From: Lyngbya confervoides BDU141951
Lineage (GTDB): Bacteria; Cyanobacteriota; Cyanobacteriia; Thermosynechococcales; Thermosynechococcaceae
Assembly: GCF_000817775.3 (NCBI RefSeq)
Contig: NZ_JTHE03000091.1
Coordinates: forward strand, 1-64,000
Reading direction: 5' to 3'
DNA length: 64,000 nt
Shown here: piece by piece, positions 1-64,000 of the stretch
Layout of the letters: the number at the start of each line of letters is the position of its first letter
How positions within the stretch are numbered: the stretch's first letter is position 1
Translations under genes and position numbers: made by a program
Notes under the pieces: model-generated
The model's input: only the letters and a program-made list of their open reading frames with translations
What the model was told of the DNA's origin: nothing
Database searches by the model: none

Positions 1-465
<465 letters not shown>

Positions 466-580
466 AATCATTGCAACAGATGACTTGGTGTTTGTGAGTA
501 AAAACCAGAGCGAGACTTTCGATAAAGACTAGCTATGCAGCCTTCAGGGTTCTGGAAAGAGAGAAGGAATCCGAAAAGAT

Positions 581-699
581 TCCTGGTGTCAATGGCGTCA
601 TGGTCCCACTCCGACCCATCCCGAACTCGGATGTGAAACGTGACAGCGGCGACGATAGTTGGGGGGCAGCCCCCTGTGAAAATAGCTCGATGCCAGGGT
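581..699 (+). rRNA. 5S ribosomal RNA
   Basis: About 119 bases with the typical 5S core (CCCATCCCGAACTCGG at 616-631) and complementary ends: CCTGG at 582-586 pairs with CCAGG at 693-697, forming helix I. It lies downstream of 23S and is followed at once by a strong hairpin terminator, so it is the last gene of the rRNA operon. The ends are placed from the terminal helix and may be off by a few bases. Confidence 0.95.
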
Positions 700-709
700 G
701 TTTTTAAAT

Positions 710-750
710 AAAAGGAAGTGAAAAATGTTGTTCACTTCCTTTTATTTTGC
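710..750 (+). terminator. Bidirectional rho-independent terminator after 5S
   Basis: A 13-bp perfect inverted repeat, AAAAGGAAGTGAA (710-722) and TTCACTTCCTTTT (731-743), with an 8-base loop. T-rich sequence follows on the + strand (ATTTTGCTTTC) and also on the - strand side. It ends the rRNA operon from the left and the DUF4168 gene from the right, so it probably works in both directions. Confidence 0.85.
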
Positions 751-767
751 TTTCTCCCTCCTGTTCT

Positions 768-1268
768 TTAAAAGCAGCTTGGAAAAGAGAGGCCTTGCTG
801 CTGGCATTTCATGGCAGTGATGATCCGATTTCTGAGATTGCTGTCAGTTTGGATTCTTGAGGTGATTGAGTTGTAAACCCCGAGAACTTGATACTTATTG
901 AGGATGTTTGCAGACTGACTTTTATAGCGATCGCAGATACTCTCGACTGAAGAGGGAAGGTTGCTTTGGTTGCAAACCTGGGGAGGTTTGCTGCTACCCA
1001 TAATACGCTTTACCTCATCCAAGAGTTGTTCTCGAATGGGGTCAATTTCTAGAACCGCCGCCGCATATCGCCAAACGATATCGTTTGTAAAACTCTGTGC
1101 ATATGCTTGCTGAGAAAAGGTAAGTTGAGTTTGATGTCGGGAAAAGGATAAAGAAGGGATAACGCCTGAGAGGAGGCCAGATAGACTGAAACTGCTGATC
1201 AATAGCGCTTTAATCCAGGGTTTCAGTGGAGAGTTTTGATGATGGCTGGTGTTCAGTGCCCTGGTCAT
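768..1268 (-). CDS. DUF4168 domain-containing secreted protein
   Basis: A 166-residue protein of unknown function. The N-terminus has a basic start and a hydrophobic segment (KALLISSFSLSGLLSGVIP), then an AYAQ-type signal-peptidase site, so export is likely. The mature part has the pattern W-R-Y-A-A-A-V-L-E-I-D-P-I-R followed by an E-V-K-R-I segment, which resembles DUF4168, a small exported helical domain common in cyanobacteria and proteobacteria. Four cysteines (in VCNQ, SICD, MKCQ and the final SCF) may pair. I chose the second Met (1268); an upstream Met at 1289 would add seven residues. It lies downstream of holA on the same strand with about 155 bases between, and runs into the shared terminator at 710-750. 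Confidence 0.7.
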   Translation of the reverse strand: MTRALNTSHHQNSPLKPWIKALLISSFSLSGLLSGVIPSLSFSRHQTQLTFSQQAYAQSFTNDIVWRYAAAVLEIDPIREQLLDEVKRIMGSSKPPQVCNQSNLPSSVESICDRYKSQSANILNKYQVLGVYNSITSRIQTDSNLRNRIITAMKCQQQGLSFPSCF

Positions 1269-1424
1269 AAATGTGCATACCCCAAACAAGTCTTGTCAGA
1301 CAGTGGTCACTGCTGTCTGATGTGTATTTAAATTGATTTGCTTTCTGCCATAAAAGTTCCAATGGGCCACTAGGTTTTTGAGAGAGCCAGGACCAGTAGG
1401 CTCTCTTGAAAGTGCAATTGAGAC

Positions 1425-2429
1425 CTATTGGCATTGAATTGCCACCTCAATCACGGCGGTTTGGAAGGTACTTTGGGTCGGGGCACCTTGCTTGAGGTTT
1501 AGTTCAAGTTGGTGTAGCCGGATCAAGCTCAGCTTTAACTGCCGTACGCTTAAGTGTTGGATTTCGCGACGTAAGAAATATAGGCGTTTGGGATTCTGGA
1601 TTTCAGCTGCCTTGGCAATAACTGTATTTTCTCGCTCTCCCCTGGCCTCCAATGCTTTTATCCAAGTCCAGGTCCGAAACTGACGAACGAGGGTGGCGAT
1701 AATCCGAAGCGCTGGTTCGTTATGGCTCAGGAGCGATTCTAAAACGAGGAGGGATGTCTCCACATCTCCATCTCGGAGTGAGTTTGCCAGCTCTAGGCTG
1801 GATTGGGCAGAGCTAGGAACTAAATCCTTGACCTCTTCTAGGGAAATTGTGGAGCTAGGGTGAGGGCTGATCCTAGAAGCTATGAAGAGCTGAATTTTCT
1901 GAAGTGCATTGTGCAGTTGACGGGTGTCATTTCCCAGCGCCTCCACCAGGTAGTCGACTATTTCAGAGGAAAGGGGGATATGGACGGCTTTAGCACTGTC
2001 TTGGACCAGTTGCGCAAGCGAATCGGTCTGCCAAAGGGGAATCGGAGAGAATTCTTTGATTTGTGCATATTTCTGCAAGAGCTTAAAGATTTTGCTGCGA
2101 CCATCAGGCTTGCTTGAGCAGGTTAGCAGTAAGTGAACGTCGTCTCGGAGAACGGGCAGCGTCCGTTCCAGTTCCCCCAGAAAGTCCGAAGCCTGTTGCG
2201 AAAGTGGAGGATTCACCAGCCACACGACGCGCCCACCGTTCCCTAAGGGGGGGGTGACGGCTTGGTTCAGTCCCTGAATATAGGCGGTAACTCCATCACC
2301 ACTTTTGTTCTCTTCAATGGTGTCAAAGTTGAAGGTTTTCCAGTTGGGATCTAGGGCCTGACGGCATAGGGACTCAACGGCCTGATGGAGACGAAATTCA
2401 TCAGCTCCCCAAAATACGGAAACCGGCAT
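1425..2429 (-). CDS. holA: DNA polymerase III subunit delta (HolA)
   Basis: A 334-residue delta subunit of the clamp loader, which opens the beta sliding clamp during replication. The N-terminus (VFWGADEFRLHQAVESL) matches the start of the HolA AAA-like domain. The middle contains the typical LTCSSKPDGRSKIFKLL and EALGNDTRQLHNALQKI segments, and the C-terminal third is the helical collar domain (ETSLLVLESLL...PALRIIATLVRQFR). I chose the ATG at 2429; a TTG four codons upstream (2441) is possible. The divergent cobH starts about 110 bases away. Its partner polymerase subunit DnaE is encoded in two halves in this same window. Confidence 0.93.
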   Translation of the reverse strand: MPVSVFWGADEFRLHQAVESLCRQALDPNWKTFNFDTIEENKSGDGVTAYIQGLNQAVTPPLGNGGRVVWLVNPPLSQQASDFLGELERTLPVLRDDVHLLLTCSSKPDGRSKIFKLLQKYAQIKEFSPIPLWQTDSLAQLVQDSAKAVHIPLSSEIVDYLVEALGNDTRQLHNALQKIQLFIASRISPHPSSTISLEEVKDLVPSSAQSSLELANSLRDGDVETSLLVLESLLSHNEPALRIIATLVRQFRTWTWIKALEARGERENTVIAKAAEIQNPKRLYFLRREIQHLSVRQLKLSLIRLHQLELNLKQGAPTQSTFQTAVIEVAIQCQ

Positions 2430-2539
2430 GGCGTTAATCAATGGGGTTCTAGATCTATGCAGCGTGGCGACGGGAGGGAGACAAGGTAGGATAGACTGAG
2501 GCGTTTGAGCGCGTTGAAGACAGGCTTAGGGCGAAACTA

Positions 2540-3154
2540 TTGCAACTGCATCCGATTGTTCAGCAAAGCTTTGCGATCATTGATCGTGAATTTGGCGATC
2601 ACCATTTTAGTGCAGCGGAATACAGGGTAGTGCAGCGAATTATTCACAGTACCGGAGACTTTGAGTTTAAGCATCTCACGCATTTCAGTCAATTTGCAAT
2701 TTCTCAGGCCATTGCGGCTCTAAGCTCAGGAACCCCTATTGTGACGGATGTCAGTATGGTGGCCCAGGGAATTCGCACCATGGTTCAAGCCACCTTCAAA
2801 AACCCAATCATTAATGCGATTGCCGGGGTGCAAACCCCGCTACCGGGGCGAACCCGTTCAGAAACCGGAATTTTACAGACCTATGGCCAGTATCCCGATG
2901 CTGTTTATGCGATTGGGAATGCCCCCACTGCTCTGCTGAGTCTGTGTCATCAGCTCCAGTCAGCGTCCGGAGGGCTGCCAGCGGTGGTCATTGGAGCCCC
3001 GGTGGGATTTGTTTCGGTGCTGGAATCAAAACAATGCCTGGCCCAGACGCCAGTGGAGCAAATTCGGATTGAAGGACGAAAGGGTGGATCGGCGGTGGCC
3101 GCTGCGGTGATCAATGCGTTGCTCCACCTGGCCTGGAATGAACAGTCGCGCTAA
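2540..3154 (+). CDS. cobH: Precorrin-8X methylmutase (CobH/CbiC)
   Basis: A 204-residue enzyme that moves the C-11 methyl group to C-12 to give hydrogenobyrinate or cobyrinate in corrin synthesis. Family signatures are the start HPIVQQSFAIID, the RVVQRIIHSTGDFEF segment containing the catalytic His, and the glycine-rich VIGAPVGFVSVLESK near the C-terminus. The start is a TTG (2540) with AGGG about 10 bases upstream; no ATG or GTG lies in frame nearby, and starting here aligns with the usual family N-terminus. The cobL start is 7 bases after the stop, so the two genes form a translationally close pair acting on consecutive parts of the B12 pathway. Confidence 0.93.
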   Translation: MQLHPIVQQSFAIIDREFGDHHFSAAEYRVVQRIIHSTGDFEFKHLTHFSQFAISQAIAALSSGTPIVTDVSMVAQGIRTMVQATFKNPIINAIAGVQTPLPGRTRSETGILQTYGQYPDAVYAIGNAPTALLSLCHQLQSASGGLPAVVIGAPVGFVSVLESKQCLAQTPVEQIRIEGRKGGSAVAAAVINALLHLAWNEQSR

Positions 3155-3161
3155 TCTGGCA

Positions 3162-4427
3162 ATGACTCTTATCCATGTGGTTGGACTTGGCCTGGCTGGC
3201 CGCGAAGATTTATCTCCAAGGCTGCAGGTGCTGATCCAGCAGGCAGACTTACTCATTGGGAGCAAGCGTCACCTTGCCAACTTTCCAGATGTTGCTGCGG
3301 AGCAATGGTGTTTTGGCGATTTATCAGAGGTATTGTCGCGGCTAAAGACCTATCTTCAGCTCCACTCCACTCGAACAGCGGTCATTTTGACCACCGGAGA
3401 TCCCTTGTTTTTTGGGTTGGGCCGATTGCTTTTAAGCTTTTTTTCCGCTGATCAGTTAAGCTTTTACCCGGCGCTGACCTCGGTGCAGCTAGCCTTTAGT
3501 CGTCTCAAGATTCCTTGGCAGGATGCCTGCTTTGTCAGCGTGCATGGACGATCCTTTGAGGAACTGGCAAACGCAATTCAGCAGGGACGGCAGAAAATTG
3601 CCATTCTAACAGATCCAGTTCATTCTCCCTCCGCAGTTGCGGCATTTATCGCATCTTTAGAGACTCCCGTGTGCTATCAAGGTTGGGTCTGTGAAAACTT
3701 GGGATCGGCAGAGGAAATCGTTCGGCCATTGGAGATATCCCCTGGATTAACGGGGGCCTATGCTGCACTGTCTGTGGTTATTTTGCTACGCCAAGGAGAG
3801 GCTGTTTCTGGTGAGAACTTGCCCCTATTGGGCATCCCAGATCATCAATTTTTGAGCTTTGCAGATCGTCCTGGTTTAATGACCAAACGCGAAGTGCGGC
3901 TATTGGCTGTAGGGGAGCTAGAGCTGCAAGCACAGCAAATTTTCTGGGATATTGGGGCGGGAACGGGATCGCTGTCGGTGGAGGTGGCGCGTACTCTCGG
4001 CTCAGGTCAGGTCTATGCCATTGAAAAAAGCGCTGCGGGAGCGATGCTGATCCGCCAAAATGCCCGGCGCTTTGGGATTGAAAACCTGCACTGTATTCAG
4101 GGGCCGGCTCCTGAGGTGTTGCGCAATCTCCCCAAGCCGGATCGGGTGTTTATTGGCGGCAGCGGTCAGGCCTTGACTGAGATTCTACGGTGCGTTGCGG
4201 ATCGGCTTAGCCACGACGGGCGAATGGTGTTGGCAATTGCCACCCTCGAGCACCTCAGTCAGGCCAGCCAGTGGTGTCGCCAGAATCAGTGGCCGGTTCG
4301 AATTTTACAGGTTCAGCTGTCGCGGTCGGTGCCCGTTGCTCATTTGACACGATTTCAGCCCCTAAACCCCGTGTACTTACTGCAAGCTCGCCCTCCTGAT
4401 TTCCCCTACTCTTCCGCACCCACCTGA
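3162..4427 (+). CDS. cobL: Precorrin-6Y C5,15-methyltransferase, decarboxylating (CobL)
   Basis: A 421-residue fusion of CbiE-like and CbiT-like SAM methyltransferases. It methylates C-5 and C-15 of the precorrin ring and removes the C-12 acetate carboxyl. Residues 1-200 are the CbiE half (IHVVGLGLAGREDL, then TTGDPLFFGLGRLL). Residues 215-420 are the CbiT half, with the SAM-binding loop WDIGAGTGSLSVEVAR and VFIGGSGQ. An open frame extends to 3114 inside cobH, but the ATG at 3162 begins exactly at the family N-terminus. It follows cobH by 7 bases, and its 3' end overlaps the convergent cyAbrB gene by 22 bases. Confidence 0.93.
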   Translation: MTLIHVVGLGLAGREDLSPRLQVLIQQADLLIGSKRHLANFPDVAAEQWCFGDLSEVLSRLKTYLQLHSTRTAVILTTGDPLFFGLGRLLLSFFSADQLSFYPALTSVQLAFSRLKIPWQDACFVSVHGRSFEELANAIQQGRQKIAILTDPVHSPSAVAAFIASLETPVCYQGWVCENLGSAEEIVRPLEISPGLTGAYAALSVVILLRQGEAVSGENLPLLGIPDHQFLSFADRPGLMTKREVRLLAVGELELQAQQIFWDIGAGTGSLSVEVARTLGSGQVYAIEKSAAGAMLIRQNARRFGIENLHCIQGPAPEVLRNLPKPDRVFIGGSGQALTEILRCVADRLSHDGRMVLAIATLEHLSQASQWCRQNQWPVRILQVQLSRSVPVAHLTRFQPLNPVYLLQARPPDFPYSSAPT

Positions 4428-4780
4428 ATGAGGTGGATGTGCTTGTACCCCAGCTTAATCTCAAATTCATCGCCCGGTGCCAGGTTCATCTCTTGGGTAT
4501 AGGTCGAGCCGATGACAATCTGGCCGTTTTTATGGACGCTGACGCGGTAGGTGGCCTCCCGCCCCCTCCCGTCTTTACCTGACTCCGGGTTGAGGGTTAT
4601 CCCGTTTGCCTCAATAACGGCATTTAAAAATTCTCCTATATTGACGCGAATCCCATTATCTTTTGTGACGGCATAGTACCCACATTCCCGAGCCTTTTCA
4701 CGGCGAGATAGGTGACTTAACTCTTTAACTTTATTGATTAACGCTTTACCCGTTAGCTTTGGTTTTTCTTCAGCAGTCAT
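4406..4780 (-). CDS. AbrB-like transcriptional regulator (cyAbrB family)
   Basis: A 124-residue member of the cyanobacterial AbrB family, DNA-binding regulators linked in model strains to carbon/nitrogen balance, hydrogenase genes and redox. The N-terminal helical part (LTGKALINKVKELSHLSRRE, then CGYYAVTK) and the C-terminal swapped-hairpin-like domain (GREATYRVSVHKNGQIVIGS, then PGDEFEIKLGYKHIHL) are typical of cyAbrB. I cannot decide between the cyAbrB1 and cyAbrB2 branches. The gene faces cobL and their 3' ends overlap by 22 bases, so the two transcripts are antisense at their ends. A long non-coding stretch lies upstream and probably holds its promoter. Confidence 0.9.
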   Translation of the reverse strand: MTAEEKPKLTGKALINKVKELSHLSRREKARECGYYAVTKDNGIRVNIGEFLNAVIEANGITLNPESGKDGRGREATYRVSVHKNGQIVIGSTYTQEMNLAPGDEFEIKLGYKHIHLIQVGAEE

Positions 4781-5320
4781 GAACGATCGATTCCTGTTTT
4801 AGGCAAATATACTGAGTAAAATGGAAGTTCATAAAGAGGCTGATCCACTCAGACTTTCAACTTATGATTCCCAAACCACAGTGTATCAAACTCTAGAAAG
4901 CTGAGAATATTTTTATTGAAAACGCTTGATACAATTCGAACAAAATGCGATTTTTCTGAATGATTAACCTGTTGGATCTGAAGGCGTTAGGATTAGTTGA
5001 CCGCTTCGTCAAGAATTGAGTTTGACGATTTTTTGTTGGTCGCTATATTTTGGGTGGAACAGAAGATCGCCCAGCAGATTGAGATTACACGGACCTTACA
5101 GAGTTTATCCTTGTTCGCAATTCCCCTCCTGAATCTGGAGAGAGCATGAAGCAAGGGGCAGGAGAGGCGGGTTATCCGGCATGGAGATTGGCCCCTAGCC
5201 CCATTAACGAGGTTGGAGGTGTGGGAACGGGGATGATTCTGATCGCTCCAAAACGCCAGTCCATTTTCTGGATCCTAAGCGATAGGATAGGTGAGAGAAA
5301 ATCTATGCCGAGGTTTCCCC
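4781..5320. other. Intergenic region between cyAbrB and hli
   Basis: About 540 bases with no convincing gene. The part near cyAbrB is AT-rich and probably carries that gene's promoter; the part nearest 5321 should carry the hli promoter. Short open frames here (for example 5146-5328) show no family resemblance and have low-complexity content. No clear repeat, riboswitch or tRNA seen. Confidence 0.5.
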
Positions 5321-5524
5321 ATGTCTGAGCTGCCTGTGATCCCTGAACTGTCTGCCCAAGATAGTCCTCTAGAACCCCACGATGAGTTGGCGACGCCTTC
5401 ATTCGGCTGGAATCCTTATGCGGAAGTCATCAACGGTCGGTTTGCGATGCTCGCAATTTTAGGGTTGATCTCCATCGAACTATTCACAGGCCAGGATTTT
5501 TTCTCCTGGCTAGGAATTCGATAG
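5321..5524 (+). CDS. hli: High-light-inducible (Hli/SCP) chlorophyll a/b-binding protein
   Basis: A 67-residue one-helix protein of the light-harvesting-like family. Hli proteins bind chlorophyll and carotenoid in thylakoids, protect photosystem II assembly and chlorophyll synthase, and dissipate excess energy. The signature E-V-I-N-G-R-F-A-M at about residues 37-45 supplies the chlorophyll-binding Glu and Asn/Arg pair; it is followed by the single membrane helix (LAILGLISIELFTG). I chose ATG 5321, which gives a family-typical acidic N-terminal tail; an upstream ATG at 5291 is less likely. A terminator directly follows, separating the gene from the DnaE half downstream. Confidence 0.92.
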   Translation: MSELPVIPELSAQDSPLEPHDELATPSFGWNPYAEVINGRFAMLAILGLISIELFTGQDFFSWLGIR

Positions 5525-5535
5525 TCTCCGGCTTC

Positions 5536-5572
5536 CCCAAGCCTGAAACCGGTGCTTGGGACCTTGTTTTTC
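5536..5572 (+). terminator. Rho-independent terminator after hli
   Basis: CCCAAGC (5536-5542) pairs with GCTTGGG (5554-5560) over an 11-base loop, followed by a T-rich run (TTGTTTTTCC). It should end hli transcription, so the downstream DnaE half needs its own promoter within about 50 bases or depends on read-through. Confidence 0.7.
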
Positions 5573-5623
5573 CTGCGGCGTTCAGGCTTTTGTAAATTTC
5601 AAACTGTAGGACAGAAACGATCT

Positions 5624-5728
5624 GTGAAAATTATCTGTCGACGATCCCTCGGTCAGCAGCCGGTCTACGATATTGGTGTTCCGGTACTTCATAATTTTCT
5701 GGTGCGCGGAGGATGGGTTGCGGCCAAT
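5624..5728 (+). other. C-terminal fragment of the DnaE split intein (IntC)
   Basis: 35 codons encoding intein blocks F and G: the VYDIGV segment, the block F His-Asn-Phe, and the ending A-A-N directly before Cys+1 at 5729-5731. The terminal Asn performs cyclisation and Cys+1 accepts the acyl group. Aligned without gaps to the Nostoc punctiforme IntC, the loop just before the block F His reads P-V-L where that protein has E-R-D. Its partner is IntN at 13225-13551 on the other strand. Confidence 0.95.
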
Positions 5729-6967
5729 TGTTTTAATAAGTCTCACTCCACCGCCTATGGATATGTGACTTATCAAACCGCCTATTTAAAGGCCAATTTT
5801 CCCGTTGAATATATGGCAGCCCTCTTGACGGCTAATAGCGGAGACCAGGACAAGATTCAGAAATATATCGCAACCTGCCTGAGCATGGGAATTGAGGTGG
5901 AATCGCCAGATGTCAATCGTTCAGGGGTGGATTTTACCCCCACCGACGACCGGATTTTGTTTGGATTATCTGCGGTTCGAAATGTTGGGTTAGGCGCCAT
6001 TGAGGCGATTTTGCTGTCTCGGGAACAGGAAGGACCGTTTCATTCCTTGGCTGAGCTGTGCGATCGCGTGGATCCGCGTATTGTGAATCGCCGCGCCCTT
6101 GAGGCACTGATACACAGCGGTGCGCTAGACGTATTAGAGGCCAATCGGAATCAACTCATTCACGATTTGGATTTGGTGCTGGACTGGGCACAGTCTCGAG
6201 CAAAGGACCGGGCGGTGGGGCAGGGAAATCTGTTTGATCTTGGCACGCAAACGGGAGCCAGATCCCCCCAGGGGTCCTATGAATCTGCGCCAAAGGCGCC
6301 TCCTGTGGAAGATTTTCCAGAACCTGAAAAGCTCAAGCTAGAAAAGGAACTCCTGGGGTTTTATATCTCGAATCATCCGCTGCGAGAAGTTGAGAGACCG
6401 GGGAAACTCATGGCGCCTATGGGTTTGGCTAATCTTGAGGAGGTGCCGGAGGGAGTCACCCTGAGCGCGATCGTTCTAATTACAGAGATTAAACCCATCG
6501 TGACTAAAAAAGGGGATCGCATGGCTATTGTGCAGCTGGAAGATTTGACGGGTAAGACAGAAGCCGTGATCTTTCCCAGGGTATTTGAGCGAATTGGGCA
6601 CTACATCGAAACGGATCGGCGCTTGATGATTTGGGGAAAGGTGGATCGTCGAGATGAACAGCTGCAAGTGATTGTTGAAGATGCCGAACCCATTGAAGAT
6701 GTGCGGCTAGTGATGGTGGAAATCCCGGCCCTAGAGGCAGCAAACATTCAAAAACAGCAGCAACTTAAGGAAATTCTGCGAAGCCAAGCGGGGGATCACT
6801 CCGGAAAAGTGGCCGTTGTGGCAAAAATTGTGGCGCAGAACCAGTCCCAGCTGGTGCGTCTAGGAATTCAGTTTCGCGTTGAAGATGAACAGGCAACGGT
6901 TCAGGCTCTCAAATCCCAAGGATTTGAAGCGAAGGCTGCCGTGCTCTTAGACGCGACAGCATCCTAG
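5624..6967 (+). CDS. dnaE: DNA polymerase III alpha subunit, C-terminal half with C-intein (DnaE-C)
   Basis: A 447-residue half of the replicative polymerase. Residues 1-35 are the C-terminal fragment of the DnaE split intein; the extein begins at Cys36 (CFNKSHSTAYGYVTYQTAYLKA) and continues through the helix-hairpin-helix region, an OB-fold domain (VTLSAIVLITEIKPIVTKKG) and the C-terminal region. After trans-splicing with the 757-residue extein of DnaE-N the full chain would be about 1169 residues, normal for cyanobacterial DnaE. The start is the GTG at 5624, aligned with the first residue of known IntC fragments, with AGGA about 12 bases upstream; earlier in-frame starts encode no conserved sequence. 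It converges on the TPR gene with 11 bases between. Confidence 0.95.
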   Translation: MKIICRRSLGQQPVYDIGVPVLHNFLVRGGWVAANCFNKSHSTAYGYVTYQTAYLKANFPVEYMAALLTANSGDQDKIQKYIATCLSMGIEVESPDVNRSGVDFTPTDDRILFGLSAVRNVGLGAIEAILLSREQEGPFHSLAELCDRVDPRIVNRRALEALIHSGALDVLEANRNQLIHDLDLVLDWAQSRAKDRAVGQGNLFDLGTQTGARSPQGSYESAPKAPPVEDFPEPEKLKLEKELLGFYISNHPLREVERPGKLMAPMGLANLEEVPEGVTLSAIVLITEIKPIVTKKGDRMAIVQLEDLTGKTEAVIFPRVFERIGHYIETDRRLMIWGKVDRRDEQLQVIVEDAEPIEDVRLVMVEIPALEAANIQKQQQLKEILRSQAGDHSGKVAVVAKIVAQNQSQLVRLGIQFRVEDEQATVQALKSQGFEAKAAVLLDATAS

Positions 6968-6978
6968 CCTGGTTCCCC

Positions 6979-7446
6979 CTAGAGCTGTGCCATACACTCC
7001 AAGAGCAGCTTTTGGTTAATTAAGGCGTGGGGTTGTATTTCTAAAGCGCTTTGAAAGGCCTGAATGGCCGCTGGGATGTTTCCAGTTGCCGCGTAGGAAA
7101 GCCCCAGACCATGGAGCGCTCCAAAATGATAGGGAACGAGAGCAAGGGTGGCTTTGCAGTCCTCAATGGCTTGCTGAAAGTCTTGTCTTAGATAGTGAAG
7201 GACAGCGCGCCGATTCCAGGCCTCAGCAAAATCTGGGTGAATGTCAATCAGATCATTGAGAATCGCTTCGGCGGCTTTAAAGTCACCCCTGTCCAGATGG
7301 GACTGGCTGCGCTGGAGTTGTTCCATCCCTGTTAATCCTTTTTGCCAAAACCAGGTTTCCCACAGCGACTCGGTGGCTTGATTGCGAAGATCGGCATCGG
7401 AGCTCTGGAGTTGTGCCAAGAGCGTGGGAATTTTGGAGAGGTTCAT
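6979..7446 (-). CDS. TPR-repeat protein
   Basis: A 155-residue protein with about three tetratricopeptide repeats: the first near residues 45-75 (RGDFKAAEAILNDLIDIHPD), the second at 76-110 (AEAWNRRAVLHYLRQDFQQA), the third at 111-145 (GALHGLGLSYAATGNIPAAI). TPR units form helical pairs that bind partner proteins; the specific role is unknown. There is no signal peptide, so it is probably cytoplasmic. It lies 54 bases downstream of the rhomboid gene on the same strand and may share its transcript. Its 3' end faces dnaE-C. Confidence 0.85.
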   Translation of the reverse strand: MNLSKIPTLLAQLQSSDADLRNQATESLWETWFWQKGLTGMEQLQRSQSHLDRGDFKAAEAILNDLIDIHPDFAEAWNRRAVLHYLRQDFQQAIEDCKATLALVPYHFGALHGLGLSYAATGNIPAAIQAFQSALEIQPHALINQKLLLECMAQL

Positions 7447-7500
7447 AAACGATGGAGAGGCTTCGGCTTAATTAAAAAACTTAAAACTATTACAGACCGG

Positions 7501-8211
7501 TCAATCGCGCGATCGTCGATGGTCTGAAAACAGACCCAGCAGGGGGCCAAGGACCGCACCAAAAACAAAACCGCCAGCATGTGCCCAGTAGGCAATGCCC
7601 CCCCCAGACATGCCAACATTGGTGGTGACCTCAAGACTGGCAACGCTATAAAAGGCCTGCTGAATAAACCAGAATCCCAAAAAGAAAATGGCCGGGACTC
7701 GCGCCGTCCAGAATAGAAAACCAAGGGGAATGAGGGTGGTAATTTCTGCCTGAGGGAATCGGAGGATATAGGCTCCCATCACGCCAGCAATGGCACCGCT
7801 CGCGCCCAGAGAAGGGGTGGTAGAAAGCGCACTAAAGTACCACTGAGCGAGTCCTGCCAGAACGCCACAGGTCAAATAGAACACAATGAATTTTAAGTGG
7901 CCCAGCTTATCCTCAACATTGTTGCCAAAAATCCATAAAAAAAGCATATTCCCGGCGATGTGGAGGAACCCGCCGTGGAGGAATTGGGAGGTGATCAGGG
8001 TAATCCAGGCAGGGAAGGGGAGTCCAGTGGGTAAGCCCTGGAAACTACGGGTAAGAAGCTGAGGAACTACGGCCCAGACCTGGAAGAAACTATTCAATTC
8101 CTCGCCAGTCAGGCTTAACTCATAAATAAACGCCAAAACATTGAGGCCAATGAGACCGTAGGTGACAACTGGAACAATATGAGTGGGGTTGTTATCGCGC
8201 AGGGGAACCAC
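7501..8211 (-). CDS. Rhomboid-family intramembrane serine protease
   Basis: A 236-residue membrane protease that cuts membrane proteins inside the bilayer. It has about six hydrophobic segments, the G-A-S-G motif with the catalytic Ser at about residue 138 (SLGASGAIAGVMG), and the catalytic His at about 211 (YWAHAGGF). The HGGFLHIAGNMLFLWIFGNNVED segment before the Ser supplies the conserved His/Asn region of the oxyanion site. It is divergent from the DUF3685 gene (178 bases between start codons) and probably co-transcribed with the TPR gene. The substrate cannot be inferred. Confidence 0.93.
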   Translation of the reverse strand: MVPLRDNNPTHIVPVVTYGLIGLNVLAFIYELSLTGEELNSFFQVWAVVPQLLTRSFQGLPTGLPFPAWITLITSQFLHGGFLHIAGNMLFLWIFGNNVEDKLGHLKFIVFYLTCGVLAGLAQWYFSALSTTPSLGASGAIAGVMGAYILRFPQAEITTLIPLGFLFWTARVPAIFFLGFWFIQQAFYSVASLEVTTNVGMSGGGIAYWAHAGGFVFGAVLGPLLGLFSDHRRSRD

Positions 8212-8389
8212 AGGTGCTTTTATCTCAGATTAAGGGGCGATAGAGAGGGGAGAAACACGAAAATGCCTGAATGCTGAATGCTCCAATTGAAAGTCTATGG
8301 TGTAGTTTTTGGAGAGGGCGTAATTTTCCTTACACTATATAGCAATCTCAAAAAGCCGATCCTGTCCTGTCTACTGGCCTGTGTGTTGA

Positions 8390-10294
8390 ATGCCGCGATC
8401 CGTTTCTGAAGCTTCTGTTCCGCTGCCCATTCGCATCATGCTGGTTGATCGAGATGTGACCTTTCGACTGGGCCTGAAAACCTGTCTAGATTCAGCACCT
8501 GAACTGCAAGTTGTCGCTGAGTTTGGACGAGCCAGCGAGGTGCCAGGGCGTCTAGAGGCACTTTCTGGCAATGGGAACACAGTCCCTGTGGATCTTCTGG
8601 TTTGGGCCATTGATGTGCGACAGGGGGCGGCTTCAAGCTATTTAGGGCTGCCCCAGTTGCTGCAATCGCGCTATCCGACCTTACCCATTTGTGTCTTACT
8701 CACCCATATCGATGACCAACTGCTGGGGGACCTCTGGCAGCTTGGAGTGGCGGGTTGCTGGCTCAAAGATGCCAGTCCGATGGCTCTGGTGGAGGCAATG
8801 TGTCAAATGACGCTGGGCCAGTCTGTCTGGGACGTGCGGCTTCTGCAGCGGATTCCCCTATCTCGTGCGGATCAATCGCAGCGATCGGCACAACGGCCTG
8901 CCGGGATCCTGCGTCAAGCTTGGATACGTACGGGAAACAGGGGTCTTCGCGAGATTAACCGGGAACTGGCTGATCTCGATCAGCTTTTGGCTGGACCTGG
9001 GTTGGGCGTGTGGGAACGACTCGTCCTGGAGGGGCGTTTTCGAGAAATGAAAGCTGCCCGCTGGTGGATGCAACAGATGTTGGGGACGCCGCCACCCGTT
9101 GACCGGACGGCGGAGCTATGGGACTGGCCCACGAGTCGATCGGGAGAGCCGCTGACGGGGGCGGCGGATCTGCGTGGGAGGGAGTCGCTACAGGGGGAGG
9201 GAATCATCCTGCCGCCACAGACAATGGGAAACCCTGAGTCTGAACTGGATCTATCCATAGATAGAATGGGAGAAAAAAGATTAATCTCTGAAAATCAGTT
9301 CCAAAAAACTAAAAATACGCTGATATCAAATGTTGTGGCAAAACTTACTGGCGCTCTCCTAAATCTGACCTCTGAGCCACTAGAGGTGGACATACTGATG
9401 CTGTCTAAGCGACAGGAGCTGCTGGTTATTATTTTGCGGGGAATTGAAGAGGCCTTGGAGGATCTCCGCTACTCCCAAGTGACCCCGGAGCAGCTGGCCC
9501 TGCAGCGATCGCGTATCCTTCGAGAACTGTGGCAACAGGCGGTTGCTGATTTCTACGGGAAATATGCAATCCTGCCTCAGGGGAATGCACCGTTGACCCG
9601 TCGCGAGCAGGTGCCACTGGTGCCGCAGTTGCTGGAAAGTTTGACTCAGGTGGAAGCGGTGTTGCTAGATCGCATTCCGATGGTGCTGGAACTGCTGGCC
9701 CATCTACTCTTTCAAGTACCGCTGCTTGTTGAGACCCGCCAACTGCCCATGGGATCTCCAGAGGCATTGGCCCAGGCCCAGGCCCTCCTGGAAAATTGGA
9801 TTCTGCGTCTAGCCAATGCAGTGGTTGCGCCCCTCCTGAATCAATTTGGAACCTCCGAGTATGTGAAGCAAAACTTTTTCGACCCTCGCTGGATTTCCAC
9901 CCGTGAGATTGAGCGATTTCGCAATGCCCTGGCTTGGAAATATCGGATGCAGTCCCTATTCACGGAGCCGAAATATATCTTTGAAAGTCAGGTCCCGCTT
10001 TTGGTGCTCAGTGAAAGTGGCATTCGAGATCAAGATCTCTACAGTCCCCGAGATGAAGAATTGCGTCAGCTGCGGGGCGTTCCGCTGCTGGTCACCCTGG
10101 CCTTGGAAGCCAGAGATGCGATCGCTCCTCCCCTGCGGGCGACCGTGACCTGGGTGGGTCGAGGCGTGGTTTATCTTTTGACTCAGGTTGTGGGTCGAGG
10201 CATTGGTTTAATCGGGCGCGGAATTTTGCAGGGAGTTGGCACCGCCTGGCAGGAAACCCGCGACAGTCGGCGATCTCCAGGGCGCCATCGCTAA
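8390..10294 (+). CDS. DUF3685 (Ycf55-like) protein with receiver-like N-terminus
   Basis: A 634-residue cyanobacterial protein. Residues 14-135 resemble a response-regulator receiver: the acidic pair in MLVDRD, a LLTHID strand corresponding to the switch Thr, and GCWLKDAS with the conserved Lys. The position expected to carry the phosphorylated Asp reads V-D-L-L-V-W-A, so that residue appears to be Ala and classical phosphorylation is unlikely. The C-terminal part (about 330-630) matches the DUF3685/Ycf55 type, also found in some algal plastids and of unknown function. The hydrophobic ending (RGVVYLLTQVVGRGIGLIGR) may touch a membrane. The 3' end overlaps the convergent 10291-10743 gene by four bases. 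Confidence 0.8.
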   Translation: MPRSVSEASVPLPIRIMLVDRDVTFRLGLKTCLDSAPELQVVAEFGRASEVPGRLEALSGNGNTVPVDLLVWAIDVRQGAASSYLGLPQLLQSRYPTLPICVLLTHIDDQLLGDLWQLGVAGCWLKDASPMALVEAMCQMTLGQSVWDVRLLQRIPLSRADQSQRSAQRPAGILRQAWIRTGNRGLREINRELADLDQLLAGPGLGVWERLVLEGRFREMKAARWWMQQMLGTPPPVDRTAELWDWPTSRSGEPLTGAADLRGRESLQGEGIILPPQTMGNPESELDLSIDRMGEKRLISENQFQKTKNTLISNVVAKLTGALLNLTSEPLEVDILMLSKRQELLVIILRGIEEALEDLRYSQVTPEQLALQRSRILRELWQQAVADFYGKYAILPQGNAPLTRREQVPLVPQLLESLTQVEAVLLDRIPMVLELLAHLLFQVPLLVETRQLPMGSPEALAQAQALLENWILRLANAVVAPLLNQFGTSEYVKQNFFDPRWISTREIERFRNALAWKYRMQSLFTEPKYIFESQVPLLVLSESGIRDQDLYSPRDEELRQLRGVPLLVTLALEARDAIAPPLRATVTWVGRGVVYLLTQVVGRGIGLIGRGILQGVGTAWQETRDSRRSPGRHR

Positions 10295-10743
10295 GATGCG
10301 GGCTTTTGGTAAGAAATACCGCGATATTTGTAGACGATTGTGGCCATATCCTGGCGGGAGGCCTTTGGGGCTGGCTGGGAACCTTGCTGAACTGACAAGG
10401 AAGCAACAGTATGCTCTGCCACAGGTTCCAATTGAGCCTGAGGTAACCCCTGAGTTGGAGAATTGACGGGAATCCAGGGGGTAGCCTCCACCGCTTCGGC
10501 TTGCACATCAAGGGTCACCACCTTTTGCTGCGTCAAGGGGGCAAGATGACGGTGATGCTTGCTGGAGGCGCGGTTGATCACAAAGACCAGTAGAAGACAG
10601 ACTTGTAATTGCCAGGGCGATTGCAGAAGGCACAGCAAGCCGCTCAGCACCTCAATAGCTGCTGCGATATAGGATAAATCCGCTTCGGTTCTGGGGCGAA
10701 GGTAGCTAGCAGTTAGAAAAAGAGCCCAGGATAGGATAAACAT
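10291..10743 (-). CDS. Small membrane protein, C-terminal DUF4278-like motif
   Basis: A 150-residue protein of unknown function. Residues 1-55 have two likely membrane segments (MFILSWALFLTASYL and LSGLLCLLQSPWQLQVCLLLVFV). A Gln/Pro-rich linker follows. The ending IVYKYRGISYQ resembles the short Y-R-G-x-x-Y motif of DUF4278 proteins, which are small and abundant in cyanobacteria. It faces DUF3685 with a four-base 3' overlap. The coding frame has normal composition and a clear stop, but no characterised relative is recognised. Confidence 0.55.
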   Translation of the reverse strand: MFILSWALFLTASYLRPRTEADLSYIAAAIEVLSGLLCLLQSPWQLQVCLLLVFVINRASSKHHRHLAPLTQQKVVTLDVQAEAVEATPWIPVNSPTQGLPQAQLEPVAEHTVASLSVQQGSQPAPKASRQDMATIVYKYRGISYQKPAS

Positions 10744-10814
10744 GGCAGCAAGGGATCAACGGTGAGCAAGCCAAGGATTTGACCTCCATCTCGTTGCTAT
10801 TAAAGCATTGATCG

Positions 10815-10846
10815 TCCAACGCCGCCCAGAATTGGACGGCGTTGGA
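10815..10846 (-). terminator. Strong hairpin downstream of sigA, no U-tract
   Basis: A 10-bp perfect inverted repeat, TCCAACGCCG (10815-10824) and CGGCGTTGGA (10837-10846), around a 12-base loop, about 50 bases past the sigA stop. On the - strand it is not followed by a T-run, so it may be a factor-dependent terminator or an mRNA 3'-end stabiliser rather than a classical terminator. Confidence 0.45.
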
Positions 10847-10895
10847 TAGCACTTTGGGGACCTAACCGCTCCAGTCGGCTGAGCAGTGGGAAGGC

Positions 10896-12020
10896 TCAAC
10901 GAATGTATTCTTTCAAGACACTATTGCTGTTGGGGTGACGCAGCTTTCGCAGGGCCTTCGCTTCAATTTGACGAATGCGCTCGCGCGTCACGTTGAAAAT
11001 TTGGCCAATTTCTTCCAGGGTCTTCATGCGGCCATCATCTAGACCATAGCGCAGCTTCAAGACATCTCGCTCTCGAGGGCTCAGGGTGTCCAGGACGCTT
11101 TCCAAATCTTCGCGCAGCAGGCTTTTAGACACCTGATCTTCAGGGGTTTCTCCGTCGGACTCAATAAAGTCTCCAAGCCGGGAATCCTCCTCCTTGCCGA
11201 TGGGAGTTTCCAGAGAGATGGGAAGCTGGGCAGACTTGGCAATAAAGCGGAGCTTCTCGATGGTCATTTCCATGCGAGTGGCGATCTCCTCTTCCGTTGG
11301 CTTGCGTCCCATTTCCTGGGAAAGCAGCTTGGTGGTTTTCTTAATCCGGGAAATAGTTTCGTACAGGTGGACGGGGAGACGAATGGTGCGCGACTGATCC
11401 GCGATCGCGCGGGTAATGGCTTGACGAATCCACCAGGTGGCATAGGTGGAAAACTTGTAGCCCTTTTCATGATCAAACTTTTCCGCTGCCCGAATTAATC
11501 CGAGGCTGCCCTCTTGGATGAGATCTTGAAACGAGAGGCCGCGATTCATGTATTTCTTGGCAATGGAAACCACCAAGCGCAGATTGGACTGCACCATCTT
11601 ATCCTTAGCGCGTCGTCCCCGATGAAGGCGAATGCGAAATTCCTGTGCTGGAATATTGACAGCCGCAGCCCACTCCTCTAAATTTGGCTCACGGTCGAGC
11701 TGATCATAAAGCTCGTCCTGGACGCGCTCAAACTCTAGCAGCTCAGCAATCTTGCGAGCCAGTTCAATTTCTTCGTCAGCGCGCAGCAAGCGAATTCGCC
11801 CGATCTCTTGCAGGTAAAGGCGGATGGAATCTTCGGTGTAGTGTTTTTTCTTGGCTTGCCCACGGCGTTTAGTGGTACGGGTTTTACCAGCAGCCTTGTC
11901 CTCCTCGCCTTCTGCATCGGATACAGTGGCGACAGCATTGGACTTGCTATCCGTTAACAGAGAGTCGAGTTCACTCTCTTGTGGCTGGATGGCCTCCAGT
12001 AAATTATTGGCTTGGGTCAT
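10896..12020 (-). CDS. sigA: Principal RNA polymerase sigma factor SigA/RpoD (group 1)
   Basis: A 374-residue primary sigma factor directing RNA polymerase to housekeeping promoters. An acidic N-terminal part is followed by a basic linker ([20 protein letters not shown]). Region 1.2 is [14 protein letters not shown]. Region 2 contains [20 protein letters not shown] and the -10 recognition segment [19 protein letters not shown]. Region 3 covers [13 protein letters not shown]. Region 4 has [18 protein letters not shown] and the -35 recognition helix [20 protein letters not shown] chose the ATG at 12020 (MTQANNLLE), typical for cyanobacterial SigA; the open frame reaches 12074. A 530-base leader lies upstream and a hairpin downstream. 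Confidence 0.96.
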
Positions 12021-12550
12021 GCCGGATTCCTCATACTCCCTAGTGAGCAACAGTAAAAAGATGCTTGAGATCATCGGCTTTTAACCTGGACCAATGATCG
12101 TACGGACGCAAGCTGTCTAACGCCAGCCGCCGATTCCGAGATTGGAATCAAACCTTGGCTTTCCGTTCAAGATATAACGTTCACTGATAGGCGTTCAGCT
12201 CTATCTTGCATTCTATAAGGTTAGACAGCGAGTTGGAGCCTGACCCACCGAAGTCTTCTAGATAAAAGCCTTGGTTTTGCGGCACCTTCTCAGACATTAT
12301 GGCGCAAACTTTTATGAATGGGCAGAGTTGACATTCCGCGGATTCGTGGGTAGGACAGGTCTTTAACGGCGTAAATTCGAATCGGATCGCCGGGAGGTGT
12401 TTTCACAGGGTGAGCAACAAAATTTAAAAAACAAAGGGTCGAAAACCCAGTGTTTTGGTGGGTAATCCCAGTGCGGCAAGCCAGGGCTCTGTTTTTCTTT
12501 GATAAGAAATAAAATTTCCCTGGGCCACAGTAATTAACAGTTGCTATCGT
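12021..12550. other. sigA upstream region
   Basis: About 530 bases between the deacetylase stop and sigA with no convincing gene. It should hold the sigA promoter(s); TTATAG-like and TATATC-like elements occur on the - strand near 12180-12230, but I see no -35 partner good enough to call. A weak short hairpin followed by T-rich sequence downstream of the deacetylase (about 12420-12450, - strand) may be its terminator. Confidence 0.4.
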
Positions 12551-13219
12551 TCACCGCTGCTGTCGCCAAAATTCCTCCACGGTTAAACAGGAAAATCCCT
12601 GGGTTAGCAGGTGGGGCAAGAAGGCCTGGGTGCTCTGGGCTACCTGTGCTCCTCCTGATGGGCCATCGTGGAGCACAATGATAGACCCATTGCGGGTGTG
12701 CTTCAGAACGCGCTGCGCTACACAGTCAATGCCAGGGGTTGTCCAATCCACAGGCACCACTGACCACATGCAGGGCCGATAGCCCCAAGCCCTGATCTGC
12801 TGCGTTGTCTGCCTCCAGCAGATGCCGTAGGGAGGGCGAACGTCAATAAACTGGGCCGGATCCCCACCACAGGCGCGAGCAATTGCCTGCTGGGTTCTTT
12901 CTAGCTGGTGCCGAATCTGGGTGGGCGACTGCCCCAGAAAGGACCGGTGCGTATAGCCATGCAGTCCAATCCAGTGGCCAGCTTCATACACCTGGCGGGC
13001 CAGGGTTGGATGGCGATCGACCCAGGCTCCAAGCCAGAAAAAGGTGGCCTTTACTTGGTATTGAGCCAGGACCGCCAGCAGGGGCGGCGTATAGTCGGGA
13101 TGGGGACCGTCATCAAAGGTCAGGGCAACCTGGGGACGACGGGGATCGCCCTCCCACAGACAGAGCGGGAGCTGGGCGCTCAGCCAGCGGTGTAGAGGGG
13201 GAATGAGGGGCGCAAGCAT
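12551..13219 (-). CDS. Polysaccharide deacetylase family protein (CE4)
   Basis: A 222-residue NodB-type deacetylase that would remove acetyl groups from a cell-wall or extracellular polysaccharide. Motif 1 is LTFDDGPHPDYT, with the catalytic Asp and a metal Asp; motif 2 is LHGYTHRSF, with the metal His pair; motif 3 is RPPYGICWR; the late motif is IIVLHDGPSG. The N-terminus has a weak hydrophobic stretch but no clear signal peptide. The start codon lies two bases after the stop of dnaE-N on the same strand, so the two are almost certainly co-transcribed, an odd pairing that probably reflects rearrangement at this junction. Confidence 0.92.
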   Translation of the reverse strand: MLAPLIPPLHRWLSAQLPLCLWEGDPRRPQVALTFDDGPHPDYTPPLLAVLAQYQVKATFFWLGAWVDRHPTLARQVYEAGHWIGLHGYTHRSFLGQSPTQIRHQLERTQQAIARACGGDPAQFIDVRPPYGICWRQTTQQIRAWGYRPCMWSVVPVDWTTPGIDCVAQRVLKHTRNGSIIVLHDGPSGGAQVAQSTQAFLPHLLTQGFSCLTVEEFWRQQR

Positions 13220-13221
13220 GA

Positions 13222-15822
13222 CTAACTCGCGGCTGGGAGTCCCCCATCTGAGAGTTGGGGGATTTGCTGGAGGGAAAGACCGCGGGCAAAGATTTCATCA
13301 ATGGGCAGCATTTCCCCTGAGGTCACCATAAAGCGATGATCAGGCGTCGCGCGTAGAAGGGATCCATCCTCTAGTTCATACTCGTAAATGTGGCGATCGC
13401 CCCGATGGTGCCACTGGGCAATGGGCTGGGCCAGTAGGTTCCCCTGCGGAGTGACAGAGAACACATGGCAGTCCAGCTCGTGGTGCACAAGGTCTCCCAG
13501 CCGGACCCATCCGTGTTCGAGGGTGAGCAGTTCGGTGTCGGCACTGAGGCAATATTCCGCAAACAGCACCATCTGATCAAACAGCTCTTCGGCTGTGGCC
13601 TTGGCAACACCATTCTTCTCGGCTCCTTCGATAAAGATGGCGCGGTGCTTTTGCATCTCCGACATCTTCTTTTTCCCCATGGCCCGGCGCAGCAGGTCCG
13701 CCTGTCCCAGGGAGTAGCCCGCCATATCCTGGGCAATCTTCATGATCTGCTCTTGGTAGACCATGATGCCGTAGGTTTCATTTAGGATAGGTTTAAGGAT
13801 CTCGTGCTGGTAGTCAATGGCCTCGCGACCATGCTTGCGGTTAATAAATTTGGGAATGAGGCCAGCATCCAGGGGGCCAGGACGGTAGAGAGCTAAAATT
13901 GACGAAATATCCTCTAAATTTGAGGGTTTAAGATCCCGAACAACTTGGCGCATGCCGGAGGATTCGAGTTGAAAGACGCCCTCCAGCTCACCGCGACCTA
14001 AGAGTTGAAACGTGGCCGGGTCATCGAGGGGGACATCGTCGGGATCGAGGTCAATGTGCTTATTCTCCTTGATAAGATCGGTGGCTTTCTGAATCATGGT
14101 CAGGTTCTTTAACCCCAGAAAGTCCATTTTCAGGAGCCCTAGGGACTCTAGGTCCTCCATGAAATATTGAGTGATGACCGAACCATCGTTATTGCGTTGT
14201 AGGGGCACAATTTGATCGAGGGGTTCCGAGGCGATAACCACGCCTGCGGCATGGACCCCAAAGGTTTTATTGGTGCCCTCAATGCGAATAGCCATATCCA
14301 CCCAGTGCTTAACATTGGGATCGCTGTCGTATTTTTCTTTAAATTCTGGAGCGGGGGTTTCATCGGAGATCATCACCTTCAGTTTGGCCGGCTTGCCGCG
14401 AGAGACAGGAATGAGTTTTGCCATCTTGTCGGATTCGCTGTAGGGAATATTCAGCACCCGCGCCACGTCCTTGAGGACTGCCTTGGAGGTCATGCGGTTA
14501 AAGGTGATGATCTGAGCCACCCGGTCTTCACCGTACTTCTGGGTGACATATTCAATCATTTTGTCGCGCTGGGCGATGCAGAAGTCGGTATCAATATCCG
14601 GCATGGATTTGCGCTCGGGATTCAGGAAGCGCTCAAACAGGAGGCCATGATGGACCGGATCAATGTTGGTAATCCCCAGGGCATAGGCAACCAGGGATCC
14701 GGCTGCCGACCCTCGACCTGGACCCACCGGGATATTGTGGTCGCGCGCGTATTTGATGTAGTCCCACACCACTAGAAAGTAGGTGGAAAACCCCATCTGC
14801 TGGAGCATATTTAGCTCATACACCAGGCGTTCCTGATAGACCGGATCGACGGAATCGCGGGTGGGCCATTTGCCTTCGCCGCGATCTAATAGTCCCTGCC
14901 AGGTGACTTCTTCTAGATAGGATTCGGGGGTGTGGGCGGCAGGCACCTCAAAATCTGGGGATTGCGGATCGCGGAAGAAGTCATAGGTTTCAATTTTGTT
15001 TGCCACTTCCAGGGTATTGGCGATGGCGTCCTCAATTACCTCCGGGGGCAGGTGATCGCGAAAGAGTAAGGCCATCTCTGCGGCGGATTTCAGATATTCG
15101 GTGCCGCTGTAGCGCAGGCGCTTGTCTTCGGTCACCAGTTTGCCGGTTTGAATGCACAGGAGGGCATCGTGGGCCTCGACGTCGTAGCAGGAGATAAAGT
15201 GGGAGTCGTTGGTGGCAATAATTTTGATTCCCAGCTCACGGGCAATCCGCACCAGATCGACATTGACCACGCGATCTTCCTGGGATCCGTGATCTTGAAT
15301 TTCCAGGTAGTAATCGTCCCCAAACAGATCCTGGTACCAGCCTGCAATGCGGCGGGCAATGTCCGGTTTTCCCTGCATAATAGCCTGGGGCACCTCTCCT
15401 CCCAGGCAGGCGCTGGTGACAATTAAGCCTTCATGGTACTGGGCCAGCAGATCCTTATTGATACAGGGACGAGAGAAAATCCCTTTGCCCTGGACCCCGT
15501 GGAGATGGGAGAGGGTGGTGAGCTTGACCAGGTTGCGATAGCCCTGGGTGTTTTTAGCCAGTACCACCTGGTGATAGCGAGGACGACGCTCCTGCTTGGT
15601 GATGTCGCCGTTGATGACGTACATCTCGTTTCCAATGATGGGCTTAATGTTTTTTCCCTGGCAGTTTTTAACCAGACCCACAGCACCATGCATTACGCCA
15701 TGATCCGTCAGGGCGATCGCGGGCATACCCAATTCCACCGCTTTGGCGACCAGGTTTGGGAGCTGGCTCGCGCCATCGAGCATGCTGTAGTCGCTGTGAA
15801 TATGTAACCCAACAAAGGACAT
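13222..15822 (-). CDS. dnaE: DNA polymerase III alpha subunit, N-terminal half with N-intein (DnaE-N)
   Basis: An 866-residue half of the replicative polymerase. Residues 1-757 are extein: a PHP domain at the start ([20 protein letters not shown]), then the polymerase core with [19 protein letters not shown] and the catalytic carboxylates in PDIDTDF. Residues 758-866 are the N-terminal split-intein fragment beginning at Cys758. The extein is joined to that of DnaE-C (5624-6967, + strand) by trans-splicing at A-E-Y / C-F-N. The ATG at 15822 starts right at the conserved N-terminus; the open frame extends to 15942 without conserved sequence. Fni is upstream on the same strand, and the deacetylase begins two bases after the stop. 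Confidence 0.97.
13225..13551 (-). other. N-terminal fragment of the DnaE split intein (IntN)
   Basis: 109 codons from catalytic Cys1 ([10 protein letters not shown], block A) through block B (ATPDHRFM, with the conserved T-x-x-H) to the stop. Known DnaE IntN fragments are about 102 residues (Nostoc punctiforme), so this one has a slightly longer tail ([11 protein letters not shown]). It is rich in acidic residues, while IntC is basic, as expected for the charge-driven association of split DnaE inteins. Confidence 0.95.
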
Positions 15823-15967
15823 GGTGCAATCAGCCGTTTTAATCTGACCTAAGCCTACCCTGTCTGGCGGGGGAATCCCAATAGAATACAGCCAGATGCA
15901 GAGAGAGGGAGGAGTAAGGGCGTTTTCGGCAATGATCCGCAAAGGCCCCCAGCCGACCCCGGCGCGA

Positions 15968-17026
15968 TCAGGTCACGGGGGCACCGGAAGCCGTGGGGCA
16001 CAGGGTCTTGGAGGTTTGCAGGTCCGTAATGGTTCGGCTGCCTGTACAAAACAAGGTGATTTTCAACTCCTCCAGAAGCACCGAAATCAGCCCATGGAGA
16101 GCGGCTTCGGAGTCATAGGCGGCTTTCAGGAAGGGCGTAGCCATGCCGCCCAGGTTGGCTCCCAGGGCGATCGCCTTGGCGACATCCAGACCGTTTCGCA
16201 GTCCGCCGGAGGCAATCAAGGGAATTTCAGTATCCTGCTGACGAATGTCCATCAGGCAATCGGCCGTGGGAATTCCCCATTCGGCAAAGGTCTGTCCCAA
16301 GGTCTGCTGACGATGATCCTGGCCGCGCTCGCCTTCCACCTTGGCCCAAGAGGTGCCCCCTGCCCCAGCCACATCAATGGCTGCGACTCCAATCTCCTTG
16401 AGTTGCTGGGCAAGGGGGGCAGAAATACCGTTTCCGACTTCCTTGACAATGACGGGGACAGAGAGCCTCTGGCAGAGATGGGCAATTTTGCCCAGGAGGC
16501 CATGGAAATTGGTGTCGCCACGGCTCTGGATACATTCTTGGAGCGGATTTAGATGCAGAAACAGGGCATCGGCCTCGAGCAGATCCACCACTTGCTGGCA
16601 TTCCCCTAGACCGTATCCGTAGTTGAGCTGGACTGCTCCGAGATTGGCAAACAGTGGAATATCGGGAGCCAGGGATCGCACCGCAAAGGTGCGATGCACA
16701 TCTGGATGTTCAATGGCGACTCGCTGAGACCCGACCCCCATGGCAATGCCAAAGGTCTGGGCCGCGATCGCTAATCGCTGGTTAATTTGCTCTGCGAGGG
16801 CTGTTCCGCCAGTCATGGAAGAAATGAGCAGCGGGGCTTGCAGGGGTTTCCCCAGAAAGGTCGTCGTCAGCGAAATATCTTGAAAGTCCAGCTCTGGAAG
16901 CGCAGTGTGGCGAAAGTAAAAGCGCTCTAACCCCGTGGAAACCTGTTGACACTGGACACGATCCTCCAAACAGAGTCGGATATGATCAGCTTTTCGAGTT
17001 TGAATGGAAGGGGGTGAACTGGTCAT
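15968..17026 (-). CDS. fni: Type 2 isopentenyl-diphosphate delta-isomerase (Fni)
   Basis: A 352-residue FMN enzyme interconverting IPP and DMAPP, supplying both C5 units for carotenoid, phytol and quinone synthesis. Family signs are the start [16 protein letters not shown], the [13 protein letters not shown] loop, [22 protein letters not shown], the [16 protein letters not shown] segment, and the C-terminal [19 protein letters not shown] phosphate site. The length matches IDI-2. It lies on the same strand as crtE and the DUF212 gene, consistent with a loose isoprenoid cluster. dnaE-N follows 145 bases downstream. Confidence 0.95.
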
Positions 17027-17097
17027 GCTTGACGTTAAAAGAGGGTTTGAACCCGGGAGTTTGCAGATCGGGGGAACAAATTTCCTATTCTTAAAGG

Positions 17098-17562
17098 TTA
17101 ACCACTCAGACCCAAGGGTGCAAACAACCAGGCAATAATTACCCCCAAAACTGAACCCATAATCACTTGCATGGGAGTGTGCCCCAGAAGTTCCTTCAGC
17201 CGTTGTTCGTTAAATTCTGGATGTTCCTGGAACAGTTCATCAATCATCTGGTTCAAAATGCGTGCCTGTTTTCCCGCGGCTTGACGCACCCCGGCAGCGT
17301 CATACATGACAATGATCGCAAAGATTGAGGCCATGGCAAATTCAATACTTTCCCATCCACGGCTGAGGGCTACCCCAACGGCTAGGGCCGTTACCAGCGC
17401 GGAATGGGAGCTGGGCATGCCTCCCGTGGTGACCAGGATGCGAAAGTTGATTTTGCGGTGGATGACGTAGTCAGTCAACAGCTTGAGAACTTGGGCAACT
17501 AAGCTAGCGGACAATGCGGCAAACAGAACCCAATTGTTTAAAACGTTCTCGACATCCTGCAT
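17098..17562 (-). CDS. Divergent PAP2 (DUF212) family membrane protein
   Basis: A 154-residue membrane protein with three to four hydrophobic segments. The [17 protein letters not shown] motif at about residues 47-63 matches the phosphatase core of PAP2-type acid phosphatases, and [18 protein letters not shown] is the second family motif. Members (also called YuiD-like) are conserved next to crtE-type genes in many cyanobacteria, which suggests a role with polyprenyl phosphates; this is inference from context. It starts 42 bases after the crtE stop on the same strand, so co-transcription is likely. Confidence 0.88.
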
Positions 17563-17604
17563 TGTCTTGATTCCTAACTGTTTTGACGAGCATGGCGGTC
17601 CGAT

Positions 17605-18495
17605 TTAAGACTTCCGAGCTGTAATGAAATCCGCGATCGCCAAGAGCGGTGCTGCTTGAGAGCCAAAGATATCCAGGGCAGCCTTGGCTTGAGTAATTAA
17701 CTGGTCTGCCTGCACCTTGGATTCCTCTAATCCCCAAAGGCTAGGATAGGTGGTCTTTTGGGCCGTGAGGTCTTTTCCAGCCGTCTTCCCCAGCTCTTCG
17801 CTGGTGGCCGTGATATCAAGGATATCGTCAATAATTTGGAAGGCCAGCCCAATATTTTGGGCAAAGGTTTTGAGGCGAGCGATCTGCTCCTCATTCGCGC
17901 CGGCCAGATCGGCACCGGAGAGTACAGAAGCTTCCAGGAGCGCGCCAGTTTTGTGGGCATGGATAAAATTCAGGGTTTCGACGGTAACATCGGGTTTCCC
18001 TTCACAATCGAGGTCAACCACCTGTCCTCCCACGAGTCCTGCGGCGGAAACGGCGTGACCTAGGCGGGTGACCACCTTCAGCAGGTGTCTGGGATCGACA
18101 TTTTGGGTTTTGATGGTGAGGTACTCAAAGGCGTAGGCTAGCAGTCCATCCCCCGCTAGGATGGCAATATCTTCGCCGTACACCTTATGGTTGGTAGGCT
18201 TGCCGCGTCGGAAGTCGTCGTTATCCATGGCGGGGAGGTCGTCATGGATCAAGGACATGGTGTGAATCATTTCCAGGGCGCAGGCGGTGGGCATGGCCAT
18301 TTCCAGGGTGCCGCCGAGGAGCTCACAGGTGGCAAGGCAAAGAATAGGGCGTAGCCGCTTGCCGCCTGCCAGCAGGGAATAGCGCATGGACTCGTAAATT
18401 TTCTCGGGATAGGCGACGGGGAGCGACTCGTTTAGCTTCGCTTCCACGAGGGCCTGGCGATGGGCAAGGTAGTCTTTTAAGTTAAACGATGGCAT
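17605..18495 (-). CDS. crtE: Geranylgeranyl diphosphate synthase (CrtE)
   Basis: A 296-residue trans-prenyltransferase that condenses IPP with allylic diphosphates to give GGPP for carotenoids and phytol. The first Asp-rich motif is [13 protein letters not shown] (about residues 85-97), the second is IIDDILD (about 222), and GGKRLRPIL is the substrate-binding segment. I prefer the ATG at 18495 because AGGAG lies 8 bases upstream; ATGs at 18549 and 18567 are in frame but lack a good ribosome site and encode no conserved sequence. It sits between folD upstream and the DUF212 gene downstream, all on the - strand. Confidence 0.95.
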
Positions 18496-18650
18496 ACCGT
18501 CAGCTCCTGAGGGGAAAGACGCTACGTTCAGACTGTCTGCGGAAATCATCCTAATTTCTGGCTGCAAGTTGGCGGGGTAAGCAAGGCCCCATGGGGCTTC
18601 CCTATTGTATGATGCTTTGGCTTGATTCCAGGGAGCCAGAGACGGTGGGT

Positions 18651-19523
18651 TTAAATCTGCTGAGCATAGCGCTGGACGGTGTTGCTCAGCAGCATGGTCA
18701 CGGTCATGGGGCCAACGCCGCCGGGCACGGGGGTAAGATGGCTGGCGATCGCGCCCACGGCTTCGGTCTCCACATCGCCAACGAGCCTGGCCTTGCCGTT
18801 GGGCATTTCAATGCGATTAATCCCCACGTCAATGACCGTAGCACCGGGCTTGACCATTTCGGCGGTGACAAAGTTAGGGCGACCGATGGCGGCCACCAGG
18901 ATATCGGCGGTGCGGGTGAGTTCGGCCAGCTGTTCGGTTTTAGAATGGGCGATGGTGACGGTGGCATTGGCTTCCAGGAGCATCAGCGCGATGGGTTTGC
19001 CCACCAGAATGCTGCGACCCAGGACCACGGCCTTTTTGCCCTGGATGGGAATCTCGTAGGCTTTGAGGATTTCCATACATCCGGCGGGGGTGCAGCTGCG
19101 CAGGCCCGCTTCGCCGCGCACTAGGCTCCCCAGGTTCATCGGGTGCAGGCCATCGGCGTCTTTATCGGGGGCGATCGCATACAGTAGTGCATTTGCGTCC
19201 AGGTGATCGGGCAGGGGCAGTTGCACCAGAATGCCATCAACCTTGGGGTTGTGGTTGAGTTCCAGAATGGTTTGATGAACCGTTTCCTGGGAGACATCGG
19301 CGGGGAAGTGATGGCCGAAGGAGGCGATGCCAATTTTTTCGCAGGCCCGTTCTTTGTTGCGCACGTAGGCAGCACTGGCGGGATTATCCCCCACCATCAG
19401 TACCGCAAGACCAGGGGGGCGACCGATCTGGGGCTGCAACTGCTGGATCGTTGTGGCGAGCTGCTGCTGGAGTTTGGCGGCCAGGGCTTTGCCGTCCAGG
19501 GTTTGGGCTGTGGGGAATGCCAT
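18651..19523 (-). CDS. folD: Methylenetetrahydrofolate dehydrogenase / cyclohydrolase (FolD)
   Basis: A 290-residue bifunctional one-carbon enzyme, NADP-dependent 5,10-methylene-THF dehydrogenase and 5,10-methenyl-THF cyclohydrolase. The catalytic Lys is in [15 protein letters not shown] (about residue 56). [13 protein letters not shown] is the folate site, [18 protein letters not shown] is the dinucleotide-binding loop, and [16 protein letters not shown] is the C-terminal signature. Length and start match the family. It begins the - strand run leading to crtE and is divergent from the kinase-FGE gene across 399 bases. Confidence 0.96.
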
Positions 19524-19922
19524 GGAGATCAGGGATTAAGGTGGGCTCTTAGGGGTGAACTTTGTTCATCGTGGCGATGGATGAATCAGGGGATGTTGCT
19601 TAAAAGGCCGTAGATTGTTACCGGCCAAGGGTCGAATTTTCGTTGGCGTGTTGCTGAGGTTCAACCGGACATCTCTGACGATAGGCTAGCTTTGTTGCTA
19701 GATCAACTTGCAATTACTTCGAACTATAGTCTCCCTGCTTTGCTGCAAGGCATTGCAAACGTCAGACCGAGGTGAGACAGAGTTGGCGCTTGTGATGACT
19801 CTATCTAAGGTTGTTGCTGAGGTTGTTGCTGAGGTTGAGCGTCTTTAGCAAGAGATCTTTAAAGGGTTTACTTGGTATGATCGCGGGGAATTAGGGCTGT
19901 TATAGGTTGATTTTGGGGTCTA
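19524..19922. other. Divergent intergenic region folD / kinase-FGE gene
   Basis: About 400 bases, no gene seen. It contains two perfect tandem copies of a 12-base unit GGTTGTTGCTGA (19809-19832), the first preceded and the second followed by partial copies. It should hold the promoters of both flanking genes. There is no strong ribosome site in front of the kinase ATG at 19923. Confidence 0.45.
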
Positions 19923-21992
19923 ATGCAGTACTGCCTGAAACTGAACTGCGAAAAGCCAGAAAATGGGGATGGGGCTGAGGTTTGTTTCAGTTGTGGCACC
20001 CGACTGCTGCTGCGCAATCGCTTTCGGATTTTGAAACCCTTGGGTGAGGGTGGGCTCGGCAAAACCTATCTAGCCCAGGACTGCGACAAGATGGATGAGC
20101 CTTGCGTGGTCAAGCAATTGAAATATGAGTCCCACGGTACCCAGGCAAATAAAAAGGTGATTGAGCTGTTTTTGCGCGAGGCGCAGCAGCTTTACCAGAT
20201 GCGCGGGCAAGCGCAGATCCCGGATTTGATGGCCTACTTTGAGGATGAAGGCTACTTTTATCTGGTTCAGGAACTGATTGATGGCGAGGATCTGTCGCAG
20301 GAAAAGGAGCGAGGGCTGTTTGATGAAGCGAAGATTCGAGTCCTTTTGGCGGATGTGCTGCCAATTTTGAGCTTCATTCACCAGCGCGGCGTGATTCATC
20401 GCGACTTGAAGCCGGCCAACATCATGCGGCGCAGGCAAGATGGCAAGCTGATGCTGATTGATTTTGGGGTGTCGCGGCAGCTCTCGCAGGGATTAACGAG
20501 GGTGGGGGGAATTACGATTGTAGGCACCCCAGGGTATGCGCCGTTTGAGCAGATGACAGAAGGACAGGTGGATCCTGGGCCAGCGAGCGATCTGTATAGT
20601 TTGGGTGTGACCTGCTTTGAGCTGATGAGCGGGATTGTGCCCTATCCACTGATGCTGCAGGAGGGCTATCGCTGGGTGGAGAATTGGCGGCAGCGTGTGC
20701 AGCAGCCGGTGAGTGCGGAACTAGCGGGCGTGATGGATGGGTTGCTGAAAATGCGTTCTCAGGAGCGGTTCCAGACGGCGGATGCGGTGTTAGGAGCGCT
20801 GAATGCCGAGGCGAGTTTAGCGGCCTATCGCCAGCATTTGGCGGAGTACGCGCAGGAATATCGCAAGATGGCGGCGGCGCAATGGCCGCTGTCGAGCTAT
20901 TTGCTGGAGCAGTTGGGACGGATGCGAGCGGCTTGGGGGCTGCAGCCGGAGGACGTGGAGCGGGTAGAGCGGCCAATTCGCGATCGCGTTGAGGCGGCGT
21001 ATCAGGCGCGAACGGCCCAAGAGGTGGAGGCTTTGCCGCAAGAGGCTGAGGGACAGCAGCGGCAGCAGGAGATTAGGCAAGCGGAGGAGCGACGGCGGCG
21101 GCGAGAACTTGAAGCGGAGCGACAACGGGTTCAGGTCTTGCAGCAGGAGCTTGAAAACCAGAAAAAACAACAAACCAATGCTCCTGTGGCCTTGAGTTTG
21201 CAGTCTTTTTCATTTGAGACGGTTAGATCAGAAAAGAAATTTTTAGTATTTGGTGAGTCTGTTAGTAAGCGAGTAACGCGATCGGCAGAATTTTTCCGTG
21301 AAGATTTAGGGAATGGTGTCACGCTCGATCTGGTGATGATTCCGGGGGGAACTTTTGTGATGGGATCGCCAGAATCAGAAGCGGGGCGAACCAGTGCTGA
21401 AGGGCCGCAGCGGGAGGTGACGGTACCTGCCTTTGCGATGGGGAAATACCCAGTGACCCAGGCGCAGTATGAGGCGCTGATGGGGAATAATCCATCGAAC
21501 TTCAAGGGGGCGAATCGACCTGTGGAGCGGGTAAATTGGAATGAGGTCGTAGAGTTTTGCCAAAAGCTTTCGAGCTTGGCGGGAAAGACGTATCGATTGC
21601 CGAGCGAAGCGGAGTGGGAGTATGCCTGTCGGGCAGGGACAACAACGCCGTACTTCTTTGGCCAGACGCTATCAAAGTCTCAGGCCAATTTTAGCTCTGC
21701 GGCGACGACAGAGGTGGGCTCATTTCCGGCAAATGATTTTGGCCTCTATGATATGCATGGCAATGTATATGAATGGTGTTTAGATCCTTGGCACGAAGAC
21801 TATCAAGGCGCACCGACCGATGGAAGTGCTTGGGTGACAGGGGGAGACTCGTCGCGGCGTATCCTGCGGGGCGGCTCCTGGACCGACTTCCCTAGGTACT
21901 GCCGTTCGGCGGATCGCGTCAGGCTTGATCCGGGCGATCGGCACAGCGTCTTCGGTTTTCGGTTGGCGTTGTCTGCTTCGAGGACATCCTAG
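19923..21992 (+). CDS. Zinc-ribbon Ser/Thr kinase fused to FGE-sulfatase-fold domain (candidate DGR target)
   Basis: A 689-residue cytoplasmic signalling protein. Residues 1-27 are a zinc ribbon (Cys4, Cys9, Cys21, Cys24). Residues 35-290 are a Hanks-type kinase that looks active: G-loop LGEGGLGKTYLA, Lys in CVVKQL, catalytic loop IHRDLKPANIM, DFG in LIDFGVSR and APFEQ. Residues 340-420 are a Gln/Glu/Arg-rich coiled coil. Residues 450-685 have the formylglycine-generating-enzyme / C-type-lectin fold: VMIPGGTFVMGS, YRLPSEAEWEYACRAG, DMHGNVYEWCLDPW and LRGGSW. The paired catalytic Cys of true FGE are not seen (one Cys in RYCRSA), so this part more likely binds ligand. Its last 35 codons resemble a DGR variable region. 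Confidence 0.9.
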   Translation: MQYCLKLNCEKPENGDGAEVCFSCGTRLLLRNRFRILKPLGEGGLGKTYLAQDCDKMDEPCVVKQLKYESHGTQANKKVIELFLREAQQLYQMRGQAQIPDLMAYFEDEGYFYLVQELIDGEDLSQEKERGLFDEAKIRVLLADVLPILSFIHQRGVIHRDLKPANIMRRRQDGKLMLIDFGVSRQLSQGLTRVGGITIVGTPGYAPFEQMTEGQVDPGPASDLYSLGVTCFELMSGIVPYPLMLQEGYRWVENWRQRVQQPVSAELAGVMDGLLKMRSQERFQTADAVLGALNAEASLAAYRQHLAEYAQEYRKMAAAQWPLSSYLLEQLGRMRAAWGLQPEDVERVERPIRDRVEAAYQARTAQEVEALPQEAEGQQRQQEIRQAEERRRRRELEAERQRVQVLQQELENQKKQQTNAPVALSLQSFSFETVRSEKKFLVFGESVSKRVTRSAEFFREDLGNGVTLDLVMIPGGTFVMGSPESEAGRTSAEGPQREVTVPAFAMGKYPVTQAQYEALMGNNPSNFKGANRPVERVNWNEVVEFCQKLSSLAGKTYRLPSEAEWEYACRAGTTTPYFFGQTLSKSQANFSSAATTEVGSFPANDFGLYDMHGNVYEWCLDPWHEDYQGAPTDGSAWVTGGDSSRRILRGGSWTDFPRYCRSADRVRLDPGDRHSVFGFRLALSASRTS
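21860..21985 (+). repeat. Candidate DGR variable region (VR) in the FGE-fold C-terminus
   Basis: From the L-R-G-G-S-W motif onward, the variable-looking codons are all of the form NNC or NNT. After Trp (21979-21981 being too late, the Trp codon is at 21879-21881) come ACC, GAC, TTC at 21882-21890. Further along are TAC (21897), GAT (21912), GTC (21918), CTT (21924), GAT (21927 and 21936), and CAC, AGC, GTC, TTC at 21942-21953. Each could come from AAC, AAT or ATC by changes only at A. The scaffold codons between (Pro, Arg, Cys, Arg, Ser, Ala, Pro, Gly-Phe-Arg) match the usual cyanobacterial FGE-type DGR pattern. No template copy or reverse transcriptase is visible in the window, so the assignment is inference. 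Confidence 0.55.
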
Positions 21993-22048
21993 CCCTTTGC
22001 TCTTTGGCTCTTTTACCCTTTTCCCAGCACTTTTTGGGTGCCCCCCTG

Positions 22049-22066
22049 CCCCCCGGTTCCGGGGGG
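22049..22066 (+). other. GC-rich hairpin downstream of the candidate variable region
   Basis: CCCCCCG (22049-22055) pairs with CGGGGGG (22060-22066) across a GTTC tetraloop. No T-run follows on either strand, so it is not a classical terminator. A 7-bp GC stem with a 4-base loop placed after a variable region recalls the cruciform element required for retrohoming in the Bordetella phage DGR, though here it lies roughly 65-80 bases past the last variable codons. Confidence 0.4.
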
Positions 22067-22434
22067 GTCTGAACAAGGCGATCGATCAGAGGTTTTGATC
22101 TCCCTAGAATTTGGAATCTGGTGACTACACGTCACAAACTTGGAATCGCAGCCGGATGCCCCCTGAACGTGGGGGGAGGAGGCACAATGTAGAGAGTTTG
22201 TTCAAAAATCTACAGTTACCCCCTTGGAGGCGATCTAGCATTGCGATCGCATGATTAGCAAGTCCGGCTACCGGAGGCGATTAAATAAACCTGCCCCACC
22301 CCCGGCATCGCTATTGCCTGGGCAAAGGTGGCCATCAGTCATCCTAAAGAGTGCGTAATGTGGAATATCATGGCGCCCGTGATCGCTTGCCTTGTATCAG
22401 ACTCAACAGGCCTTGGCAGCGGCGAATCCTAGGA

Positions 22435-22466
22435 CAAAAAAAGCCCTCCTTGCAAAGCAAAGAGGG
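22435..22466 (-). terminator. Rho-independent terminator of ndhD
   Basis: On the - strand, CCCTCTTTG pairs with CAAGGAGGG (9 bp with one G-U) around a 5-base loop, followed by a run of T residues (the A-run at 22435-22442 on the + strand). It lies about 60 bases after the ndhD stop. Confidence 0.8.
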
Positions 22467-22524
22467 GGAGAGGATGAGAATGTTATTCGGACCGAGCGCA
22501 CCGAGACAGATTTTCGAAATAATC

Positions 22525-24153
22525 CTAGGGTGACAGCATTCCCAGCACCGTAGATTTCGACTGCATGGAAAGACTCGGTGCTGTCAGGATCTGGGAAGCT
22601 AGTTCCGGAGCCTGAGCCATGCGCTGCTGGGCCACCACGGCAATTTGATCCTGAAGCTCTGCGACCACTTGGGTGGTCTTGACGTCATAGGTTTGCATGG
22701 CCAACTTGGGGTAAAGACCAATGCCCACCATGGGCACCATCAGACAAAGCGCCACAAAAACCTCGCGAGGATTGGCATCTAGCCAAGCGGTATTGCTCTC
22801 CTGGCCCCCTTGGTTATCTTTACCGTAAAACACGCGGCGCAGCATAGAGAGCAGATAAATGGGGGTTAAAATTACGCCCACCGCCGCCAGCAGTAGCAGG
22901 ATGACCTTAAAGGATTGACTGTACACATCGCTGCCGGTGATTCCTAGAAAGATCATCAGTTCACCGACAAAACCACTCATCCCAGGCAAGGCCAGGGAGG
23001 CCATGACGCAGGTTGTAAATAGGGCAAAGGCCTTGGGCATCACCTTACCCAGTCCACCCATGTCTTGGATTGTCAGAGTATGAGTGCGTTCGTACGCCAC
23101 GCCAGCCAGGAAGAAAAGGGCCGCCGCAATTAAGCCATGGGAGACCATTTGCATCACCGCACCGTTCATTCCCACCTCGGTGAAAGCCGCTAAGCCAAGC
23201 AGCACAAAGCCCATGTGAGAAATAGAAGAGCAGGCGAGACAGCGCTTGAGATTCCCTTGTCCAAAGGCATTGAGAGCGCCATAAACAATGTTCACAACAC
23301 CCAGGATTGCCAACACCGGCGCAAAGTGAATGTGGGCATTAGGCAGCATTTCAATGTTCATGCGGATGAGGCCGTAGCCCCCCATCTTCAGGAGGACTCC
23401 AGCCAGAATCATTGAAACTGGAGCAGATGCTTCACCATGGGCATCGGGTAACCAGGTGTGGAGGGGAAAGATGGGCAGCTTAACGCCAAAGGCAATCAGA
23501 AATCCAGCGTAGGCTAGCATCTCTAACAGCATTGGGTAATGCTTTTGGGCCAAGGCTGCCATGTCCAAGGTAAAGGTGTCGCCGGAAAAGGCCAGGGCCA
23601 AACCAGCAACCAGGATAAAAATGGAAGCAGCGGCGGTGTAGAGAATGAACTTGGTGGCCGCGTACTGACGCTTCGGCCCTCCCCAAATGGAGATGAGCAA
23701 ATACACTGGAACCAACTCCAGCTCCCACATCAAGAAAAACAGGAGCATGTCCTGGGCTGCAAAAACGCCAATCTGGGCGCTGTAGAGCACCAGCATTAGA
23801 GCATAAAAAAGGCGTGGTTTTCGCTTCACGTTCCACGCCGCAAACAAAGCCAATGTATTGATAAACCCGGTAAGGACAATCAGTGGCATGGACAGGCCAT
23901 CGACGGCCAGGGACCAGTTCAGCCCAATTTGAGGAATCCAGGCAAAGGACTCAGCCATTTGGAAGTTTGCGATGCCCACATCGTAGTGTGTCCAAAAGGC
24001 ATAAACGGTCATCGCTAGATCAATTAAACCTACGCCGAGGGCATACCATCGGAGGGTTTTGCCGTCACGGTCCGGGAGGATAGGGACCGCAAGGGCTGCG
24101 ATCGCCGGAAAGGCAATGAGGAGAGTCAACCAGGGAAATTGTTCTTCAATCAT
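22525..24153 (-). CDS. ndhD: NAD(P)H-quinone oxidoreductase (NDH-1) subunit 4, NdhD
   Basis: A 542-residue proton-pumping membrane subunit of the NDH-1 complex, used in respiration and cyclic electron flow in thylakoids. It has about 14 hydrophobic helices. Family segments are [14 protein letters not shown] with the key Glu in [39 protein letters not shown] and [17 protein letters not shown]. Cyanobacteria carry several NdhD paralogues (D1/D2 in the respiratory form, D3/D4 in CO2-uptake forms). Overall it looks like the D1/D2 group; I cannot separate these two. It is monocistronic: no ndhF or other ndh neighbour, a terminator behind it, and divergent from mutS2. Confidence 0.94.
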
Positions 24154-24575
24154 CGAAGCAAGCCTGCGCCATTTACAGGGTCTGAATCAAAACAGTTCAT
24201 CGTGGACGTAAAGAGATTTGAATTTATGTCTGGCAAAATTAAAATCACCTTTAGCGTACCCAGTCAGGAAGCGTGGCAGTCGTTTGAAGGCTAGACCTTG
24301 CACCCCGATCGGGTGATAACTAGGAATATATACTTAATCCTAGCGTTTTGCAATTTATTAAAACATGTTAACTTTTGTGAACGCTTCGATTTTAGCGTTG
24401 TTTCTTTGAGACCGCCAGGGGGTGGCGTCAAAATGAATCAAGTTGCCAGGGGATGAATCCAGGGCATGAATAAAGGTGTCAAGGATCGGCTTTTCCCGCA
24501 GATCCCCCGGTCTTCGCTTGTTAGGATGGCAATAACCCTGCAAGAAATTCTGGCCAAGATTGGGATGACAGCATA
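24154..24575. other. Divergent intergenic region ndhD / mutS2
   Basis: About 420 bases, no gene. It should hold promoters for both genes. The middle (24200-24380) is AT-rich. No hairpin, repeat or riboswitch recognised. Confidence 0.4.
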
Positions 24576-26951
24576 ATGACAGAGAAGACACTTGAACTCA
24601 TTGAGTGGCCTCAGCTTTGTCAACAGGTTTCCACCTTTGCCAGTACGAGTTTGGGGGCAAGGGCGGCCCAGCATCTGCCGTTGGCCACCGAGCCAGCCGG
24701 AAGTCAGGCGTTGCTTGCCCAAACGCAGGAGATCGTGGCCCTCGAGGTTGATTATCTGGCGCCTCTAAAATTTGAGGGCATTGCGGATATCGGTGAGTCC
24801 CTAGCGCGAGCAGAGCGGCAGGGAGTGCTCTCCGGGCTAGAGCTGTGGCAGATTGCCACTTCCCTGGCCGGGGCGCGATCGCTCCGGCGCACCATTGATC
24901 AATATCCTGACCTGGAAACCCTGGGGGCGCTCATCGCCCCACTGCGAACCTACCCTGAACTAGAAAAGCAGATCTGCCACTGCATCGATGAACAAGGGGA
25001 GGTCATGGAGCGTGCCAGCGAGAAGCTGGGCGCCCTGCGCGCTGAACGTGCCCGCACCTATCAACAGCTTCAACATACCTTGCAAACCATCATCCAGCGG
25101 CGTGCTCCGGCGCTCCAGGAACCGCTGATCACCCAACGGGGCGATCGCTTTGTTCTACCTGTCAAAGCAACGCGTAAAGATGAGGTTCCCGGCATTGTTC
25201 ACGATATTTCCACCAGCGGTGCAACGCTGTATATCGAGCCACGCAAAACCGTAGAGATGAACAATCAGCTCCGTGCCCTGTTGCGCAGGGAGCAGATGGA
25301 ATGTGAAGCCATCAGGCGGGATCTATCGGAGCAAGTGGCAGCTGTTAAGCCAGATCTAGAACAACTTCTCGACATCGTGACGATCTTGGATATCGCCGCG
25401 GCAAGGGCACGCTACAGCCTGCATATTGGGGGCTTCTGTCCAGTCTGGAAAGAGGCCACTCCAGGCCCAGCGGTGATGCTGCGTCAGCTGCGTCACCCCC
25501 TTTTGGTTTGGCAGGCCCAGCAGTCTGAAGATGCGACTGTGGTGCCCATCGATTTGGTCATTCAACCTCACACCAAGGTCGTTGCCATCACCGGACCTAA
25601 CACCGGCGGCAAAACCGTCACCTTAAAAACTCTGGCCCTCGCGATCACCATGGCTAAGGCCGGGTTGTTTATTCCCGCTAGGGATCCGGTCACCCTGCTG
25701 TGGTTTGATCAGGTGTTGGCTGACATCGGGGATGAGCAGTCGCTCCAGCAAAGCCTGTCCACCTTTTCTGGCCATGTGAAGCGCATTCAGCAGATCCTCA
25801 CCCAGGCGACGTCTGAATCCCTGGTGCTTCTAGATGAAGTGGGAGCCGGTACCGATCCGAGCGAGGGGAGCGCCCTGGCAACGGCGCTGCTGCGCTACTT
25901 AGCTGACCATGTGCGACTCACGGTGGCCACCACCCACTTTGGTGAGCTGAAAACCTTAAAGTACCAGGATGACCGCTTTGAAAATGCCTCCGTAGAATTT
26001 GACGATCGCAGTTTGTCCCCCACCTATCGCCTATTGTGGGGAATTCCAGGGCGCTCGAATGCACTGATTATTGCGGAGCGACTGGGCTTTAACCCCGATA
26101 TTATCGAGCAGGCTCAGCAACTGATGGGGGGGAAAAGCGATGAATTCAACCAGGTCATCTCCAGTCTTGAACAGCAGCGTCGAGAACAGGAGGAAAAGGC
26201 CCAGGAAGCCGCCCAACTCCTCTCAAGCAGCGAGAATCTCTACCGACAGCTGGAACAAAAAGCCGCTCAACTACGGGATCGTGAGCAATCTCTCAAGCAG
26301 CAGCAAGAGCAGGAACTTCAGCAAGAGCTGGCGGCAGCCAAGCAGAACATTGCCCAGGTCATTCGCAAGCTTCAGCGAGGACCCCAGACGGCGCAGGCAG
26401 CGCATCGAGCCACCCAAACCTTAGAGGCCATTGCCCAAACCCTACAGCCCCAAACGGCAACGCTCCAGCCCCAGGGATTTAAGCCGCAGGTGGGCGATCG
26501 CGTTCGTCTTCCAAAACTCGGCCAAACCGCAGAGGTGATTGCCCCGGTTACCAGTGCCGGTGAGGTGACGGTGCGATTTGGCCTGATGAAAATGACCCTG
26601 GGACTAGAGGACGTTGAATCTCTATCCGGGGAGAAAGCTCAGCCAAGCCCAAAATCGCCCCCCAAAAGGGAATCGCCGCCTCCTGATCCTGCGTCCCCAG
26701 ACGCTCCGATGATTCGCACCTCTAAAAATACCCTGGATCTGCGTGGACAGCGGGTGGCCGATGCTGAGCTGGCCATGGATGAGGCGATCGCGCAAATTCA
26801 AGGCCCCCTTTGGATCATCCATGGACACGGGACGGGCAAACTCAGGAAAGGCGTGCAGGATTATCTTAAGGCCCACCCGCAGGTGGATCGCTTTGAATTT
26901 GCAGCTCCCGCTGAAGGGGGACGCGGCGTGACCATTGCTCACTGTCGCTAG
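24576..26951 (+). CDS. mutS2: Endonuclease MutS2 (ATPase with Smr nuclease domain)
   Basis: A 791-residue MutS paralogue. MutS2 proteins suppress homologous recombination or act in ribosome-collision rescue, depending on the organism. The MutS core includes Walker A ITGPNTGGKTVTLKTLAL at about residues 340-357 and Walker B LVLLDEVGAGTDPSEGSALA at about 420. A long Gln/Glu coiled coil follows (about 525-600), then a KOW-like stretch (GDRVRLPKLGQTAEVI), and the C-terminal Smr domain (LDLRGQRVADAELAMDEAI, then IIHGHGTGKLRKGVQDYL). The mismatch-recognition domain of MutS is absent, as expected. It is divergent from ndhD; mrdA follows 124 bases downstream on the same strand. Confidence 0.96.
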   Translation: MTEKTLELIEWPQLCQQVSTFASTSLGARAAQHLPLATEPAGSQALLAQTQEIVALEVDYLAPLKFEGIADIGESLARAERQGVLSGLELWQIATSLAGARSLRRTIDQYPDLETLGALIAPLRTYPELEKQICHCIDEQGEVMERASEKLGALRAERARTYQQLQHTLQTIIQRRAPALQEPLITQRGDRFVLPVKATRKDEVPGIVHDISTSGATLYIEPRKTVEMNNQLRALLRREQMECEAIRRDLSEQVAAVKPDLEQLLDIVTILDIAAARARYSLHIGGFCPVWKEATPGPAVMLRQLRHPLLVWQAQQSEDATVVPIDLVIQPHTKVVAITGPNTGGKTVTLKTLALAITMAKAGLFIPARDPVTLLWFDQVLADIGDEQSLQQSLSTFSGHVKRIQQILTQATSESLVLLDEVGAGTDPSEGSALATALLRYLADHVRLTVATTHFGELKTLKYQDDRFENASVEFDDRSLSPTYRLLWGIPGRSNALIIAERLGFNPDIIEQAQQLMGGKSDEFNQVISSLEQQRREQEEKAQEAAQLLSSSENLYRQLEQKAAQLRDREQSLKQQQEQELQQELAAAKQNIAQVIRKLQRGPQTAQAAHRATQTLEAIAQTLQPQTATLQPQGFKPQVGDRVRLPKLGQTAEVIAPVTSAGEVTVRFGLMKMTLGLEDVESLSGEKAQPSPKSPPKRESPPPDPASPDAPMIRTSKNTLDLRGQRVADAELAMDEAIAQIQGPLWIIHGHGTGKLRKGVQDYLKAHPQVDRFEFAAPAEGGRGVTIAHCR

Positions 26952-27075
26952 GGATCAGTGGGTGTGTTCTAGGCCCGTCATTGCTGAGGATTACCCACCA
27001 TGGCGATACGGGAGAGTCTTGCATTACCATGTCGGCTGAGGTGTATATCATCGTAGAGTTTCGATTAGAGTTTCG

Positions 27076-28902
27076 ATGGTTCAGCCCCAACCTGCCCTTG
27101 ATCGGCAAAAATATCGGATTACTTCTGCCCGTAAGCTAGGGCTAGACAACCTCCGAACCTTCGTGGTTCTGGGGTTTATTAGTCTGCTTCTGTTTGGATT
27201 GATTACTCCTCGCCTCTTCTTTCTACAGCTCGTTAACGGTGCTCGCAATCGGGAGTTGGCGGAAGAAAATCGCATTCGTATCATTCCTGAGGCCCCCGAG
27301 CGCGGCAAAATTTTTGATCGCAAGGGCCGGATTCTGGCCGAAAGTGAATTTAACTATTCCCTTTTTGTGTGGCCCGAGGCGACAAAACTTCGGAAATGGC
27401 CAAAAACCCTGGAGATTTTGACCCGAGTTCTGGATACCTCTGCCCCAGATCTGCTCGAAAAAGTGAGAACGGGCGATCCGAACTCTCGCTATCTGTCTCG
27501 CGTTGCTCAAAATCTCACCTTTGCCCAGGTGGTGGCCCTTGCAGAGCGGCGCAACGAACTGGTGGGAATTCATATCGGTAAAGAGCCGGTCCGATCCTAT
27601 CCCCATGGAGAGTTGGCGGCCCATGTGTTGGGCTACACCGGAGAAATTAGCGAAGCCCAGATCCAGGCCTGGAATGAATCGCCAGCCAGCCAGGCCGAGG
27701 ACAAGGGAAAGTATCGACTGGGAGACATTGTTGGCCAGCTTGGCGTTGAGTATACCCATGAACCCCAGCTCCATGGTCTTTGGGGGGGGCAGCAGGTGGA
27801 GGTCAACGGATCGGGGCAAGTTGTTCGCATTCTGGGCGAAAAACCCGCACAGCCCGGTCAAAATCTCACCTTGACCCTGGATCTCGATGTCCAAATGGCC
27901 GCAGAAAAAGCCCTGGGCAATAAACTCGGGGCCATTGTTGCCCTTGATCCTCGTAATGGCGCTGTGCTCGCCATGGCGAGCCGCCCTGCCTTCAACCCGA
28001 ACTGGTTTTCTAAATCAATGACGGAAGCGGAATGGCAGTCCCTTCAGGGCAAGACGTACCCCTTTGTGAATCGAGCCACCCAGGGCTTTCCGCCCGCAAG
28101 CACCTTCAAGGTGATTACTGCAATCGCGGGATTAGAATCGGGGACCTTTAAGCCCGACTCTATTTTGATGACTTACCCAGCGGTGCATGGGGTGGGGGAT
28201 TGGAACCGGGCTGGGTTTGGGGCCATCGGCTTTGTAACGGCCCTACAATGGAGCAGCAACACCTTTTTTGGTCAGGTGGCTGTGAAGTCGAAACCTGAAA
28301 CGGTCATTGATTGGGCACGCAAGTTGGGGGTTGGAGAACCCACTGGGATTGATCTGCCCGAGGAAGCCTCCGGCTTTATTCCCACCCCCGATTGGAAAAA
28401 AGAGCAAATTGGGGTGGATTGGTTTCCAGCTGATTCTGTGATGATTGCCATTGGTCAAGGCGCGGTGCAAATGACGCCGCTTCAGGCTGCGGTGGTCTTT
28501 TCCGTTCCAGCCAATGGCGGATATCGCGTCAGGCCCCACCTGGTGGCATCGGCTCCAGATGTCAAGCCTGTGCCTCTGAACTTAAAAGACAGCACCTTAA
28601 AGGTCTTGCGCACCGGTCTGCGGGCGGTGGTGACCAGCGGGACTGGGACGGCTTTAAATGTGCCCTCTATTCCGCCATCGGCAGGCAAGAGCGGCACGGG
28701 GGAAGATCCTCCCCGACAATCCCACACCTGGTTTGGATCCTACGCACCCTTTGACAAACCAGAAATTGCCGTCGTAGCCTTTGGCGAGAATACCGGAGGC
28801 GGAGGCGGATCCGTGGCCGGTCCGATGGCTTTACAGGTCATGGAGGCCTACTTTAAAAACAATCCTCGGAAGCCTACAGTTCAGGCAAAACAACCCAATT
28901 AA
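27076..28902 (+). CDS. mrdA: Penicillin-binding protein 2 (MrdA), elongation transpeptidase
   Basis: A 608-residue class B PBP that cross-links peptidoglycan during cell elongation, with RodA as the usual partner (not in this window). One N-terminal membrane anchor (VVLGFISLLLFGLITPRLFF). The dimerisation domain has RIIPEAPERGKIFDRKGRIL. Transpeptidase motifs are the active Ser342 in PASTFK, Ser-Ser-Asn at about 393-395, and Lys-Ser-Gly at about 538-540. A Gly-rich loop near the end (NTGGGGGSVAGP) is usual in PBP2. The gene is flanked by mutS2 and a facing sepF-like gene, so it sits among cell-envelope functions. Confidence 0.95.
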   Translation: MVQPQPALDRQKYRITSARKLGLDNLRTFVVLGFISLLLFGLITPRLFFLQLVNGARNRELAEENRIRIIPEAPERGKIFDRKGRILAESEFNYSLFVWPEATKLRKWPKTLEILTRVLDTSAPDLLEKVRTGDPNSRYLSRVAQNLTFAQVVALAERRNELVGIHIGKEPVRSYPHGELAAHVLGYTGEISEAQIQAWNESPASQAEDKGKYRLGDIVGQLGVEYTHEPQLHGLWGGQQVEVNGSGQVVRILGEKPAQPGQNLTLTLDLDVQMAAEKALGNKLGAIVALDPRNGAVLAMASRPAFNPNWFSKSMTEAEWQSLQGKTYPFVNRATQGFPPASTFKVITAIAGLESGTFKPDSILMTYPAVHGVGDWNRAGFGAIGFVTALQWSSNTFFGQVAVKSKPETVIDWARKLGVGEPTGIDLPEEASGFIPTPDWKKEQIGVDWFPADSVMIAIGQGAVQMTPLQAAVVFSVPANGGYRVRPHLVASAPDVKPVPLNLKDSTLKVLRTGLRAVVTSGTGTALNVPSIPPSAGKSGTGEDPPRQSHTWFGSYAPFDKPEIAVVAFGENTGGGGGSVAGPMALQVMEAYFKNNPRKPTVQAKQPN

Positions 28903-28987
28903 CGCCTAAACTCAAGTTGCCACAACCCCTAGGACCAGGGCTGTTTAGGGCAACCGCGAAGGGCTGGAACGCTGAAATTCAGCGATT

Positions 28988-29329
28988 TTATGGAAGATGA
29001 CGCGCCATGTCGGTAGCCAAGGTCGGGTCCGTCGCCCAGCTTTGGCAGGTGTCTTCAATGCCTGGGGTAGACACGCGAATATTGGGGGGGCAAAACATGA
29101 CCACATCTCGGCCAATTTTGACCTGCTGACCCGCGATCGCACAGAGGCATCCTGAGGTAAAGTCCGTCATGCGCTGGGCTAGATCGGCGGGAAGGCTCTC
29201 TAAATTGAATAACACCACCTGGCCCGACTTCAAAATTGAAACGGCCTGCTCAACGCATTCCCAAGACTCTGGCTGCATCGTGTAAACGTTGGGGAGAGCC
29301 TTTTGAGTAAAAAATAAATTGCTAGTCAT
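28988..29329 (-). CDS. Short SepF-domain protein
   Basis: A 113-residue protein matching the SepF domain (EQAVSILKSGQVVLFNLESL, then FTSGCLCAIAGQQVKIGRDV and VVMFCPPNIRVST). SepF binds FtsZ and anchors the Z ring. Cyanobacterial SepF (Cdv2/Ylmf) is normally about 190 residues with an N-terminal amphipathic membrane-binding helix and a linker. Here only the globular domain plus a short C-terminal tail is present, so it is a shortened paralogue or a regulator that cannot target the membrane by itself. It faces mrdA with 85 bases between stops. Confidence 0.82.
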   Translation of the reverse strand: MTSNLFFTQKALPNVYTMQPESWECVEQAVSILKSGQVVLFNLESLPADLAQRMTDFTSGCLCAIAGQQVKIGRDVVMFCPPNIRVSTPGIEDTCQSWATDPTLATDMARHLP

Positions 29330-29748
29330 TTTTTTGTGAATTTTTATGGATTTAAATGCTCAAAACCTGCGCCCTGTCATGAAATACCGACCTCGTTTGT
29401 ATCCACACCCCGGCGGTTAAGCCATAAACCCCCAAACTCCTGAGGTTTGCTCAATGATACCCCCAGGACTGAAAATATAGGAAAAACAATATCTGAACCC
29501 CCCCTCTTTAGCCAGAGGGCTGCTGGATAGATTGGCCCTCCCCTCCGCTGCTTCCAGAACCGGGAAAAGGGGGAGGAGTCAAGGCCAAAGTCCTCTCTCA
29601 ATTATTGAGAGCAGAGGTGAGGGTGAGGGCCACGGCCGCCATTCGCTGGATGAAAGATTGGCAGTAGGATATCCGTAGGGGGGTGCCACCCTTGGCAAGG
29701 GATGCTAAGGGGTTGCGGCCTTCACTGTTTGTTTAGGAGTGCGGTTTT
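29330..29748. other. Intergenic region upstream of hflX
   Basis: About 420 bases with several inverted repeats. One is CTCTCAA / TTGAGAG near 29595-29615. Another is a CCCTTGGCAAGGG hairpin near 29690-29702. A GGAGG-rich palindromic stretch near 29540-29575 resembles dispersed cyanobacterial intergenic repeats. An open frame on the - strand (29377-29601) runs through this repeat-like DNA and I do not consider it a gene. A ribosome-binding site (29734-29739) ends the region. Confidence 0.45.
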
Positions 29749-29751
29749 ATC
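29734..29751 (+). promoter_or_regulatory. Ribosome-binding site and AUC start of hflX
   Basis: TAGGAG (29734-29739) lies 9 bases before ATC (29749-29751). An in-frame stop (the TAG at 29734-29736 itself) closes the frame upstream. No ATG, GTG or TTG occurs in frame until GTG 29842, 31 codons later and already inside conserved HflX sequence. The site therefore points to AUC as the initiation codon. Confidence 0.65.
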
Positions 29752-31440
29752 GAAGCTATCTTTGGCCAGTTACAAGGCCTTAAATCCAGCCAGCTAAAGC
29801 AGCTCCGTCGCCTTTACCATCAGCGGGTTCCGCCCAATTGTGTGGTTACGCCCGAGCTGACGCAGCGTTTGGCGGCTGTTAGTGCCGATCTGCAAGAATC
29901 CGTCTGTCTCTATCTCAATCGTCGCGGTCAGGTGGTCCGGGTTGGGGTGGGCACGCCCATGCAAACTCAAATTCCCCCGCTAGATCTCCCGCGCTATGGT
30001 GCTGAACGGCTTAGTGGAATTCGCTGTATTGCCACAACGCTGAAGGTTCAGCCGCCTAAGGAATCGGACCTGGCTGCCATGGCTCTCCAGCGTCTAGATG
30101 TTATGGCCCTCGTGACCCTTTCAGGATCTGGCTTTGAGCGCCGGGGGGGCGGTGCCACCGGATACGTGGGACAAGTGTACTTGGCCCACCTCACCGCACA
30201 ACCGGATGCACCCTGGACCGTCAGCGTAGCCCAGAGCTTAGACTGGCTGGCTGAGCAAGATTTCCTGGCGCTGGTGGATGAAATTGAGGCCGCGTTTGCC
30301 AAGCTGGCCATGCGCTTGCCCCATGCCGACACAGCAGGTGGCGATCGCGTTTTGGCGGTGAGTTTGGTATCTCAGGATAGCTCAGACCCTCAAGCTCAAC
30401 GGATCCTGGCTGAAGTACAGCGCCTTGTTGAAAGTGCGGGCGGCACGGTTCTAGAAGCCGTTCAGCAAAAACGCAGCCACCCCCATCCCCAAACGGTGAT
30501 TGGAGCCGGGAAGGTTCGTGAGGTGGCGCTGAAGGTGCAAACCTTAGGCGCCAATCTTGTCGTGTTTGATCGAGATCTATCTCCGGTACAGATTCGCAAT
30601 TTAGAGGCGCAGTTGGGAGTGCGTGTGGTGGACCGCACCGAAGTCATTCTGGATATCTTTGCCCAGCGCGCCCAAACTCGCGCCGGAAAGCTGCAGGTGG
30701 AGCTGGCACAGTTGGAATATTTGCTGCCCCGGCTGACGGGTCGGGGGCAAGCCATGTCCCGGCTCGGGGGCGGCATTGGCACCCGTGGACCAGGCGAAAC
30801 TCAGCTTGAAACAGAGCGTCGTACTATTCAGCGGCGACTGAATCGCCTTCAAAAGGAGGTGGATCATCTTCAGGCCCATCGATCGCGCCTGCGGCAGAAG
30901 CGACAAAACCAAGGCGTTCCCTCCATTGCGGTTGTGGGCTACACCAATGCTGGCAAATCAACCCTGCTCAACGTCTTGACCAATGCCGAAGTTTATACTG
31001 CCGACCAGCTTTTTGCCACCCTAGACCCCACCACCCGTCGACTCAATTTAACCGCAGATCAAGCAGATCAAGATCTACATTCTTTGGTGCTGGTAGACAC
31101 CGTGGGGTTTATCCACGAGCTGCCTCCTTCGCTGCTAGATGCGTTTCGAGCCACCCTCGAGGAGGTCACGGAGGCCGATGGCCTACTGCATGTCGTGGAT
31201 CTATCCCATCCCGCCTGGCGCGAGCACATTGAATCTGTCGAGCAGATTCTTGCGGAAATGCCCACCGTGCCCGGCCCGGCCCTCCTAGTCTTTAACAAAA
31301 TTGATCAAGTGGATAGCTCTAGCTTGGAACTGGCCAAGCGACTCTTTCCCCAGGCTGTCTTCATTGCGGCCCAGGAACGCCTAGGCCTAAGCACCCTCCG
31401 TCAGCGCTTAGTGCAGCTTGTTACCTATGTAACCTCCTAG
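29749..31440 (+). CDS. hflX: GTPase HflX (ribosome-associated), probable AUC start
   Basis: A 563-residue GTPase that splits stalled or stress-inactivated ribosomes. The N-terminal part is a cyanobacterial extension; the HflX domain includes HPQTVIGAGKVREVALKVQ and SRLGGGIGTRGPGETQLETE. The G domain has G1 VGYTNAGKSTLLNVL, G3 DTVGFI and G4 NKID. Translation from ATC 29749 gives E-A-I-F-G-Q-L-Q-G-L-K, matching the M-E-T-I/V-(Y/F)-G-N-L-Q-G-L-K start I know from cyanobacterial homologues, with ATC exactly at the Met position. A GTG at 29842 would remove 31 conserved residues. A sequencing change of ATG to ATC is the main alternative. Confidence 0.93.
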   Translation: MEAIFGQLQGLKSSQLKQLRRLYHQRVPPNCVVTPELTQRLAAVSADLQESVCLYLNRRGQVVRVGVGTPMQTQIPPLDLPRYGAERLSGIRCIATTLKVQPPKESDLAAMALQRLDVMALVTLSGSGFERRGGGATGYVGQVYLAHLTAQPDAPWTVSVAQSLDWLAEQDFLALVDEIEAAFAKLAMRLPHADTAGGDRVLAVSLVSQDSSDPQAQRILAEVQRLVESAGGTVLEAVQQKRSHPHPQTVIGAGKVREVALKVQTLGANLVVFDRDLSPVQIRNLEAQLGVRVVDRTEVILDIFAQRAQTRAGKLQVELAQLEYLLPRLTGRGQAMSRLGGGIGTRGPGETQLETERRTIQRRLNRLQKEVDHLQAHRSRLRQKRQNQGVPSIAVVGYTNAGKSTLLNVLTNAEVYTADQLFATLDPTTRRLNLTADQADQDLHSLVLVDTVGFIHELPPSLLDAFRATLEEVTEADGLLHVVDLSHPAWREHIESVEQILAEMPTVPGPALLVFNKIDQVDSSSLELAKRLFPQAVFIAAQERLGLSTLRQRLVQLVTYVTS

Positions 31441-31981
31441 AAATGCCCACCCTCACCGCGGTGACTGCACGCCATGGCTGGGCAAATATGAAGGATGATT
31501 TACATTTAAGAAGTTGCTACTTTACGGGATACAAACTTTGTTTTCAGAGCCTTGGCACTCTTTAGATCGCCTCCTATAGTAGTAACTGAAGCAAGTAGCT
31601 TCCCTGGCAGATTAGACAGCCAATTGAACACAAACAAAGAGGTAAATGCGCTGTTGCAAGTACGATCTGTCTCGTTCAAACCCAATAGCACCCTACTCAA
31701 GGGCTGAGAAACCTCCACTGTAGAGAAGGGAGTCCTATCCAAAGCTGAAAGGCAATGTGGCTTTGGCAATGCTCCAGAGAGGATCCGAGAAGATGAGGTT
31801 GGTTTAGCTTAGAGAGGCAGGGTGCTATTGTAATGATTATGCCCTAACCATTATGCTCTAACTGTTGAAAGCAGCCTGCTTTAAAGCTGTTTTCTGAGGC
31901 CGTTTGCTCAGAAATGGCCTCCATAGACCTCACCACCAGAGCAATGATTGCATGGCTTTGCCCCAACGCTGATGGGTAAGC
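31441..31981. other. Intergenic region hflX / GH10, with one doubtful ORF
   Basis: About 540 bases between convergent genes. A - strand open frame at 31506-31769 (87 residues, starting MPKPHCLSALDRTPFS) has no family resemblance or membrane segment that I can recognise. A second stretch near 31920-31975 has codon-like composition with stops in every frame, so the region may hold decayed coding DNA. I cannot name its source. Confidence 0.35.
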
Positions 31982-33544
31982 CTATTCTAGAAGCCGGTGC
32001 CTTAACGCTTGCAACCGCCCAAAAGAGTCCTTAGGCCTCAGATCAGCCTGGAGTAGGCCACCGTGGGGCCAAAAACCACCGTCGGCAAAATCCCACCAGG
32101 TGACGGCATGGATGAAGGGTTTGCTGTAGCAAAGCGTATAAAATTGCTCCACCCAATCGGCTTGAATTGCTTCTGTCCAGGGTTGATGCCAAAGTCCCGG
32201 CACCGTCTTAAAGTGGCTGCTTAGATCGGGGGTTGTTGCCGAAGAGACGCCCAGCTCAGTGATATGAATTGGCCTTCCCAATTGACCAAAGCGCTCCAGG
32301 AGTCGGTTAATTTCAAACATATCCTGACTGGGATAGTAGAGCTGTAAACCGATAATTTCAAAGGGAATTTCGGCTTCTAGACAGCGTTGGAGATATTGAT
32401 AGGCACTCTTCTTGGGCAGGGGGTAGGCATGTTTGGGAACATATTCTGCCCACAGGCAGCAAGCATTAATAATACGCTGTACCTTTGGGTATCCTGCGGC
32501 TGCGGCTGCAGAGGCTAACCGAGTGATCTCCAGGAACTGATCGGGGGAATAGTTGAGGATATTGGCCCAGTCAATGTCATGGGCCTCGTTGATCAGGTCG
32601 TAGTAGGGAATCCGATGGCCATAGTGGCGGGTAATCTGGGTCACTCGCTGCTGGGTGCGATCGCAGAGTTGATCGTAGGATAATTCCTTGATCCAATCGG
32701 GGACGCCTGCTTCGTGAAACCAGACGAGGGGATGACCCTTAGGCGTAATCTTCGCACCTTCTAGCCAGGATAGGGCGCGATCAATTCGGGCAAAGTTAGG
32801 CTGGCCCGGTTGGGGTTCAAAGGACCGCCAGTAAAAGGGTAAGGTGGCAAAGTTAAACAACGCTTGAAACTGGCGGTCGTAGCTGTCTCCAGCCTCGGGG
32901 TGCCCAAAGAAGTTACATCCCCAGAGAAACTCCGGGCGGGGAGGGTGTTGGGCAATGTGCTGGCGGGCCTGTTCATAGACGGCGAGTTCTCCAGCCCACA
33001 GTCCCTCTCGCAGAGATTCGCTGGCTAACATTGCCTGTTCCCTCCGGGAGGATGGTGTTTGGGCCTGCTGCAGTTTCAGGGATGCCCGTTGCAATCGAGA
33101 TTCAACCTGATCCGAAGGCCGATAGCCGCGACTGGCCCAAGTGGCGATTGCGGCCCGGACCCGATATATGCGGGATTCGGCGCAGGCGAGATTTAGATTT
33201 AACGGAAAATCTGGGGGTTGATAGCCTCGACCTTGATTATCTGCATAGAGGGTAACGTTGCCAAAGCCTGGGATCGCCTGATAAAAGGCGATCGCCACGG
33301 GCTGCGACGGCAGCTGGGTCCACAGCTTGCCATCCCTCACCGTACGCGGCGGATTTGGCAGGGGATCATCCTGAAGCGAGAGAAAATAGGTCTGGTTCAG
33401 CACCTCTTGGGGCATGGGAACCCCCTGGGCAGTCCAGGCCTCGATCAGCTGCCGATTCCCGCTAAATGTCAAAGCTGGACGCGACCCCAGAAGAGTGGCA
33501 GCGCTGGCTCCGGTGGTGAGCTGTAAAAAGTGGCGACGATCCAT
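31982..33544 (-). CDS. Tat-exported GH10 family glycoside hydrolase (endo-beta-1,4-xylanase type)
   Basis: A 520-residue exported hydrolase. The start MDRRHFLQLTTGASAATLLG is a Tat signal (R-R-H-F-L), so the protein should be exported folded. Residues 20-190 are a region without a recognised family. Residues 200-515 are a GH10 TIM barrel: FLWGCNFFGHPEA at the start, GHPLVWFHEAGVPDWI, the acid/base Glu in DLINEAHDIDWA, and the nucleophile Glu in IHITELGVSSA. GH10 enzymes cleave xylan and related beta-1,4 glycans; the true substrate here is unknown, and the cell's own sheath polysaccharide is possible. ATG 33544 is chosen because the Tat motif follows at once. It is downstream of cbiO by about 200 bases. 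Confidence 0.9.
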   Translation of the reverse strand: MDRRHFLQLTTGASAATLLGSRPALTFSGNRQLIEAWTAQGVPMPQEVLNQTYFLSLQDDPLPNPPRTVRDGKLWTQLPSQPVAIAFYQAIPGFGNVTLYADNQGRGYQPPDFPLNLNLACAESRIYRVRAAIATWASRGYRPSDQVESRLQRASLKLQQAQTPSSRREQAMLASESLREGLWAGELAVYEQARQHIAQHPPRPEFLWGCNFFGHPEAGDSYDRQFQALFNFATLPFYWRSFEPQPGQPNFARIDRALSWLEGAKITPKGHPLVWFHEAGVPDWIKELSYDQLCDRTQQRVTQITRHYGHRIPYYDLINEAHDIDWANILNYSPDQFLEITRLASAAAAAGYPKVQRIINACCLWAEYVPKHAYPLPKKSAYQYLQRCLEAEIPFEIIGLQLYYPSQDMFEINRLLERFGQLGRPIHITELGVSSATTPDLSSHFKTVPGLWHQPWTEAIQADWVEQFYTLCYSKPFIHAVTWWDFADGGFWPHGGLLQADLRPKDSFGRLQALRHRLLE

Positions 33545-33747
33545 TGCATTTTGAGCCGATATCGAGCATCTCTTCCCGGGTTGAGAACTCCGGGGCTTGG
33601 GGTTAGGATACCCAGTGAACGGGAGGGTTCCCCCCAAAGACGATCGGGGGAATCCCTGCAAGCGCCCTTTGCGGGGTGACAGGATCTGCTGCTGTGGTCC
33701 GGACCCCCTGGGTAGATCTTGCCTGAGGACAGGATCTCAGGGCTCCC

Positions 33748-34554
33748 TTAACTCAGCGGAGCGTCGCAAGGATGGGGATGGGGAATTAAGGAATGGGGCT
33801 TTTCCAGCCCATGGGCCTCCATGAGGGATTGATTCCGCATGACTTGGCGAATCTCTCCATCTGCGACAACGACGCCGTCGTCAACCAGGATGACTCGATC
33901 GCATACTTCCAACAAAAACTCCAGGTCATGGGAGGCAATCACCAGCGTTTCCCGCGATCCCTGCAAAAAGTGGATCAGGCGGCGGCGAGTGCGGAGATCC
34001 AGACTCGCGGTTGGTTCATCGTAGAGGACAATCTTGGGCTTCATCGCCAGAAGTCCTGCGATCGCCACCATCTGCTTTTCTCCCCCAGACAGGTGATGGG
34101 GGGGGCGATTGGCCAGGGCGTGGGTTCCCGTCAAATCCAGGGCCATGGTTACACGCCTTTTGACCTCTTCCTCGGACAGGCCAAGGTTAAATGGCCCAAA
34201 GGCAATGTCGTCCCAAACGCTGGGGGAAAAGAGCTGATCCTCGGGGTCTTGAAAGAGCAGGCCCACCTCAGAGTGAAAGGTTCCCGGTTGGACCTGCTTG
34301 CCAAACACATGGATAGTGCCCTGGTGGGCAGGCAGGAGTCCACAGACGAGCCGAAAGAGAGTAGTTTTTCCACAACCGTTATGGCCAATGAACCCCACCC
34401 GCTCTCCTGCTTTGATCCGTAGAGAAATGTTCGCTAAAATAGACCGCTGCTCTGAGTAAGAAAAGCTTACTTGTTGGAGATCAATGGCGCATTGAGATGA
34501 ATTTGAAATCTGGAGTTCATGATCAACGCGGGAGGTCTGGGAAGAGGTGATCAT
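33748..34554 (-). CDS. cbiO: Energy-coupling factor ATPase, cobalt/nickel type (CbiO)
   Basis: A 268-residue ABC ATPase that powers Co2+ or Ni2+ import. Walker A is GHNGCGKTTLF, the Q-loop is LFQDPEDQLF (typical of ECF ATPases), the signature is HHLSGGEKQMVAIAG, Walker B is IVLYDEPTASLD, and the switch His is in IASHDLEF. The ATG at 34554 overlaps the cbiQ stop in an ATGA junction, the best start by coupling; upstream Met codons are inside cbiQ. It is the last gene of the metal transporter operon before GH10. The C-terminal His/Pro tail (HSLIPHPHPCD) may bind metal. Confidence 0.95.
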   Translation of the reverse strand: MITSSQTSRVDHELQISNSSQCAIDLQQVSFSYSEQRSILANISLRIKAGERVGFIGHNGCGKTTLFRLVCGLLPAHQGTIHVFGKQVQPGTFHSEVGLLFQDPEDQLFSPSVWDDIAFGPFNLGLSEEEVKRRVTMALDLTGTHALANRPPHHLSGGEKQMVAIAGLLAMKPKIVLYDEPTASLDLRTRRRLIHFLQGSRETLVIASHDLEFLLEVCDRVILVDDGVVVADGEIRQVMRNQSLMEAHGLEKPHSLIPHPHPCDAPLS

Positions 34555-35339
34555 AGGCCTGATAACATCCATTGTGCAACGAGTAAACATACAGTCATGA
34601 GGAGACTCAATGGGGTTAGGGGGACTGAGCTTCCCCTTCCCCTCTGAATCTGCTGGCGATGATGAAGTTGGCGAGTTTGACCATAGCCGCGCAGCTTCAT
34701 GGCTTGATACACCCGCTGGGACTGGTCATAACTACGCAGCAGTAAACTGCCAAATAGGGCAACTAACCACTTCCAGCGCCGATGCAGGGCCTGGGGAGTG
34801 CTCCCATACCCTCGCAGGGTCATGGACTGTCGCATGGTGGCGAGCTGATCGGTCATTTCAAATAGATAGCGGTAGGTCAGTAGCGCCATATCCGTGAGTA
34901 GGGGCGGCACCTTTAGCGATCGCAATGCGCCGACGATTTGCAAAAAAGGTGTTGACCCCAGGAGAATAAAGCCGAGAATTACAATCGCCAAAAACCGACC
35001 TGCAATTAAAATCGCGCCTTGCAATCCTTCGGCTCGTAGGGCCAGCCACCCCCATTGCCACAGAATGTCCTGACCTGAGGTCCAGGGCAGCAGCAGCACC
35101 GTCCCTAAAATCAAGAATCCTGGATAGGGAAGCCGACGCAGCAAGTATTGTAAAGGAAGCTGGGCGTAGAGATACAAGCCCAAAACCATCCCCAGCACCC
35201 AGGGCAGCAGAATTAAGTGCTGCACCATCGCAATGGCAAACATCATGGCAAGTAGACAGAGCAGCTTGGAGCGAACTGGCCATTGATGGACTGCAGAGGA
35301 GCGTGGAATAAAAAAGTCGTGATGTAGGGCAATGACCAC
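34551..35339 (-). CDS. cbiQ: Energy-coupling factor transmembrane protein, cobalt/nickel type (CbiQ)
   Basis: A 262-residue T-component with about five to six membrane helices. The two coupling-helix motifs are present: MRQSMTLRGYGSTPQ (about 168-182) and YQAMKLRGYGQTRQ (about 211-224), each with the A/S-x-x-x-R-G signature that contacts the ATPase. It starts at GTG 35339 with a perfect AGGAGG six bases upstream, 11 bases after the cbiM stop. The stop overlaps the cbiO start (ATGA). With CbiM it forms the membrane part of the importer. Confidence 0.94.
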   Translation of the reverse strand: MVIALHHDFFIPRSSAVHQWPVRSKLLCLLAMMFAIAMVQHLILLPWVLGMVLGLYLYAQLPLQYLLRRLPYPGFLILGTVLLLPWTSGQDILWQWGWLALRAEGLQGAILIAGRFLAIVILGFILLGSTPFLQIVGALRSLKVPPLLTDMALLTYRYLFEMTDQLATMRQSMTLRGYGSTPQALHRRWKWLVALFGSLLLRSYDQSQRVYQAMKLRGYGQTRQLHHRQQIQRGRGSSVPLTPLSLLMTVCLLVAQWMLSGL

Positions 35340-35350
35340 TGTGCCCCTCC

Positions 35351-35995
35351 TTAGCTATTAATCAACTCGGGCTTAATACGGCGCAAAAATAGCGCCGTCA
35401 TCGTAGTGACGCCGCCCTCAATAAACATCAATGGAATATGGGCAATGAGCAGCAGCGAAAGTGCCTGCTCCTCAGAGGCAATGTCTAAATCTGCTGGCAA
35501 GGTCAATAGGATCAGGCTAAAGAAAATGATCGCAGACAGCCCTAACCCAGTTGCTCCAGCCAAAAAGGAAAAAAGCCCAAATCGCCACGACTCCTTTAGC
35601 AGCCCCCGCACCGAATGACGAAGCTGATATACGCCATAGGCCACGAGGGATGGTCCCCCGATCATCACCGCATCGACCCCCAGGGTGGTCAGCCCCCCGT
35701 GGCCTAAGAGCAAGGCCTGGAGCAATAGCCCCACCAAAATTGCGGGCCAGGCGTACCAACCTAAAAGGGCTCCCAGTAAACCATTGAGAACTAAATGGAC
35801 ACTTGCCGGGGGCAGGGGCAGGTTAATCGAAGATCCCACAAAAAAGGCGGCGGTGAGCATGGCCGCCTTGGGTAGGTCCTCAGATGAGGACGCTGTGCGC
35901 CGGATCTGACGCAGCACAAACCAGGTTATGCCGCCAGCAATCCCATAGCCGCCGACACATACTTGCGCTGGGAGCAGCCCATCGGGAATATGCAT
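35351..35995 (-). CDS. cbiM: Cobalt/nickel ECF substrate-binding permease (CbiM)
   Basis: A 214-residue S-component. The N-terminus MHIPDGLLPAQVCVGGYGIAGG is the family signature: the His2 side chain and free N-terminus chelate the metal, so the start is fixed at 35995. About six membrane helices follow. NLPLPPASVHLVLNGLLGALLGWYAW is the central motif with metal-binding His. The start codon shares one base with the stop of the upstream gene (TGATG). Cobalt and nickel forms cannot be separated from this sequence. Confidence 0.95.
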   Translation of the reverse strand: MHIPDGLLPAQVCVGGYGIAGGITWFVLRQIRRTASSSEDLPKAAMLTAAFFVGSSINLPLPPASVHLVLNGLLGALLGWYAWPAILVGLLLQALLLGHGGLTTLGVDAVMIGGPSLVAYGVYQLRHSVRGLLKESWRFGLFSFLAGATGLGLSAIIFFSLILLTLPADLDIASEEQALSLLLIAHIPLMFIEGGVTTMTALFLRRIKPELINS

Positions 35996-36438
35996 CAGGT
36001 CTGTCTCCTGCGGAAATAAAGGGCGGTGCCAACACAGCCCCAAATGACGGAACCAATAATAATCATTCGTTGCCAAACAATGAGCTGGTCGGTGGATGGG
36101 TCAACAACGGTGGAGGTTTCTAGATCCACCGGGATCACGGTAATATCTCCATGGCCAGCTTGGCGCACGGCAACTTCCCAATTGCCAGATTCAGGAGGGA
36201 CAAAGCGATAAACTCCCTGACTATCGGTGGTGCCTTTCAGGTAAGGACTATCTGGGTTTTGGGGACTGTAAACCTGGACCTGTGCAGCCTTCATGGGATC
36301 ACCACTGTCATAGGTGGCCTGGACTTCCACCGTGAGGCGGGTGCGCGTTTGCAGTTTGGCGCCGTGGGCCTGCACTGCAGGGGACACAGCAGCGGTGCTC
36401 AGTCCAATCAGACCCAGAATCAACCAAACCCCTCTCAT
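35995..36438 (-). CDS. NikL-like accessory protein of the Co/Ni ECF transporter
   Basis: A 147-residue protein with an N-terminal signal or anchor (VWLILGLIGLSTAAVSPAVQA), a periplasmic carboxypeptidase-regulatory-type beta domain (TVEVQATYDSGDPMKAAQVQ, then DSQGVYRFVPPESGNWEVAV) and a C-terminal membrane helix (MIIIGSVIWGCVGTALYFRR). This build fits NikL-type accessory components found next to CbiM/NikM, in the position where CbiN sits in other operons. It couples to both neighbours: ATGA overlap with the lipoprotein upstream and TGATG with cbiM. Function is inferred from position and architecture. His in VQAHGAKL next to the cleavage site may bind metal. Confidence 0.75.
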   Translation of the reverse strand: MRGVWLILGLIGLSTAAVSPAVQAHGAKLQTRTRLTVEVQATYDSGDPMKAAQVQVYSPQNPDSPYLKGTTDSQGVYRFVPPESGNWEVAVRQAGHGDITVIPVDLETSTVVDPSTDQLIVWQRMIIIGSVIWGCVGTALYFRRRQT

Positions 36439-37331
36439 GCCAACTGTTCCGCAGCACAGTGTCCTTCACCCACGTGACCAAGATTGGCCATGATGTCGTT
36501 TAATTGCTGCCAATTTGAGGAAGACAGCTGGGTCTTCAGGGTCTGTGAGTCCGCTTCCAGGCGATTATTCTCAGCTAAGTCTGCAAAGGGCTGGAATCCT
36601 AGAGCTTTTTGGTTGATCTCTGCCGTGGGGCCCGCCTCAGCATCCCCAAACAGGTGATCAAAATGGAAGGTGGACTCTAATTCTGTCGTGGATCCGGGAT
36701 CTAGAATCCCTCGACGTGTATCGCCCACAAAATCACCGCACACAAATCTCAGCTTAGGGTCCATCTTTAAGGCAAAATCAACGGTGGTTCCGGCTTTTGT
36801 GGCTTGGCCGACGAGCATAAGGGAGTAGCCCTTGGCGGGCCCCGACGGGGCCGGGACCAAGGTCCAGGAGAGAGCATTGTAGCGCCCCGAGGCAGCCTGT
36901 TGAGTCCCCACTTGCACAGGATCTGCGGTGGCATCGCCAGCGGCAAGATCAACGGTGGCAGGTTCGGGAAGCGTTACGGTCTGCTGTGCCTGCGGCTCGC
37001 CTCCAGAGGCGGCATCGAAGGGAGGGTCGCTCTGGTAAGCCACAAGCTGACCCAGGGTGGTATAAACATGGTCAAAGTCGATTTGCCAGCCATCCTTGGA
37101 AACAAACCCTTGACGGACAAAATCCTCGCCATTGGCCACAAAGGTAAGGGTTCCTTTGTCCTCTGAGGAACTGGCCGTCCTGGATTGAGGATCTGAATTT
37201 TCAGACCCTAAATTTTCGGAGTTGGTCGGGCTGGTCACTGGGGATGTGCAGGCCGCAAGACCAGCCGCTAGCGCTATCCACCCTATGCTGGTTTTTAAGC
37301 TTATGGGGTAAACGTGACGGACAATGGGCAT
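36435..37331 (-). CDS. Lipoprotein of the Co/Ni transporter operon (function unassigned)
   Basis: A 298-residue predicted lipoprotein with a lipobox-like L-A-A-C at about residues 25-28 after a hydrophobic segment, then a Ser/Asn-rich linker and a beta-rich domain. A segment with clustered His and acid residues (STFHFDHLFGDAEAGP) and a late GHVGEGHCAAE could bind metal. As the first gene of the operon it probably captures or buffers the metal outside the membrane, as NikK-type proteins are proposed to do, but I do not recognise a named family. I chose ATG 37331; a Met at 37352 is also possible. It is coupled to the next gene by an ATGA overlap. Confidence 0.65.
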   Translation of the reverse strand: MPIVRHVYPISLKTSIGWIALAAGLAACTSPVTSPTNSENLGSENSDPQSRTASSSEDKGTLTFVANGEDFVRQGFVSKDGWQIDFDHVYTTLGQLVAYQSDPPFDAASGGEPQAQQTVTLPEPATVDLAAGDATADPVQVGTQQAASGRYNALSWTLVPAPSGPAKGYSLMLVGQATKAGTTVDFALKMDPKLRFVCGDFVGDTRRGILDPGSTTELESTFHFDHLFGDAEAGPTAEINQKALGFQPFADLAENNRLEADSQTLKTQLSSSNWQQLNDIMANLGHVGEGHCAAEQLA

Positions 37332-37842
37332 AAGATTGGGGCCATGGAGCAATTTACCTTTTCAGTAAACAAACTTGTGCTTTCAAAATTCAATCCTACA
37401 GGGGGGCATATTTATCCAATCTACGGATTCATTTAACTCTTGACAATTAAAATCCAATACTGATAGCAGGCAACCTTCTGGACCAGTGTGCTGCTCATTG
37501 CCTCGACCGGGAAGCCTAATCCCAAGCATCAGGGATCTTGATCCAAAATCTCCATGGGTGTTTTGCCTGCGCTCGGATAACCTCCGTCCCTTCTGATCTG
37601 GAAGTTTGGCTCTGGAAGTTTGGCAAAGAGCCCGCAACGTCCCTTTATATTTAACATTATGATCATTTCCAAGGCCAGCTGTCCCCTAGATCATTGCCTT
37701 TTATGCAGACTTATGACGCTGGCGTGATCAATCATTACATGTTTTAAAGTGGGTGGTCGGGGAGTCGCTGAGAACCGGGACCCTCTAGATCAAAAAAACT
37801 TCTAGCACCCAGTCGAAACGCAACTCCCCTGGATTTTGGTGC
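37332..37842. other. Leader region of the Co/Ni operon
   Basis: About 510 bases between ddl and the lipoprotein gene, all - strand context. It contains a long-range inverted repeat (37466/37563) and two smaller hairpins, so a structured 5' leader is possible. An open frame at 37383-37637 (- strand) coincides with this region and is not credible. I do not see the conserved B12-box or core of a cobalamin riboswitch. Confidence 0.4.
37466..37570 (-). other. Possible structured RNA element in the Co/Ni operon leader
   Basis: GCAGGCAA (37466-37473) is the exact reverse complement of TTGCCTGC (37563-37570), enclosing 89 bases that themselves contain GGGA/TCCC and GGATC/GATCC pairings. On the - strand this would form a closed multi-helix domain about 135 bases before the lipoprotein start. 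It resembles a riboswitch-sized element, but no known class is recognised. Confidence 0.3.
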
Positions 37843-38910
37843 CTAGCATTCCTGGGGAGAGGGATGACGATCCTCTTGGGCAAACTGGAGAAGCTGATCT
37901 ACAAGCTGATCAAAGGGAACTCCAGTGGCCCTCCAAAGTTGAGGATACATACTGGTCGCGGTAAACCCTGGTAGCGTATTGATCTCATTAATTAAAATTT
38001 CTCCCGTGGCTTCAAGATAGAAGAAGTCCAATCGGGACAACCCTGCCGCATCAATGGCCAGGAATGCCTGAAGGGCCATTTCCTGAATGCGCTGGGTGAT
38101 TTCCGGGGGAAGATCCGCAGGAATGGCCAGATCCGCTTGGCCAGCCGTGTACTTTGTTTCGTAATCGTAAAAGTCGCTGCTAAAGCTGATTTCGCCCAGA
38201 ACAGAGGCTTGCGGGTGGTGGTTGCCCAAGACTGCGCATTCCACTTCCCGCGCCATCACGCCGGCCTCAATGATCAGACGCCGGTCGTAGCTGGCCGCAT
38301 TGTCCAGCGCTGCTTCGAGTTCTTTCCGAGTGGTGGCCTTGGAGATCCCCACGGAAGAACCCAGGTTCGCAGGCTTAATGAAGCAGGGATAGCCTAGTTC
38401 GGTTTCGATGCGATGGCACAACTTTGAAAAAACGCAGGGATCGGACCAGATTTGTTCTCGGGTGGCGGCCAGATACTTGACCTGGGGCAAGCCAGCCGCG
38501 GCAAAGGCCTGCTTCATCGCTAACTTGTCCATGCCCATGGCGGAGGCCAGGGGGCCTGAGCCTACGTAGGGAACCTGCATCAGTTGTAATAGGCCTTGAA
38601 GGGTGCCATCTTCGCCATTCGGTCCATGGACAATGGGAAACCAGACCTGCACATCTGCCACTTCTGCAGGAAAGACCCAGCGTTGGGTCTGAGTCGCGCT
38701 GGGCAGCGCCGTTCCCTGATCTAACACTTTTTGGGCAACCCCGGGCGCCTCCCAGACCCCATCTTTACGGATGTAAAACGGCTGCACCTCGTACTTAGAG
38801 AGATTCTCTCCTGTTTGCAGCGCCAGGGCGATCGCCCTGGCAGAGGCAATTGAAACCTCATGCTCCCCCGAGCAGCCCCCAAACAGTAAACCCACCGTCA
38901 CTTTCGACAC
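37843..38910 (-). CDS. ddl: D-alanine--D-alanine ligase (Ddl)
   Basis: A 355-residue ATP-grasp enzyme making D-Ala-D-Ala for peptidoglycan. Signatures are [19 protein letters not shown] at the N-terminus, [36 protein letters not shown] (ATP-grasp lysine loop), [26 protein letters not shown] (metal-binding Glu/Asn) and [15 protein letters not shown]. The first Ser/His-Glu of the active site is present (SGEHEVS). Length is normal for DdlA-type. It is downstream of lepB on the same strand, separated by 148 bases. Confidence 0.96.
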
Positions 38911-39058
38911 CGCAAAGCCTCCCGATTGTCCCTAGATCGACAGCAGAGTTCCCCGCCGCCGCTTGAAATTCTCATCAAAATAGCATCTTTACCCTGGCAA
39001 TGGGATGGATAGGAGGCGGGCGCACAACAGGAAACGACAGACCCTTTATCTCTTTAGC

Positions 39059-39694
39059 CTAGAGACGCGCTTGATCTGAGATCAAGCCAACCCGAGGAAT
39101 AGGCCAAAAGCGAAAAACCGCCCGCCCCACCAGGTCACTGCGAGCCACTAGCCCCCAGCAGCGGCCGTCAAAGCTGTTCTGACGATTGTCGCCCAGGACC
39201 AGATAATGCTCGTTAGGTATGGTTTGTAGCTTCTCTAAATAGGGGTTTTTAACCCCACTGTAAACGCAAGTTTCCACGGAGGTGGACCGCTCGTCTGCTG
39301 TGTAGGCTTCATCCAAGACCTGGCCATTAATCAAGACCTGGCCCTGGCGAATCTCCACATTGTCCCCCGGTAGCCCAATGACGCGCTTGATAAAGGCGTC
39401 CTTAAATCCCTGGGATCGCAGGGCATCGGTGGGATTAAAGACGACAATATCGCCGCGGTCCGGTTCTCCAAATCGATAGCTTACCTTGTCCACAATCAGG
39501 CGGTCATTAATTAACAGGGTGGGTTCCATCGACCCGGAGGGAATGTAGCGAGCTTCGGCAACAAAGGTGCGAATGCCAAAGGCCAATAACAGACTTAGTC
39601 CAATGGTTTTAACGGCTTCAATCCCCCAATTTTCGTCCTGGGATGCGTTCTGTCGGACCGTTTGTTTGGGTTGAGTGGATTTGTTTTGCGCCAT
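39059..39694 (-). CDS. lepB: Signal peptidase I (LepB)
   Basis: A 211-residue membrane protease that removes signal peptides from exported and thylakoid-lumen proteins. One N-terminal membrane helix (AVKTIGLSLLLAFGIRTFVA), the catalytic Ser55 in IPSGSMEPTL, and the general-base Lys103 in DAFIKRVIGLPGDNVEIRQG. The C-terminal box GDNRQNSFDGRCWG is present. It precedes ddl in the same direction. Cyanobacteria often have two LepB forms; I cannot tell which this is. Confidence 0.95.
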   Translation of the reverse strand: MAQNKSTQPKQTVRQNASQDENWGIEAVKTIGLSLLLAFGIRTFVAEARYIPSGSMEPTLLINDRLIVDKVSYRFGEPDRGDIVVFNPTDALRSQGFKDAFIKRVIGLPGDNVEIRQGQVLINGQVLDEAYTADERSTSVETCVYSGVKNPYLEKLQTIPNEHYLVLGDNRQNSFDGRCWGLVARSDLVGRAVFRFWPIPRVGLISDQARL

Positions 39695-40040
39695 AGAGTG
39701 AGGAATGTAGTGATGCGTATTTCTACAATAGTCTAAACGACAGTCTAAACGACCGTCCCAAGACCTGCCTTAGCGGATCTCCACAAAGCATTCAGGAAAC
39801 GCTTGATGTCTGCGATGGGGATTTTTAGCTGGTCTCCCAAGCGGGTTCCCAATCGCGCCGTGATTCTGAGACAATAGCCTAGGTGAGCTTTGCAGATGCA
39901 GGGGAAGCGGAGCGGTAAGACTGGCGGCATGATCGCTACCATGCCCACAGCACTCTGCCCACAGCGATACCTCCACCCCCACTCCCCTGTAGGATACCCG
40001 TTTGAAATTGAACTAAGGACATCGGATAAGGACATAGAGT
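39695..40040. other. Divergent intergenic region lepB / ilvD
   Basis: About 345 bases. Short overlapping open frames on the - strand (39745-40127) have no family resemblance. Two copies of AAGGACAT (40014-40021 and 40028-40035) lie just before the ilvD ATG, and the second may act as its ribosome site. No other feature seen. Confidence 0.4.
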
Positions 40041-41729
40041 ATGTCGGATAATTTGAGAAGCCAAGCGATCACCCGAGGGGTGCAGCGATCGCCCAACCGA
40101 GCCATGCTGAGAGCGACGGGGTTTCAAGACCCGGATTTTTCGAAGGCCATTGTGGGGATAGCCAGTGGCTACAGTACTATTACCCCTTGCAACATGGGCA
40201 TTAATGCCTTGGCCGATCGGGCAGAGGTGGGGTTAAGGGAGGCCGGGGCCATGCCTCAGCTCTTTGGCACCATTACAATCAGCGATGGGATTTCCATGGG
40301 GACGGAGGGAATGAAATATTCCCTGGTGTCTCGGGAGGTCATTGCGGATTCCATCGAGACGGCCTGCATGGGCCAGAGTATGGATGGCGTCCTGGCAATT
40401 GGTGGCTGCGATAAGAATATGCCCGGTGCCATGCTGGCGATTGCCCGCATGAACATTCCGGCCATTTTTGTTTACGGTGGCACCATTAAGCCCGGTCATC
40501 TGGACGGGGAAGATCTCACCATTGTCAGCGCCTTTGAGGCCGTAGGAGAATATAGTGCCGGGCGTATTTCCGAAGACCGACTGCTGGCGGTGGAGAAAAA
40601 CGCCTGTCCCGGGGCTGGATCCTGCGGCGGCATGTACACCGCCAACACCATGTCCTCCGCCTTTGAGGCCATGGGCATGAGCTTGATGTATAGCTCCACC
40701 ATGGCCGCTGAGGATGAAGAAAAGGCTGATAGCACGGAAAAGTCAGCCTTTGTACTCATGGAGGCTATTCGTGCCCAGCGTCTGCCCCGAGAGATTATCA
40801 CCAAGGACTCGCTGGAAAATGCCATCAGCGTGATTATGGCGGTGGGTGGGTCGACCAATGCGGTTCTGCATCTGCTGGCGATCGCCAAGGCCGCAAAAGT
40901 GGACCTGACCCTGGATGATTTTGAGCGAATCCGTGGGCAAGTTCCGGTTCTGTGTGACCTGAAGCCCTCGGGCCGCTATGTTGCCACCGATTTGCACAGA
41001 GTCGGTGGGATTCCCCAGGTCATGAAGATGCTCTTGGTGCGCGGGCTGCTGCATGGAGATGCCCTCACCATTAACGGAAAAACCGTGGCAGAGAATTTAA
41101 AGGATATTCCCGAAACTCCTTCCCCAGATCAAGACGTGATTCGCCCCTGGGATCGTCCCATGTATGCCCAGGGTCACCTGGCAATCCTGCGCGGAAATCT
41201 AGCCTCCGAGGGGGCCGTGGCTAAAATCTCCGGGGTGAAGAATCCGAAGATTACAGGACCTGCGCGTGTGTTTGAATCGGAGGAAACCTGCCTCAAGGCC
41301 ATTCTAGACGGCCAAATTAATCCGGGGGATGTGATTGTAGTTCGCTACGAAGGGCCGAAGGGGGGACCGGGGATGCGCGAGATGTTGGCACCGACTTCGG
41401 CCATCATTGGCGCAGGGCTTGGGGATTCCGTGGGGCTGATTACCGATGGCCGGTTTTCTGGCGGCACCTATGGCATGGTGGTGGGGCATGTGGCCCCCGA
41501 AGCTGCGGTGGGGGGCACGATTGGCCTGGTGCAGGAGGGGGATCAAATTACCATTGATGCTCCCAACCGATCTCTGGATCTGCATGTTTCAGAGGCAGAG
41601 CTGGCCCAGCGCCGGGCGAATTGGGTTAAGCCGGAACCGCGCTACCGCAAGGGAATTTTGGCCAAATATGCCACCCTGGTTTCTTCGAGTAGTCAAGGTG
41701 CCGTTACGGACCTGGATTTGCCCTTGTAA
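40041..41729 (+). CDS. ilvD: Dihydroxy-acid dehydratase (IlvD)
   Basis: A 562-residue iron-sulfur enzyme in branched-chain amino-acid and pantothenate synthesis, dehydrating 2,3-dihydroxy acids to 2-keto acids. Cluster-ligand cysteines are in [13 protein letters not shown] (about 50), [13 protein letters not shown] (about 121) and [16 protein letters not shown] (about 195). The catalytic region [21 protein letters not shown] lies near the C-terminus. Length and start agree with cyanobacterial IlvD. The FAD monooxygenase gene follows 57 bases later on the same strand. Confidence 0.96.
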
Positions 41730-41786
41730 ATTCAAGGCGCTGGTCATGGTTACCATGCTCGCTGTTACTCCCGGACTTTTGCTGCC

Positions 41787-42926
41787 ATGCAGGTCATCAT
41801 TATTGGTGCTGGAATTGGCGGGTTGACCACGGCAATCGCGCTCCAGCAAAGGGGAATTGCCGCCACTGTTTATGAGCGATCGCCCCAACTGCGAACCTCA
41901 GGGGCTGGCATTAGCCTTTGGCCCAATGCCAGTCGTCTCTTGCAGCGCTTAAACCTGCTAGAGGCGCTCCTTGGCCAAGGCGAGCAGATTCTGCACACGC
42001 AAATCTGTAGTTCCCAGGGACGCCCCCTCACCCAGCTAGATCTCACCACTTTTCCTGATCCCGCCTTTTGCATTCAGCGATCTGTTCTGCTGCAAACCCT
42101 GGCGGCGGCATTGCTCCCTGGCACCCTTCACTTGGATCATGACCTCACCCAGGTTGACCGGGATCACCAGCAGGTTACGGCTCGATTTCGCCAGGGCCAG
42201 GACGTGACGGCCGATTTACTGGTTGCCGCCGATGGCCTCCATTCCACCGTGCGATCGCAGTTTTGGGCTGGCCCGGCGCCCCAATACCAAGGTTACCTGG
42301 CGTGGCGGGGTGTGGTGCGCCAGCAGAAGATCTCAGACTGGCCATCGGGACTGGCTCGCCAATACTGGGGCGCTGGGCAGCGGGTCGGGTTGCTCTCGAT
42401 GGGGGGTGATCAGATGTACTGGTTTGCCGCCCTCAATCACCCAAGCCCCCAGCCAAATCTGGATGGATTAGATAAACTCACCTATCTCAAGCGGCGGTTT
42501 CAACACTGGCACCCACACGTCCAAACCATCTTAGAAAACACGGCCTCTGCAGATTTGTTGGTGCATCCCATTGAAACCAGTCCGCCCCTGCAGACCTGGC
42601 ACCAGGGGCGGGTGCTGCTTTTGGGAGATGCAGCCCATGCCATGACTCCAAATCTAGGACAGGGGGCCTGCATGGCCATTGAGGACGGGGTGTGCCTGGC
42701 CCAGAGGCTGCAATCTCAGCGATCCCTCCCGGCGGCGCTTGTTAGCTATGAACGCCAGCGTCGTGGACGGGTGCGATGGGTACAAAGGCGATCGCAGCGA
42801 CTAGGGCAGGTGGGGCAACTAGAGCCTCCCCTGTTGGCCCATCTGCGGAATCTGGCCCTTGCGCTGGTGCCCGCCCCCCTTACCCGGCTGACCACCTTCG
42901 ACCCCTTATTTAGTCACCGTCTCTAG
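41787..42926 (+). CDS. FAD-dependent monooxygenase (PHBH-fold)
   Basis: A 379-residue flavoprotein of the p-hydroxybenzoate-hydroxylase fold. Motifs are the FAD Rossmann loop VIIIGAGIGGLTTAIALQQRG at the start, the DG fingerprint VAADGLHSTVR at about 148, and the second FAD motif LLGDAAHAMTPNLGQGACMA at about 280. The organisation is close to zeaxanthin-epoxidase-like and salicylate-hydroxylase-like enzymes; in a cyanobacterium the substrate may be an aromatic or isoprenoid compound, which I cannot settle. There is no signal peptide. It lies downstream of ilvD, but a functional link is not evident. Confidence 0.85.
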   Translation: MQVIIIGAGIGGLTTAIALQQRGIAATVYERSPQLRTSGAGISLWPNASRLLQRLNLLEALLGQGEQILHTQICSSQGRPLTQLDLTTFPDPAFCIQRSVLLQTLAAALLPGTLHLDHDLTQVDRDHQQVTARFRQGQDVTADLLVAADGLHSTVRSQFWAGPAPQYQGYLAWRGVVRQQKISDWPSGLARQYWGAGQRVGLLSMGGDQMYWFAALNHPSPQPNLDGLDKLTYLKRRFQHWHPHVQTILENTASADLLVHPIETSPPLQTWHQGRVLLLGDAAHAMTPNLGQGACMAIEDGVCLAQRLQSQRSLPAALVSYERQRRGRVRWVQRRSQRLGQVGQLEPPLLAHLRNLALALVPAPLTRLTTFDPLFSHRL

Positions 42927-43035
42927 GCCCTGGGCTAACGGTTGTCGGTTTTCTCATCGGTCTTCGGATAGAACAGGTTAAAATTTGCCTAAAGTTTGCC
43001 GTTTGGGCCGCGTCTGATCCGCCTCATTTTGCCCC

Positions 43036-43917
43036 ATGTCCAGAAAAGTGCTCGCCCATCTAAAGCCAACGGCCTACGAACATCCCTCTGATCGGAATGC
43101 CCTAGATTCCCTGGAGCGGATGCCCGGAATTGCCCCACTGCTGAAAAAAGTGAACGAAGAGGGGATAGACCGCGTTTTGCGCCTCCAGTGTTTGGGGAGC
43201 GCCATTCGCGTCAGCGCCAAAAATTTCCCGGACCTCCATGGGCCGTTCCAGGAGGCCTGTACCCTACTGGGTCTTTTCCAGCAGCCAGATCTCTACCTGC
43301 TGCGGGGGGCCGGGCATATCCAAACCTTTACCTATGGGGTAGATCAGCCAATTGTAATGATTAATCTGGAAGGAAAAGAGCGCCTGAGCGCCGATGAGCT
43401 AGTTTATTTGTTTGGTCACGAGCTGGCCCATATTAAAAGTCAGCATCTGCTCTACTACCAAACGGCACTGGTGCTGCCGACCCTAAAGCATCTCTTGAGT
43501 ACCACCACCTTTGGATTGGGGGGGCTGGCCACCAGCGGCATCGAGCTAGCGCTTTACAATTGGCTGATGATGGCTAAATGTACCGCTGACCGGGCGGGCT
43601 TGTTGACTTGTCAGAGTGTAGAGGTGGCCCTGTCAACACTTCTGAAGTTGTCCGGGCTAACCGCAGACTTGATCAACGACGTTGTTTTGACGGAGTTTAA
43701 GCAGCAGGCCGAGGAGTTCAGCCTACCCAGCGATCGCCGGTTAGATCACTTAGCCAAAACCGTTAGCTTCGTAGAACACCAGTTTCCCTGGTCAGTTCTG
43801 CGGGCCTCGGAGTTGCTGAAATGGGTGGAATCAGGGGCCTACGATCAGATTTTGAATGATCCAGGTCCAAGTGCCCTAGATCCTAGTAATCACTGGGGTT
43901 TTCTAACCTCATGGTAA
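43036..43917 (+). CDS. M48 family zinc metallopeptidase
   Basis: A 293-residue M48-type peptidase. The zinc motif H-E-L-A-H is at about residues 128-132 in YLFGHELAHIKSQ. The third ligand region is probably the later KCTADRAGLLTCQS segment, where the D-x-x-A-G pattern typical of M48 appears. A hydrophobic stretch follows the motif (LPTLKHLLSTTTFGLGGLA), so membrane association is possible. It lacks TPR repeats or other extra domains. The substrate is unknown; M48 proteins degrade damaged membrane proteins or process lipid-modified peptides. The start ATG 43036 is supported by the conserved N-terminal part right after it. Confidence 0.85.
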   Translation: MSRKVLAHLKPTAYEHPSDRNALDSLERMPGIAPLLKKVNEEGIDRVLRLQCLGSAIRVSAKNFPDLHGPFQEACTLLGLFQQPDLYLLRGAGHIQTFTYGVDQPIVMINLEGKERLSADELVYLFGHELAHIKSQHLLYYQTALVLPTLKHLLSTTTFGLGGLATSGIELALYNWLMMAKCTADRAGLLTCQSVEVALSTLLKLSGLTADLINDVVLTEFKQQAEEFSLPSDRRLDHLAKTVSFVEHQFPWSVLRASELLKWVESGAYDQILNDPGPSALDPSNHWGFLTSW

Positions 43918-44335
43918 CGCCATTGCAGGCTGTGATTGAATTCTGATATGCCCGCAGCGAGTTCGGTTAAAAGAACCTAATCAATTTAGCCCTCCGTTCC
44001 AGGGGGGTGATAGGGTAATCAAGGGTGTTTCAGGTGTTATACGGGCCTGATGATTAGCCTGGTTGAGGCTGAACCAATCATTGATGATCTGCCCAGGTTT
44101 TCGCAATTTTTTCCCTGGATACGGTTTACAGGAACCTGGCCAAACTCGTATAATTTGCCGATGTTTGTCGTTCAATATTGTGATCGAAATCATCGGTCCC
44201 ATTGAGACGGATCATCAGGTGCTCATCGTCAATCGGTGACGATGCTGATGTCAGTATTGCCGCGTTGGATGACTGAAGGGCGCTAGCGCTGTTCAGTTAT
44301 CGACTATTTTCACTCACTCACAGCTTGTGTTCAAT
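43918..44335. other. Intergenic region M48 / secreted protein
   Basis: About 420 bases. A - strand open frame (43981-44202) has no resemblance to a family and lies in plain AT/GC-mixed DNA. CATCGTCAATCGGTGACGATG at about 44226-44246 is a near-palindrome that could be an operator for 44336-45220. No tRNA or riboswitch seen. Confidence 0.35.
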
Positions 44336-45220
44336 ATGATTCCTTCCCCGGTTCACGCTCAGACATTTGCCCGCCGCTTAAAATCTCTCTTGCTAACCGG
44401 TACCCTGGCAGCCCTGGCCGTAGGGATGATGCCCAGTCTTGTGCAGGCTCGTCCCAACGGTACCTGGCTCTCTAAACCCCAGATTTGGTTTCACATCTCC
44501 AACAACACCCTGGATCAGGTGATGCAGCGAATCCGCGCCCAGCGCTATCAGTATGTGTTTTTAGATGTGCGTAATGTTCCTGACGAGGATCAGCGATTAG
44601 TGACTCAGAAAATTCGTGAGCATCAACTGGTTCCCATTGTCTGGGTTCAATCTCCTCAACTGCGACGGATGTCGATCCCGCAGCTCATCCACGAAGCTCG
44701 CTATGCCGATGGCATTCAAGTGGACGACCACTTTTTTACCCACTACTCGGCCTACCATTTTCGTCAGCTGCGTGCCCAGTACAATAAGCCAATTTTTTGC
44801 AGTATCCAGCCGTTTCAACGGAACATTGTGCCCTCCTCTGGCTGTAACCAGCTAGATGTCCAGTGCTACGCGCCCCAATCTTTTCAGCAATGCGTCGGAC
44901 TCGCCGACCAGCTCAGGGCTGTCACCAGCTTATCGGCTGACAACACCCTGCGCTATCAATCTCAGCTGGGAGGCCGCTATTACAATGTCTTTCTCTGGCC
45001 CCATAGCCATGAGTTCCATGCCGCTGCGCCGCCTGCTCCCATGGTGGTTTCTCCCTTAACGGCAACTACCCCGGTGGAAACAGGCCAGACGGAAACTGTC
45101 CAGGTAGATACTGCCCAGGCAGATACTGCCCAGGCAGATACTGCCCAGGTAGGCACTGCCCAAACGGAACGGAACCCTGAGATGAAAACAGCGGCCAATC
45201 CCCAACCTCTGCCCTTCTAA
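44336..45220 (+). CDS. Secreted protein, TIM-barrel-like, with tandem C-terminal pentapeptide-type repeat
   Basis: A 294-residue exported protein. The N-terminus has a signal peptide (SLLLTGTLAALAVGMMPSLVQA). Residues 40-210 contain alternating strand and helix segments (YQYVFLDVRNV, LVPIVWVQSP, ADGIQVDDHFF, KPIFCSIQPF) that suggest a glycoside-hydrolase-like barrel, but I do not recognise the family. The C-terminal tail has four tandem units close to D-T-A-Q-A encoded by a 15-base repeat, then a Pro-rich end. I use ATG 44336; GTG 44327 is also possible. It converges on psiE. Confidence 0.6.
   Translation: MIPSPVHAQTFARRLKSLLLTGTLAALAVGMMPSLVQARPNGTWLSKPQIWFHISNNTLDQVMQRIRAQRYQYVFLDVRNVPDEDQRLVTQKIREHQLVPIVWVQSPQLRRMSIPQLIHEARYADGIQVDDHFFTHYSAYHFRQLRAQYNKPIFCSIQPFQRNIVPSSGCNQLDVQCYAPQSFQQCVGLADQLRAVTSLSADNTLRYQSQLGGRYYNVFLWPHSHEFHAAAPPAPMVVSPLTATTPVETGQTETVQVDTAQADTAQADTAQVGTAQTERNPEMKTAANPQPLPF
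45104..45163 (+). repeat. 15-bp tandem repeat in coding sequence (4 units)
   Basis: Units GTAGATACTGCCCAG (45104-45118), GCAGATACTGCCCAG (45119-45133 and 45134-45148, identical) and GTAGGCACTGCCCAA (45149-45163). A degenerate unit lies before them (45089-45103). Being a multiple of three, unit gain or loss keeps the reading frame. Confidence 0.9.
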
Positions 45221-45290
45221 ACCGGCTTGGAGAATTTATCAAAGAGCGCACCCCCCCCCGGTGATGGGTCCTAAGCCCCCACTGCCCTTC

Positions 45291-45761
45291 TCAGGAGGAC
45301 TGATTGCGATTCATCATGCGAATGAGCCAGTAGCTCACGGAAAGGGCAAAAATCGCAAAGGCAAGCGCAATTAAGTCTGTCTTTGAATATTCCTTGGGAT
45401 CAAAAATCACGATTTTTCGGGCAACCGCAATGATGGCCGTGGTGACCACCAGCTCCACATGCAGGATATGCTTTTTTAAATAGGCCGTGATGTTTTCTAA
45501 TAGCTCCAGCGCGATCAAGATATTTAAGAACAGGCCAAAAATTTCGATGAGCGTGCGATTAAAAAAACCAACGCGATCGCCCGTGAATAAATCATTCACA
45601 AGAATCAAGATTAAATCAAAAATACTGACGGCAATCACCAGCACTAGGGCTACCGACAGTATTTTTGAAACACAATTTTCTAAGCCGTGAATGAGGCTGA
45701 GAAAGCTGCTATCACGCCAAAGATGAGAAAGTTTTACCTTGAGTTTTCTACTGCGCGTCAT
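45291..45761 (-). CDS. psiE: Phosphate-starvation-inducible PsiE family protein
   Basis: A 156-residue membrane protein with about four hydrophobic helices (ILSVALVLVIAVSIFDLILIL, LIEIFGLFLNILIALELLE, HVELVVTTAIIAVARKIVIF, LIALAFAIFALSVSYWLI). The ELLENITAYLKKHILHVELV segment is characteristic of PsiE. The role is unknown; in E. coli the gene responds to phosphate and cAMP-CRP. It lies 111 bases after bicA on the same strand, so co-transcription with the bicarbonate transporter is possible. Confidence 0.85.
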   Translation of the reverse strand: MTRSRKLKVKLSHLWRDSSFLSLIHGLENCVSKILSVALVLVIAVSIFDLILILVNDLFTGDRVGFFNRTLIEIFGLFLNILIALELLENITAYLKKHILHVELVVTTAIIAVARKIVIFDPKEYSKTDLIALAFAIFALSVSYWLIRMMNRNQSS

Positions 45762-45872
45762 CTAAATATCCTGATACCCGACACCCGATTATTTTCTTCA
45801 TTGAACCATTCAAACAGAGCAGAGATCGGCATTGACTCCATCATCCACCCTGGAAAGTCTAGGCCCACTGGG

Positions 45873-47576
45873 TCAAGCTAAACTGGGTGAGGCTGTAAAG
45901 GATCCAGATCCACCATCGGTTTGTTCTTGCTCGGCCACTGCCAGTCGCAGGGCTTCCACACGGCTGGGCAACAGGTGATTCTGGGGGATTTTCCCCAGAA
46001 TACCCACCTTTTCAAGACGTTGTTTGATTTTTCCAGCTGCCCCGACAATAAAGACCGTTACGCCTAAATCTTGCGCATCTTGGATCGTATTTTCAATTGC
46101 CAGGGATGCCGTCACCCCCAGCATGGGCACATCGCTTAGGTCAAGAACGAGCGCCTTTGCCTGAGATACCGCCGCATGCTCCCGAGAAATGGCCTTGGAA
46201 ACCCCAAAAATCATGGGACCGCTCAAATAAAACAGCAGGACTTTGCCCTCGCCGCGATCCAGCAGTTCTTTTTCTTCCTCCGATAGATCTAAATCGTCAT
46301 CGGCATCGCTGATGGCTTTGACGGTATCAGCATGGAGATTGGAAAGGCGCTCAATGGTCAAAATATTTGCAATGAAGACCCCGACCCCCACTGCCACGAT
46401 TAAATCCACAAAGACCGTGAGGATCATCACGCCGTACATAATCAGCGTGCCCCGCAGGGAAATGTGATGGGCACGTTTAAGAAAGCTCCAGTCCAGAATA
46501 TCGAGGCCCACCTTGAGGGCGATCCCAGCCAAAACCGCCATGGGAATTGGGCCGGTAAAGCGAGCCGCTCCCAGAACCACCACCAATAAAATCAGCGATC
46601 GCGTGATGCCAGATACGGGAGTTTGGGCACCGGATTGGATGTTGACAACGGTTCCCATGGTGGCTCCCGCTCCTGGCAAGCCTCCGCAGAATCCGGAAAA
46701 AATGTTGGCTAGCCCCTGACCAATCAGTTCCTTGTCGGATTTATGCTCAGTGCGGGTGAGACTATCGGCAATAACCGCCGTCAGCAGGGTATCAATGCAG
46801 CCCAGCATGCCCAGCATGACTCCATCGAACAGCATGGTGGTCACCTGACCGGGCGTAAAGTAGGGAATCTGAAAGTTGGGAAGTCCCACACGGATTTCGC
46901 CAATGTCGCTGATTCTAGGCAGGCTGTCTACATTCGAGAAGAAAAGGAGGGAAACAGCGGTGCCCACAATGAGCGCCACCAGTTGAGGCGGAACGACGCG
47001 TTTGATTTTTTTGGGCGTCAAGAACAGGATAGCCAGGGTTATCGCCCCAAGAATTAGGGCGATCGGGTTAATCCCGGTGATCATGTCGGGCAGATTCTGT
47101 AAAATCCCGATCACGCCGCCCTTGGGAGCCTTGTGTCCCAGGAATGGCGGAATTTGTAGCAGAATTAAGATGACGCCAATTCCAGACATGAAGCCGGAAA
47201 TGACGCTATAGGGCATGAGGGTGATGTAGCGACCCAGCTTAAACACCCCAAAAATGACCTGGAATAGCCCTGCCAGCATGACCACCGTAAAGGCCATGGT
47301 GACACCATAGGTTTCATCAGCGGCGGTGAGCTGAGAAAAGACTGCGGTGAAGATCACCGTCATCGGACCGGTGGGCTCTGAAATTAAGGTGGAGGTGCCT
47401 CCGAACAGGGCGGCCACCAGTCCCACACAAACCGCACCGTAAAGTCCCGCCACTGGACCTGCGCCAGAGGCGACCCCAAAGGCCAGAGCAATCGGAAGAG
47501 AGACGATGGCTGCCGTGAGGCCCCCAAACATATCTCCCCGAAGATTTTGAAAATGAATGCGATTCAGGATTTCCAC
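45873..47576 (-). CDS. bicA: SulP-family bicarbonate transporter (BicA-like)
   Basis: A 567-residue SulP transporter with about 14 membrane helices and a C-terminal STAS domain (about 430-550: VLLFYLSGPMIFGVSKAISRE and ALVLDLSDVPMLGVTASLAIE). The N-terminus and core track the known marine BicA closely: IHFQNLRGDMFGGLTAAIVS, FGGTSTLISEPTGPMTVIFT and GFMSGIGVILILLQIPPFLG. BicA performs Na+-dependent HCO3- uptake for the carbon-concentrating mechanism. A sulfate-transporting SulP relative is the alternative, but similarity to BicA is stronger. The upstream 200 bases are AT-rich and probably hold a low-CO2-regulated promoter (inference). Confidence 0.88.
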   Translation of the reverse strand: MEILNRIHFQNLRGDMFGGLTAAIVSLPIALAFGVASGAGPVAGLYGAVCVGLVAALFGGTSTLISEPTGPMTVIFTAVFSQLTAADETYGVTMAFTVVMLAGLFQVIFGVFKLGRYITLMPYSVISGFMSGIGVILILLQIPPFLGHKAPKGGVIGILQNLPDMITGINPIALILGAITLAILFLTPKKIKRVVPPQLVALIVGTAVSLLFFSNVDSLPRISDIGEIRVGLPNFQIPYFTPGQVTTMLFDGVMLGMLGCIDTLLTAVIADSLTRTEHKSDKELIGQGLANIFSGFCGGLPGAGATMGTVVNIQSGAQTPVSGITRSLILLVVVLGAARFTGPIPMAVLAGIALKVGLDILDWSFLKRAHHISLRGTLIMYGVMILTVFVDLIVAVGVGVFIANILTIERLSNLHADTVKAISDADDDLDLSEEEKELLDRGEGKVLLFYLSGPMIFGVSKAISREHAAVSQAKALVLDLSDVPMLGVTASLAIENTIQDAQDLGVTVFIVGAAGKIKQRLEKVGILGKIPQNHLLPSRVEALRLAVAEQEQTDGGSGSFTASPSLA

Positions 47577-47774
47577 ATTCCAAACCTCATAAACTTAAAT
47601 CAAAAAGAGTACTCAGGGCGATCGCAATTTTGAATAGAAATAAATCTATTGATGCGAATTAAATGATTGTTCTATATCAATAATCACAAAAAACCTATCA
47701 TTTTCCGATCCCCGCGTACAGAGGTTAGCCCCGGAAATTGTCATGGGTTTTGTGGAGCCCGTTATCGTCCCCGG

Positions 47775-48539
47775 CTAGTTAGCGCTAATTTCACCGGGGC
47801 CGATGCCCACCGGCGAGTCAGATGTTCCTGGGGGACTTGCTTTTTGGCACACCAGCACACCCATCAGCCCTAGGGCTGTGAGATAGTAGGTCGTTTGGGC
47901 AAATCCAGCGGCCTGGGCCAGGGATTCCTGTTCGCGGCCCAGGGGAAAGCGCTCGATACTGGCTTCAATGTAAGCATATTCAGATTCGCAGCCGAACCGG
48001 GTGGCTAGGGGGACCACCAGCTGATTGAGGAAAAAGCGCTGGACTTGCTGCACCCCTGCATGGTCAGAGTGACAAAAATCTAAAATAGCGGCCCTGGCCC
48101 CAGGCTTGAGCACTCGATGGATCTCCCGTAGCGCTTGAGGAATATTGACCACATTGCGCAAGCCATAGCCCATGGTGATTGCGTCAAAGGAGAGATCGGG
48201 GTAGGGAAGGGCCACCGCATCTCCTAGCTGCCAGGTTATGCGGCGAGCAATCCCTTTGCCCGCCACACGCCGCTGGGCGTTTGCTAATTGCGCCGCTGAA
48301 AAGTCAAGGCCGGTGACCCAGCCCGTGGGACCAACCTGGCGCGCCAGCATTTGGGTGAGATCGCCGCTCCCACAGCATAGATCCAGGACGCGATCGCCCG
48401 GTTGGGCGCCAGACCAGTTGACGGTCATCTGTTTCCAAATGCGATGCTGCCCCAGGCTGAGCCAGTCATTCAGGGGATCATAAATGGGGGCGATTTGATC
48501 AAAAATCCGTTGAACCTGTGCTGAGGAAGGCGCTGCCAT
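47775..48539 (-). CDS. menG: Demethylnaphthoquinone / phylloquinone methyltransferase (MenG/UbiE family)
   Basis: A 254-residue SAM methyltransferase catalysing the last methylation in phylloquinone (vitamin K1) synthesis, needed for photosystem I. Motif I is VLDLCCGSGDLTQMLA, motif II/III is FDAITMGYGLRNVVN, and ALREIHRVLKPGARAAILDF is the UbiE signature. The N-terminus SAQVQRIFDQIAPIYDPLND fits a start at ATG 48539; the frame is open to 48698 without conserved sequence. A short Pro/Gly tail extends beyond the usual end. It is divergent from the polyferredoxin fusion gene. Confidence 0.92.
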   Translation of the reverse strand: MAAPSSAQVQRIFDQIAPIYDPLNDWLSLGQHRIWKQMTVNWSGAQPGDRVLDLCCGSGDLTQMLARQVGPTGWVTGLDFSAAQLANAQRRVAGKGIARRITWQLGDAVALPYPDLSFDAITMGYGLRNVVNIPQALREIHRVLKPGARAAILDFCHSDHAGVQQVQRFFLNQLVVPLATRFGCESEYAYIEASIERFPLGREQESLAQAAGFAQTTYYLTALGLMGVLVCQKASPPGTSDSPVGIGPGEISAN

Positions 48540-48665
48540 CGGGAACCCAGTAACCAGTACAGTCTGCATCGTACCGGTTTTGATGGTGCCTGCGCGTCGC
48601 CAATGAGAAACTAGGGGTAGGCTGGCCTCGTGGGAACATCGCCCATCGGGGCCAGGAGAACCGCA

Positions 48666-51212
48666 ATGTCTGAGGTTAAGTCGGTGGATCCCAATCAAGT
48701 CCTATGGTTTAAGGAGCGCTCGGCCCTGACGGATCTGCCCGAGGCGGTGATTATTGCGATCGCGGCCAAGGCCCGCCTGATCCGAGTGCAGGAAAACCGG
48801 CGACTGGTGCTAGAAGAGACGCGGCCCAAATCCCTGTACATTCTCTACCAGGGACGGCTAGAGCAATATCGCACCAGTCGTGTTGGACCGGCCCAGGCCA
48901 GTTCGCTGCTGCCTGGCGCCGTCCTGCATCTGCTGGAGCTCGTGGTGAATCAACCGGCGCAGTATACGGTGATTACCCTGACCCAATCGAGCCTCTGGGA
49001 GGTGACGCGCGAAGATTTTCAGGGGATTGTGGCAGAACATGCGGCCCTGACCCAGCATGTTTCTCAACAGTTAGCGGCCAATTTGGCGGCGGTTTCTTCC
49101 CAGCTAGCCTTTGAGCAGGAGCGGCAAAACATTTTGCGCCCCTATCGAGTGCCACGGGCAAAACGCGGCATTGTGGGAAACAGCCGCTACGCCAAACGCC
49201 TGCGCCAGGATATTCGAGATGCCAGCCGCAATCGCAATCCCATCATTATCTTGGGTGAACCTGGGCTGGAAAAGGATAACATTGCGGCCTTAATTCATTT
49301 CAGCTCTCCCTTCCGGCGATCGCCCATCATTAAGGTGGCTTGCAAAAATTTACAGGCCAGCGGCGCAGAGCTGTGGGGACGCTGGGGCGGCAAGCCGGGA
49401 CTCCTCGCAGCCTTGGAGGAAGGCACCCTGATTTTGAACAATATTCAAGATCTTCCCCCAAAGCTTTGGCCTCAGCTCAAACATCTCCTCGAAACCCAGC
49501 GGTTTCTCCCGATCCAGCGTTCTGGATCGGCCAATCAACCCAGGGTTCCCCAGGAAAGCAAGGCCCGACTGATTTTGGTCACCGAGTCCGAGGCTGAGGT
49601 GGCTGAACTCACGGCCCTGGGGGGACATCTGATTAAAGTTCCGCCGCTGCGGGTCCGTAAATCGGATATTGAGGCCCAGGTGACCTACTATCTCAGCTTG
49701 ATTGCCCAAACTCGGGGCACTCCCCGGCGGAGCATCACCCCGGCGGCCCTGCGGCGGCTTCAGGCCTACCGCTGGCCTCAAAATTTACGGGAGCTGGCCA
49801 GTTTGCTGGAGCGGGCGATCGCCCAGGTCCCTGGTAAGGAGGCCTTGAGTGAGGAGGTGTTTTGGCCGGCTGAGGTTCCCAGCCATCGGTTTCGTCTTAA
49901 CCTGCTGGAGGTTTATCCCTGGCTGCGGAATTTTCTCCGCAGTGACTGGTGGCCCACGCGCCTCAACTACGGCTTCACCCTCCTATTTTTTGCCTTCGTT
50001 GTGGCGATCCTTTTCCTGGGACCGCAAGATCGCCTTCATAATGTGGGCTTAACCCTGTTTTGGGCCTGGTGGTGGCCGATCATCTTAGTGGGGTTTCCCT
50101 TTGTGGGACGACTGTGGTGTGCCGTATGCCCCTTCATGATCTACGGCGAGCTGCTGCAAATCCTCTCCCTGAAAATTTGGCCCCGTCAGCTCCAGCGCTG
50201 GCCGCGAGAGCTGGCCGATCGCTGGGGCGGCTGGTTTTTGTGGGGCCTCTTTGCCCTGATTTTTCTCTGGGAAGAGCTATGGGATTTGCCGAATACAGCT
50301 TACCTTTCTAGCTGGCTGCTGCTCTTGATTACGGGGGGAGCGATTGTTTGCTCCTTGATCTTTGAGCGCCGCTTTTGGTGTCGCTACCTTTGCCCCATTG
50401 GCGGTATGAATGGCCTCTATGCCAAGCTATCGATGACAGAGCTGCGGGCAAAGCAGGGAACCTGTGCAGCCGAATGTAGCACCTATCAGTGCTACAAAGG
50501 GGGGCCAGCCAACGGCGAAGGGCAGCAAACCCAGGGCTGTCCCCTGTACTCCCATCCGGCACAACTGGAGGACAATCGGGACTGCGTGCTGTGCATGACC
50601 TGTCTGAAGGCCTGTCCCCATCGGTCGGTGGAGGTCAACTTACGTCCTCCGGCCATTGAACTATGGACCTCCCATCAGCCCCGATCCTCCGAGGTGGCCC
50701 TGCTGTTGCTGTTGCTGGGGGGCGTTTTTCTTCATCGCCTTCCCGAACTTGAGCAGGTCTTGGGCCTCTCGTTTCCCCAGGATCACCTTGGGGTTCATGC
50801 GGGGGTGGCCCTTGCTGTCCTGGGCCTCGCCACGGCGATCCCAGGGGCCCTCCACGGCCTCTATCACCTGCTGCACCCGGACCCTCAGCCGTTTCTGAAA
50901 CTGGCCTATGGCTATCTTCCCCTCACCCTGGGGGCCACCCTGGCCCATTACCTGTATCTCGGCCTGACGGAAGCGGGGCAGATTTTGCCCGTGGCCAGTG
51001 CCACCTTTGGCGGCCCGATGGCGCTGCCGATGTGGAGTGCCCACCCAGCCGTGATTGCCTTCTTGCAAGGAACCACGCTGGTGTTTGCCCTTCTGGCGAG
51101 CCTAGTGGTTCTTAAGAAAATCGCCCGCCAAACCTGGGGATCCCTGTGGCCCCATGCCCTGGGTTTGCTAGGCTTAACAGGAGTCTTTTGGCAAATTATC
51201 GTTGGCAGTTGA
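48666..51212 (+). CDS. Fusion: cNMP-binding-like domain + degenerate sigma54-AAA domain + membrane polyferredoxin
   Basis: An 848-residue multidomain protein. Residues 10-130 resemble a cyclic-nucleotide-binding/CRP beta barrel. Residues 170-410 follow the sigma54-activator AAA fold, but Walker A reads GEPGLEKDN, the GAFTGA loop is missing (ELWGRWGGKPG instead), and Walker B is GTLILNNI, with both acids replaced by Asn. Residues 430-840 are membrane-bound: several helices with NapH/CcoG-type motifs WCAVCP (about 481) and WCRYLCP (about 571), a Cys-rich segment CAAECSTYQC, and a 4Fe-4S motif CVLCMTCLKACP (about 638). This looks like a redox-active membrane sensor or electron carrier. ATG 48666 has AGGAG 8 bases upstream. 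ykgJ follows after 9 bases. Confidence 0.85.
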   Translation: MSEVKSVDPNQVLWFKERSALTDLPEAVIIAIAAKARLIRVQENRRLVLEETRPKSLYILYQGRLEQYRTSRVGPAQASSLLPGAVLHLLELVVNQPAQYTVITLTQSSLWEVTREDFQGIVAEHAALTQHVSQQLAANLAAVSSQLAFEQERQNILRPYRVPRAKRGIVGNSRYAKRLRQDIRDASRNRNPIIILGEPGLEKDNIAALIHFSSPFRRSPIIKVACKNLQASGAELWGRWGGKPGLLAALEEGTLILNNIQDLPPKLWPQLKHLLETQRFLPIQRSGSANQPRVPQESKARLILVTESEAEVAELTALGGHLIKVPPLRVRKSDIEAQVTYYLSLIAQTRGTPRRSITPAALRRLQAYRWPQNLRELASLLERAIAQVPGKEALSEEVFWPAEVPSHRFRLNLLEVYPWLRNFLRSDWWPTRLNYGFTLLFFAFVVAILFLGPQDRLHNVGLTLFWAWWWPIILVGFPFVGRLWCAVCPFMIYGELLQILSLKIWPRQLQRWPRELADRWGGWFLWGLFALIFLWEELWDLPNTAYLSSWLLLLITGGAIVCSLIFERRFWCRYLCPIGGMNGLYAKLSMTELRAKQGTCAAECSTYQCYKGGPANGEGQQTQGCPLYSHPAQLEDNRDCVLCMTCLKACPHRSVEVNLRPPAIELWTSHQPRSSEVALLLLLLGGVFLHRLPELEQVLGLSFPQDHLGVHAGVALAVLGLATAIPGALHGLYHLLHPDPQPFLKLAYGYLPLTLGATLAHYLYLGLTEAGQILPVASATFGGPMALPMWSAHPAVIAFLQGTTLVFALLASLVVLKKIARQTWGSLWPHALGLLGLTGVFWQIIVGS

Positions 51213-51221
51213 GGGCAATCT

Positions 51222-51581
51222 ATGGCGACTTGGCAGTGTGTGAAACAGTGTGGGGCTTGTTGTCAACTGGATCCCGGCGATCGCCCTGACCTGGCAACCT
51301 ACCTGACGCCCGAGCAGTTGGGGGAATATTTGAGCATGGTGGGACCGGACGGCTGGTGTATTCATTTTGACTCGCTGAACCGGGACTGTACAATCTATGA
51401 GGATCGTCCCACCTTCTGCCGGGTAACGGCGGACACCTTTGGCCAGATGTTTGGGATTGAGCCCCAGGATCTGAATGCGTTTGCCATTGACTGCTGTCGT
51501 CAGCAGATTGAAGCCATCTACGGCGATCGATCCCTGGAGAGCCTTCGGTTTGAACAGGCAATCGGTTTGGAAATAGGATAG
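51222..51581 (+). CDS. YkgJ-family cysteine-cluster protein
   Basis: A 119-residue protein with the zinc/iron-chelating cysteine pattern of the YkgJ (UPF0153) family: CVKQCGACCQLDP at the N-terminus (C-x3-C-x2-CC), C-T-I-Y-E-D-R-P-T-F-C-R in the middle, and a late DCC. Many cyanobacteria carry one; its task may be Fe-S assembly or metal handling (inference). It starts 9 bases after the polyferredoxin fusion, so both are probably translated from one mRNA, which suggests help in cluster insertion there. Confidence 0.85.
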   Translation: MATWQCVKQCGACCQLDPGDRPDLATYLTPEQLGEYLSMVGPDGWCIHFDSLNRDCTIYEDRPTFCRVTADTFGQMFGIEPQDLNAFAIDCCRQQIEAIYGDRSLESLRFEQAIGLEIG

Positions 51582-51596
51582 AACCCATGAACCGCT

Positions 51597-52031
51597 GTGT
51601 CCCTCTATCGTGAGTCGATTGCGTTGAAGACTTCTCCGAACCCAGAATTCTCTGCCCCAGAGCCCACTGCCCCAGAATCTCTCGCTCCAGAATCTCTCGC
51701 CCCAGATCCCCCTGTCAGTGCGGCTGAACCCTCAGCCCATGGCATTCGCAGCTGGTTTAAAGAATTTTTTGCCACGTTTTTGACAATTTTTGCAGCGGAG
51801 TTTGGGGATAAAACTCAGCTAGCTACCTTGATGATGACCGCCGAATCTCACTCGCCCTGGGTGGTCTTTGCCGGAGCTGCCTCCGCACTGGTTATGACCA
51901 GTTTGGTGGGGGTGCTGGTGGGACGCTGGCTGGCCAGACATATTCCGGAGAAAACGCTGGAGATTCTTACGGGAGCGTCGCTACTGGTGATTGCTCTGCT
52001 GCTGTTGTGGGATGCTGTGCGGGTGTCCTAG
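51597..52031 (+). CDS. Half-size GDT1/UPF0016 family cation exporter, first subunit
   Basis: A 144-residue protein with one GDT1/TMEM165 repeat: the E-x-G-D-K/R-S/T motif appears as AAEFGDKTQLATLMM at about 65, between hydrophobic helices. A Pro/Ala/Ser/Glu-rich N-terminal stretch with repeated PESLAPESLAPDP precedes them. GDT1 proteins exchange Mn2+ or Ca2+ for protons; full-size cyanobacterial Mnx has two motifs in one chain. Here the second is in the next gene (52120-52410), so a heterodimer is expected, like the paired hemi-manganese exchangers described in Synechocystis. The GTG at 51597 is the start used; TTG options exist downstream. Confidence 0.83.
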   Translation: MSLYRESIALKTSPNPEFSAPEPTAPESLAPESLAPDPPVSAAEPSAHGIRSWFKEFFATFLTIFAAEFGDKTQLATLMMTAESHSPWVVFAGAASALVMTSLVGVLVGRWLARHIPEKTLEILTGASLLVIALLLLWDAVRVS

Positions 52032-52119
52032 GAACGGACCGGCTAAGGGGGACCGTCAGGCCCTAGGCCTTGCCCCCGCTCAAGGGACTTATCATTTCAA
52101 GGCAAATTGAGGCAAACCT

Positions 52120-52410
52120 ATGGACTGGCAACTATTAGGCATGACCTTTGGACTGGTGTTCTTATCGGAACTGGGGGATAAGAGTCAGCTTGCGGCGATC
52201 GCGCTGAGCGGATCGTGTCGTCATCCCCGCGCCATCTTTTTAGGATCCGCAGCGGCGCTCGTGGTGGCCAGCTTTCTGGGGGTGCTGGTGGGGGAAGGTG
52301 TTGCTCAGGTGCTTCCCACTCAGGTCCTTAAAGGGGCTGCGGCCTTGGGCTTTGCCTGCCTTGGGCTGTCCATCCTCTGGCCCCACGGCAGGGACGATAA
52401 ATTGATCTAG
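52120..52410 (+). CDS. Half-size GDT1/UPF0016 family cation exporter, second subunit
   Basis: A 96-residue protein with three membrane helices and the motif LSELGDKSQLAAIALS at about residues 14-29. It is the partner of the previous gene (88 bases upstream on the same strand). Together they carry the two inverted E-G-D motifs of a functional exchanger. Mn2+ homeostasis, important for photosystem II, is the likely role, by family knowledge. An in-frame start at ATG 52120 with a nearby AGGCAA-like site is used. Confidence 0.85.
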   Translation: MDWQLLGMTFGLVFLSELGDKSQLAAIALSGSCRHPRAIFLGSAAALVVASFLGVLVGEGVAQVLPTQVLKGAAALGFACLGLSILWPHGRDDKLI

Positions 52411-52434
52411 ATCACAGCAAGTCCCAAGGAGACT

Positions 52435-53778
52435 ATGGGCGATATCGGCGCAACTGGTCCTAGTCAAAAATACTGCGATCGCTATGGGGAACCCCTGGCG
52501 AGGCAGTTTATGGCCCAGGGCGCCGAGGGTTGCCCCCGCTGCTATGACTATGTTCTCTGTATCCCCGTCTATGATGAGTCCCCAGATTTTATTGCACCTC
52601 TGCTCAATTCAATCCAGGCAGACGTTTTGGTCATTTTGGTGTTTAATGCCCCCCAGGGGAGCAGCTGGACCCAGGTGCGCACAGAGCAGGCGTTCCGTAC
52701 CCTGACCCAAAGCCAAGCCCCCCTGTCCTGGATACGCTGGAATTATCACGTTGATGTGCTAGCGGTGGATTGCTGTACGAGTGGGCGGCAGCTGCCGCTG
52801 CGTGAAGGGGTGGGTCTGGCCCGAAAAATTGCTGGAGACCTCGCCCTGGTAGCCATGGTCCACGGGAAGATTGCCTCGCCCTGGATTTACTGCACCGATG
52901 CAGATGTTCAGCTTCCGGCTCATTATTTTGAGGCCGTTTCGCCCACCGCAATGGCCGCGGCGGCCCTCTTTCCCTTTGTGCACCGGCCTCTCCATGAGCC
53001 GATTCTCCAATATGAAATTGCCCTACGCTACTACGTGCTGCAGCTTGATCAGGTGAAATCACCCTACGCCTTTCACACCATCGGTAGCTCCATGGCCATC
53101 CATGCCCAGCACTACGCGGCGGTGCGGGGCTTTCCCCGGCGGGAGGCCGCAGAGGATTTTTATATTCTCAACAAGTTGGCCAAAACAGGCCTGATTCTGC
53201 GCCTGAAAACTGAGCCGTTGGTGCTCTCCTCACGGCCATCCCATCGGGTCCCGTTTGGGACAGGGGCGGCCCTGAATCGCTTGCGTACAGATCCAATTCA
53301 GCGGCTTTATCATCCCACCACGTTTGAAATCTTGGGACAATGGCTCAGACAAATGGATCGGCTCTGGCAAGAGCGCGATCGCGTCCAGAGCTTGGGCCTG
53401 GAGGCTTGGTGGGCAGAGCATCCCCTGGACTGTGAGGCGGTACTGCCTCTTCTCCTTCAGCTTGGTTTAGCGAAGGTCCTGAAGCAGGCCTATCGACAAT
53501 GTGGCGATCGCGCCCATTTTCTTTACTACCTGCAGGTTTGGTTTGATGGGTTTCGGACCCTACGATTTATTCATCTGCTGCGCGATTGGGGATTGCCCTC
53601 CGTGCCAATTTCGCCACTGGCGGCCTGTGATTCCCCGTTCGGATCATCCTGGTGCTGGCAGGGAAAATCCCTGCGGGACATTTGCGATGACCTAGCTAGG
53701 CAGGAAGCCCAACTTCCGATACAGATAGGCCCCCGGCAATATTTACAGACTCCAGGGCAGTCCATTGCAAGGGGGTAA
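52435..53778 (+). CDS. Probable glycosyltransferase (GT-A fold)
   Basis: A 447-residue protein. The N-terminal part has a short Cys-rich patch (GCPRCYDYVLCIPVYDESPD), then GT2-like features: the strand VLCIPVYDESPDFIAPLL, a D-x-D-type motif in IYCTDADVQLP at about 153, and a later GFPRREAAEDFYILNKL segment where the acidic pair could be the catalytic base. The remaining C-terminal 150 residues are helical. No membrane segment is obvious. The acceptor and sugar are unknown. It starts 24 bases after the GDT1 pair with AAGGAG before the ATG, so it belongs to the same + strand run. Confidence 0.7.
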   Translation: MGDIGATGPSQKYCDRYGEPLARQFMAQGAEGCPRCYDYVLCIPVYDESPDFIAPLLNSIQADVLVILVFNAPQGSSWTQVRTEQAFRTLTQSQAPLSWIRWNYHVDVLAVDCCTSGRQLPLREGVGLARKIAGDLALVAMVHGKIASPWIYCTDADVQLPAHYFEAVSPTAMAAAALFPFVHRPLHEPILQYEIALRYYVLQLDQVKSPYAFHTIGSSMAIHAQHYAAVRGFPRREAAEDFYILNKLAKTGLILRLKTEPLVLSSRPSHRVPFGTGAALNRLRTDPIQRLYHPTTFEILGQWLRQMDRLWQERDRVQSLGLEAWWAEHPLDCEAVLPLLLQLGLAKVLKQAYRQCGDRAHFLYYLQVWFDGFRTLRFIHLLRDWGLPSVPISPLAACDSPFGSSWCWQGKSLRDICDDLARQEAQLPIQIGPRQYLQTPGQSIARG

Positions 53779-53880
53779 ATTCCAGGGGGATAAACTCAAA
53801 GGGGCACAGCCGTGAATCGGGTGCAGTTTTCTAAGATGGACCGCTAAGGTGGACTGCTAAGGTGGACAGCCAGCCTGATT

Positions 53881-56433
53881 CTAAGCACCTTGGCTGTCTG
53901 CCAGAAAGCGAGTGGCCTTCTCCGTACTGAGGGGAGGCGAGTAGAGATAGCCCTGGGCATATTCACAATTCATGGCCTGGAGTAGGGTTGCCTGTTTGCT
54001 GTCCTCTACGCCCTCGGCGACGACATCCAAGTTCAGATTATGGGCTAGGGTCATGATTGTTTTAACAATTTCATAGCTATCGTGATCGCCCATTTGAGAC
54101 ACAAAGGATCGATCAACTTTGAGGGTGTCGACCGGGAATAGCTGAAGATAGCTCAGGGAAGAGTAGCCGGTCCCAAAGTCATCGATGCTGAGCTTAAATC
54201 CAATTTCCTTTAACTGATGAAGTTTTTCAATGACCAAGTCCTCTCGATGCATAATGGCACCCTCTGTAATTTCCAACTCAATGTTCTCCGGCGGAACGGG
54301 ATAATCCTTCAGCATCCGTTGCAAGATTGTGACAAAGTCAGGATTAGAGAATTGGCGTCCCGAGATATTGATACAGATGGACAGCGAGGGTAAGGATAAA
54401 TCTTGATCGATCCATTGCCGAAGCTGTTGAAAAGCCGCCTTAATAATCCAGTTTCCCAGCGGGATAATCAGTCCAGTATCTTCAGCCAGGGGGATAAAGT
54501 CTGCCGGAGAAATGAGGCCCTTGTCAGGGTGGCACCAGCGAATCAGAGCCTCAAAGGATCGAATCTCGCCGGTTTTTAGGTCAAGAATGGGTTGATAATA
54601 AAGCTCAAAATCTTGATTTTCGATGGCCAGCCGCAGGCTATTCTCAATCTCGAGAATTTTCATGGCGTGGCTATGCATGGAGCTATCAAAAATGGCATAG
54701 TTGTCCTTGCCTTTGTGTTTAGCCTCATACATGGCCATGTCAGCATCTCGCAGCATTTCTTCTGGTTGCTCATAGGCTGGGTTGCTCAACACAATTCCGA
54801 TGCTGGCAGAGGTGAACACCTCTCGGCCTGCCAGGGTATAGGAATTGCGCAGCGATTCTAAAATTCTCTGCGCCGGTCGAGTGGCTCCGGCGGTGTTCTT
54901 GACCTCTTTCAAGAACACGACAAATTCATCCCCTCCCAGTCGCGCCACCGTATCTTCTTCGCGCACACAGGTTTGAAGTCGTTGGGCCACCTCAATTAAG
55001 AGCTTGTCGCCAATGGTGTGGCCCAAGCTATCGTTGATGATCTTAAATCGATCTAAATCGATAAAAAGGAGCCCAAACTGCTTATGGCGATCGCGCTTGA
55101 GGCTTTTCATGGCCTGCTGAATCCGATCTAGGAGCAAGATGCGGTTGGCGAGCCCCGTCATGGAGTCATGCAAGGCGTCGCGTAGGAGCTGTTCTCGGGT
55201 TCGATAATATTCGGTAATGTCGGTCATGGAACCAGCCATGCGCAGGGGTTTCCCCGTTGCGTCGAAAACCGCAATTCCCCGGCATCGGAAGTACAAATAG
55301 CCGCCTTCCTGGTGCTTGAGGCGATATTGACATTCCAGGTAGGGTTTAGACCGGTCCAGATGCTGATCGATCTCCTGCTGAACGTAGGCACGATCCTCTG
55401 GATGAATTTGATTGAACCAATCATCAATGCGTTCAAAGGGTTCTTGTTCCCCATAGCCAATCATGGATTTCCAGCGGGGCGAAAGATAGAGCGTATCTTT
55501 TTCGATATCCCAGTCCCAGAGGCCATCATTCGCGCCCCGCGCGGCCAAGGCAAACCGTTCTTCACTTTTACGAACGGATTCTTCCATCTGACGTCGCTGG
55601 GTAATATCTGTAAAGTAGCAGCGAATCAGATTGCTCTGGGGAATCCAGTGAATGGACTGTTCGTAGGTTCGGCTGCCCACGGTGACTTCCCGAATCTCGC
55701 AATAGTCGTGACTGTAAGTTTCGACGCTGCAATGGAGTCCAGCTCGAACCGGGTGATCCAGCTGGTCGTACACCCCCGGAAAGTGTTTATTGGCAGAGGC
55801 GTTGAGATAGGTCACCGATCCATCCAGCTCCATTTCCAAAATGGGCTGCGGGGTCAACTCGGGAAACGAGGATAACCGAACCAGCGCCGCCTCGCTGAGA
55901 TGCTCCTGTTCTTCCCCGGAGATGAGGGTGGGCTCATCTTGTGGATAGTCTGAGGGGGAGGCGCTACCGGGTCTTTGCAGATCTCCGACCTGGTAGTAGG
56001 TTGCCGCAACTTTGTTGCTGAACAAGATCACATCGTTATTTCTAAGGTCATGGGAATAACACCGCTTTCCATTAATCCACAGACCGTTTTGGCTGCGCTT
56101 GCCCTGGAGGTTGCCATCAATAATCCGAAAAAAGCAGTTGTGATTTTTAGACGTTGGAATCCGTAGAAGAATCGCATGTTGGCGCGAGACCACGGTGTCA
56201 TCAATGACAATGGAGTTTGCCTGGTGACGGCCAATGGAATAGGAGGCCGCATCTAGGGTGATGATTTTCTCCCCTGCCGTGGTTTGCAGAATCAGGAGAT
56301 GGCGCGCGGGTGGGTGGGTCACATTGATGGATCGCTCCGCCTGGGATTGGGAGCAGTCCAGGACCGTACGGGGTTCATCTTCCTCCCAGGTTTCCATGCT
56401 GCACTCAACAGATTTGCAACCGTCGATTGCCAT
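53881..56433 (-). CDS. FHA-PAS-PAS-GGDEF-EAL c-di-GMP signalling protein
   Basis: An 850-residue cytoplasmic regulator of cyclic di-GMP. The FHA domain at about 45-150 has SIGRHQANSIVIDD and VVSRQHAILL, a phosphothreonine-binding fold. Two PAS domains follow: one at about 195-280, one with PAC at about 290-410 (DGLWDWDIEKDTLYLSPRWK). GGDEF at about 420-590 has RLGGDEFVVF and an I-site REED five residues before it, so it could be an active, feedback-inhibited cyclase. EAL at about 600-845 has SFEALIRW, ELEITEGA, DDFGTGYSSL and KVDRSFV, so phosphodiesterase activity is also possible. It is divergent from acyP across about 210 bases. Which activity dominates cannot be told. Confidence 0.93.
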   Translation of the reverse strand: MAIDGCKSVECSMETWEEDEPRTVLDCSQSQAERSINVTHPPARHLLILQTTAGEKIITLDAASYSIGRHQANSIVIDDTVVSRQHAILLRIPTSKNHNCFFRIIDGNLQGKRSQNGLWINGKRCYSHDLRNNDVILFSNKVAATYYQVGDLQRPGSASPSDYPQDEPTLISGEEQEHLSEAALVRLSSFPELTPQPILEMELDGSVTYLNASANKHFPGVYDQLDHPVRAGLHCSVETYSHDYCEIREVTVGSRTYEQSIHWIPQSNLIRCYFTDITQRRQMEESVRKSEERFALAARGANDGLWDWDIEKDTLYLSPRWKSMIGYGEQEPFERIDDWFNQIHPEDRAYVQQEIDQHLDRSKPYLECQYRLKHQEGGYLYFRCRGIAVFDATGKPLRMAGSMTDITEYYRTREQLLRDALHDSMTGLANRILLLDRIQQAMKSLKRDRHKQFGLLFIDLDRFKIINDSLGHTIGDKLLIEVAQRLQTCVREEDTVARLGGDEFVVFLKEVKNTAGATRPAQRILESLRNSYTLAGREVFTSASIGIVLSNPAYEQPEEMLRDADMAMYEAKHKGKDNYAIFDSSMHSHAMKILEIENSLRLAIENQDFELYYQPILDLKTGEIRSFEALIRWCHPDKGLISPADFIPLAEDTGLIIPLGNWIIKAAFQQLRQWIDQDLSLPSLSICINISGRQFSNPDFVTILQRMLKDYPVPPENIELEITEGAIMHREDLVIEKLHQLKEIGFKLSIDDFGTGYSSLSYLQLFPVDTLKVDRSFVSQMGDHDSYEIVKTIMTLAHNLNLDVVAEGVEDSKQATLLQAMNCEYAQGYLYSPPLSTEKATRFLADSQGA

Positions 56434-56641
56434 TCAATCCCCCCATCGTTTTGTCGTTCACAGCTGACCCTTGATAAATCAGCAGAGCAGTTTGTAGGAT
56501 TCATCACCCGCACCTTCTCTGCACTCTAGTATTGACCAAGGTCGAGGGTCTTTTTTACGTGGGAATACGAATTTAATGGGCATCTAGAGTTCAGAGAACT
56601 CACCTTCTAAAATGGCGGGGATGTCCCCCATGGAGAACGGT

Positions 56642-56941
56642 ATGCCTCCTCACCCCTCAGATTCATCCCCCCACATTTGTCTGCGATCGCTGATATCAGG
56701 GCATGTCCAGGGCGTGGGCTACCGCTACGCCACCCAGGACAAAGCTCAGGCCTTGGGGCTTCTTGGTTGGGTGCGCAACTGTCCTGATGGGCGGGTAGAA
56801 GCCATGATTGAAGGCGATCGCGCCCAGGTGGAAGCTCTGGTGGACTGGTTTTGGTCCGGTCCCCCTGGCGCTCGCGTCAGCGAAGTGCGTACAGAATCTA
56901 AGCCCCTTCAGCAGTTCCAGCGGTTTGAAATTTGGCGCTAG
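56642..56941 (+). CDS. acyP: Acylphosphatase (AcyP)
   Basis: A 99-residue small enzyme that hydrolyses carboxyl-phosphate bonds such as those of acyl phosphates. The catalytic Arg is in SGHVQGVGYRYATQDKA and the catalytic Asn in LLGWVRNCPDGRVEAMIEG. Length is normal for the family plus a short N-terminal Pro/His/Ser stretch. ATG 56642 has GGAG at short spacing upstream; an earlier in-frame Met at 56612 gives no conserved sequence. Its last 14 bases match the tandem repeat that continues beyond the stop. Confidence 0.93.
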   Translation: MPPHPSDSSPHICLRSLISGHVQGVGYRYATQDKAQALGLLGWVRNCPDGRVEAMIEGDRAQVEALVDWFWSGPPGARVSEVRTESKPLQQFQRFEIWR

Positions 56942-56996
56942 ATTGAAGGCGCCAGATTGGAGGCGCCAGATTGGAGGCGCTAGGTTGGAGGCGCTA
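56927..56996 (+). repeat. 14-bp tandem repeat after acyP, running into its last codons
   Basis: Units GATTGAAGGCGCCA (56941-56954), GATTGGAGGCGCCA (56955-56968), GATTGGAGGCGCTA (56969-56982) and GGTTGGAGGCGCTA (56983-56996). The last 14 bases of acyP (GAAATTTGGCGCTA, 56927-56940, ending with the first two bases of its stop codon) are a degenerate fifth unit, so the array seems to have grown out from the gene end. Each unit carries GGCGCC or GGCGCT. Confidence 0.9.
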
Positions 56997-57030
56997 AATT
57001 TGAACGGCACGTAAAAAATCGGACCTGCAG

Positions 57031-57759
57031 ATGCCCAACATGACCTCCGTGGATGATCTAGAGCATCAGATTTTAAAGTCCTGGCAAGCCAACGCTGAAC
57101 CCTGGACCCAGGTGGTTCGTCGGGGTCAAATTGCCAGCCGGATTCGGGTGACCAACGCCGCAATTTTGCAGACCGTTCTCCAGCAATTCCCTGGCACCGT
57201 ACTGGATTTAGGCTGTGGAGAAGGGTGGCTCACCCGCGCGCTATCCCGTCGGGGGATTCAGAGCCTTGGCATCGATGCAGCGCCCGCCCTGATTGCCAAG
57301 GCTCAAACCCTCGGTGGCGGCACCTTTGTCGCGATGACCTATGCCCAGGTTTCCTCTGGCCAGCTTCAACAGACCTTTGATGTGATTGCCTGTAATTTTT
57401 CACTGCTTGGTTGCACCTCGGTGGACCAGCTACTTTTGGCCCTTCCTGGGCTTCTGGCACCGCAGGGGAAACTCATCATCCAAACGATTCATCCCCAGAT
57501 CCTTCCTGAGCCTACCTTGGCGGGATGGCGGATGGAAACCTGGGAGGAGTTTGAGGGAACCTTTTCCCAGCCCGCCCCCTGGTACTATCGTCCCCTGGAG
57601 CAGTGGCGGGTCCTGTTAAAAAAGGGTGGGTTCGATCTCCCCCAGATCCTTGAACCTCAGGATCCCAGCACTCACCGCCCAGCTTCTTTAATATTGATCG
57701 CCCAACGCGCCTCTTCCCAGGTTCGCCCGGACCACCCACAAACTGTCTCTGGGGTCTAA
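57031..57759 (+). CDS. Class I SAM-dependent methyltransferase
   Basis: A 242-residue methyltransferase. Motif I is VLDLGCGEGWLTRALSRRG at about residues 57-75, motif II is IQSLGIDAAPALIAKAQ, motif post-II is FDVIACNFSLLGC, and motif III is PQGKLIIQTIHP. The N-terminal part (SWQANAEPWTQVVRRGQIASR) is like that of small methyltransferases that act on modified small molecules, but the substrate is unknown. It lies on the same strand as acyP and after its tandem repeat; no clear link with either neighbour. A Met at 57040 is an alternative start. Confidence 0.88.
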   Translation: MPNMTSVDDLEHQILKSWQANAEPWTQVVRRGQIASRIRVTNAAILQTVLQQFPGTVLDLGCGEGWLTRALSRRGIQSLGIDAAPALIAKAQTLGGGTFVAMTYAQVSSGQLQQTFDVIACNFSLLGCTSVDQLLLALPGLLAPQGKLIIQTIHPQILPEPTLAGWRMETWEEFEGTFSQPAPWYYRPLEQWRVLLKKGGFDLPQILEPQDPSTHRPASLILIAQRASSQVRPDHPQTVSGV

Positions 57760-58018
57760 TCAACTCGGGACCATTGCTTTCGATTGGCCCAATCTTCGCA
57801 AGCAGGGGATCAAGCCGGGATCCGGCCAGGGATCAAAGGCTAGATCCAGCAGCGCCCATTCCAAACTCCCTTGCTTTTCGTTAAATTGGATACAAAATAT
57901 CGTCAGAATTTGTTGATAGGGTCTTGCTATTAGGGTAGGGTTAGTAAAATCCGGCTTGGATACACTCAGTTCTGCCCTTGGGGTAATGTGATTTGAATTC
58001 AATGCTTGGGGCCAATTT

Positions 58019-58882
58019 ATGCTGGAGATGAAGCCAAGTTTAGTACAACCGTCTATGGCAGTGTCTACCCGGTACCCCGTTATGGTCATTGGTGGTGCAG
58101 AGGACAAGGTAAATAAGCGTGATATCCTCTCCACGTTCTTTGCCGGTTCCCTGGCACAGAAAGCCGTAATTGGCGTCATTCCTTGCGCTTCTCGTGAGCC
58201 GCTCATTGTCGGCGATCGCTACTTCCAAATCTTTCAGGAGATGGGCGCAAGCCATGTGCAGATCTTAGATATTCGCCATCCCCAGGAGAGCAACGACGCT
58301 CGCTGGCTAGAGGTGTTAGATCACTGTACCGGGGTTTTTGTAACCGGCGGTGATCAGTTGCGCCTGTGCGACTTAATTGGCGGCAGCCTCCTGATTCAGC
58401 GACTGAAAGACCGGGTCAATCGAGGAGAGATGGTCCTGGCGGGAACCAGTGCCGGGGCCGCAATGATGGGAGAGAAGATGATTGCGGGCGGCAGCAGTGG
58501 TGAGCCCCCCAATCGCGCCTTGGTGGACTTGACCGATGGTCTCGGAATTCTCCCAGAGCTGCTTGTAGATCAGCATTTTCATAATCGAAACCGCATGGCC
58601 CGTCTCATGAGCGCGATCGCCGCTCATCCCGATAAGTTGGGGATTGGCATTGATGAAGACACCTGCGTGGCGACGCTGGGGGATGGAACCTTTCAGGTGC
58701 TGGGACAGGGCACTGTGACTGTGATTGATCCTGGTGAGCTAACCCATTCTAACCATGCTCAGATTAGCGACACGGCTCCCCTCTCGCTCCATAACTTAAG
58801 AGTGCACGTCCTGAGTCGGGGCGATCGCTACGACTATCAAGACCGTCAAATTCGCTCGACTTCTACGATTTCCGACTCCTAA
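58019..58882 (+). CDS. cphB: Cyanophycinase (CphB)
   Basis: A 287-residue serine-type exopeptidase (family S51) that cuts cyanophycin into beta-aspartyl-arginine dipeptides. The nucleophile is Ser144 in LAGTSAGAAMMG. Other family segments are VIGVIPCASREP, FVTGGDQLRLCDLI and the HFHNRNRMARL stretch carrying the catalytic His region. Length and start match the family. cphA begins 64 bases after the stop on the same strand, the standard cyanobacterial cphBA operon. A promoter should lie in the 260 bases upstream. Confidence 0.96.
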   Translation: MLEMKPSLVQPSMAVSTRYPVMVIGGAEDKVNKRDILSTFFAGSLAQKAVIGVIPCASREPLIVGDRYFQIFQEMGASHVQILDIRHPQESNDARWLEVLDHCTGVFVTGGDQLRLCDLIGGSLLIQRLKDRVNRGEMVLAGTSAGAAMMGEKMIAGGSSGEPPNRALVDLTDGLGILPELLVDQHFHNRNRMARLMSAIAAHPDKLGIGIDEDTCVATLGDGTFQVLGQGTVTVIDPGELTHSNHAQISDTAPLSLHNLRVHVLSRGDRYDYQDRQIRSTSTISDS

Positions 58883-58946
58883 CCTATCCTGACTCGCATT
58901 CTTGACCGTCTGGATTCCTTTCCGGACATCAAGGTGCTCTTTGCTT

Positions 58947-61709
58947 ATGAAAATCCTCAAAACTCAAACGCTCCGTGGTCCCAACTACTGGAGCATTCGC
59001 CGATCCAAGCTCATTGTGCTTCGCCTCGACCTAGAGGATCTAGCAGAGCGTCCCTCTGACACGATTCCTGGCTTTTATGAAGGACTGGTGCAGGCCCTGC
59101 CCAGTTTAGAGGAGCATTACTGTTCCCCAGGCTGTCGGGGAGGATTTCTGCAGCGGGTGCGAGAAGGCACCATGATGGGGCATATCCTGGAGCATGTTGC
59201 CCTGGAACTTCAAAGTTTAGCGGGAATGTCGACTGGGTTTGGGCGCACCCGCGAAACCGCCTCCGCAGGCATCTACCAGGTCATCTTTGAATATATCCAT
59301 GAAGAAGCAGGCCGCTATGCTGCCCGAGCCGCACTGCGACTGTGCAACAGCATTGTAGAAACTGGCACCTACCCAGCGGATGAGCTGCAAAAGGATTTGG
59401 AGGATCTGCAAGAAATTGCGGCCGGAGCTTCCCAGGGGCCTAGCACCGAAGCCCTCATTCGAGAAGCAGAGGCCCGCGATATTCCCTGGGTGGTGCTAGA
59501 AACCCGCGACCTGCTGCAATTTGGCTATGGAAAATATCAGCAGCGCGCCCAAGCGGCCCTGACCTCCCACAGCAATGTCTTGGGGGTCGAACTGGCCTGC
59601 GATAAGGAAAGCACCAAGCAAATTTTAGAAAATGCGGGCGTGCCTGTTCCCCACGGAACGGTTATCTACTATCTCAATCAGCTGGAAGATGCCATCGACC
59701 GGCTGGGGGGCTACCCCATTGTGATCAAGCCCCTCAACGGCAATCACGGTCGCGGCATTACCCTGGATATTCAGTCTTGGTCCGAGGCCGAGACTGCCTA
59801 CGATCGCGCCCGTGAGATTTCTAGTGGCGTGATTGTTGAACATTATTATCAGGGCAAGGACTATCGCATTCTGGTGGTCAACCACAAGGTGGTTGCCGTG
59901 GCTGAACGCATCCCGGCCCATGTGGTGGGTGATGGTAAGCATACGATTCGAGAACTGGTGGAGCAGGAAAACTGCGACGTGCGGCGGGGGGAGGGCCACG
60001 ATAATTTGCTCACCCAAATTCAGATCGATGAGACCAGCGAGGCGATGCTGCGTCGGCAGTGCCGCAATCTAGACTCAATCTTGGATCCCAATGATGTTTG
60101 CTATTTGCGGGCTACGGCGAATTTAAGCACGGGAGGCATTGCCATCGACCGGACCGAAGAGATTCATCCCGAAACGGTCTGGATGGCCGAGCGCGTGGCC
60201 CGAATTATTGGGCTGGATATTGCCGGGATTGATGTGATTGCGACCGATATTTCCAAACCGTTGCCAGAGGTGGATGGCGCCATCGTAGAGGTGAATGCAG
60301 CACCAGGGCTGCGGATGCACCTAGCCCCCAGCGAGGGGGTCCCGCGCAATGTTGCCGCGCCAATTTTGAGCATGCTGTTTCCGCCCGGCACCCCAGTTCG
60401 TGTCCCGATTGTGGCGGTCACAGGCACCAATGGCAAAACCACGACCACCCGCCTGACGGCCCACATTCTGCGACAGGTTTACGAGTCGGTGGGCTACACC
60501 ACCACCGACGGCATCTACATTGGCGATCACCTGGTGGAAAAAGGGGATACTACAGGCCCCCAGAGTGCCCAGATGATTCTGCAAGATCCCACGGTGGACA
60601 TTGCGGTGCTAGAAACAGCCCGTGGCGGCATTCTCCGCTCTGGCCTAGCCTTCCAGCATTGTGACGTGGGGGTTGTCCTTAACGTGGCGGCAGACCACTT
60701 GGGCCTGGGCGATATTGACACCATTGATCAGATGGCCAAGCTTAAGGCCGTGGTGGCCGAGGCGGTACAGCCCAATGGCTATGCCATTCTCAATGCCGAT
60801 GATCCACGAGTGGCGGCGATGGCAGACCATGTGTCTAGCAAGGTGGCCTATTTTTCTATGAATCCGGACAATCCCCTGGTGCGATCCCATTTGCAGCAAG
60901 GGGGAATTGCCGCTGTCTATGCCGAGGGATATCTATCCATCTTGCAGCAGGACTGGATTCACCGCATTGAGCAGGCCAAGCAAATCCCCTTAACGATGGG
61001 GGGGAAAGCTCCCTTCATGATTGCCAATGCCCTGGCGGCCAGCCTGGCGGCCTATGTTCAAGGCGTGTCCCTGGAGCAAATTCGCACGGCGCTGCAGAGT
61101 TTTCGAGCCTCAGCACAGCAGACGCCGGGGCGGATGAATTTATTTAATATGGGGCGTTACCACGCCCTCGTGGACTACGCCCACAATCCGGCGGGCTATG
61201 CGGCCGTTGGCGGGTTCGTGAAGAACTGGGCAGGACCAACCCTTGGGGTGGTGGGCGGACCCGGCGATCGCCGCGATCAAGACCTCCTTGAGCTGGGGAG
61301 CCTTGCCGCTTCGTTTTTTAATGAAATTATTGTCAAGGAAGACGACGATAAGCGGGGGCGTCCCTCCGGGGAGGCTGCTGATCGGGTGGTGGAGGGCATT
61401 CGTCAATGGGAAGCTAAACACCAAAGCCAGTGCTCCTATTCGGTTTGCCTGGATGAAACCCAGGCCATTGAATCCGCTTTGGATAATGCCCCGGAAAACG
61501 GCTTAATTGTGATTTTCCCCGAGAGCGTCAGTCGCGCCATTGCCCTGATTAGCGATCGCGGTCCTTTGCCCGATGCCTTTGACCCGCCCGTAGAAGCCAC
61601 GGCGAAAGCCGCCGACCTCAGTACCCCAAGTTTGGCCGCTGAGATGGCCGCTAACGGGAAGCCCCTGAACCCCACCACCGTGGTAGAAACCTCTGGGCAA
61701 CAGTCATAG
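58947..61709 (+). CDS. cphA: Cyanophycin synthetase (CphA)
   Basis: A 920-residue ATP-dependent ligase that builds the nitrogen store multi-L-arginyl-poly-L-aspartate without ribosomes. Residues 1-160 are the N-terminal domain (MKILKTQTLRGPNYWSIRR). Residues 205-470 are the ATP-grasp domain (GGYPIVIKPLNGNHGRGITL and IDVIATDISKPLPEVDGAIV), adding Asp. Residues 480-910 are the Mur-ligase-like domain (IVAVTGTNGKTTTTRLTAHI and VDYAHNPAGYAAV), adding Arg. ATG 58947 starts at the conserved N-terminus; the frame extends to 58902. It is downstream of cphB and converges on the isoaspartyl peptidase gene. Confidence 0.97.
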   Translation: MKILKTQTLRGPNYWSIRRSKLIVLRLDLEDLAERPSDTIPGFYEGLVQALPSLEEHYCSPGCRGGFLQRVREGTMMGHILEHVALELQSLAGMSTGFGRTRETASAGIYQVIFEYIHEEAGRYAARAALRLCNSIVETGTYPADELQKDLEDLQEIAAGASQGPSTEALIREAEARDIPWVVLETRDLLQFGYGKYQQRAQAALTSHSNVLGVELACDKESTKQILENAGVPVPHGTVIYYLNQLEDAIDRLGGYPIVIKPLNGNHGRGITLDIQSWSEAETAYDRAREISSGVIVEHYYQGKDYRILVVNHKVVAVAERIPAHVVGDGKHTIRELVEQENCDVRRGEGHDNLLTQIQIDETSEAMLRRQCRNLDSILDPNDVCYLRATANLSTGGIAIDRTEEIHPETVWMAERVARIIGLDIAGIDVIATDISKPLPEVDGAIVEVNAAPGLRMHLAPSEGVPRNVAAPILSMLFPPGTPVRVPIVAVTGTNGKTTTTRLTAHILRQVYESVGYTTTDGIYIGDHLVEKGDTTGPQSAQMILQDPTVDIAVLETARGGILRSGLAFQHCDVGVVLNVAADHLGLGDIDTIDQMAKLKAVVAEAVQPNGYAILNADDPRVAAMADHVSSKVAYFSMNPDNPLVRSHLQQGGIAAVYAEGYLSILQQDWIHRIEQAKQIPLTMGGKAPFMIANALAASLAAYVQGVSLEQIRTALQSFRASAQQTPGRMNLFNMGRYHALVDYAHNPAGYAAVGGFVKNWAGPTLGVVGGPGDRRDQDLLELGSLAASFFNEIIVKEDDDKRGRPSGEAADRVVEGIRQWEAKHQSQCSYSVCLDETQAIESALDNAPENGLIVIFPESVSRAIALISDRGPLPDAFDPPVEATAKAADLSTPSLAAEMAANGKPLNPTTVVETSGQQS

Positions 61710-61764
61710 GGGGATCAATCCTCCCCTTCCCCTCTCCCTTTCGCCAGCAACTGCGCCGGTGTGC

Positions 61765-62694
61765 TCATCCCATCTGGCAGTGGGTGGGGCCTCCATGCTC
61801 AATCCAGCCGTGGATTAATCCTGAGGTGGATTGAGCTGCACCGCACCGCCCGGCGCGATCAATAACAATGACCCCACCGTCCCCCTGCACCTTAGCCACT
61901 AGATAGTCAATACCGGCCTGGGCAGCCCTCGCCGCATCTAGCTGCTGAAATTGGACCAAATCCGAGACCGTTTTAGCAAACACCGTCCGTAGAAATTGCT
62001 CCCCGTAGCCGGTTGCCGAGACCGCACAGGTTTGGTTATCAGCAAACACCCCTGCGCCTACGATGGGCGTATCGCCCACCCGCCCCCAGCGCTTATTCAC
62101 CAGACCCCCGGTGGAGGTCGCTGCGGCCAAATTGCCGGATAAGTCCTGAGCGACAGCCCCCACGGTTCCCAGCTTTTGGGAGGGTTTAATTCGCTCGTGG
62201 TCCAGGGTGACCCGTCCAGCCGCCTGGGCTTCCTGAAGCTGCTGGACCCGCAGAGCGGTCAGGAAATAGTCCTGGGGGTATTGCTCCATGCCGCAAAACT
62301 TGGCAAAGTCTAGGGCACCGTCTCCGACGAGCAGCACGTGATCCCCATGATCTAACACTCGCCGGGCTAGGGCAATGGGGTTTTTAATCTGGGAGATGCA
62401 GGCAACCCCCCCAGCGCGTAAATCATCGCCGCTCATCAGGGCGGCATCCATTTCCACCTGTCCCTGGGCATTGAGAACCGATCCCCGTCCCGCGTTATAG
62501 AGCGGGTCGTCTTCCAGGCACATGACGCAAAATTCCACCACATCCAGGGCCGCCTCTCCTTGATCTAGGCGCTGCCGTCCCTGCTCTAAAATTGCGGTGA
62601 TGCTGGCCTCAAAATCCGAGAGACTGGCCTCCTTTTGCATATCTTCCAGGGCACCGGCCCCACCGTGGATCATCAAGGAGTAAGACTGAGACAT
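61765..62694 (-). CDS. iaaA: Isoaspartyl peptidase / L-asparaginase (plant type, IaaA-like)
   Basis: A 309-residue Ntn-hydrolase. The protein self-cleaves before the catalytic Thr177 (Q-K-L-G-T-V-G-A-V). Other signs are LMIHGGAGALE, NAGRGSVLNAQGQVEMDAAL and TSTGGLVNKRWGRVGDTPIVGAG. This class hydrolyses beta-aspartyl dipeptides, including beta-Asp-Arg from cyanophycin, and L-asparagine. It faces cphA with 55 bases between the stops, so the three steps of cyanophycin turnover are adjacent here. It is probably co-transcribed with the transglutaminase-like gene upstream (54-base gap). Confidence 0.95.
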   Translation of the reverse strand: MSQSYSLMIHGGAGALEDMQKEASLSDFEASITAILEQGRQRLDQGEAALDVVEFCVMCLEDDPLYNAGRGSVLNAQGQVEMDAALMSGDDLRAGGVACISQIKNPIALARRVLDHGDHVLLVGDGALDFAKFCGMEQYPQDYFLTALRVQQLQEAQAAGRVTLDHERIKPSQKLGTVGAVAQDLSGNLAAATSTGGLVNKRWGRVGDTPIVGAGVFADNQTCAVSATGYGEQFLRTVFAKTVSDLVQFQQLDAARAAQAGIDYLVAKVQGDGGVIVIDRAGRCGAAQSTSGLIHGWIEHGGPTHCQMG

Positions 62695-62748
62695 CGCAGA
62701 ATCAATGCAGCGTAAACAGCAACCTTAAGGAGACAGCCCCTCCAGACT

Positions 62749-64000
62749 TCAAAAATTGGATTCTGGGGCCAACTCTTCCAGAATTCTAAACCGAATGTGG
62801 TTAAGGGCTAAGTTTCCCAGCGAAAAATCCTCCGGCAAATTCTTAGCTGTGAGTTTTTCAAACTTGATCCCTTTTCCCAGCTCGGTGTGAAACCAAGCCA
62901 GCCCCATAAAAAAGCGGGTGGGGTAAGGTCCCCGCTCCGTTTCACCATCTACATTAGATTCCATGGGCAACCAACCGACCCCAGGCAGATAAAATTCTAG
63001 CCAGACGTGATTAAAATCGGGTTCAAGCGGGATAAACCGGCGATCCGGATGGGCCGGGCATTTGTAACGCCCAATGGTTCGACAAGCGATGCCGTTTAAC
63101 CGGGCCAGGGCCAGCAGCACACCCACGTATTCACCGCATGACCCACTCCCGCGATCGAGAACAATATCGGGTGTATCAATGCGGGGCCGGATACTGTAGG
63201 TGAGGCGATCATAGACATAATTGCGAATTCTCAGCATTTTTCGCAACACGTGGGTTTCCGTACCCACGGCTTCCTTGGCTGCCTTTTGCACAATGGTTTT
63301 GTCCATGGCCAGGTCGTCGTCGTCCACCAGATATCGCTGTGCGAGTTCTGGCGGCAACGCCTCGGGATGAACATCCTCGGAGGTGAGGGTATATTTCAGA
63401 CCATACATGTCCAGGACCACCTGCCAGCCCAATAGCCCACCTTGGCCGGGGTGCAGCTGATCAAACTTAAACACTGCCACCTGCTGCCCGGCTTCGGATT
63501 CCAGGGTGAAGGGATGACCCACGGGGCGAATGCTCCTAACTTGCTGCCGCACTGTTTCGGAGGGCAGAGCAATGCGCCATTCCACGGACTCCAGCAGCAG
63601 CGGATCTAGGGCCTGAATTTCTTCCACGTAGGTCAACTCAACCCGATAGCCATTGGAGAGGGTGTAGTGCTGTTCTGCGTTCAACTGCACATGGAGTGGA
63701 TGGATAAAGGTGCGATCGCGATAGGTCAGTTGATGGGAGGGGTCGGAATTGGGATCGTCGCGAATGTAGGGCTCCTCCTGGGCATAGGCAATGTAGCAGG
63801 TGGCCGTTGCCTGGGGATCGGTCCGATAAAAGGCGATCGCTGTGGGGGAATGAAATGGCGTTAGAGCTGCCAGCTGAATCTCGCCCGTGTGGGGATCGAG
63901 CTGGTACACGCTCTGCTCGGTGCGATCGCAAACCCACAGAGATCCGTTGTCCACGGTCAAATTCTCAGATCCCACCCCTGGCTGGGGAAAGCGGTCTATT
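62749..64000 (-). CDS. Transglutaminase-like protein, 5' end beyond the window edge
   Basis: At least 416 residues with an open frame that runs off the right edge. The residues before the in-frame GTG at 63975 (I-D-R-F-P-Q-P-G) continue the coding pattern, so the true start is outside. Residues 1-50 of the visible part resemble a beta-propeller repeat (SLWVCDRTEQSVYQLDPHTG). Middle residues form a beta-rich segment. A transglutaminase-like core follows: catalytic Cys in RGSGSCGEYVGVLLALARLN, then His in FNHVWLEFYLPGVGWLPMES, with an acid in the following NVDGE. Members are usually cysteine peptidases or amide-modifying enzymes; the specific role is unknown. iaaA lies 54 bases downstream. Confidence 0.82.
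   Translation of the reverse strand, partial: IDRFPQPGVGSENLTVDNGSLWVCDRTEQSVYQLDPHTGEIQLAALTPFHSPTAIAFYRTDPQATATCYIAYAQEEPYIRDDPNSDPSHQLTYRDRTFIHPLHVQLNAEQHYTLSNGYRVELTYVEEIQALDPLLLESVEWRIALPSETVRQQVRSIRPVGHPFTLESEAGQQVAVFKFDQLHPGQGGLLGWQVVLDMYGLKYTLTSEDVHPEALPPELAQRYLVDDDDLAMDKTIVQKAAKEAVGTETHVLRKMLRIRNYVYDRLTYSIRPRIDTPDIVLDRGSGSCGEYVGVLLALARLNGIACRTIGRYKCPAHPDRRFIPLEPDFNHVWLEFYLPGVGWLPMESNVDGETERGPYPTRFFMGLAWFHTELGKGIKFEKLTAKNLPEDFSLGNLALNHIRFRILEELAPESNF

Follow-up and report, generated by a model that had tools for sequence, protein, structure and literature searches.

A probable remote target of a diversity-generating retroelement at the 3′ end of a kinase–lectin fusion gene of Lyngbya confervoides

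Diversity-generating retroelements (DGRs) are natural targeted mutators. In the 64,000-nucleotide stretch of Lyngbya confervoides BDU141951 DNA analysed here (the window), the 3′ end of a gene encoding a protein kinase fused to a lectin-like domain is very probably the variable region (VR) of a remote DGR target, overwritten by reverse transcriptase (RT) cDNA from a template RNA made elsewhere. The variation in this region is adenine-specific and its scaffold is homogenised. Homologous cassettes are present in relatives and absent from the assembly of the genome itself.

The kinase–lectin gene and its variable region

The fusion gene is an open frame at 19923-21992 on the forward strand and encodes a Ser/Thr kinase, a charged linker and an FGE-type C-type-lectin domain, 689 amino acids in all (Pfam Pkinase and FGE-sulfatase). 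The protein kinase domain covers residues 35-288 (20025-20786, forward strand; PF00069, E = 1.6e-39), and the HRDLKPAN and DFG motifs can be read in its translation. The FGE-sulfatase domain, residues 469-682 (21327-21968, forward strand; PF03781, E = 1.2e-52), forms the C-terminal end of the product and places a CLec-type fold at the 3′ end of the frame. In a PDB search, this domain aligned across the variable region with TvpA (2y3c), a DGR variable protein of Treponema denticola. Judged from the fold and the fusion, the lectin tip may give the kinase tunable sensing. The flanking ORFs look like housekeeping genes (FolD-like, NdhD-like and MutS2-like).

The VR lies at 21864-21983 on the forward strand and combines a fixed scaffold with about 28 predicted template-adenine columns. 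An earlier, sequence-only reading had described a run of NNY codons after an LRGGSW start and had taken the end of this intact kinase–FGE fusion for a DGR target. LRGGSW does begin at 21864, in frame with the ORF, and the codon run is present as described, with ACC GAC TTC .. TAC .. GAT .. GTC .. CTT GAT .. GAT .. CAC AGC GTC TTC set in a fixed scaffold. Comparison of VR and template ends points to a putative IMH-like end, TTCGAGGAC, at 21977-21985 (forward strand), where the templates of relatives have GAGCACT or GAGTACT.

The genome is available as a draft assembly of 4.85 Mb in 122 contigs, reported to be 100% complete, and holds further copies of the VR. One ends another kinase fusion, which has a DnaJ_C match (C60:8510-8646; gene at L016:6571-8646), and a third, at C60:67-201, belongs to a gene that the start of the contig truncates. 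The two copies share about 82% DNA identity with the window copy, and the similarity extends some 35-40 bases beyond the stop codon. No other FGE match in the assembly supplies the missing 5′ part of the third gene; thus, the assembly is missing sequence adjacent to a VR. A fourth copy, which is divergent, forms the end of an FGE gene on contig C59 (L012:1480-2136, minus strand) and has a scaffold nearer to another template type. An EgtB-like FGE gene on contig C67 was considered as a further VR gene and rejected, as it does not have the VR scaffold.

The three similar copies differ from one another in 26 of their 120 columns. Twenty-one of these fall on the 28 template-adenine columns and five on the other 92 (Fisher p = 3.9e-13), which bears out the earlier view of the fusion's end as a DGR target; the reference template comes from a genome of another cyanobacterial family (G066), the donor template being inferred from other genomes. 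Compared directly with the same template, the window VR is mismatched at 17 of 27 adenines and at 7 of 66 other positions (p = 6e-7). Twelve further templates, which bring the number compared to 13, gave adenine-bias p values from 4e-5 to 3e-3.

The window gene and its paralogue on contig C60 differ at first, second and third codon positions in a ratio of 9/9/3 within the VR and 62/65/127 upstream. The sequence-only reading had named ordinary substitutions spread over all codon positions, in orthologues of related strains, as a pattern that would speak against a DGR, and the paralogues clearly depart from it. Third positions differ in 3 of 35 codons in the VR against 127 of 216 upstream (p = 1.7e-8), and silent differences at identical residues number 2 of 21 against 66 of 119 (p = 8e-5). 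Near-identical silent sites in the VR next to a diverged upstream region indicate that the genes had long since diverged when their VR scaffold was homogenised and codon positions 1 and 2 were randomised. A homogenised scaffold with varied first and second positions is to be expected of mutagenic homing from one template and not of ordinary divergence. Gene conversion among VRs could account for part of the homogenisation.

DGR cassettes in the assembly and in relatives

The sequence-only reading had found no RT or template in the window and had proposed a cassette acting in trans. The absence from the window was confirmed, and the remainder of the assembly proved likewise negative; the proposed cassette was not found in the 4.85 Mb, which yielded no DGR RT, Avd, template repeat or template-associated RNA. 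A genome with no RT or template had been named beforehand as an outcome against the proposal, and this is what the 4.85 Mb assembly presents. Searches with RVT_1 and with a DGR RT alignment revealed no DGR RT in the assembly. The sole RVT_1 match, C101:18938-19207, is a truncated RT that lies at the end of its contig. It was rejected as a DGR RT because it is truncated, scores higher with RVT_1 (60.8 bits) than with the DGR model (48 bits, compared with more than 430 for intact or larger RTs of relatives) and has no template or VR nearby; its motifs suggest a group II intron RT. The three VRs were all that a template DNA search recovered from this assembly, and a degenerate template pattern allowing as many as three mismatches gave the same result. 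Neither the covariance model of the template-associated RNA nor Avd, which was found in three relatives (G019, G050 and G066), had a match in it. A wider scan of genome contigs returned distant relatives only.

In a comparison set of one genome per species, with no other member of the genus among the relatives searched, a DNA search found the VR in 23 of 145 genomes, this one included. Several of them carry a cassette that consists of an A-rich template (AACAACAATCCGAGGAACTGCCG and similar), at least one VR matching it except at A, and an RT. Thirteen homologous templates in relatives are accompanied in this way by an RT and VRs. The RTs are about 370 amino acids long, with the motifs GLPIGNLTSQ and YVDD. 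In annotated plasmid cassettes, Avd immediately precedes the RT, and it adjoins the RT in the three relatives named above. RTs of the same type are encoded by plasmids of Nostoc, Fischerella, Anabaena, Microcystis and Acaryochloris marina, and a search of plasmids with the window VR returned one distant match, on a Fischerella plasmid. Plasmid pREC1 of Acaryochloris marina MBIC10699 (L203) carries an entire DGR, comprising Avd, a template and three FGE targets; the DGR adjoins IS200/IS605 transposase genes, and the plasmid is typed as conjugative.

Fourteen of the 23 VR-bearing genomes have no DGR RT in their assembly, and four of these 14 retain the template RNA described below. G019, G017, G008 and G025 belong to the same family as the genome of the window. 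In G019, an insertion of about 1.1 kb (L088:5176-6322) with inverted ends, GGGAGCATGTCACCTTTGC, and a transposase-like ORF interrupts the DGR RT. In G017, the VR is joined directly to the template RNA, the RT is gone and short Avd-like remnants are left; the junction fits what recombination between VR and template would leave. VRs fused straight onto template RNA were seen at L199:3425 (minus strand), L186:748 (minus strand) and L124:6629 (plus strand). Such fusions are perhaps scars of VR–template recombination, or else assembly chimeras. Only the VR is found in G008, G025 and the genome of the window. In G112 (L200:3825-4500), template and VR match apart from adenine columns and the assembly has no RT, which indicates that a missing RT can also reflect the assembly or a lost replicon.

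Sequences that follow variable regions and templates

From the stop codon of the window gene, directly after the VR, runs a pyrimidine tract (21990-22028, forward strand; 83% C+T in the best 36-nt window). It is followed at 22049-22066 (forward strand) by a GC-rich inverted repeat, CCCCCCG-GTTC-CGGGGGG, with a 7-bp stem, which is a candidate target-site hairpin or cruciform by analogy with Bordetella phage BPP-1 (PMC3240598). Together, tract and hairpin are a putative target-site element downstream of the window VR. Over 22 cyanobacterial loci, a tract of this kind, typically TAGCCCTTTGCTCTTTTGCCCTTTTGCCCT, follows 34 of 36 VRs and none of 19 templates, and is seen in 3.2% of random segments; the observation comes from window 21990-22028 and from L076-L093, L124, L127, L142, L187, L188, L200 and L202. 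A stem of at least 6 bp comes after the tract in 20 of 36 VRs, compared with 11% of controls, and its loop often has three bases. The C60 copies have the tract with stems that are only A+T-rich or short, so the hairpin is inconstant even within this genome. No description of a pyrimidine element in DGRs was found in the literature searched, which does not prove that it is undescribed.

After every template, a structured RNA of about 150 nt is found instead (A3; L084:5287-5450, L088:6875-7060 and other template loci), in which CACTCTTC pairs with GAAGAGT. Of its 38 predicted pairs, 21 have both partners changed, and its covariation score exceeded that of every one of 500 shuffles. The covariance model matched all eight RT-bearing genomes that had been left out of model building. 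Rfam gave no match for the template RNA at the five loci scanned, nor for the window stretch.

These observations suggest, tentatively, that cyanobacterial DGR targets possess a dedicated address after the VR, made of a pyrimidine tract of about 40 nt and usually a subsequent GC hairpin with a short loop, while templates do without the tract and carry the covarying RNA. It is possible, though we would put it somewhat below probable, that such an address opens dispersed genes, for example the kinase gene of the window, to cassettes on other replicons. If so, the address would explain the persistence of targets in genomes without a mutator of their own. A tract confined to targets and an RNA confined to templates would also give a practical starting point for asking how the system singles out a remote gene as its target and spares the template.

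Origin of the variable region and comparison with known systems

According to the mechanism proposed here, a DGR RT and template-repeat RNA from elsewhere would replace a segment of about 120 bp with cDNA mutated at template adenines, so that some 15 residues in the lectin-like domain change and the scaffold and the kinase stay as they were. The same template type would have worked on the two other genes on contig C60, and a different template would have shaped the fourth copy on C59. We infer that the diversification took place in trans, that it may be going on at present and that the fusion senses a ligand, which the lectin tip would probably bind, thereby regulating the kinase fused to it. 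Either the cassette lies unassembled, on a plasmid or in a gap, or it was lost recently with the variants frozen. It is very improbable that no DGR was involved and that the FGE binding loop diverged fast by ordinary mutation and selection. FGE-fold proteins that are not DGR targets do align over the same stretch, but in the VR silent sites are conserved and codon positions 1 and 2 varied, and the upstream domain shows the reverse. Moreover, the variable columns coincide with template adenines, and the DNA similarity extends into the untranslated tract.

Given a remote DGR target, recent loss of the cassette and a cassette that escaped assembly are about equally likely explanations of its orphan state. 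There is close to an even chance that the genome still has the DGR, carried by a plasmid or hidden in an assembly gap, and that it diversifies the kinase gene in trans. Only 5 of the 92 non-adenine columns differ among the three copies, and scaffolds so nearly identical imply that homing was recent. Contig C60 starts within a VR gene, the 5′ part of which is seen nowhere else, RTs of the same type reside on plasmids in five cyanobacterial genera, and the matched template and VR of G112 sit in an assembly without an RT. An assembly rated 100% complete in which RT, Avd, template and template RNA are all unseen argues against a cassette that is still present and favors, at somewhat short of even chance, its recent loss, with the window gene as a frozen variant retained as an ordinary sensor. 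Loss is also consistent with the decay in relatives, where the RT is split in G019, VR and RNA are fused beside Avd remnants in G017, the VR alone survives in G008 and G025, and the DGR RT is missing from 14 of the 23 VR-bearing genomes. Recent loss is, however, at odds with the small amount of drift in the VR scaffold and with the draft assembly gap that adjoins a VR gene.

Several known systems bear on this locus. Remote variable proteins of cyanobacterial DGRs with an N-terminal Ser/Thr kinase and a C-terminal CLec module have already been described (PMC7517822). They resemble the window gene in the kinase–CLec architecture, the VR at the 3′ end, the lack of an adjoining cassette and the several dispersed paralogues per genome; however, each was attributed to a DGR in its own genome, whereas no DGR RT or template was found genome-wide here. 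The paralogue all3226 of Nostoc sp. PCC 7120 retains remnant TR–VR homology with no nearby RT (PMC7517822). Like the window gene, it is a target without adjacent RT genes or pseudogenes, but its genome still has two DGRs elsewhere, unlike the present assembly.

In Thiohalocapsa PB-PSB1, trans-diversified DGR loci have been proposed and diversification was seen in natural populations (PMC10907252). Incomplete loci and remote targets make both genomes candidates for trans action; Thiohalocapsa has an RT or TR in its genome in addition to the population diversification, whereas the window locus is known from one assembly, which yielded no RT or TR. RT-less DGR fragments of nanoarchaea have been read as fossils or remote sites (PMC4372165) and are likewise VR-type sites without an RT gene, but their target proteins are unrelated and their genomes hold other complete DGRs. 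The target site of Bordetella phage BPP-1 comprises the IMH and a downstream hairpin or cruciform, and the hairpin is required there (PMC3240598). BPP-1 and the cyanobacterial loci share an element just downstream of the VR, beyond TR/VR homology, and a GC hairpin; what stays constant across the cyanobacterial loci is the pyrimidine tract of about 40 nt that precedes the hairpin, the hairpin itself being less constant.

Kinase–lectin remote DGR targets in cyanobacteria are therefore known, and the window locus is a further case. Worth pursuing further are the absence of a mutator from the entire assembly, the series of decaying cassettes, the tract that accompanies targets only, and the template RNA without an Rfam match. 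The genome provides a test case of a DGR target without a mutator in its assembly, in a family with visibly decaying cassettes, and makes it testable whether RT-less cyanobacterial targets are frozen sensors or are served by plasmid-borne mutators.
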